The translations under genes and the position numbers were made by a program. Of a DNA stretch of 32,951 nt, positions 1 to 32,951 are shown piece after piece. This DNA comes from a virus. The notes beneath the pieces are model-generated. The model saw only the letters and a program-made list of their open reading frames with translations. It made no database searches and was not told the DNA's origin. Every line of letters starts with the position of its first letter. Position 1 is the stretch's first letter. Location of the stretch: IMG/VR virus record IMGVR_UViG_3300012920_000009, positions 1 through 32,951 of that record; one strand, written 5' to 3'.

Positions 1-62
1 AACTGCTGCTGAAAGCACATTTGATTCTTCTTGGCGAAGTAGTTATGGACAAATAGCATCTT
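1..62. repeat. Terminal direct repeat, left copy
   Basis: Bases 1-62 are identical to 32890-32951. The repeat lies inside the tail-fibre reading frame, and the frame is continuous across the join. It marks either circularity of the assembled molecule or terminal redundancy of a permuted phage genome. It is too short and too badly placed (inside a coding region, far from the terminase) to be a typical packaged direct terminal repeat. Confidence 0.95.
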
Positions 63-3000
63 TTACTTCTACAGGATTTACAGTTAACGCAGGTTCTGCA
101 AGTGGAAATTTTAATACAAGTGGATCAAATTATGTGGCATATTGCTGGAAAGCAAACGGAGGAACTACAAGCAGCAATACTGATGGTACAATTACAAGCA
201 CAGTACAAGCTAATCAAAATGCAGGATTTTCAATAGTTAAATATAATGGTAATGCTACAAATAATGCTACGGTAGGTCACGGGCTTTCTTCTGCTCCTGA
301 ATTATGGATTGGTAAACAATTATCAGGAAATACAATTAATTGGCAAGTATTATTTTCAGGATTTTCTGAGGGTGATTTTTTAACTTTAAATACTACTGCT
401 GCAAAAGGTAATTCAGTTAATGTATCGTTTGATCCAACTGCAACAACAGTCAAATTTCAAGGTGGACAAGCATTAAATGACAATGAAGATTATATAGGTT
501 ACTGTTATCATTCAGTAGCAGGGTATTCTAAAATTGCAACATACACAGGTAATGGTTCGGATAATGGACCGATTGTAGAAACAGGATTTGAACCTGCTTT
601 TGTAATGATTAAAAGAAGTAGCAGCACAGGAAACTGGTTAATATATGATAATAAAAGAAGTACAACAAACACAAGAGATAAATTATTATTTGCAAATGAT
701 TCAACAGCAGAGCAAACACAAGCTTATGTTGATTTTCTATCAAATGGTTTTCAAATTGCTGCAGCAGGTGGTACAGGTGATACGAATATAAATATTAATG
801 GAAGCACATATATCTATATGTGTTTTGCTGCAGATCCTGATTCAGAAACACCAACACTTACAAGTAGTTTTAATGCAGAACTTTATACTGGTAATGGTAG
901 CACACAAAGTATTACAGGGATAGGGTTTTCACCGAATCTAACTTGGATAAAAGATAGAAGTGCAACTTTTGGACATAGATTAATTGATTCTGTGAGTGGC
1001 CCTAACAATTATGTTGAATCAAGTTCAAGTTCTTCACAACAGGGTGCAGGAGGTAATGGTTTAAGTACTTTTGATGCAGATGGGTTTACATTAGGTTCAG
1101 GTAATGCACATAATAAAAGTGGAGATGATTTTATTTCTTGGAATTGGAAAGCGAATGATAATGAAGCAACAATAGAAGAAGTAAGTTCAGATTTAGATGC
1201 AATAGCAGTATATAAATTTGAAAGCAATGCGAATGATGTTACAGGCTACCACAATGGAACTGCAACTGATGTAACTTATGTTAGTGGAAAGTTTAATAAT
1301 GCAGCAGATTTTAACAATACATCATCTAAAATAGTTATAGGAACTCAAAGTAGTGTTATACCAAGTGGTTCAAGAGGAGTTAGTTTTTCTTTTTGGGTTT
1401 ATTTAGATTCTGTTGATACAAGTTCAAATTATGACCATTGGTTTATAGGTCAGGAAAATTATGGTGGTTCGTTTGAAGATGGTGAATTTTCAGTTAGGTT
1501 ATATGGAGGAAAAGTTTATACTGATTATGCACAATCAAGTAGTATATACAGACAAAGACAAGCAAGTACTACATTATCAACTGGGCAATGGTATCACATA
1601 GTGGCTACTTATGATACTTCAAATGCAAATATCACAGAAGTATATTTAAATGGTAGTTTAGAAACAACCACAAATCTTACATCAGGAGGTACTTTTACAA
1701 CAAATAGTTTAATGCAAAACTCTACTAATATATCTATTGGTGGAGGAGCCGCATATACAGATGGTAAAATAGACCAATTTAGGATTTATGATCAAGTTTT
1801 AACTGCTTCAAATGTTACTACATTATATAATGAAACTGCATCTGATAATAATGATTTGAATTTGGGAATGACTTATGTTTCTTCTTTACAATCAATAGTA
1901 AGTGCAAATGCTAACGCAGGATTCTCCATTGTAAAATATGTAGGAGATGGTACTTCAAGTGCAAGAGTTCCTCACGGATTATCAAGTACTCCGGAAATGA
2001 TTATTGTAAAAGAACTTGATGGTTCTTCATCGTGGCAGGTATATCATACAGGATTATCTGCTAATAATGTCTTATTATTAAATAGTTCAAGTGCAGAAGC
2101 TAATCCATCAAGTGATTTTAACAATGGTGGACTTAGAACTGTAAATGCTAATACATTTGGATTTGTTTCAGGACTTACAGACACAAATAATGTAAACGAA
2201 TCAGGACTTGGATATATTGCCTATTGTTTTCATTCTGTTACTGGATACAGCAAGTTTGGTAGCTATGCAGGTAATGGAACTACTAATGCTATAACAACAG
2301 GATTTAAGCCTGATTTTGTATTAATTAAAACTTACGATAATTCTGACCAATGGGTTATAATAGATAGTCGTAGAGGTGGTACAAAAATATTACAACCAAA
2401 TTTGACTGCTGCTGAAAGTTCAGAATCAGGTGTAAATGTAAGTTTTACATCAACAGGTTTCACACATACAGGAAGTGGTGGTGGAATTGGTCAAGTAAAT
2501 TCAAATGGAAGTAATTATATCTACTGGGCAATAGCTAAAAATGTACCAAGTAATACAACATTAGCTAATAGTTTTAAAGCAGTAACATATACTGGTAATG
2601 GAAGCAGTCAGTCAATAACTGGAACAGGGTTTAGACCTGATTTAGTTTGGATAAAACAAAGAAGTAGTACACAGGTCCCTATTTGGTATGATAGTGTTAG
2701 AGGAGCAGGAAATTATATTTTTTCATCAGGTACTGATGCACAGGGTTACTCTGCAGGAACAGTAAAATCATTTGATTCAGATGGATTTAGTGTTGGTTCA
2801 AGTAATAGTGAAAACCAAAATAGTGAAACATTTGTAGCTTGGTGTTGGAAAGCAGGTAATACTTGGCAATCTAATGTAGATGGTACAATACCAAGTACAG
2901 TAAATGCAAATACTGCTAATGGTTTTAGCGTTGTTAAATATAAAGGAACTGGTAGCACAGGTACTTACGGTCACGGATTATCATCATCGCCTGACTGGAT

Positions 3001-3514
3001 AATAACAAAAAGAATAGATTCATCTGAGGGTTGGATTGTTTATACAAGCAGTTTGTCTGCAAGTAACTATATGTATTTAAATAGTACAAGTGCAGCAGGA
3101 ACTGATACTAATGCTTATAAAACAATAAGTTCTACAACAATTCAAATTGGAACAGATAATACTGTAAATGTAAATGGTGGTGAATACATAGCTTATTGTT
3201 GGACATCAATATCAGGCTATAGTAAGTTTGGAAGCTACACAGGTAATGGAAGTACACAAAGCATTACTGGTATTGGATTTCAACCTGACTGGATTATGAT
3301 TAAGCAAACTAATGCAACTAATTCTTGGAGAATATTTGATAGTGCAAGAGGTTTATCTGCACCACAAACATTGTTTGCAAATCTAACTTTAGCAGAAGAT
3401 AGCGAATCTAATACAGTATCAAGTTTTGATAGTGATGGTTGGACAATGGGTAGTCAGCAAGGAGTAAATGATAATGGAGATACTTATATATATATGGCAT
3501 TTAAAATGAATTAA
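1..3514 (+). CDS. Modular tail fibre / adhesin with LamG domain (3' part; 5' part at 32654-32951)
   Basis: This is the larger part of a gene that starts at 32654 and crosses the circular junction. The complete product is 1,249 aa; the first in-window Met (134) is internal residue 124. The protein is built from about nine Gly/Ser/Thr/Asn-rich modules of 90-110 aa. Many carry a Y(T/A)GNGS..I..GF.PD..(W/M)IK signature followed by DS.RG; others carry a HGLSS.P(E/D) signature with an aromatic-rich strand. Between the fourth and fifth modules is a concanavalin/LamG-type domain (about residues 476-692; bases 1190-1840) with the typical FSFWVYLDS and QWYHIVATYD strands and a closing IDQFRIYD. Such modules occur in tail fibres of marine phages; LamG domains bind glycans. 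Receptor binding is inferred. The gene ends 10 bases before the next start. Function as adhesin is likely; ligand unknown. Confidence 0.85.
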   Translation, partial: TAAESTFDSSWRSSYGQIASFTSTGFTVNAGSASGNFNTSGSNYVAYCWKANGGTTSSNTDGTITSTVQANQNAGFSIVKYNGNATNNATVGHGLSSAPELWIGKQLSGNTINWQVLFSGFSEGDFLTLNTTAAKGNSVNVSFDPTATTVKFQGGQALNDNEDYIGYCYHSVAGYSKIATYTGNGSDNGPIVETGFEPAFVMIKRSSSTGNWLIYDNKRSTTNTRDKLLFANDSTAEQTQAYVDFLSNGFQIAAAGGTGDTNININGSTYIYMCFAADPDSETPTLTSSFNAELYTGNGSTQSITGIGFSPNLTWIKDRSATFGHRLIDSVSGPNNYVESSSSSSQQGAGGNGLSTFDADGFTLGSGNAHNKSGDDFISWNWKANDNEATIEEVSSDLDAIAVYKFESNANDVTGYHNGTATDVTYVSGKFNNAADFNNTSSKIVIGTQSSVIPSGSRGVSFSFWVYLDSVDTSSNYDHWFIGQENYGGSFEDGEFSVRLYGGKVYTDYAQSSSIYRQRQASTTLSTGQWYHIVATYDTSNANITEVYLNGSLETTTNLTSGGTFTTNSLMQNSTNISIGGGAAYTDGKIDQFRIYDQVLTASNVTTLYNETASDNNDLNLGMTYVSSLQSIVSANANAGFSIVKYVGDGTSSARVPHGLSSTPEMIIVKELDGSSSWQVYHTGLSANNVLLLNSSSAEANPSSDFNNGGLRTVNANTFGFVSGLTDTNNVNESGLGYIAYCFHSVTGYSKFGSYAGNGTTNAITTGFKPDFVLIKTYDNSDQWVIIDSRRGGTKILQPNLTAAESSESGVNVSFTSTGFTHTGSGGGIGQVNSNGSNYIYWAIAKNVPSNTTLANSFKAVTYTGNGSSQSITGTGFRPDLVWIKQRSSTQVPIWYDSVRGAGNYIFSSGTDAQGYSAGTVKSFDSDGFSVGSSNSENQNSETFVAWCWKAGNTWQSNVDGTIPSTVNANTANGFSVVKYKGTGSTGTYGHGLSSSPDWIITKRIDSSEGWIVYTSSLSASNYMYLNSTSAAGTDTNAYKTISSTTIQIGTDNTVNVNGGEYIAYCWTSISGYSKFGSYTGNGSTQSITGIGFQPDWIMIKQTNATNSWRIFDSARGLSAPQTLFANLTLAEDSESNTVSSFDSDGWTMGSQQGVNDNGDTYIYMAFKMN

Positions 3515-3524
3515 AATAATAATT

Positions 3525-3818
3525 ATGGCAGATTTAGATTTAGAGGAAATTAAAAAAAAGAAGTTCAACATTAGCGTTGAAAATATGATAACGATAGGAA
3601 TGGTTATTGTTACTGTTACTGGTATGTGGTATTCTTTACAGGATGACATAAATCAAGCTAAGCTTTTGCCTGAACCTGAAGTGTCAAGAACAGAGTATGA
3701 TCTGAAAGATCAACTTATTAGAGAAACAATAATCAATACACAAGAGAAAGTGCAAGAGAATGGCGAGAAATTAGAGGATATTGATGAAAAATTATTTGAA
3801 ATCATAAAAGATAAATAA
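3525..3818 (+). CDS. Small membrane-anchored coiled-coil protein
   Basis: A 97-aa protein with a charged N-terminus (EEIKKKK at about 7-13), one hydrophobic segment (about residues 20-37, ITIGMVIVTVTGMWYSL) and a long, highly charged C-terminal part rich in E, K, D, I and L that looks like a coiled coil. This architecture fits an inner-membrane protein with an extended helical domain, like an i-spanin or a holin-associated protein, but no diagnostic motif proves it. It is the first of three overlapping genes for envelope-directed products placed after the adhesin gene; its stop overlaps the next start as TAATG. Start chosen at the first ATG after the adhesin stop, in an A/T-rich context. Function unknown. 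Confidence 0.7.
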   Translation: MADLDLEEIKKKKFNISVENMITIGMVIVTVTGMWYSLQDDINQAKLLPEPEVSRTEYDLKDQLIRETIINTQEKVQENGEKLEDIDEKLFEIIKDK

Positions 3819-4135
3819 TGCGTTTTATATTTTTAATATTATTATTTACAATAACTTCTTTAAGTTATGGGCAAGAGATAACTACAGTTCATTTTAATTA
3901 TAAATGGAATGAAACCAATAGCTTTAATAAATTAGAAAGGTTAAAAAACACTAAGGTACAATATGCTTATGTAGAGGAACAAAGCGATGCTATAAAAGCA
4001 TCAATAAAATCAGTACCAACAATAGTTGTATATAAAAATGGAAAACCTGTAGCAAAATTTGAAGCAGGTTTAACTATGAAGATTGCAGTTAGATTAGACA
4101 GCATACAATCCATAGTTGATAAATACAAGAAATAA
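3818..4135 (+). CDS. Secreted thioredoxin-fold protein lacking the CXXC motif
   Basis: A 105-aa protein with an apparent signal peptide (residues 1-18, hydrophobic FIFLILLFTI core, likely cut after SLSYG). The mature part looks like a minimal thioredoxin fold: a strand (TTVHFNYKW), a helix, then SVPTIVVYKNGKPVAKFEAG, matching the cis-proline loop and following beta hairpin of thioredoxins (cis-Pro at residue 67). At the place where thioredoxin has WCGPC this protein has WNET, and the whole protein has no cysteine. It therefore cannot do dithiol exchange; a structural or binding role in the periplasm is more likely. There is no lipobox, so it is not an outer-membrane lipoprotein. It overlaps both neighbours through TAATG junctions. 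The fold call is from motif reading only. Confidence 0.7.
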   Translation: MRFIFLILLFTITSLSYGQEITTVHFNYKWNETNSFNKLERLKNTKVQYAYVEEQSDAIKASIKSVPTIVVYKNGKPVAKFEAGLTMKIAVRLDSIQSIVDKYKK

Positions 4136-4284
4136 TGAATGACTGGACACCATCTATATTAGGTTTTTTTGTGAGTTTAATTAGCATAGCAGAATTTAAC
4201 GAATATATGAATAGTGTTCTAATTGTAGTAACTCTTGTTTATACTGCAATAAAACTAAAAGATATTATATTTAAAAAAAAATAA
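4135..4284 (+). CDS. 49-aa two-helix membrane protein, holin-like
   Basis: A 49-aa open reading frame starting inside the TAATG junction with the preceding gene. It has two hydrophobic stretches (about residues 8-19 and 27-40) separated by a short polar EFNEYMN turn, and a basic KLKDIIFKKK tail. That is the layout of a small class II holin-like protein with both ends in the cytoplasm. A second, better holin candidate is encoded at 30208, next to the endolysin, so this could be an accessory holin, antiholin or another envelope factor. Tight packing with neighbours and coupled start support that it is translated. Function is inferred from topology only. Confidence 0.6.
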   Translation: MNDWTPSILGFFVSLISIAEFNEYMNSVLIVVTLVYTAIKLKDIIFKKK

Positions 4285-4286
4285 TT

Positions 4287-4391
4287 ATGGCAAAGATATT
4301 TGAATATATAGCACAAAAAATTAGAAACTTCAACCATTGGTTTGCTACTGGTTGGAATAAAATCATCAAAAAATTATTAATCAAAATTTAA
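4287..4391 (+). CDS. 34-aa cationic amphipathic peptide
   Basis: A very short frame starting two bases after the preceding stop, in an AATTATGGC context like other starts here. The peptide (starts MAKIFEYIAQ, ends KKLLIKI) is strongly basic, with Lys/Arg alternating with I, L, F and W, which would make an amphipathic helix able to lie on a membrane. Its W/F-rich centre (NHWFATGW) resembles the WNQWFVNW stretch of the 41-aa protein at 31103. No known family recognised. It could be a lysis-associated peptide or a virion component; it could also be a chance frame, since it fills the space just before a promoter. Confidence 0.4.
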   Translation: MAKIFEYIAQKIRNFNHWFATGWNKIIKKLLIKI

Positions 4392-4392
4392 T

Positions 4393-4400
4393 TATATTTG
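4393..4400 (+). promoter_or_regulatory. TAnnTTTG promoter element before the tail tube gene
   Basis: TATATTTG, matching the Bacteroidetes -7 consensus TAnnTTTG, just after the 34-aa frame and 19 bases before the tail tube start at 4420. No well-spaced upstream TTG is visible. It would give the abundant tail tube protein its own transcript with a short leader. Confidence 0.5.
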
Positions 4401-4419
4401 TAGTATAAAATTATAAGCA

Positions 4420-4842
4420 ATGGCAAGTACAGTATTCAACGGAACTAATTTATTAATAAAAATTGCAGATGATGGTTCAAGTCCAACTACATTAGGGCAT
4501 TCTACTTCATGTACAATTTCTTTCACTAACGATATGGCAGATGCCACTACAAAAGATTCATCAGGTTTTTCAGAGGTTATACCTGCAGTAAGATCTGCAG
4601 AAATTTCTTTTGATGGACTTGTAGATTATACAGATGGTTCAAGTGGTGGTGCTGAAATTGCACACAAACTTTTGACAAGACAAAAATGTGATTTTTCATT
4701 TGGTACTGCTGCAACAGGAGATACAATTTACACTGGAGAGGGGTTCATTTCTTCGTGTGAGATAAGTGGTTCAATGGAAGAAGCAGTAACATATTCAGGA
4801 ACGATTACAGTTACAGGTGCAATTACAGAATCAGTAAACTAA
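4420..4842 (+). CDS. Major tail (tube) protein
   Basis: A 140-aa, Thr/Ser/Gly-rich, predicted all-beta protein. It starts MASTVFNGTNLLIKI and contains the pattern seen in TP901-1-like major tail proteins: an early strand, a TISFTNDMADATTKDSSGF segment and a late ISGSMEEAVTYSGTITVTG strand pair. It would polymerise into the inner tube of a long non-contractile tail. Position supports this strongly: it is followed by a frameshifted tail assembly chaperone gene and the tape measure gene, the conserved order of siphoviruses. It has its own promoter-like element upstream and another directly downstream, consistent with high expression. Family assignment is from overall pattern and synteny. Confidence 0.8.
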   Translation: MASTVFNGTNLLIKIADDGSSPTTLGHSTSCTISFTNDMADATTKDSSGFSEVIPAVRSAEISFDGLVDYTDGSSGGAEIAHKLLTRQKCDFSFGTAATGDTIYTGEGFISSCEISGSMEEAVTYSGTITVTGAITESVN

Positions 4843-4845
4843 AAC

Positions 4846-4875
4846 TTGATTTATAATGTGTAATTGTTATATTTG
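4846..4875 (+). promoter_or_regulatory. Full Bacteroidetes promoter (TTG-N19-TAnnTTTG) before the tail chaperone gene
   Basis: TTG at 4846-4848, 19 bases, then TATATTTG at 4868-4875. This matches the known Flavobacterium/Bacteroides layout with a -33 TTG and -7 TAnnTTTG. It lies in the intergenic gap after the tail tube gene and 18 bases before the ATG at 4894. Confidence 0.65.
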
Positions 4876-4893
4876 TTATTGTAAATAAATTCT

Positions 4894-5259
4894 ATGACAA
4901 AACAAAGAGGTTACTACACTCTTAAATTAGGGGGTAAAAATCGCACACTACATTTTAGTATGAACTTTTGGGCAACCTTTACAGATATGCTTGATATTTC
5001 TCTTGATGAAATTGGTACTGTATTTGAAAAAGGTGCTTCACTAAAAACAATAATTACTATTGTATATGCAGGAATTTTAACATACGATCAAGAAAACAAA
5101 AATGAAATTGATTACGATAATTTTGATGTAGGTAATTGGCTTGAAGATGCAACTTCAGAAGATATTGAGAAGATAATTAAAGCTATGACTGAATCAAGAA
5201 TATTAGGTAATGATTTAAATGCAGGTATGCAAAGAAACCCTGACACAAAAAAAAAGTAA
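4894..5259 (+). CDS. Tail assembly chaperone, short form
   Basis: A 121-aa protein encoded between tail tube and tape measure, the position of lambda gpG and its analogues. It has the look of this family: an N-terminal beta part (GYYTLKLGGKNRTLHFSMNF), then helices with FTDMLDISLDEIGTVFEKG and an acidic segment, ending KKK directly at the stop. Such proteins coat the tape measure during tail assembly and are not in the mature virion. The last codons form an A_AAA_AAG slippery site, so a fraction of ribosomes should make the longer form (4894-5585). A full promoter lies just upstream. Family sequence similarity is low in general, so the call rests mainly on synteny and the frameshift. Confidence 0.8.
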   Translation: MTKQRGYYTLKLGGKNRTLHFSMNFWATFTDMLDISLDEIGTVFEKGASLKTIITIVYAGILTYDQENKNEIDYDNFDVGNWLEDATSEDIEKIIKAMTESRILGNDLNAGMQRNPDTKKK

Positions 5260-5585
5260 GCGATAAAACAACCTGGGAAGATATTATAGATTTCTATATT
5301 GGATATTGTGGAATCAATCCTAATGAGTTTTGGAATAACACTTTTAAAGAAAACAAACTTATTTCTGAATCTTATGTTATAAGAATAAATGCAGAGTGGG
5401 AACAATTCAGATTTTTAGCTGCTATGATTCATAATGTAAACTGCACAAAGAAATCTCAAATGATAAAACCACATGAGTTGTTTGAGTTACCACAAGACAA
5501 TATAAAAAGAAAAACTTCTAAATCCACAAGGAAAGAATTTGAAAAGTATAGAGATCTTGTAAATAGTAAGTTGAATAAAAAATAG
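4894..5585 (+). CDS. Tail assembly chaperone, long form made by -1 frameshifting
   Basis: After the A_AAA_AAG heptamer at 5250-5256, the -1 frame is open from 5256 to the TAG at 5583-5585 and adds 109 residues, giving a 230-aa fusion (like lambda gpGT). The extension reads VSDKTTWEDIIDFYIGYCGI and onward; it is rich in aromatic and charged residues and ends in a basic tail. It has no usable start of its own: its first ATG is deep inside, in the LAAMIHN segment. This region of about 320 bases would otherwise be an unexplained gap before the tape measure. The T-like part links the chaperone to the tail tube in lambda. A sequencing error in the nine-A run is the only competing explanation. Confidence 0.85.
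5250..5256 (+). other. -1 ribosomal frameshift slippery site A_AAA_AAG
   Basis: The zero frame reads AAA AAA AAG TAA at 5248-5259, so positions 5250-5256 are the classic X_XXY_YYZ heptamer A_AAA_AAG, also used by E. coli dnaX. A stop codon follows at once, which tends to raise shifting. No clear downstream hairpin is visible. It joins the two parts of the tail assembly chaperone. Confidence 0.85.
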
Positions 5586-5586
5586 T

Positions 5587-5594
5587 TATTTTTG
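5587..5594 (+). promoter_or_regulatory. TAnnTTTG element four bases before the tape measure start
   Basis: TATTTTTG immediately after the chaperone stop; four bases (TACT) then separate it from the ATG at 5599. A transcript from it would start at or within a few bases of the ATG, so it would be leaderless. No well-spaced TTG upstream. Confidence 0.5.
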
Positions 5595-5598
5595 TACT

Positions 5599-7509
5599 AT
5601 GGCAGACCAAAATTTTAGAATACTTTTTGAATTTATTGCAAAAGTTGCAAAATTTAACCAAGATATTGATAATGCTCGTGGTAAAGTAAAAAAATTCACT
5701 ACTGATATGACCAAATTTGGTCGTACTATGTCCACAAGAGTTTCATTACCTCTTATAGCAGTTGGTACATTAGCTTTAAGACAAGCAGCTAAATTTGAAA
5801 GATTAAGAGTTACCTTAAATACACTTACTGGTTCTGCTGATGCAGGTGCTAAATCTTTTGAAAGATTAGTACAATTTAGTGCAGAAACACCTTTACAATT
5901 AGAAGAACTTACAAGAGTAAACAATATGTTAATGGGATTTGGGCAATCAACTGATGATGCTTTTAAATCTCTAAAAATGCTTGGTGATGTATCGGCTATA
6001 ACAGGTGGTAATCTTACAGGTATTGCAGTAGCATTTGGTCAAGCTGCCGCAGAGGGCCGTGTGATGACCAGGGATCTACGTCAATTTATAAATAATGGGG
6101 TGCCTATATTACAACTGCTTTCTGAAGAAATGGGTGTTGCCGAGGGAAAAATTATGGATTTGGCTTCAGAGGGTAAACTTACATTTGACATTTTAAATAC
6201 TGCATTTGAAAAAGCAACAAGTGATGGTGGTAGGTTCAATGATGGTCTTAAAATACTTTCGCAAACATTAGAGGGTTTATTTAGTACATTAAAAGATAAT
6301 GTAAATATTGCACTTGCAGAACTTGGTCAAGAGATTGCAGAAACATTAAATCTTAAAGAGGGAATACCTGCACTTTCAAAAAAAATAGGTGAATTAGTGA
6401 AAGGATTTAAAGGTTTAAATGATGATACACAAAAGTTAATTATAAGTGCAGGTCTTTTAGCAATAGCCATACCACCTTTGACAATAGCACTTGGATTTTT
6501 AATTTCTTCTGTAACAACAATATCAGCAGCATTAGTAGCTTTGAACCCAATAGTACTTGGAATAACGACAGTTGTTTTAGGTCTTGGTTCTGCATTTGTT
6601 GGTGCTAAAGTTTCAGGAGTTAGTTTTGGTGAAACAATCAAAAATGTTTTATTATCAGGTGGAAATGCAGGTGTATTAGCTTCCTTACAAGCAAAATCAA
6701 AAGCAGCAAAACTTGCAATAGATGAGTTAGCAGAATCAATGAAAAATGCTTTTACAGATCCATTAGGATTTACTGGTGCTAAACCAAAAGGATTTCCAAG
6801 CATACCAACAACTACAACAAATACTACTGGTTCAGGTGGAGAAGATACAGGTGGTACAGGTGGAGGTTTTTTAGGAATAAATCCTTTTATTTTAGGTACT
6901 GGTTTTCAATCACTTGCAGGTATTGTTAAAACTGAAGTGCCGAAGATGACTAATGTTACAAATGGTTTTGCAGCAGCTATGAAAGAAATTACTGCAAAGT
7001 TTACTGATTTTAGAGTAAATGGTATTGAACCAATAGTAGAAGAAACAAAAACATTTGGTGAACAAATTATACCTCAAATCGGTTTTGCTTTAAGAGATGG
7101 ATTTGCAAGTATTGCAGAGGGTGAAAATCCTTTAAAAAGATTAGGAACAATATTAAAAGGTTTAGTTACAAGATTACTTGCAGCAGCAGCAGCAGCAATG
7201 TTACTTGGTGCATTTTTGGGTGGTGCAGGTGGTGGTTCAAGAATATTAAAAAATTTGGGTGGTATAAAAGGATTATTTACCCAATTCTCTGGTATTGAGT
7301 TAGCAAGAGGTGGTATTGTATCAGGACCAACAAATGCTTTGATTGGAGAATACCCAGGTGCAAGATCTAATCCTGAAGTAGTTGCACCATTAAGTAAATT
7401 AAAAACAATGTTAGGTGGTGGTGCTATGCAAGGTGAGTTTGTATTAAGAGGACAAGATTTAGTTGTAGCATTACAAAGAGCAGAAAGAAATAGAAATAGA
7501 TTTAAATAA
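5599..7509 (+). CDS. Tail tape measure protein
   Basis: A 636-aa protein with the N-terminal tape measure domain: an opening helix, then about residues 60-240 containing the conserved FERLRVTLNTLTGSADAGAK, the AVAFGQAAAEGRVMTRDLRQ segment and NNGVPILQLLSEEMG, as in the TIGR02675 family. The middle has long hydrophobic helices (about 278-345), then a Thr/Gly linker, a poly-Ala/Gly hydrophobic stretch (about 525-550) and a typical C-terminus (ARGGIVSGPTNALIGEY and NPEVVAPLSKL). It sets tail length and is ejected with the DNA; at about 0.15 nm per residue it implies a tail near 95 nm. Its length and the synteny identify a siphovirus. Its stop overlaps the next start as TAATG. A GCA repeat at about 7183-7197 encodes the Ala run. 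Confidence 0.93.
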   Translation: MADQNFRILFEFIAKVAKFNQDIDNARGKVKKFTTDMTKFGRTMSTRVSLPLIAVGTLALRQAAKFERLRVTLNTLTGSADAGAKSFERLVQFSAETPLQLEELTRVNNMLMGFGQSTDDAFKSLKMLGDVSAITGGNLTGIAVAFGQAAAEGRVMTRDLRQFINNGVPILQLLSEEMGVAEGKIMDLASEGKLTFDILNTAFEKATSDGGRFNDGLKILSQTLEGLFSTLKDNVNIALAELGQEIAETLNLKEGIPALSKKIGELVKGFKGLNDDTQKLIISAGLLAIAIPPLTIALGFLISSVTTISAALVALNPIVLGITTVVLGLGSAFVGAKVSGVSFGETIKNVLLSGGNAGVLASLQAKSKAAKLAIDELAESMKNAFTDPLGFTGAKPKGFPSIPTTTTNTTGSGGEDTGGTGGGFLGINPFILGTGFQSLAGIVKTEVPKMTNVTNGFAAAMKEITAKFTDFRVNGIEPIVEETKTFGEQIIPQIGFALRDGFASIAEGENPLKRLGTILKGLVTRLLAAAAAAMLLGAFLGGAGGGSRILKNLGGIKGLFTQFSGIELARGGIVSGPTNALIGEYPGARSNPEVVAPLSKLKTMLGGGAMQGEFVLRGQDLVVALQRAERNRNRFK

Positions 7510-10500
7510 TGGCATACGGTGTAAAATATGAACTTGATTTTTCTGACATCAAGGGTAATAAAAGAAGTGTTCAAATACTTAAAAAAGATTATACTGGTGA
7601 AGTATTTTCTATAATAGGTACTGAAAGTCCTGTAGTAATAAAATATACCAATGATGATGATTTTTATAACCCGATTATAGGTTCTTCGTGTGTTTTAAAC
7701 ATAAAAACAACTGACACAATTAGTTATGATGAATTTACTGATTTTGATGAGAGAGAATATAAAGTAAGATTAAATATTGGAGTTGATGATCCACAAGCAG
7801 ATATTAATTCACCACTTTGGCAACTTGCCGACACAAACTGGGAAGCATCAGATTTTAATTGGGCAGCATCAACTGTATTTCAAGTTTATTGGGAGGGGTT
7901 TTTAGTTTCGGATACTTTTAGAGAAGCGATACAATCAAAACCTTTTGATATATCTTTAAGAGCAATAGATAATTTAGGTTCATTAGAAGCATATTTAGTG
8001 CCTGATGGTAATATAAACACTAATAATGATGGAACAATTAAAACTGCTGCAGGTGAACAAGATAATATAGATACTGCATTTTATTATTTACATAAAATAC
8101 TAAAACTAACAGGGTTAGATTTTGACATATATATTCAAAATAATATTAGAAGAACATTTGATGGTTTAATCGTATCTCAAAATAATAATTTATTTCAAGA
8201 TATAAGAATTAATGAGTTTGCTTTAATGGATAATTTTTCCAAAAAAAATTCAAAACAAGTATTAGAAGAAATATTAAGAATTACAAATTCAAGAGTTTAT
8301 CAAGCAAATGCTTCTTGGTATGTCGTTTCAAATAGTAATTATTATGATGTAGCTATTGCAGGTCAATTAGGTGATTTTGACCAAAATCAACTTGCAGAAG
8401 TGCCAACTGTTACCACTAATGCAGTTACAAATAAAGCAACAACAAGTGGTACACTTAATGGAACAATAGTTTCAGATAAAGGTTTACAGATAATTGAGAG
8501 AGGATTTTATTATGGTACAAGTCCAATTTATATACAAAATGAAAAAGAAGCATCAACAGATACATCAAGCAGTTTTACTTTGAATATATCAAATTTAATA
8601 GAGGGTGAAACTTATTTTATACAAGCTTATGCAAAAAATAATATATTTTTAGAGGGACTTGGTAATGTAGTAGAATATGTACCAGGTGAGGTTGAACCTG
8701 ATGATGACACCCCTATTAGACCTGTTGTGCAAATGCAAAATATAAATCCTTACACAGTTGAAAATGACAAAATGTTATTCACAGGTCAATTCTCAAATGT
8801 AGGTCAAAGTAATGTTATTGAATATGGTTTTTATTTTGGAACTGATGGAAATGATTTTAACAATAATCAAAAATATCCAATAGCAACAGGTGTAAATATT
8901 TCTGTTGCGACTGCATTTGCAGGTGATACATCAGCAGCACCTTTTAATTTAACACTTGCTTCAGGACAACCATTTTACATAAATGCTTATGCTAAAAATT
9001 CACAAGGTGAGGGTGTAAGTAGTCCAACCACCGAACAATATACTTGGAATGCTTGGCAATTAAGAAAGCAAAGTGATTTATCAACACAAAGTGTACCATA
9101 TACATCAGATGCAAGAGGTTCGAATGTTTTTATATCTACATCTTCAAGTAATACAGATTGTTATACAATAATGGTTGGACAATTTTTAGCAAGTTTAAGT
9201 GGACTTCCAACTATTTCAGGAAGTTGTGCTGATAATACAACTGAACCTACTGCATCAGTTGAAGAAACTTGTAAAGAAGTTGTACTATATAGAAGTAGTA
9301 CTGCTTTTAGTTTGTGTTGTGAGGATCCGACATCAAGACAAGCATATATTAACGGTCAATCATTGACAGATAGTGCTACAACAAAAGTATTTAATGATAG
9401 CGAGTGTACTACATTAATACCTGCACAATATGTGTCAGAAAATTTAGAACAATATAGATATTTTAATGGTACTGTCTTAGGAAATGTAGTTAATTGTCAA
9501 GATAATGCAGGTGTTGATGTTTGTGATCCTGATGTAATAACACCAAGTGGTTGGCTATTGCAAAAAGATAATTCATTAGATAGAGTCAAGGTTGCATACA
9601 ATTCAACCTATGGTGAAGGTCAAAGAGTTATTATAGATAGTGATTCAGAAAATTGTTATACAATTATTGAATCTTTTAGAGATGCTGCAACAATAACATC
9701 ACCAACAATTAGTTCTCTTTGTACTACTGCAACACCTACACCTACACAACAATGTCCAACTATGACATTTTTTGCAAGATACTTGTTGTGTGGTGGTGAT
9801 GAAATAAAAATTATTGGAAGTAATATAAATAATTTCCCTAATGTAATTAAAAAAGTAAGCACTGATGAATGTTGGAGTTTTATTGATAGAACAAGTCAAA
9901 CAACTAATGATGATGAATTTAATTTAGGTTGTTTTCCTGTTAATAAGTTTGTTGTCAAAGGTGGTCAAGTAAATGGTTTTCCAAGTTGTGATGATTGTTT
10001 AGACATATCAACAACAACACAGGTGGCAAAACCAATAACCACAACAACACAATCAGTTTTCTTTAGACAATACATTGAGATACAATCAAATTGTAGTGAT
10101 GCAGATCAATTGTTAGAAGTTTCTAATACTGAAAACAATTTTCCAAATGTAATTACTGATGGTTTAAGTTGTTTTAGAAATCAAAATGCAGGTGGTCAAG
10201 GTCAAGATGGTTTAGTTACAGACACAACTAAATTTCCTGCAACTTTTAACAATGGTGTATTATCAACAGATTGTGCTGCTTGTAATGCTTATATTTCGAC
10301 AACAACAACACAAACACCTACAACAACACAAGCACCTTGTAAAGAAATTTCAGCATCAGTTACAACTATTGCAATAAATGCTTGTTGTGGTTCAAAATCA
10401 ACTTCTTTATATATAAATGCAAATAATATTTTACTTGCAAGTGTTATATACACCAATGCAACTTGTACCACTGTTTTACCTGCAGGTAACTTTATTAATA

Positions 10501-10568
10501 CTGGAGGTCAATTATATTTTTGGACAGGTAATACACTTGTTGAGCAAAATTGTCCACAGTGTCCATAA
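7509..10568 (+). CDS. Large tail-tip / distal tail protein with Fn3-like and Cys-rich modules
   Basis: A 1,019-aa protein coupled (TAATG) to the tape measure gene. Residues 1 to about 290 look like a tail-tip hub (KYELDFSDIKGN, then EVFSIIGTESPVVIKYTND, then a VYWEGFLVSD strand). Two Fn3-like beta domains follow (about 298-395 and 400-512), both with a GFY(Y/F)GT strand and a Y(A/I).AYAKN end. From about 513 the protein turns into cysteine-rich beads: two W.L.K modules (513 and 683), two CKE...CC modules (about 590 and 943), and two modules sharing NNFPNVI followed by C(W/F). They are separated by Thr/Pro linkers (about 740, 835, 930). The beads probably form disulphide-stabilised, surface-exposed adhesin units. 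Role at the distal tail is inferred from position and first domain. Confidence 0.75.
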   Translation: MAYGVKYELDFSDIKGNKRSVQILKKDYTGEVFSIIGTESPVVIKYTNDDDFYNPIIGSSCVLNIKTTDTISYDEFTDFDEREYKVRLNIGVDDPQADINSPLWQLADTNWEASDFNWAASTVFQVYWEGFLVSDTFREAIQSKPFDISLRAIDNLGSLEAYLVPDGNINTNNDGTIKTAAGEQDNIDTAFYYLHKILKLTGLDFDIYIQNNIRRTFDGLIVSQNNNLFQDIRINEFALMDNFSKKNSKQVLEEILRITNSRVYQANASWYVVSNSNYYDVAIAGQLGDFDQNQLAEVPTVTTNAVTNKATTSGTLNGTIVSDKGLQIIERGFYYGTSPIYIQNEKEASTDTSSSFTLNISNLIEGETYFIQAYAKNNIFLEGLGNVVEYVPGEVEPDDDTPIRPVVQMQNINPYTVENDKMLFTGQFSNVGQSNVIEYGFYFGTDGNDFNNNQKYPIATGVNISVATAFAGDTSAAPFNLTLASGQPFYINAYAKNSQGEGVSSPTTEQYTWNAWQLRKQSDLSTQSVPYTSDARGSNVFISTSSSNTDCYTIMVGQFLASLSGLPTISGSCADNTTEPTASVEETCKEVVLYRSSTAFSLCCEDPTSRQAYINGQSLTDSATTKVFNDSECTTLIPAQYVSENLEQYRYFNGTVLGNVVNCQDNAGVDVCDPDVITPSGWLLQKDNSLDRVKVAYNSTYGEGQRVIIDSDSENCYTIIESFRDAATITSPTISSLCTTATPTPTQQCPTMTFFARYLLCGGDEIKIIGSNINNFPNVIKKVSTDECWSFIDRTSQTTNDDEFNLGCFPVNKFVVKGGQVNGFPSCDDCLDISTTTQVAKPITTTTQSVFFRQYIEIQSNCSDADQLLEVSNTENNFPNVITDGLSCFRNQNAGGQGQDGLVTDTTKFPATFNNGVLSTDCAACNAYISTTTTQTPTTTQAPCKEISASVTTIAINACCGSKSTSLYINANNILLASVIYTNATCTTVLPAGNFINTGGQLYFWTGNTLVEQNCPQCP

Positions 10569-11476
10569 TGAGATATATTTCTGCACAACCTGCTTCAATT
10601 TATTATTCTTGGCAAGTAGATACTATGATTCATAGTTTTATTAATAATGGCATAAAACAAGAACAAATAGATATTGTTTTTGCTGATAAACCCCAATATG
10701 AAAATTGTTGTTATTATTTAGTATCTAAATATCCAAAAGTTAATTTTTATTTTTACCCTGATTTAAGAAAAAAGATTAAATATATTTCAAGTATAAGACC
10801 TCATATACTGAAAAAACATTTTTATAGATATGCTGATTTGTATAAAGGTACATTTTTATATCATGATTGCGATATTGTTCTTACAAAACCTTTAGAACTA
10901 AATGGATATTTATGTGGTTGTAATCCAACTTGTTATCTAAGCAATACTATAAGCTATATAGGTTACGAATATATAAAATCTAAAGGTGAAGATGTTTTAG
11001 ATTTAATGTGTAATGTTGCCAATATAGATAAAGATATTGTAAAGAAAAATCAATTAAATTCAGGAGGTTGTCAATACCTTTTAAAAAATATAGATTATAA
11101 ATTTTGGCAAGAAGTTGAAATAGATTGTGAGAATTTATTTACAGAAGTTGTAGCTTTAAATGCAAAGAAAAAATCTAAGGACAAAAATTATCATGAGTTG
11201 CAAATTTGGTGTGCAGATATGTGGGCAGTCCTTTGGAATCTTTGGAAAAGGGATAGAAAAACAAAAATTATTGATGAGTTAAATTTTACTTGGGCAACAC
11301 ACGAAAGAGAAGAATGGGGTAAGTATGCAATATTTCATAATGCAGGAGTTAATGATAATAAAAATGCTGCTTTTCATAAAGCTAAATATTTATCAAAAAA
11401 ACCACCAAAAAATTTAAAAATAAATCCAAAATTAGCTTCATACGAATATTATGAGTTAGTAAAACAAATATTGTAA
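10568..11476 (+). CDS. Glycosyltransferase-like protein (GT-A type) within the tail-tip operon
   Basis: A 302-aa protein; I choose the ATG at 10568, overlapping the preceding stop as TAATG, over an in-frame ATG 18 bases upstream. It has GT-A features: an N-terminal Rossmann-like part (IDIVFADKP at about 34-42), the KKHFYRYADLYKG segment, then FLYHDCDIVLTKPLE with a D-x-D motif (Asp100, Asp102) of the kind that holds a metal and nucleotide sugar. Later come a NSGGCQYLL acceptor-like segment, a Trp-rich helix (WCADMWAVLWNLWKR) and IFHNAGV with a late histidine as in some retaining families. Substrate unknown. It could glycosylate virion proteins or act on host glycans, or be a degenerate fold used structurally. 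The next start is only 10 bases downstream. Confidence 0.7.
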   Translation: MRYISAQPASIYYSWQVDTMIHSFINNGIKQEQIDIVFADKPQYENCCYYLVSKYPKVNFYFYPDLRKKIKYISSIRPHILKKHFYRYADLYKGTFLYHDCDIVLTKPLELNGYLCGCNPTCYLSNTISYIGYEYIKSKGEDVLDLMCNVANIDKDIVKKNQLNSGGCQYLLKNIDYKFWQEVEIDCENLFTEVVALNAKKKSKDKNYHELQIWCADMWAVLWNLWKRDRKTKIIDELNFTWATHEREEWGKYAIFHNAGVNDNKNAAFHKAKYLSKKPPKNLKINPKLASYEYYELVKQIL

Positions 11477-11481
11477 ATTTG
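11474..11481 (+). promoter_or_regulatory. TAnnTTTG element four bases before the 11486 start
   Basis: TAAATTTG overlaps the stop codon of the glycosyltransferase-like gene; four bases (TAAT) then separate it from the ATG at 11486. It would give a leaderless transcript. No spaced TTG is visible, so its strength is uncertain. Confidence 0.45.
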
Positions 11482-11485
11482 TAAT

Positions 11486-12769
11486 ATGGGAATAATTAGA
11501 GCAGAGCAAACAAGATTACTGCAAGAAAATGGTACTGAAATAATTGAATTTTTTGTTTATGATAAAGATGGTAATGCAAAATCACCACTTAATGAAACAA
11601 AAGATGTTTTAAAACAAATACCAAGTGTCTTAAATCCAATAAATCAAGATTTAGAGGTTGAATATTTACCACCAGTTAGAGATGTAATAAAAAAAACAAA
11701 AACTAATTCAATTCAACTTATAAATAAAAACCCTAATTTTAGATACCAAAATTTTAATTGGGATATAACTGCTTCTTTAGGATCAGTCCAAATACCAAGT
11801 CAAATTTTAGCAGGTGTAAATCCTATATCAGGTATATATTGTTTATATCAACCCACAATACCTTTAACAGATAGTAAAACAACACACTTTGTAAAAAACA
11901 TTTTATCAGATACACCTATTGTAAGTGGTCTTGATATTGAGATAAGTTGGAACTATTATATTTTTACAGGCATTAGTGCATCTAATGTCAAACAATTTAT
12001 TAGTGTTGGTCTTGATTCTACTAATGATGGTAGTGTAAATAAGATGTATAATTTTGAAGATAATAAATTTACAACTGGAACTTTTACAAATGATGAGTTT
12101 TTTAGAAAAATAGATTATACAAATTTAGATCAGTGGGATAAATATAAAACTACTTTACAAGCTAATTTAACTGCAAGTGAAACTAATCCTCATATTGAGG
12201 TAAAACTATTTCAAGTAACTGGTTCTGAAGTACCATTTGGTAAAGTGTTTTTTGATGGTTTGTCAATATCACAAAAAATATCTTCTAACACAAAAACTCA
12301 CACAAGGAGGAGGGGTGGTATATTAAAAATAATTGATGGTGCATTAACTTTTGAAGAAAGTGAAAATGTAACTGGTGAGTATATTCAAAAACAAACCTTT
12401 TTATCAAATGAAATTGACAAACAAAGTATAAACCATTTTCCAAATGAATTTAGTAGAAAAGATAGACCATTAAGTTTTTATTCTACAAATACTCTTGATA
12501 AAAATGCACTACAAGAGATTATCAATGATTTTAGAGAACCTTTAAAAAGATATGAGGGTACATTTTATAAAAATGATTCTGATGTTGTACCTATTTATTT
12601 TTACCATAAACTATGGATTAATTTTGGCACAACTGTACTTCAAGAAGCAGTAAGTGCTATTATTGATGAAATGGAGTTTGATGTAAAGCAAAATCAATAT
12701 AGAATTGTTATGCACTTACCAAATCAAGATGATGACCAAGTAGCATTTGATTTATATAAATTTGATTAA
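11486..12769 (+). CDS. Putative minor tail / tail-tip protein
   Basis: A 427-aa protein, last gene of the tail block. No clear family. N-terminal residues 1-55 look like a small beta domain (EIIEFFVYDKDGN). About 70-260 resembles a jelly-roll or carbohydrate-binding-like beta sandwich, from NPNFRYQNFNWDITASLG to KVFFDGLSISQKI. The C-terminal part (about 270-427) has KIIDGALTFEESENVTGEY, a YSTNTLDKNALQEIINDF segment and a final VIMHLPNQDD strand, and resembles tail-associated domains that pack on the hub. Its place after the tail tip suggests a structural, possibly receptor-contacting, component. It ends just before an AT-rich hairpin and the promoter of the DNA-metabolism genes. Confidence 0.6.
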   Translation: MGIIRAEQTRLLQENGTEIIEFFVYDKDGNAKSPLNETKDVLKQIPSVLNPINQDLEVEYLPPVRDVIKKTKTNSIQLINKNPNFRYQNFNWDITASLGSVQIPSQILAGVNPISGIYCLYQPTIPLTDSKTTHFVKNILSDTPIVSGLDIEISWNYYIFTGISASNVKQFISVGLDSTNDGSVNKMYNFEDNKFTTGTFTNDEFFRKIDYTNLDQWDKYKTTLQANLTASETNPHIEVKLFQVTGSEVPFGKVFFDGLSISQKISSNTKTHTRRRGGILKIIDGALTFEESENVTGEYIQKQTFLSNEIDKQSINHFPNEFSRKDRPLSFYSTNTLDKNALQEIINDFREPLKRYEGTFYKNDSDVVPIYFYHKLWINFGTTVLQEAVSAIIDEMEFDVKQNQYRIVMHLPNQDDDQVAFDLYKFD

Positions 12770-12796
12770 ATATTTTTTTATATATAAAATATTTTT
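12768..12796 (+). terminator. Weak AT-only hairpin at the end of the tail block
   Basis: AAATATTTT at 12768-12776 can pair with AAAATATTT at 12786-12794, followed by two more T. All pairs are A-T, so it would be a weak terminator. It separates the tail genes from the DNA-metabolism genes and abuts the next promoter element. Confidence 0.3.
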
Positions 12797-12803
12797 ATAT
12801 TTG
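12796..12803 (+). promoter_or_regulatory. TAnnTTTG element before the 12810 gene
   Basis: TATATTTG, six bases before the ATG at 12810, in a very AT-rich gap between tail and DNA-metabolism genes. It probably drives the 12810-14079 operon, again with almost no leader. Confidence 0.5.
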
Positions 12804-12809
12804 TAAAAT

Positions 12810-13079
12810 ATGTTACTAAAGAATATTTTAGAGGGTTGGGGTAATTGGGCTTTAAAAGAATTTAAAGTTTTAGATCCTAATATTGTCCATATGTCCAAAG
12901 TTCGATTGTTAATTTGTGATGTTTGCGACATGCGAACTGGCAAAATATGTAATCCTAATAAACAAGGTGTAAATATTGAAACACAAGAAGTTAGAAATGG
13001 TTGTGGTTGTGTTATACCACCTAAAACACTTTCCCCTAATTCTGAATGTCCTTTAGGTAAATGGAAAAAATATGAGTAA
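12810..13079 (+). CDS. Small Cys-rich, probably zinc-binding protein
   Basis: An 89-aa protein with CDVC (Cys36, Cys39), then Cys47, a GCGC pair (Cys65, Cys67) and Cys80 in ECPLGKW. The spacing suggests one or two structural zinc sites, as in small zinc-ribbon-like proteins commonly found in phages of Bacteroidetes, often ending in a CPLGKW-type motif. The N-terminal third (LEGWGNWALKEF) is a likely amphipathic helix. First gene of the early-type operon that leads to the annealing-protein-like and SSB-like genes, with a promoter element six bases upstream. It overlaps the next gene by 8 bases. Specific function unknown. Confidence 0.75.
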   Translation: MLLKNILEGWGNWALKEFKVLDPNIVHMSKVRLLICDVCDMRTGKICNPNKQGVNIETQEVRNGCGCVIPPKTLSPNSECPLGKWKKYE

Positions 13080-13302
13080 TGAAAAATCATTTATGAGTGA
13101 ATTCGAAATAGAGTTCATTAGCGACCTAAGAAGATTAGGTATTAACAAAAAAGATGTTGCACAAAAGTTAGAAATGACTATGCCAACACTTAATTCAAGG
13201 ATTGAGAAACCTTGGACATTAACTGTCAAAGATCTTAATAACTTGAAAGAATTAGAATTTAATTTAAAAACTATTTATATTAATGGAATCAATAAAGATT
13301 AA
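13072..13302 (+). CDS. Small helix-turn-helix protein
   Basis: A 76-aa protein. Residues about 10-52 read as an XRE/Cro-type HTH: FISDLRRLGINKKDVAQKLE gives helices 1-2 and MTMPTLNSRIEKP the recognition helix. The rest (LTVKDLNNLKELEFNLKTI) fits closing helices. It could be a small transcriptional regulator or a DNA-binding accessory factor. The start at 13072 overlaps the preceding gene by 8 bases; the TAATG at 13077 is not usable because that frame stops after four codons. The gene overlaps the next by 20 bases. No adjacent operator repeats were recognised. Confidence 0.65.
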   Translation: MSNEKSFMSEFEIEFISDLRRLGINKKDVAQKLEMTMPTLNSRIEKPWTLTVKDLNNLKELEFNLKTIYINGINKD

Positions 13303-13780
13303 AGGTAAGGATTATATACAAGTCCACGAAAGAGTAGCAGAGTTTCGTAGAAATGCAAACTATGCACCTCTTAAAATAGAAACTGTTATAGTTGAAAAAA
13401 ACTATTCAGAACTCACTGGTGATATTTTTAAACATAAAAAAGATGAAAAAGGTGAAATAATTTCATCAAAAAAAATTGGTGTTAAAACATCAAAAGTTTT
13501 AGATTCAATTATCATTAAGTGTGTAATTCGTAACAAAGATGGGAACATAGTTTCTACTGGTTATGCACAAGAAGAAAAAACTTCGAGTTTTGTGAACGAA
13601 ACAAGTTTTGTTGAAAATTGCGAAACATCAGCAGTTGGTCGTGCTTTAGGTTTTTTAGGTATTGGTATTAAAGATTCAATAGCAAGTGCAGATGAACTTG
13701 TTGTTGCAATATCAAATCAGAAAAAAACTACAAAGCCAAAAAGTAAAAAAGAATTTAAAATAAATAAAGTAAATCAATGA
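13283..13780 (+). CDS. Putative single-strand annealing protein (Erf/Rad52-like)
   Basis: A 165-aa protein. The diagnostic stretch is ENCETSAVGRALGFLGIG (residues 111-128), followed by DSIASADEL; this ETSAVGRAL..LG pattern is frequent in phage proteins annotated as ERF-like or ssDNA-annealing. Upstream strands (YAPLKIETVIVEKN, then VLDSIIIKCVIRNKDGN) fit a small beta-rich core, and the C-terminus is a basic Lys-rich tail (TTKPKSKKEFKIN) likely to contact DNA. It is shorter than typical Erf (about 200 aa). Neighbours support it: an SSB-like gene overlaps its stop as ATGA and a RecE-like exonuclease follows, giving the usual annealase, SSB and exonuclease set. Family choice is uncertain. Confidence 0.6.
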   Translation: MESIKIKGKDYIQVHERVAEFRRNANYAPLKIETVIVEKNYSELTGDIFKHKKDEKGEIISSKKIGVKTSKVLDSIIIKCVIRNKDGNIVSTGYAQEEKTSSFVNETSFVENCETSAVGRALGFLGIGIKDSIASADELVVAISNQKKTTKPKSKKEFKINKVNQ

Positions 13781-14079
13781 CAGAAAAATTAAAGGCAATA
13801 TATCTTAAAGGTTTAAGAATATTTGCACCAAGTCCTAATGCACCTGATTTTGTATTAGGTCAAGGATTTTTAACACCAAAAGTTTTATTAGATTTTATTA
13901 AAGAAAATCCACAAATACTTACAAGTGAATATGATGGTAATAAACAAATACCAGTTCAGTTAGTAAAAAATGATGATGGTGGTGCATCTTTAAAATTTAA
14001 TGATTTTGTACCAAAAAAAGAAGTCAAAACTGAATCTATACCTATGAAATCAGAGCAAGATGATGACTTACCATTTTAA
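13777..14079 (+). CDS. SSB-like protein with acidic DDDLPF tail
   Basis: A 100-aa protein ending MKSEQDDDLPF. The acidic tail with terminal LPF is the hallmark of bacterial single-stranded-DNA-binding proteins, where the tip recruits replication and repair partners. The body (LKAIYLKGLRIFAPSPNAPDF, then QIPVQLVKNDDGGASLKFNDF) is predicted beta-rich but short for an OB fold, so it may be a minimal OB-like domain or an unrelated ssDNA-binding domain carrying an SSB-type tip. It follows the annealing-protein-like gene with an ATGA overlap and is closed by a strong terminator, marking the end of this operon. Confidence is good for an SSB-like role, lower for the fold. Confidence 0.7.
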   Translation: MTEKLKAIYLKGLRIFAPSPNAPDFVLGQGFLTPKVLLDFIKENPQILTSEYDGNKQIPVQLVKNDDGGASLKFNDFVPKKEVKTESIPMKSEQDDDLPF

Positions 14080-14083
14080 TTAT

Positions 14084-14108
14084 AAGGGGGGTTTTACCCC
14101 CTTTTTTT
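14084..14108 (+). terminator. Intrinsic terminator after the SSB-like gene
   Basis: AAGGGGG / CCCCCTT stem with a short GTTTTA-type loop followed by seven T in all. Five G-C pairs in a very AT-rich genome make it strong. It separates the annealase/SSB operon from the nuclease/replication operon. Confidence 0.9.
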
Positions 14109-14119
14109 AATATTATATT

Positions 14120-14239
14120 ATGAATGAACATATGTTATATAATAATTTAATTGCAAAACTTACAAAGCAATTAGAAGATTTAGAAAAAGAAAATAAAAAA
14201 TTAAAAGATGAGAATAGAAAACTTAAAAATAAAAAATGA
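14120..14239 (+). CDS. 39-aa leucine-zipper-like coiled-coil peptide
   Basis: Short frame right after the terminator, overlapping the next gene by 32 bases. The peptide starts MNEHMLYNNL and is then almost pure K/E/L/N. Leu14, Leu21, Leu28 and Leu35 occupy heptad d positions, while position 18 is Leu and positions 25 and 32 are Asn at heptad a. Buried Asn at a with Leu at d is the GCN4 pattern that favours parallel dimers. It carries no DNA-binding motif besides basic residues, so it may dimerise with itself or with a partner coiled coil. Its length and regularity argue against chance, although lysine-rich low-complexity frames do occur in AT-rich DNA. No upstream promoter is evident. Confidence 0.5.
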   Translation: MNEHMLYNNLIAKLTKQLEDLEKENKKLKDENRKLKNKK

Positions 14240-15005
14240 TAGTATTGAAGATTATCATGCAAAAAAATCAATATCAGCAAGTAGTTTAAAATATATAGCA
14301 GCTACATCTGTGTTTCACTACTTAAACAAAAAGCCAATAGAACAAACTAAATATATGATAAGGGGTAATGCAGTACACACTATTTGTTATGAGGGTATTG
14401 AAGAATTTAAAAAGCAATATTTTGTTTTGCCAAAACTTGATCTTCGTAAAAAAGATGATAAAGATTTAAAAGTAAAACTATTAGAAAAAAATAAAGGTAA
14501 GGTTGCTTTAGATGAAGAAGAAGATAACATTATAAGAGGTATATACAAAAATTTCAATGGTAGCGATAAGGTAAAAAAATGGAAAAATGGTATAATAGAA
14601 GTTTCTCATTATGGAACTTATCAAGGTATTGATGTTAGAGTAAGACCTGATTGCTTAGGTGATGATTGGATAAGCGACATCAAAACTTGTCAAGATGCTT
14701 CACCAGAAAAATTTAACAGAGAAATAGAAAATCGTAATTATCACCTACAAGCATATTTTTATTGTCTTATGTTAGGAATAGATCCACACAGATTTAGATT
14801 TATAGCTTGTGAAACCAATCACCCTTTTGCAGTTGAAGTTTATAAGTTAGATGATACACACATTGAAAATGCAGAGATGGATTTTGAAAGAGCATTTACA
14901 TTTTGGAAACTATACAAAGAAAAAGGTGTTGTTACTGGCTATCAATCACAAGATTTTGATGATGATGGAACAATAATTTTAAAAGGTTGGAAGCGAAGAA
15001 AATGA
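14208..15005 (+). CDS. RecE-like PD-(D/E)XK exonuclease
   Basis: A 265-aa protein with the RecE/Cas4-like nuclease pattern: SASSLKYIAATSVFHYLNKK, then RGNAVHTICYEG with a histidine (His57), IIEVSHYGTYQGIDVRVRPDCLG split into Glu131 and Asp148 of RPD, then WISDIKT with Asp157 and Lys159, and the helix YHLQAYFYCLML with the motif QAYFY (Gln181-Tyr185). These are the metal-binding and catalytic residues of the family. It likely degrades one strand from DNA ends so that the annealing protein at 13283 and the SSB-like protein can promote recombination or concatemer processing. It overlaps the preceding peptide gene by 32 bases and the next gene as ATGA. Confidence 0.85.
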   Translation: MRIENLKIKNDSIEDYHAKKSISASSLKYIAATSVFHYLNKKPIEQTKYMIRGNAVHTICYEGIEEFKKQYFVLPKLDLRKKDDKDLKVKLLEKNKGKVALDEEEDNIIRGIYKNFNGSDKVKKWKNGIIEVSHYGTYQGIDVRVRPDCLGDDWISDIKTCQDASPEKFNREIENRNYHLQAYFYCLMLGIDPHRFRFIACETNHPFAVEVYKLDDTHIENAEMDFERAFTFWKLYKEKGVVTGYQSQDFDDDGTIILKGWKRRK

Positions 15006-15673
15006 AAGATTTAAGGATAGTAAAAAAAATTGTTAATGATTATTTTGAAATAAACATTTCAGATACATCACGAAAAAGACATTTTGTTGATGCAAGAAGA
15101 TTTTATTATACATTGTCAAGAGAATTTGTTAGAAATGCAACTCTTGAAAAAATAGGTGGACTTGTAAAAAAAGATCATGCTTCTGTAAATTTTGGTATAA
15201 AAACTTTACACTCTTTTATGCAGTATGACAAGCTCACTCAAAATAATTATTTAACTTTAAAAAAAATATGTTTAAGTAAATTAGATGAATTGGCAAATCC
15301 TTATGAAAAATATTTAAGTAAAGAAGATAAATTACAACATTCTGTGATGGAGTATTTATCTTTTCAATATCCAAATGTATATGCAATTCATGTAGCAAAC
15401 GAGGGCAAAAGAAGCCCTTTTGAAAGATTTAAATTTAAATACTTAGGTGGCAAGGCAGGAGTACCTGATATATTAATATTTAGGTCTAATGGTATGAGAA
15501 ATGGTCTTGCCATAGAATTAAAAGTTGGTTATAATAAACCTACTGACAGTCAAAAAGAATCGTTAGAAAAATTAAGAAAAGAAAATTGGGAATGTCATTG
15601 GACAAATGACTATGATAAAACTATTGAAATTATAGAGAAATATTTATCAATACCCAATGATACAAACACTTAA
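15002..15673 (+). CDS. DnaA domain IV-like / VRR-NUC nuclease fusion
   Basis: A 223-aa protein; I choose the ATG at 15002 (ATGA overlap with the preceding stop) over the in-frame ATG at 14987. The N-terminal half (about 1-75) resembles the DnaA C-terminal DNA-binding domain: RHFVDARRFYYTLSREF, then LEKIGGLVKKDHASVNFGIK, which parallels the DnaA signature GRDHTTVLHA. The C-terminal half (about 105-210) resembles a VRR-NUC endonuclease: a QHSVMEYLS helix, GGKAGVPDILIF with Pro-Asp, then LAIELKVG with Glu172 and Lys174, and PTDSQKE with Gln184. It could target a nuclease to DnaA-box-like sites at an origin or fork, or cleave branched DNA. The combination is read from motifs. Confidence 0.75.
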   Translation: MKDLRIVKKIVNDYFEINISDTSRKRHFVDARRFYYTLSREFVRNATLEKIGGLVKKDHASVNFGIKTLHSFMQYDKLTQNNYLTLKKICLSKLDELANPYEKYLSKEDKLQHSVMEYLSFQYPNVYAIHVANEGKRSPFERFKFKYLGGKAGVPDILIFRSNGMRNGLAIELKVGYNKPTDSQKESLEKLRKENWECHWTNDYDKTIEIIEKYLSIPNDTNT

Positions 15674-15911
15674 AATGGTTTATTGGTCAGAATCAAAACA
15701 AAGGATTCGTTTTACTGAAATACATAATTTTGAAGATTTTGAAAATTATGAATATGTTGGATCTTTGACAAGAGTTGAGTTTGATCTTCTCATTGAAGCA
15801 TTATTTATAAAATTTGAAGATGAGGAAATATGTTTGGAAGATGTACAACTTATGTATGATAGATTGAGAAGATTTTGTAACGAGATAAAGAATATTACAA
15901 ACAACCTATAA
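15657..15911 (+). CDS. Hypothetical acidic protein
   Basis: An 84-aa protein overlapping the preceding gene by 17 bases. It has an N-terminal beta-like part (MVYWSESKQRIRF) and a very acidic, aromatic centre (HNFEDFENYEYVG), then helices (EFDLLIEALFIKFEDEEICLED and MYDRLRRFCNEI). No cysteine or histidine cluster, no membrane segment, no family recognised. Its charge could suit binding to a basic partner. Position between the nuclease fusion and the initiator-like gene, six bases before the latter, suggests an accessory role in replication, but nothing in the sequence shows it. Confidence 0.6.
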   Translation: MIQTLKMVYWSESKQRIRFTEIHNFEDFENYEYVGSLTRVEFDLLIEALFIKFEDEEICLEDVQLMYDRLRRFCNEIKNITNNL

Positions 15912-15917
15912 AGATAA

Positions 15918-16601
15918 ATGAAAAAAAGCTATTATGCTATCATACCTGCATTTGTCAGATATGACACAAATTTAACTGCAAATGCTAAACTAATGTATGG
16001 TGAAATAACTGCACTATGCAATGAAAAAGGATATTGTTTTGCCACCAATAAATATTTTGCAGACCTATATAGTGTTTCAAATGTATCAATATCTAAGTGG
16101 ATTAACCAGTTAAAAGATTATGGTTATATAAAAGTCAAAATGGTTTATAAAGAAAATTCAAAAGAAATAGAATCAAGGCAAATGTATATAACAAATTTTA
16201 AAGAGGTAGTAAATAATTCTTTGGGGGGTAACATAAAAAAGTTAAAGGATAATAAATATATATATAACAATAATAATACAGTAGAATATAAAGAGAATAA
16301 ATATTCAGATATGGTTGTTAAATCTTTAGATCCTATTTGTAAATTATTTCCTACTCAAACAAGACCAAAAACAAAGAGTGAAAAAAATACTTGGCTTGAT
16401 TGTATAGATAAACTTGAGAGATTAGATGGATATAGTCCAAGAAAAGTTTATTACATAGCTTCTAAAGTTCGTAATGATGAATTTTGGAAAAACAATTTTT
16501 TATCAATACTTAAACTTCGTAAGAAAAATAAAGATGGTATAAAATATATAAATCTTTTTGAAGCTAAGTTTGGTAAAAATTTAAAACAAATGAATTTATG
16601 A
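15918..16601 (+). CDS. Phage replication initiator-like winged-helix protein (lambda O-like)
   Basis: A 227-aa protein. The N-terminus is a winged-helix domain of the HTH_36/replication-protein type: SYYAIIPAFVRYDTNLTANA, then LMYGEITALCNEKGYCFATN, YFADLYSVSNVSISKWINQL and the wing DYGYIKVKMVY. Residues about 110-128 are an Asn/Lys/Tyr-rich linker (NNNN) with very AT-rich DNA. The C-terminus (about 145-227) is helical and basic (TWLDCIDKLERLDGY, FWKNNFLSILKLRKK), resembling helicase-recruiting C-terminal parts of phage initiators. It likely binds the origin and recruits the primase-helicase encoded at 17685. In lambda-type initiators the origin lies inside the gene; the linker region is a candidate here. 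The stop overlaps the next start as ATGA. Confidence 0.7.
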   Translation: MKKSYYAIIPAFVRYDTNLTANAKLMYGEITALCNEKGYCFATNKYFADLYSVSNVSISKWINQLKDYGYIKVKMVYKENSKEIESRQMYITNFKEVVNNSLGGNIKKLKDNKYIYNNNNTVEYKENKYSDMVVKSLDPICKLFPTQTRPKTKSEKNTWLDCIDKLERLDGYSPRKVYYIASKVRNDEFWKNNFLSILKLRKKNKDGIKYINLFEAKFGKNLKQMNL

Positions 16602-17359
16602 TTTTTAAAGAATATTATTTACCTGAAGAATTTAAAGGAAGAAAATTGCCTGATATGAAAGTTAATGCAGAACATGGAACTTTTTTATTACAAAACAGAA
16701 GAAAATGGACAAAACAAGAGGAAGATTGGTTATTGTATTTAAAAGACAATATTGGCTTGTCATTCAAAGACATATCTATTTGTATAGATAGAGAGGAACA
16801 AAGAATAAGATTGAAATATAAAAGATTAAATAAAAAAAATAAAACATATAATAAAGCTCATATTGTTGATAAGTATAAAACCAATTTAGAAATACTTGAA
16901 AATAACGAAATAAAAACTTGTTTAGATTTATTTGCTTCAGAAAAAAGTTTTTGGGAAGATCATGTTAAGAATGTTACTTCAAATGATATAATACCATCTA
17001 TGTATAATACATATAACTTAAAAGCAGAAATACTCGCAAAGTATTTAAATGACAATTCATATACATTTGATTTAATCGATGTTGATCCTTTCGGTAGTGC
17101 TTTTAATTGTTTTGAAAATTCTATAAAAATGTGTAATAAAGTTTTAATTATAACTTATGGTGAAATGGGACATAAAAGATGGAAAAGATTAGATTTTGTA
17201 AAAAAAACATATAAAATAAAATCTCTTGATGAATTTACAATTGAAAATTTAATTAATTATACTAAAAAAATTGCTTTAAAAAATAATGTTATACTCGAAG
17301 TTGATTGTATAAAAAATTGGCACAATATATCAAGAGTATATTATAAAGTATTAAAATAA
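16598..17359 (+). CDS. Myb/SANT-like domain fused to a methyltransferase-like domain
   Basis: A 253-aa protein. Residues about 36-78 (KWTKQEEDWLLYLKDNIGLS, then FKDISICIDREEQRIRLKYK) match a Myb/SANT three-helix DNA-binding unit. The rest looks like a Rossmann methyltransferase: CLDLFASEKSF (108-118) fits SAM-binding motif I although glycine-poor, and FDLIDVDPFGSAF (157-169) fits motif IV. DxDPFGS is the form seen in Trm1-type tRNA guanine-N2 methyltransferases. The later VLIITYGEMGHKRW and a C-terminal SRVYYKVLK strand are compatible with the fold. It may modify DNA or RNA, or be inactive. It overlaps the initiator-like gene (ATGA) and sits 6 bases before the next. Target and activity are inferred. 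Confidence 0.6.
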   Translation: MIFKEYYLPEEFKGRKLPDMKVNAEHGTFLLQNRRKWTKQEEDWLLYLKDNIGLSFKDISICIDREEQRIRLKYKRLNKKNKTYNKAHIVDKYKTNLEILENNEIKTCLDLFASEKSFWEDHVKNVTSNDIIPSMYNTYNLKAEILAKYLNDNSYTFDLIDVDPFGSAFNCFENSIKMCNKVLIITYGEMGHKRWKRLDFVKKTYKIKSLDEFTIENLINYTKKIALKNNVILEVDCIKNWHNISRVYYKVLK

Positions 17360-17365
17360 AATTAT

Positions 17366-17695
17366 ATGAATAAATTACTTGTAAAAGAACTTAAAATAAA
17401 AGCAGAGGGTGTAGCTAAAAAGTTTTCTATTAGTAAAAGAGAGGGAAACTTTAACAATGAAATATTTAAGGTTTTAGAGATAATACCAATGTCAGACCAT
17501 ACTGCAAGTGTTATAATGAAAAAAAATACTGGTAAAAAAGCTGCATTCTTTTTTTACTACTTAAATAGAGGTATGTCTAAAGGTTGGCATTATTTTGTAC
17601 CAACTGATTCTCATATTTTAGGTATGCAATCATTTAATTTTTATAAATTAGAAATAGAAAGAAATAATTATAAAGAAAACTTCAATGAAAGATAA
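17366..17695 (+). CDS. Hypothetical protein
   Basis: A 109-aa, basic, aromatic-rich protein. The N-terminal part (LLVKELKIKAEGVAKKFSIS) is helical and lysine-rich; the centre (IMKKNTGKKAAFFFYYLNRG) has a Lys-rich patch beside a run of aromatic residues; the end is HYFVPTDSHILGMQSFNFYK. No cysteines, no membrane segment long enough to span, no recognised family. It sits between the methyltransferase-like gene and the primase-helicase and overlaps the latter by 11 bases, so it is probably co-translated with it. It may bind nucleic acid given its charge, but this is a guess. Confidence 0.6.
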   Translation: MNKLLVKELKIKAEGVAKKFSISKREGNFNNEIFKVLEIIPMSDHTASVIMKKNTGKKAAFFFYYLNRGMSKGWHYFVPTDSHILGMQSFNFYKLEIERNNYKENFNER

Positions 17696-19358
17696 ATTTT
17701 TAAACTTTGGAATAGATATTGGTTTTAAGACAGGTGAATTTCATATAACATGCCCTAAATGTTCACATAAAAGAAAAAAGAAAGCAGAGAAATGTTTATC
17801 TATAAACGAACTAAAAGGTTTATTTAATTGTCATCATTGTGGGTGGAGTGGTAATGTAAATCTTCAACAAAAAAAAGAATATGTAAGACCACTTGAAATA
17901 AAAGCAGATCTTTCTGAAAAAACACTTAAGTGGTTTGCAAAAAGAGGTATATCAGAAACCACGATAGTAAATTGGAAAATTAGTGAATCAGTAGAGTATT
18001 TTCCACAAGTAAAAAAAGAAAGAATTGCAATTAATTTTAATTACTATCGTGAGGGTAATTTAATAAATGTAAAATATCGTGATGGTCAAAAGAATTTTAA
18101 ATTATTTAAAGATGCTGAACTTATCTTTTATGGTCTTGACAATGTAAAAGAAATGGACAAGATATATATTGTAGAGGGTGAAATAGATGCTTTATCACTA
18201 CATGAAGCAGGTCTTTATAGTGTTTGTTCAGTACCTAATGGTGCATCAAAGGGTTCACAACGATTAGAGTATCTTGACAACTGTTGGGAATACTTTGTTG
18301 ATAAAAAAGAGATTGTACTTTGCACAGATAATGACCAGGCAGGTTTATCTTTGAGAAACGAACTTGCAAGAAGATTTGGTCAAGGTAGATGTAAATATGT
18401 GGAGTTTGGAGATTACAAAGATGCAAACGACATATTAGTAAGTAAAGGTGCAAGTGAACTTAGAGAAGTCGTAAATCAAGCTAAAAACTTTCCGATTGAG
18501 GGTGTATTAAATATTAACGATATTTGGGATAGTGTTCTTAACTACAACGAAAATGGAATCAAGAATTATAGTGTGCGACTTGGCGACAGTAATAGATATT
18601 TTAACATTAGTTTCGGACAATGGAGTGTTATTACAGGAATACCAAATTCAGGCAAGTCAGATGTCTGCGACCAAATATGCACTAATCTTGCATTATCCGA
18701 AAATTTTAGGATAGCTATATTTTCACCTGAAAGTTTCCCATACGAAGCTCATATAAAACGACTTGCAAATAAAATAAATGAAAAAGAGTGTAACACAGAA
18801 GATCTTAACAAAACAAAAGATTTTATAGAAGAACACTTTTACTTCGTAAAAATAGATTTAGAGAATCTTACACTTAAAGGTATATTAGATGCTTTTAGGC
18901 AACTTGTTTTCCAAAAAGGTGTTAATGTTTGTGTTATAGATCCATATAATATGTTAGATCATTCTGCTCAAAAAGATTTTACTTATGTAGGTAAACTGCT
19001 TTCAGAGATTACACAGTTCTGTCAACAAACAAACACACACTTATTTTTAGTAGCACACCCAAGAAAGATGGAAAGTGTTGAGGGTAAATATAGAGTACCC
19101 AACCCTTATGATATTTCCCAGTCAAGCGATTTCTTTAATAAAGCATATAATTGTATTACAGTTTATAGGAATCTTGGTCAAAAAACTATATATGGAAGTG
19201 ATAGTGTACAGATATATGTACAAAAGGTAAAGACAAAAGAGAATGGTATTCAGGGCGATTTTATGATAGCACCTGATTTTAAAAATGGTGGTGTATATAA
19301 AGCAGTTGATAAAGACAAACAAAGATTTGAAGTAATCAGAGATAATATACCTTTTTAG
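17685..19358 (+). CDS. Bifunctional primase-helicase (T7 gp4 type)
   Basis: A 557-aa protein with all parts of a T7 gp4/Twinkle-type enzyme. N-terminal zinc ribbon: CPKC (Cys23, Cys26) and CHHC (Cys49, Cys52). TOPRIM primase core: YIVEGEIDALSLHEAG (about 161-176, Glu164) and LCTDNDQAG (Asp215, Asp217), plus KDANDIL. RecA-type DnaB helicase: Walker A TGIPNSGKSD (317-326), FSPES (346-350), Walker B CVIDPYN (416-422), and LVAHPRK (455-461) with the sensor histidine. It unwinds DNA at the fork and makes primers. Presence of the initiator-like gene but no recognisable DNA polymerase implies use of the host polymerase. A promoter element follows directly after the stop. Confidence 0.93.
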   Translation: MKDKFLNFGIDIGFKTGEFHITCPKCSHKRKKKAEKCLSINELKGLFNCHHCGWSGNVNLQQKKEYVRPLEIKADLSEKTLKWFAKRGISETTIVNWKISESVEYFPQVKKERIAINFNYYREGNLINVKYRDGQKNFKLFKDAELIFYGLDNVKEMDKIYIVEGEIDALSLHEAGLYSVCSVPNGASKGSQRLEYLDNCWEYFVDKKEIVLCTDNDQAGLSLRNELARRFGQGRCKYVEFGDYKDANDILVSKGASELREVVNQAKNFPIEGVLNINDIWDSVLNYNENGIKNYSVRLGDSNRYFNISFGQWSVITGIPNSGKSDVCDQICTNLALSENFRIAIFSPESFPYEAHIKRLANKINEKECNTEDLNKTKDFIEEHFYFVKIDLENLTLKGILDAFRQLVFQKGVNVCVIDPYNMLDHSAQKDFTYVGKLLSEITQFCQQTNTHLFLVAHPRKMESVEGKYRVPNPYDISQSSDFFNKAYNCITVYRNLGQKTIYGSDSVQIYVQKVKTKENGIQGDFMIAPDFKNGGVYKAVDKDKQRFEVIRDNIPF

Positions 19359-19366
19359 TAACTTTG
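19359..19366 (+). promoter_or_regulatory. TAnnTTTG element four bases before the 19371 start
   Basis: TAACTTTG immediately after the primase-helicase stop; four bases (TTTA) then separate it from ATG 19371. It would yield a leaderless message for the 56-aa gene. Confidence 0.5.
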
Positions 19367-19370
19367 TTTA

Positions 19371-19541
19371 ATGTTTGATATTGACATAGCAGTTATGAGG
19401 GGATTTGGTGTTGGTTTTAACTACACTAATGAAGATATTGAGGGTGTAGAAACCATAGCTGATGATCTTAGACATACAATCCAGGTAATCTTTTTCTTTG
19501 TAATAATAAATATTACTTACTTCACACACAGAGAATTTTAG
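19371..19541 (+). CDS. 56-aa protein with hydrophobic C-terminal segment
   Basis: A short frame with a promoter element placed four bases upstream, as for other genes here. The N-terminal half starts MFDIDIAVMRGFGVGFNYTN and continues with an acidic stretch (EDIEGVETIADDL); the C-terminal half has a hydrophobic run (about residues 39-51, VIFFFVIINITY). It resembles small proteins seen near replication genes in Bacteroidetes phages, which often begin with a similar short strand-helix unit, but I cannot name a family. It could be a membrane-bound peptide. It occupies most of the 257-base gap after the helicase gene. Confidence 0.5.
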   Translation: MFDIDIAVMRGFGVGFNYTNEDIEGVETIADDLRHTIQVIFFFVIINITYFTHREF

Positions 19542-19561
19542 TAAAATAATATAAAAAATAT

Positions 19562-19590
19562 TTGCATAATTAAAATATTCTTTATATATT
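19562..19590 (+). promoter_or_regulatory. Possible degenerate promoter before the 19616 gene
   Basis: TTG at 19562-19564 is followed after 18 bases by TATATATT (19583-19590), which matches only the TA half and part of the TTTG half of the Bacteroidetes -7 element. The gap 19542-19615 is otherwise empty and very AT-rich. Confidence 0.25.
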
Positions 19591-19615
19591 AGTACTATAA
19601 TTAAAAACAAATAAT

Positions 19616-19807
19616 ATGAAAACAACTAAAAAAATATACCAAGTATGGTGGAAAGATTTCGCCTGTTTAGCTGAATTTGAAAATTGTGGCAAAGCCTTAA
19701 CTTTTTTGAACAGCAGACATTTAAAAAGAATGAATAACGGAGAAAAAGGGGCATTTTTCATTAATGAGGAAGACATAAATTATAAACCATATAATAAAAT
19801 AATATGA
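19616..19807 (+). CDS. Hypothetical small protein
   Basis: A 63-aa protein starting MKTTKKIYQVWWKDFACLAE. It contains an alternating aromatic/charged N-terminal strand (IYQVWWKDF), a helix (FENCGKALTFLNSRHLKRMN) and a short acidic end (FFINEEDINY), as in small beta-alpha-beta folds. Two cysteines (17, 24) are too few for a zinc site. No family recognised. Its stop overlaps the next start as ATGA, so the two genes form a small operon between the replication genes and the packaging genes. Confidence 0.6.
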   Translation: MKTTKKIYQVWWKDFACLAEFENCGKALTFLNSRHLKRMNNGEKGAFFINEEDINYKPYNKII

Positions 19808-20190
19808 GAAATACATTAGACAAAAAAATAAACAGAAGAAAAATTCTAAAAGCATTATCTACACCTTGGCAAGGTTATTTAGGAGCTATTGACAAATCAC
19901 AAATAGATCAAATTTACACAAAAGAAAGATTAGATAATAAAGGTAGATCTGTATCAGAAAAGGTATGGATAACTTTACTACGATATGGCTTTGAAAAAGT
20001 ATGGATTCCATTATTAGACAGAGATGGTAACCACATAGAATGGCAAAGCATAAAATTTAAATGTGGTACTGAAATATCAGCAAGTAGATTAGCTATAATT
20101 TATGCTGCATTTCTTTTTCCTAAAGATAAATTTGGTGTTGCACCTTGTAGTCGAAAGATACTAAACAACTCTGTTAATAATAATTTTTAA
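19804..20190 (+). CDS. Hypothetical protein upstream of the terminase genes
   Basis: A 128-aa, basic protein with a Lys/Arg-rich N-terminus (KKINRRKILKALS). It continues with a tryptophan-containing centre (TPWQGYLGAIDKSQID, then VWITLLRYGFEKVWIPLLDR) and a helical C-terminus (SASRLAIIYAAFLFPKD). The VWITLL/VWIPLL doublet is a small internal similarity. No membrane-spanning segment or known motif. It is followed by a strong terminator and is the last gene of the DNA-metabolism half; whether it belongs to replication or packaging cannot be told. Confidence 0.55.
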   Translation: MRNTLDKKINRRKILKALSTPWQGYLGAIDKSQIDQIYTKERLDNKGRSVSEKVWITLLRYGFEKVWIPLLDRDGNHIEWQSIKFKCGTEISASRLAIIYAAFLFPKDKFGVAPCSRKILNNSVNNNF

Positions 20191-20216
20191 TAACCATAAA
20201 TCATTGTTTTAAAATT

Positions 20217-20243
20217 AACCCACTTTAATCGGTGGGTTTTTTT
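20217..20243 (+). terminator. Intrinsic terminator before the terminase operon
   Basis: AACCCAC pairs with GTGGGTT across an eight-base loop and is followed by a run of T to 20243. Closes the transcript of the 19804 gene. The following promoter element begins four bases later. Confidence 0.9.
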
Positions 20244-20246
20244 ATG

Positions 20247-20254
20247 TATTTTTG
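20247..20254 (+). promoter_or_regulatory. TAnnTTTG element four bases before the small terminase start
   Basis: TATTTTTG directly after the terminator's T-tract; four bases (TAAA) lead to the GTG at 20259. It would start the packaging/head operon with a leaderless message. It also argues that the in-frame GTG at 20232, which lies within the terminator stem, is not the start. Confidence 0.55.
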
Positions 20255-20258
20255 TAAA

Positions 20259-20720
20259 GTGAAAAGCAACAAAAAACAACACACTAAAAAAGCAATACTT
20301 ACTGCTCTTGAAAAATCTCTTGGAGTTGTAACGACTGCTTGTAGGCAAGTTGGTATAAATAGGACTACCTATTACAAGTATCTAAAAGAAGATGAGGAGT
20401 TTGCTAAGCAAGTAAAAGATATTGAGAACATTGCTCTTGATTTTGCTGAATCACAACTGCATAAACAAATAAGTGAGGGCAATACTACTGCTACAATATT
20501 TCTTTTAAAGACAAAAGGTAAATCTCGTGGTTATGTAGAGAGAAGCGAGATAGTGCATGACAATCAAATTAAATCTACAATCATAGAATGGACACCACCA
20601 AAACAGTTGAACAAAAATGTAACAGACAATTCTACGACCTTATCAAATCAAACAAAAGATTCAAAGTCCACCAAGGAGGAACAAGGTCAGGAAAAACTTT
20701 CGGAATCTGTCAATACTTAG
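20259..20720 (+). CDS. terS: Terminase small subunit
   Basis: A 153-aa protein from the GTG at 20259, chosen because the promoter element and terminator exclude the GTG at 20232. The N-terminal part is an HTH: KAILTALEKSLGVVTTACRQ, then VGINRTTYYKYLKEDEEFAK, a homeodomain-like fold used by small terminases to recognise packaging sites. A central helix (IENIALDFAESQLHKQISEG) and TATIFLLKTKGKSRGYVERS follow, typical of phage small terminases next to PBSX-type large subunits. The last 44 residues are polar and low in complexity; their DNA also encodes the start of the large subunit, a 133-base overlap in another frame. Confidence 0.82.
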   Translation: MKSNKKQHTKKAILTALEKSLGVVTTACRQVGINRTTYYKYLKEDEEFAKQVKDIENIALDFAESQLHKQISEGNTTATIFLLKTKGKSRGYVERSEIVHDNQIKSTIIEWTPPKQLNKNVTDNSTTLSNQTKDSKSTKEEQGQEKLSESVNT

Positions 20721-21772
20721 TTTATTTACTTACATCATCAGAGAAACCTTTAACCATCTCTATTGTCCGTAAGACATTACCTGCCCTAAAAGGATCTGTG
20801 CTTCGTGATATGATGAATATTCTCCAGGAAACTGGTATTTACTATTTAGGAGTGCATAACAAAGCAGAAAACACTTTTAAGTACAACAATCATCTTATTG
20901 AGTTTCTTTCAGTAGATGAACCCCAAAAGATTCGTGGTCGTAAAAGAAACATAGCTTTTTTAAACGAGGGTAATGAGTTGAACATAGAAGATTTTAGACA
21001 AATCAATATGAGAACAACAGATATGTTAATTCTTGACTTTAACCCATCAGATCCTGTGCATTGGATTTATAGCGACTTAATACCAAGAGATGATTGTGAT
21101 ACTTGGATAACAACTTATAGAGATAACAACTTCTTATCAGCAGAACTTATACACGAAATTGAAAGAATGAAAGCAAGAGATCCTGATTATTGGAGAGTAT
21201 ATGGTGAGGGATTACAGGCAATCTTTAGTGCAAGACAAGTATTTAATAACTGGCATTTTATTGACTACAAAGATTTTCCTGAATTTGATTTAGATGTAGA
21301 GGGTGTTATTGGTATTGATTTTGGATATTCAAACGATCCTACTGCAATAGTTTTAACATTTAGACAAAATGATAAATTATACTTACATGAATTATTATAC
21401 AGAAAAGGTATGACAAATGGAGATATCGTTGATTTCTTAAAAGACAAAGGTTATGGTCAAATAATATGTTATGCTGATTCTGCTGAACCTAAGTCAATAG
21501 AGGAAATGAAAAGATTAGGAATGTATATAAAACCTGCAACTAAAGGGCAAGGGAGTATAAATGCAGGAATATCACTTCTTAAGGAGTATGATATATTTGT
21601 TAGTAAAGAATCAACAAATATTCAGAGAGAATATCATAACTATTATTGGGAACAATTAAAAGATGGAACTATAATAAACAAACCACAAGACAAAGAAAAT
21701 CACTTGATGGATTCTATAAGATATGCTACATATTCAAGATTTGGAAAGAGAGAAAATTTCTTTGTAATTTAA
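20588..21772 (+). CDS. terL: Terminase large subunit
   Basis: A 394-aa ATPase-nuclease that packages DNA into proheads. ATPase: Walker A GGTRSGKT (30-37), Walker B region IAFLNEGNEL (122-131, with Glu127/Glu130 candidates for the catalytic carboxylate), and motif LDFNPS (149-154). Nuclease (RNase H-like): GIDFGYSNDP with Asp244, CYADSAEP with Asp297 and a C-terminal MDSIRYA with Asp375. The pattern matches PBSX-family large terminases. The ATPase motif begins only 30 residues in, so no shorter start is possible and the 133-base overlap with the small subunit gene is real. A promoter element follows the stop. Confidence 0.95.
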   Translation: MDTTKTVEQKCNRQFYDLIKSNKRFKVHQGGTRSGKTFGICQYLVYLLTSSEKPLTISIVRKTLPALKGSVLRDMMNILQETGIYYLGVHNKAENTFKYNNHLIEFLSVDEPQKIRGRKRNIAFLNEGNELNIEDFRQINMRTTDMLILDFNPSDPVHWIYSDLIPRDDCDTWITTYRDNNFLSAELIHEIERMKARDPDYWRVYGEGLQAIFSARQVFNNWHFIDYKDFPEFDLDVEGVIGIDFGYSNDPTAIVLTFRQNDKLYLHELLYRKGMTNGDIVDFLKDKGYGQIICYADSAEPKSIEEMKRLGMYIKPATKGQGSINAGISLLKEYDIFVSKESTNIQREYHNYYWEQLKDGTIINKPQDKENHLMDSIRYATYSRFGKRENFFVI

Positions 21773-21776
21773 TTGT

Positions 21777-21784
21777 TATTTTTG
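21777..21784 (+). promoter_or_regulatory. TAnnTTTG element before the portal gene
   Basis: TATTTTTG just after the terminase stop and 19 bases before the portal ATG at 21804. No spaced TTG. Likely boosts portal and capsid expression. Confidence 0.5.
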
Positions 21785-21803
21785 TAAGATAAAAGCACGA
21801 TAA

Positions 21804-24053
21804 ATGGCATCAATATTTTCAAGAGTTAGAAATTTAATTTCAAAAAACTTTCAACAAACAAATGAACAATTTAATAGAGCAATCTATAATTATTTAGGTA
21901 ACACAATTATTTGGAATCCTGAAAACGATAATACTTACATAGAAAAAGGTTATCAATTTAATTCAACTATTTATTCAATAGTTAATTTAATAACTAAAAC
22001 TGCTGCTACTATACCTTTTCAAGTTTATGAAATTAAAAATGAGAATGAGTTAAAAAGGTATAAGTCAATCACAAGTGGACTTGCAAATGGTTCATCATTA
22101 TATAAAGCAGATATACTTAGAAAACATGCACTTGAAGAAGTATCTGACACAGAAATACACGAGGTTCTTTCAAGACCTAATCCTGCACAATCCTATAACT
22201 CTTGGATTCAAGAACTTATTGCTTTTGGTAAACTTACAGGTAATCGTTATATATATGGAATAAAACCTGATACAGGTGCAAATCAAGGTAAGTTCAAAGA
22301 ACTGTATATACTTCCAAGTCAAAAGGTAGAGATTAAAAGTGGGGGTATATTTGAACCTGTAAAATCTTACTGTCTTGATTACAATGGTCAATACAATATG
22401 TTAGCTGAAGATGTTTGTCATATAAAAGATTTTAACCCTTATTATGATGGTACTGGTTCACACCTTTATGGTATGTCGCCACTCAAAGCAGGTCTTAGAT
22501 CGTTAGACACTAATAATGAAGCAGTAACAACAGGTGCTAAGTATTTACAAAATCAAACTGCAAGAGGTGTGCTTATGAGTGATGAGGGTGATTTAAATGA
22601 AGTTCAAGCACAACAACTTAAAGAAAAATTTAGACAAAATTATTCAGGTAGTAAAAATGCAGGTGATATTGTTATTACACCAAAAAAACTATCATGGATA
22701 AACTTTGGTATGTCAGCATCAGATCTATCTTTAATTGAACAATACAATGCAAGTATTAAAGATTTATGTAATATATATTCGGTGCCTGCAGTTTTATTAA
22801 ATAATACAGAATCTTCTACTTACAACAATGTTATTGAAGCTAAAAAGAGTTTATATCAAAATGCAATAATACCTGAAATGAATAAAATTCGTGATGAATT
22901 AAATAGATGGCTTGTACCTGCTTATGGTGAAAAACTATTTATAGATTTTGATTATACAAACATATCTGAACTGCAAGAGGAAATGGACAAAGTAGTAAAT
23001 CAAATGTCAAGTTCTTGGTGGCTTACTCCAAATGAAAAAAGACAAGCGATGAGTTATGGTGTAGATACAGAAAACGATAAACTAAATGATTATTACATAC
23101 CAATGAATCTTGTGCCACTTGGTGATGAAGTAATTGAAGAAGATGTTAAAAGTGTAAAGATTGATTACAATGATTTGATGGACAACAAATATAGAATTCG
23201 TAGAGATGTATTTACAACTGAACTTGAAGCAAGAAGCAGAGCAGAAGCTATTGGTTGTAATGGTACACACACTCATACAGAAGATGGTAAAACAATATAT
23301 ATGCCTTGTGCTTCGCACGATGACTATATTGCTCGTGTTGGCAGAAATGTTAAGTATGGCGAAGATGATGAAGATGATAAATATGATGAGGACAAAGAAT
23401 TTATTGACAAACCTGCAAAACCTGGAAGTGCAGTAGAAACAGGACTTAGAAATAAAGTAAAAGAACACAATGAGAAAGTTGGTAACAATAGAAGCAAAAG
23501 AACGACTTACAGAACTTTACAAACAGTATTTAATCGTGGCATAGGTGCTTATAGAAATAATCCACAAAGCGTAAGACCAAGTGTAAGGAGTGAGGATCAA
23601 TGGGCTTATGCAAGAGTAAACTCTTTTTTATATGTACTTAGAAATGGAAGATTTAGAAGTGGTAAACATGACACTGATTTATTACCAAGTGGACACCCTA
23701 TGTCAAGCAAAAAATCATTAACTAAAAATGTATCTTATAAAGATTACCCACAGGGTGCAACAAATAATGCAAAGAGAATGTTAGGTTGGATAGAAAAATA
23801 TGGTCGTGATGTAGTTAGAGGTGGTACAGAGGTTGGACTTGCAAGAGCAAATCAACTGGCAAAAAGAGAACCTATATCACTTGATACTGTAAAGAGAATC
23901 AATAGCTTTTTAGCAAGACATGAAGATAATGCTAAGATTGCAGAGCAATATAGAGATGAACCTTGGAAAGATAAAGGTTATGTAGCTTATAATATGTGGG
24001 GTGGTAAAGCAATGGTTTCTTGGGCAAAAAGAATATCTGAAAATGCTGACTAA
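21804..24053 (+). CDS. HK97-type portal protein with long C-terminal extension
   Basis: A 749-aa protein. Residues about 1-445 are an HK97-family portal: FNSTIYSIVNLITKTAATIP (53-72), LSRPNPAQSYNSWIQELIAF, GNRYIYGIKP, then GMSPLKAGLRSLD, LQNQTARGVLM and IYSVPAVLLNNTESSTYNN (324-342). This is the 12-subunit DNA gate. The other 300 residues are unusual. At 475-515 is a unit with IGCNGTHTHTEDGKTIYMPC (Cys485, His489/His491, Cys502, His505), perhaps zinc-binding. At 540-640 is a basic unit (RTLQTVFNRGIGAYRNNP, then SEDQWAYARVNSFLYVLRNG and KHDTDLL). At 655-745 is a third unit ending YVAYNMWGGKAMVSWAKR. Related units occur as C-terminal additions in other phage head proteins. It overlaps the next gene by 11 bases. 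Confidence 0.92.
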   Translation: MASIFSRVRNLISKNFQQTNEQFNRAIYNYLGNTIIWNPENDNTYIEKGYQFNSTIYSIVNLITKTAATIPFQVYEIKNENELKRYKSITSGLANGSSLYKADILRKHALEEVSDTEIHEVLSRPNPAQSYNSWIQELIAFGKLTGNRYIYGIKPDTGANQGKFKELYILPSQKVEIKSGGIFEPVKSYCLDYNGQYNMLAEDVCHIKDFNPYYDGTGSHLYGMSPLKAGLRSLDTNNEAVTTGAKYLQNQTARGVLMSDEGDLNEVQAQQLKEKFRQNYSGSKNAGDIVITPKKLSWINFGMSASDLSLIEQYNASIKDLCNIYSVPAVLLNNTESSTYNNVIEAKKSLYQNAIIPEMNKIRDELNRWLVPAYGEKLFIDFDYTNISELQEEMDKVVNQMSSSWWLTPNEKRQAMSYGVDTENDKLNDYYIPMNLVPLGDEVIEEDVKSVKIDYNDLMDNKYRIRRDVFTTELEARSRAEAIGCNGTHTHTEDGKTIYMPCASHDDYIARVGRNVKYGEDDEDDKYDEDKEFIDKPAKPGSAVETGLRNKVKEHNEKVGNNRSKRTTYRTLQTVFNRGIGAYRNNPQSVRPSVRSEDQWAYARVNSFLYVLRNGRFRSGKHDTDLLPSGHPMSSKKSLTKNVSYKDYPQGATNNAKRMLGWIEKYGRDVVRGGTEVGLARANQLAKREPISLDTVKRINSFLARHEDNAKIAEQYRDEPWKDKGYVAYNMWGGKAMVSWAKRISENAD

Positions 24054-24924
24054 AGAATTTAAAAAATCATATCAAAAAGATTGGTTAAACCAATTAGATA
24101 TTGCTGAAGCTAAACAAGATAAAAAGTGGGCATCTTATTTCAAAAGAGAGAGTAATATAATTATAGATGAATTTTTAAAAGCTAACAAGCAAATTCCTGA
24201 TCTACAATTTAAGTTTAGAGATGATGATTTAATCAATCTTTATGTAGAGTTATATCAAGAAGTTGGAAATAGATTAGCGAAATGGTATGCAGGTAATTTT
24301 CAAAAATATATACAAAAAGACATTAGTAATGATTATAAAGATATATGGAATGCAAAGTTTGCATATATAGGAAATCAAGTTGCAGGTGAAAGAGTTGTAA
24401 GTGTAGGTGTAAATAGAAGAAAAGAATTTAGGCGAGTTTTAAAAAGATTTATGCAAAATCCTGAATTTCAAGCTCTGAATGAAGCACAAGCAGGTAGAAT
24501 ATTAAGAAAAAAATTTAACGATATGTCAGTGGCAAATGCAAAAAGAATAGTTAGAACAGAATCAGTTAATGCTGCAAACTATGCTACAAATCAAAGTGCA
24601 GTTGATACTTTTGGTGTTGAAAATTTACAAAAAGAATGGATTGCAACTTTTGATGATAGAGTAAGAATAGATCATATACAAGCAAATGGACAAGTTGTTG
24701 ATATGGATAAAAAGTTTTTAGTAGGTGGTGAGGAACTATCTTATCCAGGTGATAGTGCAGGTAGTGCTGCCAATGTTATAAACTGTAGGTGTACCAATGC
24801 ACCTTTTCCAAAAGAAATAGATACTTCAGGTATCATAGATGATGTTATTACAGTTGCACAAAGCGTAGCAGCGACAGTAGCAGTAGATGAAATATTGAAT
24901 GATGATTCACAAGAAAATAATTAA
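24043..24924 (+). CDS. Minor head / head morphogenesis protein (SPP1 gp7-like)
   Basis: A 293-aa protein; start at ATG 24043 (11-base overlap with the portal gene) preferred over in-frame 24001, which would overlap by 53 bases. The N-terminal half is helical and charged. The C-terminal part has the signature of the Mu F/SPP1 gp7 family: KRIVRTESVNAANYATNQSA, then KEWIATFDDRVRIDHIQANG, VVDMDKKFLVGGEELSYPGD and NVINCRCTNAPFP. Proteins of this type sit near the portal inside the head and may accompany DNA ejection. The gene is followed by a TAnnTTTG element right before the protease gene. Assignment is firm from the motif order. Confidence 0.9.
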   Translation: MLTKEFKKSYQKDWLNQLDIAEAKQDKKWASYFKRESNIIIDEFLKANKQIPDLQFKFRDDDLINLYVELYQEVGNRLAKWYAGNFQKYIQKDISNDYKDIWNAKFAYIGNQVAGERVVSVGVNRRKEFRRVLKRFMQNPEFQALNEAQAGRILRKKFNDMSVANAKRIVRTESVNAANYATNQSAVDTFGVENLQKEWIATFDDRVRIDHIQANGQVVDMDKKFLVGGEELSYPGDSAGSAANVINCRCTNAPFPKEIDTSGIIDDVITVAQSVAATVAVDEILNDDSQENN

Positions 24925-24935
24925 TTGAAAATTAA

Positions 24936-24943
24936 TAACTTTG
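24936..24943 (+). promoter_or_regulatory. TAnnTTTG element four bases before the prohead protease start
   Basis: TAACTTTG in the 23-base gap after the minor head gene; four bases (CATT) precede ATG 24948. It would drive protease plus major capsid as a leaderless transcript ending at the 26878 terminator. Confidence 0.55.
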
Positions 24944-24947
24944 CATT

Positions 24948-25649
24948 ATGGAAAATATAATTTATAAGTCAAGCCCAATCGGTGAAATTCAAGACATCGA
25001 TGAAAAGTCAGGAATCGTAAAAGGTTATGGTTCAGTTTTTAACAATGTAGATAGTGATGGTGATGTAATCACTCAAGGTGCATATACAAAAACGATTATG
25101 GAAAATGGTAATCGTGTAAAGTATTTGTATCAGCACAAAATGGATAAACCAATAGGTAGAATGAAAAACCTTTATGAAGATGAAAAGGGTTTGATGTTTG
25201 AAGCAGAAGTGCCAAAAACACAACTTGGAAAAGATGTTTTAGAACTTATGAAAGCAGGTGTTATAACTGAAAACAGTGTTGGTATATTACCAATACAAAA
25301 AGAATCAGGTGTAAACGAAGATTACAACAGAAAACTTACAGAGGTAAAACTATATGAGATTTCTGCAGTTACACTTGCTGCTAACGATAAAGCAATGATA
25401 TTAGATGTAAAAGGGAATTTTGATAAGGAAAAAGTATTGAACAGATATGATAAACTTGTAAAGTTAATTCGCAAGGGCGACATATCTGACAATATGGGTT
25501 ATGCTATTGAAGCAGAACTCATTAAGCTAAAATCTATTTTTAACGATAGTGTCATTTTGCCAACTGAAATTGAGGTTACAGAACCGACAGAAATAGAAAC
25601 AGATAATAGCGAAATCTATAAATATTTGTTTAATAAATTAAATTCGTAA
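24948..25649 (+). CDS. HK97-family prohead protease
   Basis: A 233-aa serine protease of the U35/HK97 prohead family, which cleaves the scaffold part of the capsid protein during head maturation. Visible signatures: KGYGSVFNNVDSDGDVITQG (25-44), the catalytic His in YLYQHKMDKPIGR (His63), the Ser in MKAGVITENSVGI (Ser110), and the closing LYEISAVTLAAN (Glu137) that usually supplies the third residue. The C-terminal 60 residues are charged and end in a Thr/Glu-rich tail, probably self-cleaved. It sits 3 bases before the major capsid gene, the standard order. Confidence 0.93.
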   Translation: MENIIYKSSPIGEIQDIDEKSGIVKGYGSVFNNVDSDGDVITQGAYTKTIMENGNRVKYLYQHKMDKPIGRMKNLYEDEKGLMFEAEVPKTQLGKDVLELMKAGVITENSVGILPIQKESGVNEDYNRKLTEVKLYEISAVTLAANDKAMILDVKGNFDKEKVLNRYDKLVKLIRKGDISDNMGYAIEAELIKLKSIFNDSVILPTEIEVTEPTEIETDNSEIYKYLFNKLNS

Positions 25650-25652
25650 AAA

Positions 25653-26858
25653 ATGAATGATGAAATTAAAAAAGAATTAGACCAAATCGGTGATTTAGTT
25701 GATTCTAAAATTGAGAAAGCATTTAATTCTGCACAAGATAATGCGAAAGGTGAGATTGAAGAATCACTGAAAAGTGAAATTTCAAATCTATCCAACGAGT
25801 ATCTTGAAAAGCATGATGAAATGCAAAAAAGAATGGACACTATTGAAATGGAAGCTAAAAAAAATTCTATTGAAAGTAAGCCAATGAACTTTAAAGGTGC
25901 TTTAAAAGAAGCTATTGATGGAGGTGCTATTGAAAACCTAAAAAAAGGTCAATCAAGAGCAGCTACATTTGAAGTTAAAGCAGATATGACAACTGGTGCA
26001 GATTTCACTGGTGAGGTTATTGCTGCTCAAAGAGTACCTGGTATTAAGTTTGATCCATCAAACCAAGTGCATGTAAGATCTATTGTGCCAGTTGGTACAA
26101 CTACTTCTGATACAATTAGATTTGTAAAAGAAAGTGCTTATACACAAGGTGCTGCAGCAACTTCAGAGGGAAGTGCTTTAGGTCAAACTGACTTTAACTT
26201 AACTGCTTCTACTGCAAATGTAGAATTGATTGGTACTTATCTAAGAATAAGTAAGCAAATGTTAGATGACACAGAGCAACTTACATCTTACATATCAGCA
26301 AGAGTACCAAGTAAATTACTTGCAGTTGAAGATGACCAGTTATTAGGTGGTAATGGTACTGCACCAAACTTAGAGGGATTGAGAAATTCTGCTACTGCAT
26401 GGAGTAATACTGATTCAGGTTTTGCTGCAGGTGTAATTTCTAACCCACAAAACATTGATGTTTTAATAACTGCACTAAACCAAGTTGCTAAGTTTAACTA
26501 TACTTCAGATGGGATTCTAATGCACCCAACTGATTTTCACAAAATCTTAGCACTTAAAGATGGTGATAACAGGTATCTAAAAGACCAAGTTTATCAAGGT
26601 CTGCAACCTACATTTATGGGTGTGCCATTTAGATTATCAACTGCTATGGCAGAGGGTGAGTTTATCGCAGGTAACTTTAGCCAAGCAGCACAGATTTGGC
26701 AAAGAGATAATGTAAGTGTTGAGTTCTTTGAGCAAGATACTGATAATGTTCAAAAGAACTTTATTACAGTAAGAGTTCAAGAGAGATTAGCAATGACTAC
26801 TTACTTACCAAATGCACTTTGTAGAGGATCATTCGCAACAGTGATTGCTGCTCTATAA
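25653..26858 (+). CDS. Major capsid protein (HK97 fold)
   Basis: A 401-aa protein. Residues 1-72 are a charged coiled coil (KKELDQIGDLVDSKIEKA onward), the delta domain that acts as internal scaffold and is removed by the protease. After about 105 the HK97-fold core follows: DFTGEVIAAQRVPGIKFDP, then VHVRSIVPVGTTTSDTIRF, SEGSALGQTDFNLTASTANV, YLRISKQMLDDTEQLTSYIS, LLGGNGTAPNLEGLRNSA, a P-loop-like YTSDGILMHPTDFHKILAL, and FMGVPFRLSTAM. The typical end VRVQERLAMTTYLPNALCRG is present. It forms the icosahedral shell. A strong terminator follows after 20 bases. Confidence 0.95.
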   Translation: MNDEIKKELDQIGDLVDSKIEKAFNSAQDNAKGEIEESLKSEISNLSNEYLEKHDEMQKRMDTIEMEAKKNSIESKPMNFKGALKEAIDGGAIENLKKGQSRAATFEVKADMTTGADFTGEVIAAQRVPGIKFDPSNQVHVRSIVPVGTTTSDTIRFVKESAYTQGAAATSEGSALGQTDFNLTASTANVELIGTYLRISKQMLDDTEQLTSYISARVPSKLLAVEDDQLLGGNGTAPNLEGLRNSATAWSNTDSGFAAGVISNPQNIDVLITALNQVAKFNYTSDGILMHPTDFHKILALKDGDNRYLKDQVYQGLQPTFMGVPFRLSTAMAEGEFIAGNFSQAAQIWQRDNVSVEFFEQDTDNVQKNFITVRVQERLAMTTYLPNALCRGSFATVIAAL

Positions 26859-26877
26859 TCATTTGAGATTATTTAAT

Positions 26878-26904
26878 AAAGGGGGTTTTGTACCCCCTTT
26901 TTTT
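26878..26904 (+). terminator. Intrinsic terminator after the major capsid gene
   Basis: AAAGGGGGT pairs with ACCCCCTTT and runs into seven T. Nearly the same G-run, TTTT loop and C-run design as the terminator at 14084. It ends the packaging/head transcript. Confidence 0.92.
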
Positions 26905-26944
26905 ATGATTTATACATAAGAAATATCTTATAATAAAAAAAATT

Positions 26945-26974
26945 TTGTATTATTAAAAAATAATTATACCTTTG
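26945..26974 (+). promoter_or_regulatory. Full Bacteroidetes promoter (TTG-N19-TAnnTTTG) before the 26979 gene
   Basis: TTG 26945-26947, 19 bases, then TACCTTTG 26967-26974, followed by four bases (AATT) and the ATG at 26979. This is a textbook match and lies between the capsid terminator and the small-gene cassette, so transcription clearly restarts here. Confidence 0.75.
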
Positions 26975-26978
26975 AATT

Positions 26979-27083
26979 ATGAAAAAAATTATAACAACCA
27001 TAGAAAAATTGCAAACACCAATCATACTTTTTGCTATGATCTATTTTGCATCACACTTTTTAGTATGTCTAATAACTCATTAA
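26979..27083 (+). CDS. 34-aa membrane peptide
   Basis: A short frame whose ATG stands four bases after a full promoter, the same geometry as at six other genes. The peptide begins MKKIITTIEKLQTP and continues with one hydrophobic helix (about residues 15-32, IILFAMIYFASHFLVCLI). It overlaps the next gene by 19 bases. A longer frame in another phase begins at 26972, but that start would lie inside the promoter element, so the 26979 frame is preferred. Possible roles are superinfection exclusion, lysis timing or membrane stress; nothing in the sequence distinguishes them. Confidence 0.6.
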   Translation: MKKIITTIEKLQTPIILFAMIYFASHFLVCLITH

Positions 27084-27226
27084 GTAAAGCAACAAAGAAA
27101 GAAATTAATATGCCAGTAGATTATAAATTACAACAAAGAATTTTAAAATATTTAATTTGGGGTATGGGTTTTTTTACATTTTGGTCAATTTTATTTGTAA
27201 ACTTTTTATTTTGGTTATTTAGATGA
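27065..27226 (+). CDS. 53-aa membrane protein
   Basis: A 53-aa protein with a polar N-terminus (MSNNSLSKATKKEINMPVDY), a basic helix start (KLQQRILKYL) and one strongly hydrophobic aromatic segment (about residues 32-52) ending the protein at FLFWLFR. Start at ATG 27065 is preferred to the in-frame 26972 because the latter overlaps the promoter and its extra 31 residues are the shadow of the preceding peptide. Its stop overlaps the next start as ATGA. Topology N-in with one membrane helix is likely. Function unknown; co-expressed with the 34-aa membrane peptide. Confidence 0.6.
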   Translation: MSNNSLSKATKKEINMPVDYKLQQRILKYLIWGMGFFTFWSILFVNFLFWLFR

Positions 27227-27372
27227 ATGCAAGAAAATTAACACCAAAGATAATGAAAATTGTTTCTGAAAGTTTGAATAAAAATATTAAACCAAAAGCA
27301 TATTTTAAAATATTAGGTCTTGTATATAACATAGAAGAAGAAGTTGATAAGAGTAGAGAATTAAAGCATTAA
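27223..27372 (+). CDS. 49-aa hypothetical basic protein
   Basis: A short frame coupled (ATGA) to the preceding membrane protein. It is basic and helical in the first half (MNARKLTPKIMKIVSESLNK), has a hydrophobic centre (FKILGLVYNI) and a charged end (EEEVDKSRELKH). No motif recognised. It is the last gene before a 61-base spacer and a hairpin terminator, so the three short genes from 26979 form one small operon. Confidence 0.55.
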   Translation: MNARKLTPKIMKIVSESLNKNIKPKAYFKILGLVYNIEEEVDKSRELKH

Positions 27373-27433
27373 CAGAATTGCTTTTATATTGAGGTTTATA
27401 AAAGTAATGTTTTTTCATATTGGTTAGTTTGAG

Positions 27434-27464
27434 AAGCCCAGTTCTTTGTAGGATTGGGCTTTTT
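27434..27464 (+). terminator. Intrinsic terminator of the small-gene cassette
   Basis: AAGCCCA pairs with TGGGCTT across a 14-base loop and is followed by T residues. Its downstream arm contains the TTG of the next promoter, so terminator and promoter overlap. Confidence 0.85.
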
Positions 27465-27482
27465 AACTTTTTCTTAACTTTG
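27454..27482 (+). promoter_or_regulatory. Full Bacteroidetes promoter (TTG-N18-TAnnTTTG) before the nuclease gene
   Basis: TTG at 27454-27456, 18 bases, TAACTTTG at 27475-27482, then four bases (TGTA) to the GTG at 27487. The -33 element lies inside the 3' arm of the terminator hairpin. Confidence 0.7.
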
Positions 27483-27486
27483 TGTA

Positions 27487-27849
27487 GTGGATAGTAATGC
27501 ACGAGGTTGTGTTGCCGAATACTTGTTCGGAGTTGAGTGTTTAAAAAGAGGAGTTATAATATCTTTCCCCATTTTAGATTCTTGTGTTTACGATTGCATA
27601 GCTGATACTGGAAAAGATCTTTACAAAATTCAAGTTAAATATTCAGGTAAAAGTTTTCTAAAACATAGAAAAACAATTCAAGCAAATTGGCATAATTCTT
27701 ATAGTTTGGAAGATGTAGATTATTTTGCAGTTTATGTAGAGGTTTTTAAAGGTTTTTTTATATTTCCAAACAACGGTATAAGAAAATGTATAAGAGTAAG
27801 TTTAGACAATGTAAATTCAAAATATTTTAATAACTTTGATTTTGAATAG
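27487..27849 (+). CDS. PD-(D/E)XK endonuclease-like protein
   Basis: A 120-aa protein with a GTG start set by the promoter four bases upstream. It follows the pattern of small PD-(D/E)XK nucleases: ARGCVAEYLFGVECLKRG with Glu11, VYDCIAD with Asp36, and LYKIQVKYS with Gln49 and Lys51, where Gln replaces the usual Glu, as is known in this family (Holliday-junction-resolvase-like and intron-endonuclease-like groups). The C-terminal part is beta-rich (VDYFAVYVEVFKGFFIFP). It has its own promoter and terminator between head and neck genes, which suggests a mobile or separately regulated gene (moron or free-standing endonuclease). It could also resolve branched DNA before packaging. Confidence 0.75.
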   Translation: MDSNARGCVAEYLFGVECLKRGVIISFPILDSCVYDCIADTGKDLYKIQVKYSGKSFLKHRKTIQANWHNSYSLEDVDYFAVYVEVFKGFFIFPNNGIRKCIRVSLDNVNSKYFNNFDFE

Positions 27850-27877
27850 TTTTTTCTTTCTTTATTCTTTTCTAATT

Positions 27878-27912
27878 AATGCACTGTAAATTTTATGGTG
27901 CATTTTTTTTTT
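27878..27912 (+). terminator. Intrinsic terminator after the nuclease gene
   Basis: AATGCAC pairs with GTGCATT, with a 13-base loop, followed by about ten T. The T-run merges into the next promoter element. Confidence 0.85.
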
Positions 27913-27919
27913 ATTTTTG
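27912..27919 (+). promoter_or_regulatory. TAnnTTTG element before the neck operon
   Basis: TATTTTTG directly after the terminator T-run, 15 bases before the ATG at 27935. It would start the long transcript through neck, lysis and fibre genes. Confidence 0.5.
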
Positions 27920-27934
27920 TTTTAAATAATAATT

Positions 27935-28048
27935 ATGTTAAATGATATATTAAGATTTTTTGGATATGTAAATATTCAATCTAAAAAAACAAAAGAAACA
28001 AAGGAATTAAAACAAGCATATAGGCGAAAAATAAAAAAATTTAAGTAA
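27935..28048 (+). CDS. 37-aa basic protein at the head of the neck operon
   Basis: A short frame starting MLNDILRFFGYVNIQSKKTK and ending in a highly basic tail (AYRRKIKKFK). It lies between a promoter element and the connector gene, to which it is joined by TAATG, so it is very likely translated. The net positive charge is high; it could bind nucleic acid or membranes. No family recognised. Confidence 0.55.
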   Translation: MLNDILRFFGYVNIQSKKTKETKELKQAYRRKIKKFK

Positions 28049-28593
28049 TGAAATATTATAGTGATCCTTTAAATCGTTTCCATACACAAATAAAAATTAC
28101 TGCAACCACAGGTTCAGAACTTATTAATACTGCAACTGCAAAAACATATTTAAGAGTTGATACAAGTGAAGATGATACTTTGATTGGTCAAATGATTACA
28201 CAAGCAAGGATTATTATTGAAAATTATATTTCAAAAGATGTAGTGGCTAAAACAAGAAAATTATATTTAGCGACAGTAGATGAAAGATTTGTTTTACCAT
28301 TTTCACCAATAGCTTCTATACAATCAATTACAGTTGATGGTACTGCCACAACTGCATATTCAGAATATGGTCTTGATGATACAATAGTAGAGTTAGAAAG
28401 TTTACCTGCTGAAGAAGTGATTGTTAGTTACACGACATCAGGAATAAATGATAGCTTTTTAATACAAGCAAACTTACAACTTGTATCTACTCTTTATGAC
28501 AATAGAGCAGATTTTATAATAGGTCAAACAGTAAGTGAGATACCAACAGAGGTAAAAAGTATTTTGAGTTCTTATAAAGCGATGTTTATATAA
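28048..28593 (+). CDS. Head-tail connector (HK97 gp6-like)
   Basis: A 181-aa protein with the pattern of the gp6-like DNA-packaging/adaptor family: an LxxAKxxLRVD-like N-terminus (TATAKTYLRVDTSEDDTLIG), followed by helix QMITQARIIIENYIS, then a beta insert (RFVLPFSPIASIQSITVDGT) and a C-terminal helix (QANLQLVSTLYDNRADFIIG). It docks under the portal to begin the neck. Coupled by TAATG on both sides. Order connector, head closure, gp10-like, tail terminator is typical for siphoviruses. Confidence 0.88.
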   Translation: MKYYSDPLNRFHTQIKITATTGSELINTATAKTYLRVDTSEDDTLIGQMITQARIIIENYISKDVVAKTRKLYLATVDERFVLPFSPIASIQSITVDGTATTAYSEYGLDDTIVELESLPAEEVIVSYTTSGINDSFLIQANLQLVSTLYDNRADFIIGQTVSEIPTEVKSILSSYKAMFI

Positions 28594-28919
28594 TGAATGC
28601 AAGTAAATTAGATACAAGAGTTCTTGTAAAAAGACAAAGTAAAACTGCAGATGGTTTTGGTGGATTTTCTTCTACACTTGCAACACAAACAACTATATGG
28701 GCTAATGTAAGATTTACTGATGGTGATGTTACAACAAAAAATGGTAAAAGAGATAGAAATTTAGTTATTGAATTAATGGTTCGTAAAAAAACTGCTGAAA
28801 ACATAAGCACAACAGATCTGCTTGAAATAGAAAATGAGAGTGGACAATTTCAAATAAATAGCATGTTTAATAGTAATTATAAATTTTTTACTACAATAAC
28901 TGCAACAAAAAGAGAGTAA
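28593..28919 (+). CDS. Head closure / head-tail joining protein
   Basis: A 108-aa protein starting MNASKLDTRVLVKRQSKTAD with the GFGGFSSTLATQTTIWANVR segment that typifies SPP1 gp16-like head closure proteins, followed by beta strands (LVIELMVRKKTAENIS, then DLLEIENESGQFQINSM). It plugs the connector after packaging. TAATG junctions on both sides. Confidence 0.87.
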   Translation: MNASKLDTRVLVKRQSKTADGFGGFSSTLATQTTIWANVRFTDGDVTTKNGKRDRNLVIELMVRKKTAENISTTDLLEIENESGQFQINSMFNSNYKFFTTITATKRE

Positions 28920-29278
28920 TGGAAATCAAAATAAATCAATCAGATCTTCGCAAAGTCAATAAGTTATTTGATAAACTTGAAGATATATCTGAAAAACAAG
29001 CTAATATTATTATTGACAAAAATGGTTTAAAAATTGCAAGAGAAATAAAACAACCACCAATACCAGTTGATACAGGTAATTTAAGAAAAAATGTAGTTTA
29101 TAATGCGAACAAAAAAAGGTTAGAATCAAATGCACCTTATTCAGGTTTTCTTGAGTTTGGTTGGACATCAAGTAAAGGAAAGAAAGTTCAAAGACCTTTT
29201 TTCTTTAGTAAAATAAACACAGGACTAAAAAGATTATCTTTAGATTTAAACAATGCAATTAAAAGAGCGATAAGATGA
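28919..29278 (+). CDS. Neck / tail completion protein (HK97 gp10-like)
   Basis: A 119-aa protein with the gp10-like signature: PIPVDTGNLRKNVVYNANKK, then APYSGFLEFGW and KKVQRPFFFSKINTGLKR. These match the DTG.L and Y..F(L/V)E(F)G...RPF motifs of the family, which acts in head-tail joining or tail completion. It overlaps the next gene as ATGA. Confidence 0.87.
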   Translation: MEIKINQSDLRKVNKLFDKLEDISEKQANIIIDKNGLKIAREIKQPPIPVDTGNLRKNVVYNANKKRLESNAPYSGFLEFGWTSSKGKKVQRPFFFSKINTGLKRLSLDLNNAIKRAIR

Positions 29279-29712
29279 AAGAACCTATAAGATTTATTAG
29301 ACAAAAAATATTTACACTTCTTAATGGTAATGTAAGTTATGATGGTTCTAATGTACCTGTTTTTAATCGTGTACCATCAACACAAAATGAACCTTACATA
29401 ATAATATATTCAGTTGATACTGCTCAAACGAATCAAAATCAAACAGATTTTATTGTGGAATGTATAACAAGAATAGAAGTTGTAACTGCATTTTTTTCAG
29501 ATGATGGTGGTGAATTACAAGTAAACGACATTGTAGAATCAATATTAGAACTTATAAAAACTTCTACAACAGATTTCTTTGACCTTTCATCAAACAATTT
29601 TAATGTTTTTACAAGCAATATAAATGGTATTGCTTATAGTGAGGAAAACGATGATGAGAAAACTTATTATAGAGCAATTATAGATATTGCAAACAGAGTT
29701 CAACAAAATTAA
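29275..29712 (+). CDS. Tail terminator protein (DUF3168/gpU-like)
   Basis: A 145-aa alpha/beta protein. PIRFIRQKIFTLLNGNVSYD, VPVFNRVPSTQNEPYIIIYS and the strand TRIEVVTAFFSD followed by QVNDIVESILELIKTS match the fold order of tail terminators (helix, strands, helix pair, final strand in TYYRAIIDIANRVQQN). It caps the tail tube and joins it to the head. The family call rests on pattern and on its place after the gp10-like gene. Unusually, the tail tube gene does not follow; lysis and fibre genes intervene. Confidence 0.75.
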   Translation: MKEPIRFIRQKIFTLLNGNVSYDGSNVPVFNRVPSTQNEPYIIIYSVDTAQTNQNQTDFIVECITRIEVVTAFFSDDGGELQVNDIVESILELIKTSTTDFFDLSSNNFNVFTSNINGIAYSEENDDEKTYYRAIIDIANRVQQN

Positions 29713-29717
29713 ATATT

Positions 29718-30215
29718 ATGGCAAAAACAAAAAAATTTAGTAAACATATAACTTGGAAAGAAGCTACTGGATCGGCTACTGCAAAAAAATTAGATATTGA
29801 TAACACACCAAACGATGAGCAGTTATCTAACATGAAAATTCTTGCAGAAGAATTATTTGAACCATTAAGAGAGAGAGTTGGAGAACCAATATTGGTAAAT
29901 AGTTTTTTTAGATGCGAAAAATTAAATCAAGCAATATCAGGTTCGGCTACAACTTCGCAGCATATTCAAGGTTGTGCTATTGACCTTGATGCTACAAAAA
30001 TGAAAAATTGTGAATTGTTTTACATTATAAAAAATGAGTTTGATTACGATAAATTAATATGGGAATATGGAGATGATACAAATCCTGATTGGATTCATGT
30101 AAGTTATGTAAAAGGTAAAAACAGGAAACTTGTTTATCAAGCAAAAAGAAAACCTGGTAAAGGTTATTCTACATATACCCATTTTGATTTAGATATTGTA
30201 CAAGAAGATGAGTAA
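29718..30215 (+). CDS. Endolysin, M15 family peptidase
   Basis: A 165-aa zinc peptidase of the M15_3 group that cuts peptide stems in peptidoglycan. Motifs: ILVNSFFRCEKLNQAI, then TTSQHIQGCAIDLD with zinc ligands His82 and Asp89, and DWIHVSY with ligand His127; the acidic residue before it (Asp124) is in the usual place. No signal peptide, so it needs a holin to reach the wall; the holin gene overlaps its end by 8 bases. A basic C-terminal stretch (KRKPGKGYST) may help cell-wall binding. Confidence 0.9.
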   Translation: MAKTKKFSKHITWKEATGSATAKKLDIDNTPNDEQLSNMKILAEELFEPLRERVGEPILVNSFFRCEKLNQAISGSATTSQHIQGCAIDLDATKMKNCELFYIIKNEFDYDKLIWEYGDDTNPDWIHVSYVKGKNRKLVYQAKRKPGKGYSTYTHFDLDIVQEDE

Positions 30216-30657
30216 GAAAAAATTAAAAGACACTAAGGTTGGTAAATTTTTAAGTGGTGCAGGATCTTCCATTGTAGATTCTTTGGGTGATGTTTTACCT
30301 GATAAAGGTGTTTTTGGACTTGTAAAAAACCTTATAAAAAAAGATCCAGTATTGCCACCTGAAGATAAAGAAAAAGCATTAGCACTTTTAAATCAAGATA
30401 CAATAGAAATGCAAGAAATATCTAAAAGATGGGCAAGTGATATGCAGTCAGATTCTTGGCTTTCTAAAAACACAAGACCAATGGCATTAATATTTTTAAC
30501 TGTATCTATGGTTCTATTAATATTTGTTGATTCAAGTGGTGTGGATTTCACTGTTGATAGTGGTTGGATTGATCTTTTGAAAAGTTTACTTATTACAGTA
30601 TATGTAGCTTATTTTGGTTCAAGAGGTGCCGAGAAGTTCAAAAGTATAAGTAAATAA
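30208..30657 (+). CDS. Holin (3TM / gene-transfer-agent type)
   Basis: A 149-aa protein from ATG 30208, preferred to an in-frame TTG 12 bases upstream. Residues 1-90 are a cytoplasmic, amphipathic part with weakly hydrophobic helices and the conserved ALALLNQDTIEMQEISKRWA and SDSWLSKNTRPMALIF segments. Membrane helices run about 91-108 and 120-138, ending AYFGSRGAEKFKS. This matches holins of the 3-TM, gene-transfer-release family. It overlaps the endolysin gene by 8 bases, forming the lysis cassette; the next gene is joined by TAATG. Confidence 0.82.
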   Translation: MSKKKLKDTKVGKFLSGAGSSIVDSLGDVLPDKGVFGLVKNLIKKDPVLPPEDKEKALALLNQDTIEMQEISKRWASDMQSDSWLSKNTRPMALIFLTVSMVLLIFVDSSGVDFTVDSGWIDLLKSLLITVYVAYFGSRGAEKFKSISK

Positions 30658-30797
30658 TGGCAAAACTAAGGCGACCTAAAGTATTTGCTAAAATAGAGAA
30701 ACCAAAAAAAAGGCGACCAGGTGTTCACTCTAAAAATGCAAGTAGAGGTCAATGTGGTTACAAAAAAAAATACAGAGGACAAGGTAGAAAACATTAA
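30657..30797 (+). CDS. 46-aa very basic protein
   Basis: A short protein (starts MAKLRRPKVF) packed with Lys and Arg: KKRRPGVHSKNASRGQ and YKKKYRGQGRKH. Near-identical short motifs RPGVHxK and YKKxYRGQG recur in small proteins of many marine phages, so it is a real conserved gene. Function unknown; its charge suggests nucleic acid binding, perhaps a packaged protein. Coupled to the holin gene by TAATG, and followed by a promoter. Confidence 0.7.
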   Translation: MAKLRRPKVFAKIEKPKKRRPGVHSKNASRGQCGYKKKYRGQGRKH

Positions 30798-30809
30798 TTA
30801 TTAATTTAT

Positions 30810-30817
30810 TATTTTTG
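30810..30817 (+). promoter_or_regulatory. TAnnTTTG element before the fibre genes
   Basis: TATTTTTG in the 36-base gap before ATG 30834. No spaced TTG. Likely gives the fibre block extra transcription. Confidence 0.5.
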
Positions 30818-30833
30818 TAGTAAATTAGTAACA

Positions 30834-31106
30834 ATGGCAACAGATTTATTTTTTTCAGCAGATTTTCAAAAAGCAGCATTTGGACACCAAGGTTTAAGAA
30901 TTTTAGGTGCAGGTGAAAGTTCAGTAGGTGGCGAGAAGTTTTTAGCAATTCAAGTAGTTGCAGATGCACAAATTGATTTTACAAGTTCGGCAGGTGCAGG
31001 TGATACAACAATTACAAATTTAGTATTAGAAGCAGGATTTATATTTTATGGAGATCTTACTTCTATAACAGTTGATAGTGGTAAAGTAATAGCTTATTTA
31101 CAATGA
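30834..31106 (+). CDS. Small putative virion protein
   Basis: A 90-aa protein starting MATDLFFSADFQKAAFGHQG, otherwise Gly/Ala/Ser/Thr-rich and predicted beta (KFLAIQVVADAQIDF, then TTITNLVLEAGFIFYGDLTS). It looks like a small decoration or fibre-associated protein of the type found next to fibre genes in marine phages. Own promoter element upstream suggests high expression. Stop overlaps the next start as ATGA. Confidence 0.6.
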   Translation: MATDLFFSADFQKAAFGHQGLRILGAGESSVGGEKFLAIQVVADAQIDFTSSAGAGDTTITNLVLEAGFIFYGDLTSITVDSGKVIAYLQ

Positions 31107-31228
31107 TAGGATTATTTAACTCATTATCAAATGTTTCTAAAAAGGTAAAATCGCATATTGAGAAATATTGGAATCAATGGTTTGTTAATTGGGAAAGTGA
31201 AAGTACAAATTGGGATAATGCACAATAA
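31103..31228 (+). CDS. 41-aa Trp-rich small protein
   Basis: A short frame coupled (ATGA) to the preceding gene. The product (MIGLFNSLSNVSKKVKSHIE onward) has four Trp in 15 residues (KYWNQWFVNW, then STNWDNAQ) and an amphipathic basic N-terminal helix. Its WNQWFVNW segment recalls NHWFATGW in the peptide at 4287. No family recognised. Placement between two structural genes supports translation. Confidence 0.5.
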   Translation: MIGLFNSLSNVSKKVKSHIEKYWNQWFVNWESESTNWDNAQ

Positions 31229-31239
31229 ATTAAAATAAT

Positions 31240-32169
31240 ATGGCAAGTTTAACAGGTAATAAAATAAAAGATACTTATACATCACTATTAAAAATTGGTG
31301 ATAATGGTACAATAGATAGTTCAGCACAAGCACTAACAGATGGTGATGGGAATTCTTTAGGATTAACACTAACTAATGGTGGTGTTATCGTATCATCAAC
31401 AAATGGGACATTAATAGGTACATCAGATACAAATGTAGTTGGTGCATCACTTTTAAATATTAGTGGTAATGGTACTGCAGGTCAATTAATACAATCTGAT
31501 GGTGATGGATCTTTTTCTTATACATCAGCAGCAGGAGGTGGAGATATAACTGCAGTTACTGCAGGTGATGGTATTTCAGGTGGAGGTTCGACAGGTGATG
31601 TAACTGTAAGTTTGGCAAGTAATACTCCTAATTCTTTTACGGCAGGAGGTAATGGAAGTTCAGGTGGAGTAACTTTAGCAGATGGTGATGTTCAAGTAAG
31701 AACAGGAACTGGTAATGTAGCAAAAATTAAAATGTATTGTGAAAGCTCAAATGCTCATTTTCAGACAATACAAGCAGCACCTCATAGTGCAGGAAGTTCA
31801 GCAGTTCTAACTTTGCCAACTGCAACTGGTACACTTGTAGGTACAGGTGATACAAGTTCAATTAGTCACGGTATGCTTGGTGCAAGTTTTAAAACAATTG
31901 TTGCATTATCAGGTACAGAGGTTAATTGGGCAAATGGACAAGTTTTTACAAAAACATTATCAGGCAACACAACATTAACATTTACAGGTGTTCAAACAGG
32001 TATGCAAATTAATTTAGTAATAAGTGGTAATTACACTTTAACTTTACCATCAAGTGTTAAAGAATTAACAAATGCTTCTACTTATGATGGAAGTGGGGAA
32101 AATTTAATATCAATAGTATCAACAAATGGTGCGACTGAACAATTCGCAACAATAAATAAAGTAGCATAA
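31240..32169 (+). CDS. Fibre / virion surface protein
   Basis: A 309-aa protein dominated by Gly, Ser, Thr and Asn. It starts MASLTGNKIKDTYTSLLKIG, a common start of phage fibre proteins. Repeats with LxxSxNGTLIGTSDT and LPTATGTLVGTGDTSS are separated by GGGDITAVTAGDGISGGGST, the typical beta-rich collagen-free fibre shaft. The C-terminal part (about 215-309; VNWANGQVFTKTLSGNTTLT, then MQINLVISGNYTLTLPSSVK) resembles a fibre-end domain common in marine phages. It is probably a tail-fibre or baseplate-fibre subunit, encoded directly before a fibre-assembly-like protein and the long adhesin. Confidence 0.75.
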   Translation: MASLTGNKIKDTYTSLLKIGDNGTIDSSAQALTDGDGNSLGLTLTNGGVIVSSTNGTLIGTSDTNVVGASLLNISGNGTAGQLIQSDGDGSFSYTSAAGGGDITAVTAGDGISGGGSTGDVTVSLASNTPNSFTAGGNGSSGGVTLADGDVQVRTGTGNVAKIKMYCESSNAHFQTIQAAPHSAGSSAVLTLPTATGTLVGTGDTSSISHGMLGASFKTIVALSGTEVNWANGQVFTKTLSGNTTLTFTGVQTGMQINLVISGNYTLTLPSSVKELTNASTYDGSGENLISIVSTNGATEQFATINKVA

Positions 32170-32171
32170 TT

Positions 32172-32654
32172 ATGAAAGCAGTAAATAACGCAGGTGTAAT
32201 AACATTTTATCAGTCAGTACCAAAATCATTTAGATCATCAACAGGTATTCACTTTAATGTTCAAAATTGGTCTAAAAAAGATATGCAAGAAAATGGATTG
32301 TTTGATGTGATAATTGATGAGGATTATGATTCGAGAATACACGATTTAGGTGAAATATATTGGGACACAGAAGCTAATGTATTTAGAAAAGATAAGATTA
32401 ATAAAACTTGGGATAAGTCATTAAGTGAATTAAAAGAACAATCAATAAGCAACTTTAAATTAAGAATAGGAAGTGAACTTGCAAAAACTGACTGGTATAT
32501 AATTAGAAATGTAGATAATGGTGCTGAAATACCAAGTGAGGTTCAAGAAGCAAGACAAGATTTAAGAAACACATCAGACACAGTTGAATCGGAAATTAAT
32601 GCAATCACAACTAAAGCAGGAGTTATTACATACGATTTCCCAAACATTGACTAA
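32172..32654 (+). CDS. Putative tail fibre assembly / adaptor protein
   Basis: A 160-aa protein. The N-terminal part (AVNNAGVITFYQSVPKSFRS) and middle (LGEIYWDTEANVFRK) are beta-rich; the C-terminus (SELAKTDWYIIRNVDNGAEI, then PSEVQEARQDLRNTSDTV) matches the phage tail fibre assembly/chaperone-type domain with L..TDW.....(I/V)P.......RQ.LR. Such proteins help fold or attach fibres. The order fibre, assembly protein, adhesin fits. Stop overlaps the adhesin start as TAATG. Confidence 0.7.
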   Translation: MKAVNNAGVITFYQSVPKSFRSSTGIHFNVQNWSKKDMQENGLFDVIIDEDYDSRIHDLGEIYWDTEANVFRKDKINKTWDKSLSELKEQSISNFKLRIGSELAKTDWYIIRNVDNGAEIPSEVQEARQDLRNTSDTVESEINAITTKAGVITYDFPNID

Positions 32655-32951
32655 TGGCAATAAACAAACGACTTATAGGTGCAGGTGCTACAGGCACAGG
32701 TGGTGGTGGTGCAGTAACACCAAGTGAAAATTTTAATGTAGTTACTTATACAGGTGATGGTACTGCAGGAAGAGCAGTTACTGTCGGATTTCAACCTGAT
32801 TATGTTTGGATAAAAACGAGGAATAATGCAAATAGTTGGACAAATACTGATTCAACAAGAGGTGTAAATGCGATTTTATCATCAAATGCAACTGCTGCTG
32901 AAAGCACATTTGATTCTTCTTGGCGAAGTAGTTATGGACAAATAGCATCTT
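32654..32951 (+). CDS. Modular tail fibre / adhesin, 5' part (continues at base 63 after the repeat)
   Basis: Start of the 1,249-aa adhesin gene. The ATG overlaps the preceding stop as TAATG. The N-terminus (MAINKRLIGAGATG) is followed by a Gly-run (GTGGGG), the usual virion-anchoring start of such fibres. The first module then follows: VVTYTGDGTAGRAVTVGFQP, DYVWIKTRNN and TDSTRG. The frame runs open to the window end and is in phase with the frame at base 2 after removal of the 62-base repeat, so 236 bases here plus 3,514 at the left give 1,250 codons including the stop. See the entry at 1-3514 for the domain layout. Confidence 0.9.
   Translation, partial: MAINKRLIGAGATGTGGGGAVTPSENFNVVTYTGDGTAGRAVTVGFQPDYVWIKTRNNANSWTNTDSTRGVNAILSSNATAAESTFDSSWRSSYGQIAS
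32890..32951. repeat. Terminal direct repeat, right copy
   Basis: Identical to bases 1-62. Removing one copy joins the two ends in frame within the adhesin gene and gives a circle of 32,889 bases. Confidence 0.95.

Follow-up and report, generated by a model that had tools for sequence, protein, structure and literature searches.

Why would a siphophage carry a glycosyltransferase-like gene in the middle of its tail-tip operon? The window considered here, a virus record of 32,951 bases analyzed over its whole length, has a siphophage layout, with the tape measure gene at 5599 to 7509, the terminase at 20588, and the portal at 21804. A large tail fiber or virion structural protein with several repeated segments (PHROG 19943/24898) occupies 134 to 3514. 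The host is probably a marine bacterium; that it belongs to the Bacteroidota is inferred from relatives. An earlier, sequence-only reading had noted a DXD-containing, GT-A-like gene (here GT) coupled to a tail-tip gene and had offered two accounts of it: action on the virion, for example by glycosylating the Thr/Pro linkers of the neighboring protein, or a sugar-binding fold put to structural use at the tail tip. The features that bear on this question are as follows.

5599 to 7509, + strand: tape measure protein, given as context upstream of the 7509 gene
7509 to 10568, + strand: tail-tip-type protein of 1,019 residues, the predicted acceptor; its stop overlaps the GT start
7509 to 8357, + strand: N-terminal half of the ancestral tail-tip protein (residues 1 to 283)
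8358 to 11485, + strand, approximate borders: inserted segment, comprising an Fn3-like plus Thr/Cys-rich module (residues ~284 to 1019) and the GT gene
9723 to 9752, + strand: Thr tract TTATPTPTQQ, residues 739 to 748
10011 to 10052, + strand: Thr tract TTTQVAKPITTTTQ, residues 835 to 848, in a linker modeled with low confidence
10296 to 10337, + strand: Thr tract STTTTQTPTTTQAP, residues 930 to 943, in a linker modeled with low confidence
10568 to 11476, + strand: GT-A-type glycosyltransferase gene, 302 residues (PHROG 4417), with an ATG start, DXD at D100/D102, and a C-terminal H257-x-x-G260
11486 to 12769, + strand: C-terminal half of the ancestral tail-tip protein, encoded here by a gene of its own

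The GT gene and the predicted fold of its product

The 302-residue reading frame is real, and the coupling described for it was seen in the DNA: the TAA stop of the 7509 gene (10566 to 10568) overlaps the ATG of the GT gene as TAATG. The DXD motif is D100-C-D102, within FLYHDCDIVL. Across 72 relatives, with identities falling to ~25%, neither aspartate varies, nor do H257, G260, and K271; the GT-A hallmark of a conserved DXD is thus satisfied. The invariance of these residues argues for catalysis and against a relic fold.

The sequence-only reading would have been refuted had no GT-A fold been found. An AlphaFold2 model built with 72 sequences was of high confidence (pLDDT 95.4, pTM 0.92), and its Foldseek matches were GT-A enzymes. 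VIA-align placed glycogenin first (Z 14.9 over 200 residues at 3.1 Å) and LgtC second (Z 14.3). D100 and D102 come after the strand at 95 to 99, and H257 closes the strand at 255 to 257. The predicted model thus has a single Rossmann-like GT-A fold, as a GT-A enzyme should, and it is on this model that we call GT a GT8-like protein of GT-A fold, closest to glycogenin and LgtC. GT8 and its relatives (glycogenin and LgtC; UGGT of GT24, GT6, and WbbM) share that fold with GT over nearly the whole chain and likewise have a DXD after a strand; a C-terminal His in an HxxG context may be a further common trait. The GT8 motif, a metal-binding C-terminal His in HxG or HxxG followed by a Lys, may have its counterpart in the invariant H257, G260, and K271. 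These families differ in that their identity to GT is at most ~15% in the alignments listed and in that GT has no Pfam or NCBIfam match, whether the protein or its alignment serves as the query. A recognizable GT8 profile is therefore lacking: no Pfam glycosyltransferase family matched any of 36 members at E values up to 1. A PDB sequence search with the GT-family profile also returned no match.

GT does belong to a known phage family. The PHROG 4417 profile matches it at full length (residues 1 to 301, E 2.3e-56); that family is listed as "prophage pi2 protein 34," of unknown function, and the link to an acceptor that we propose below is absent from the literature searched. By tblastn, distant relatives of GT were found in 74 annotated phage records, all below 60% identity and mostly from phages of Lactobacillus, Enterococcus, Staphylococcus, and Lactococcus. 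Relatives also occur in hundreds of viral contigs and at 42 loci in bacterial genomes.

Threonine-rich neighbors and an apparently divided tail-tip gene

We compared the genes around GT at 159 loci, scoring a product as Thr-rich if it had at least 6 T in some 12-residue stretch. The gene directly upstream of GT met this threshold in 124 of 159 cases, compared with 137 of 1,672 other genes and 3 of 155 genes lying downstream. Since the loci are partly kin, these counts are not independent trials. The maximum number of T per 12 residues averaged 8.12 for upstream neighbors versus 3.73 for length-matched genes, and Thr was by far the most enriched residue upstream, with no other residue near it relative to length-matched controls.

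The upstream partners are major tail, major capsid, and tail-tip proteins without relationship to one another. Those from Firmicutes phages are assigned by PHROG to several unrelated families of major tail or major head proteins, and their alignment reveals a common C-terminal poly-Thr tail. In annotated genomes, a GT homologue often lies directly behind a structural gene: the major tail protein in phiFL1A, PMBT8, and LpeD, the major structural protein in Lactococcus phage 1706, a laboratory dairy phage whose orf13 has a Thr10 tail, and a capsid protein in bIL285 and CHPC836; one small gene separates it from the major tail protein in TPWB06. At the bIL285, VPE25, and Listeria fleischmannii loci, no tract is present in the adjacent gene; a Thr tract lies four genes off instead, at or near the position of the major tail protein. 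Hence, one mark of a virion glycosylation system, a phage-encoded GT linked to structural genes, is present. The GT homologue of VPE25 goes unmentioned in the main text of the proteomics paper on that phage.

The window's own predicted acceptor offers the Thr-rich linkers that had been expected of it, in the form of Thr/Pro/Gln tracts at the three positions listed above. They are modest, with a longest T run of 4, versus long runs in other lineages. A model of the acceptor module, only moderately confident (pLDDT 75, pTM 0.32), places the second and third tracts in low-confidence linkers between small beta-rich domains; the label "Fn3-like" for this module was assigned by eye, without a profile match. 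Five Thr residues of the third tract are invariant in 22 relatives, though the flanks diverge to 30% identity. Judged from these alignments, such constancy would be unusual for a plain linker. At two loci (L003 and L011), the linker matching window residues 835 to 848 has turned Pro/Glu/Asp-rich, and the last Thr linker is retained.

The gene that follows GT is indeed a tail gene: it encodes the second half of the ancestral tail-tip protein. In relatives without GT, the counterparts of residues 1 to 283 of the 7509 product and of almost the entire 11486 product form one continuous protein of 650 to 770 residues. L462, L465, L469, L475, and others, which have no inserted segment, thus encode both halves in one reading frame. 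In GT-bearing relatives, the halves are separate genes with the Cys/Thr-rich module and GT between them, and some lineages have a further GT29-like or radical-SAM gene after GT and before the second half. Because the halves are continuous where GT is missing, it appears that a segment of ~3.1 kb, comprising the acceptor module and GT, split an ancestral tail-tip gene. That this was an insertion, and not a loss followed by fusion, is an inference.

Could GT simply be a part of the tail tip? Its activity might have been lost, or never have been present, leaving a structural or carbohydrate-binding component, as the second account of the sequence-only reading would have it. GT folds bind sugars, and the gene does lie between two tail-tip halves. 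However, the invariance of the DXD and H257 across the 72 relatives and the pairing with Thr tracts count against a structural role. Moreover, GT is also found with capsid and tail-tube proteins and with small Thr-rich proteins, which share no tail-tip setting, and it occurs in a secreted-peptide cluster. In phage 1706, orf14 (the GT homologue) is annotated "unknown," versus orf11, orf12, orf13, and orf17, which are annotated as structural; this is evidence from annotation only. The structural account is not excluded, but we hold it to be improbable and favor an enzyme that acts on its neighbor.

Co-occurrence of GT and the Thr tract

Are GT and the tract gained and lost together? Control relatives were fetched with the acceptor bodies, tails removed and blind to GT, for the major tail protein and two capsid types. 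The major tail protein set contained 17 members with both tail and GT, 55 with neither, and none discordant. On the tree of this protein there were 9 state changes, all concordant, at least 5 of them on well-supported branches; a sign test restricted to the 5 supported pairs gave 0.06. For the Lactobacillus-type capsid, 13 had both, 13 had neither, and there was 1 exception, in which the capsid end is apparently out of frame and GT is in two pieces. The Enterococcus-type capsid gave 56 with both (10 distinct C-terminal sequences) and 11 with neither.

In the window's tail-tip family, all 41 members with GT have at least 7 T per 12 residues, and all 8 without it have at most 6. The cutoff of 7 was picked after the data had been seen. 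The cutoff of 6 applied to the 159 loci fails to separate the GT-less relatives, 6 of 8 of which would then count as Thr-rich. Over all four acceptor families, with this one post hoc cutoff, the presence of GT and of the tract agree in 214 of 215 loci. Such joint gain and loss suggests that the virus adds sugar to the particles it builds.

GT and the tract are adjacent, so a single recombination can move both, and the loci are not independent. The two might then be hitchhikers on one mobile cassette with no functional tie, and their joint presence between the tail-tip halves does suggest movement as a block. Against this, GT recurs beside unrelated proteins whose common trait is the Thr tract, and the tracts of bIL285, VPE25, and Listeria fleischmannii lie at a distance from it. 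The Thr residues held constant in the window's last linker while its flanks diverge also count against a passive passenger. We regard mere hitchhiking as very improbable.

The pairing is not complete from either side. About 24 GT loci have no Thr-rich gene in the sampled DNA, many of them fragmentary. A 7-codon Thr match was present elsewhere in 5 of 16 tract-less GT records, and a reversed-pattern control also gave some background. Conversely, GT was nearby in only 11 of 57 poly-Thr viral reading frames with enough downstream DNA. We also considered whether poly-Thr proteins generally have some GT downstream, and found no support for this idea: 85 downstream genes yielded only one GT and one radical SAM among the 25 families listed. 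Since poly-Thr without GT is common, the tract alone does not predict glycosylation.

These figures leave room for another target. GT might act on the DNA of the phage or on the envelope of the host, for receptor masking or serotype conversion, and the Thr tracts might be unrelated linkers. Many phage GTs do modify DNA or the host surface, and poly-Thr tracts are frequent without GT. However, the concordant gain and loss of GT and tract in four unrelated acceptor families speaks against such a target, as does the placement of GT beside a structural gene rather than in a DNA-modification or lysogeny module. We give this possibility little credence.

Two further observations concern poly-Thr genes. 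At L290 to L409, poly-Thr reading frames are frequent in viral contigs, mostly without GT, and the run at L338 reaches 60 Thr. In a Piscibacillus prophage (L209, L214), GT is broken into three frames, and the major tail protein retains its poly-Thr tail.

Proposed function, known systems, and accessory genes

Taken as an enzyme, GT is likely a cis-encoded O-glycosyltransferase for the Thr tracts of the upstream tail-tip protein; the glycosylation is inferred. Thus, the proposal that GT acts on the virion gains strong comparative support from the GT-A fold, the invariant residues, the Thr tracts in unrelated structural proteins, the accessory glycan genes, and a cellular T6 pairing; its chemistry remains an inference, and no glycan has been seen. 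We envisage that GT would act in the cytosol, adding sugar to Thr residues in the probably disordered, Thr-rich linkers. It would be active, with nucleotide sugar and metal ion held by D100/D102 and H257, and the Thr hydroxyls of the 7509 product would be the acceptors. Translational coupling would bring GT and acceptor together ahead of tail assembly. The likely benefit would be stiffer and better shielded linkers or C-terminal tails where these are exposed, along with a particle surface that is masked or tuned.

With less assurance, we lean toward a broader reading, in which PHROG 4417 is a general poly-Thr O-glycosyltransferase cassette that brings its own acceptor tract. It would serve tail tubes, capsids, and tail tips of Firmicutes and Bacteroidota phages as well as secreted-peptide clusters, giving many siphophage virions a mucin-like coat that extra phage enzymes elongate.

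Phage virion glycosylation as such is known. According to PMC12619734 and PMC12691614, which summarize Freeman et al. 2023, mycobacteriophages encode GTs and are reported to bear glycans at the C termini of capsid and tail-tube subunits. These sites are those of the poly-Thr tails in Firmicutes GT relatives. In other respects the systems appear to differ: no mycobacteriophage was among the 74 phage records matched by tblastn, Che8 carries a poly-Thr tail on neither its capsid nor its major tail protein, and in the window the predicted acceptor is the tail tip. No paper on poly-Thr tracts with this GT was found in the open-access literature. As far as we searched, the role of the GT family, the poly-Thr acceptor, and the cassette inside a tail-tip gene are new.

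Our reading gives a widespread phage family of unknown function a specific and testable one. Finding a Thr tract beside a GT gene would be enough to predict that a phage particle is glycosylated and which of its residues carry the sugar. Virion glycosylation, which in mycobacteriophages affects antibody recognition, would be extended to phages of Lactococcus, Lactobacillus, Enterococcus, Staphylococcus, Bacillaceae, and marine Bacteroidota. GT would also be a candidate enzyme for a simple, portable poly-Thr tag of use in glycoprotein engineering.

Cellular homologues of GT are longer, at ~480 to 526 residues (L171, L173, and L174). In Sphingobacterium bovisgrunnientis (L173, 7609 to 15248), the homologue lies directly behind an 82-residue peptide with a double-glycine leader, a TTTTTT run, and several Cys. 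Nearby genes encode an ABC exporter with a C39 peptidase, VKOR/thioredoxin proteins, and two GT2 enzymes. On sequence grounds, this locus is a separate case of the GT/Thr-tract pairing. It resembles glycocin clusters in its leader peptide, exporter, and disulfide-type redox proteins, a likeness of gene content alone.

Genes after GT in other phage lineages match GT29, GT2, GT6, Gly_transf_sug, radical SAM/SPASM, 2OG-Fe(II) oxygenase, and, for sulfation, APS kinase. It is plausible that this set could build and decorate a glycan, with elaboration that varies. By inference, relatives with GT2, GT6, GT29, DXD sugar-transferase, APS-kinase, or radical-SAM genes would make larger or decorated glycans. 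At many loci, among them L062, L075, and L042, a member of a family of ~290 to 304 residues (MKIISAKYGGIDCTE...) overlaps the GT gene at its end; the member at L075 matches no Pfam model. Extra genes of the kinds named above lie downstream of GT at L033, L039, L052, L067, L069, L074, and L131.
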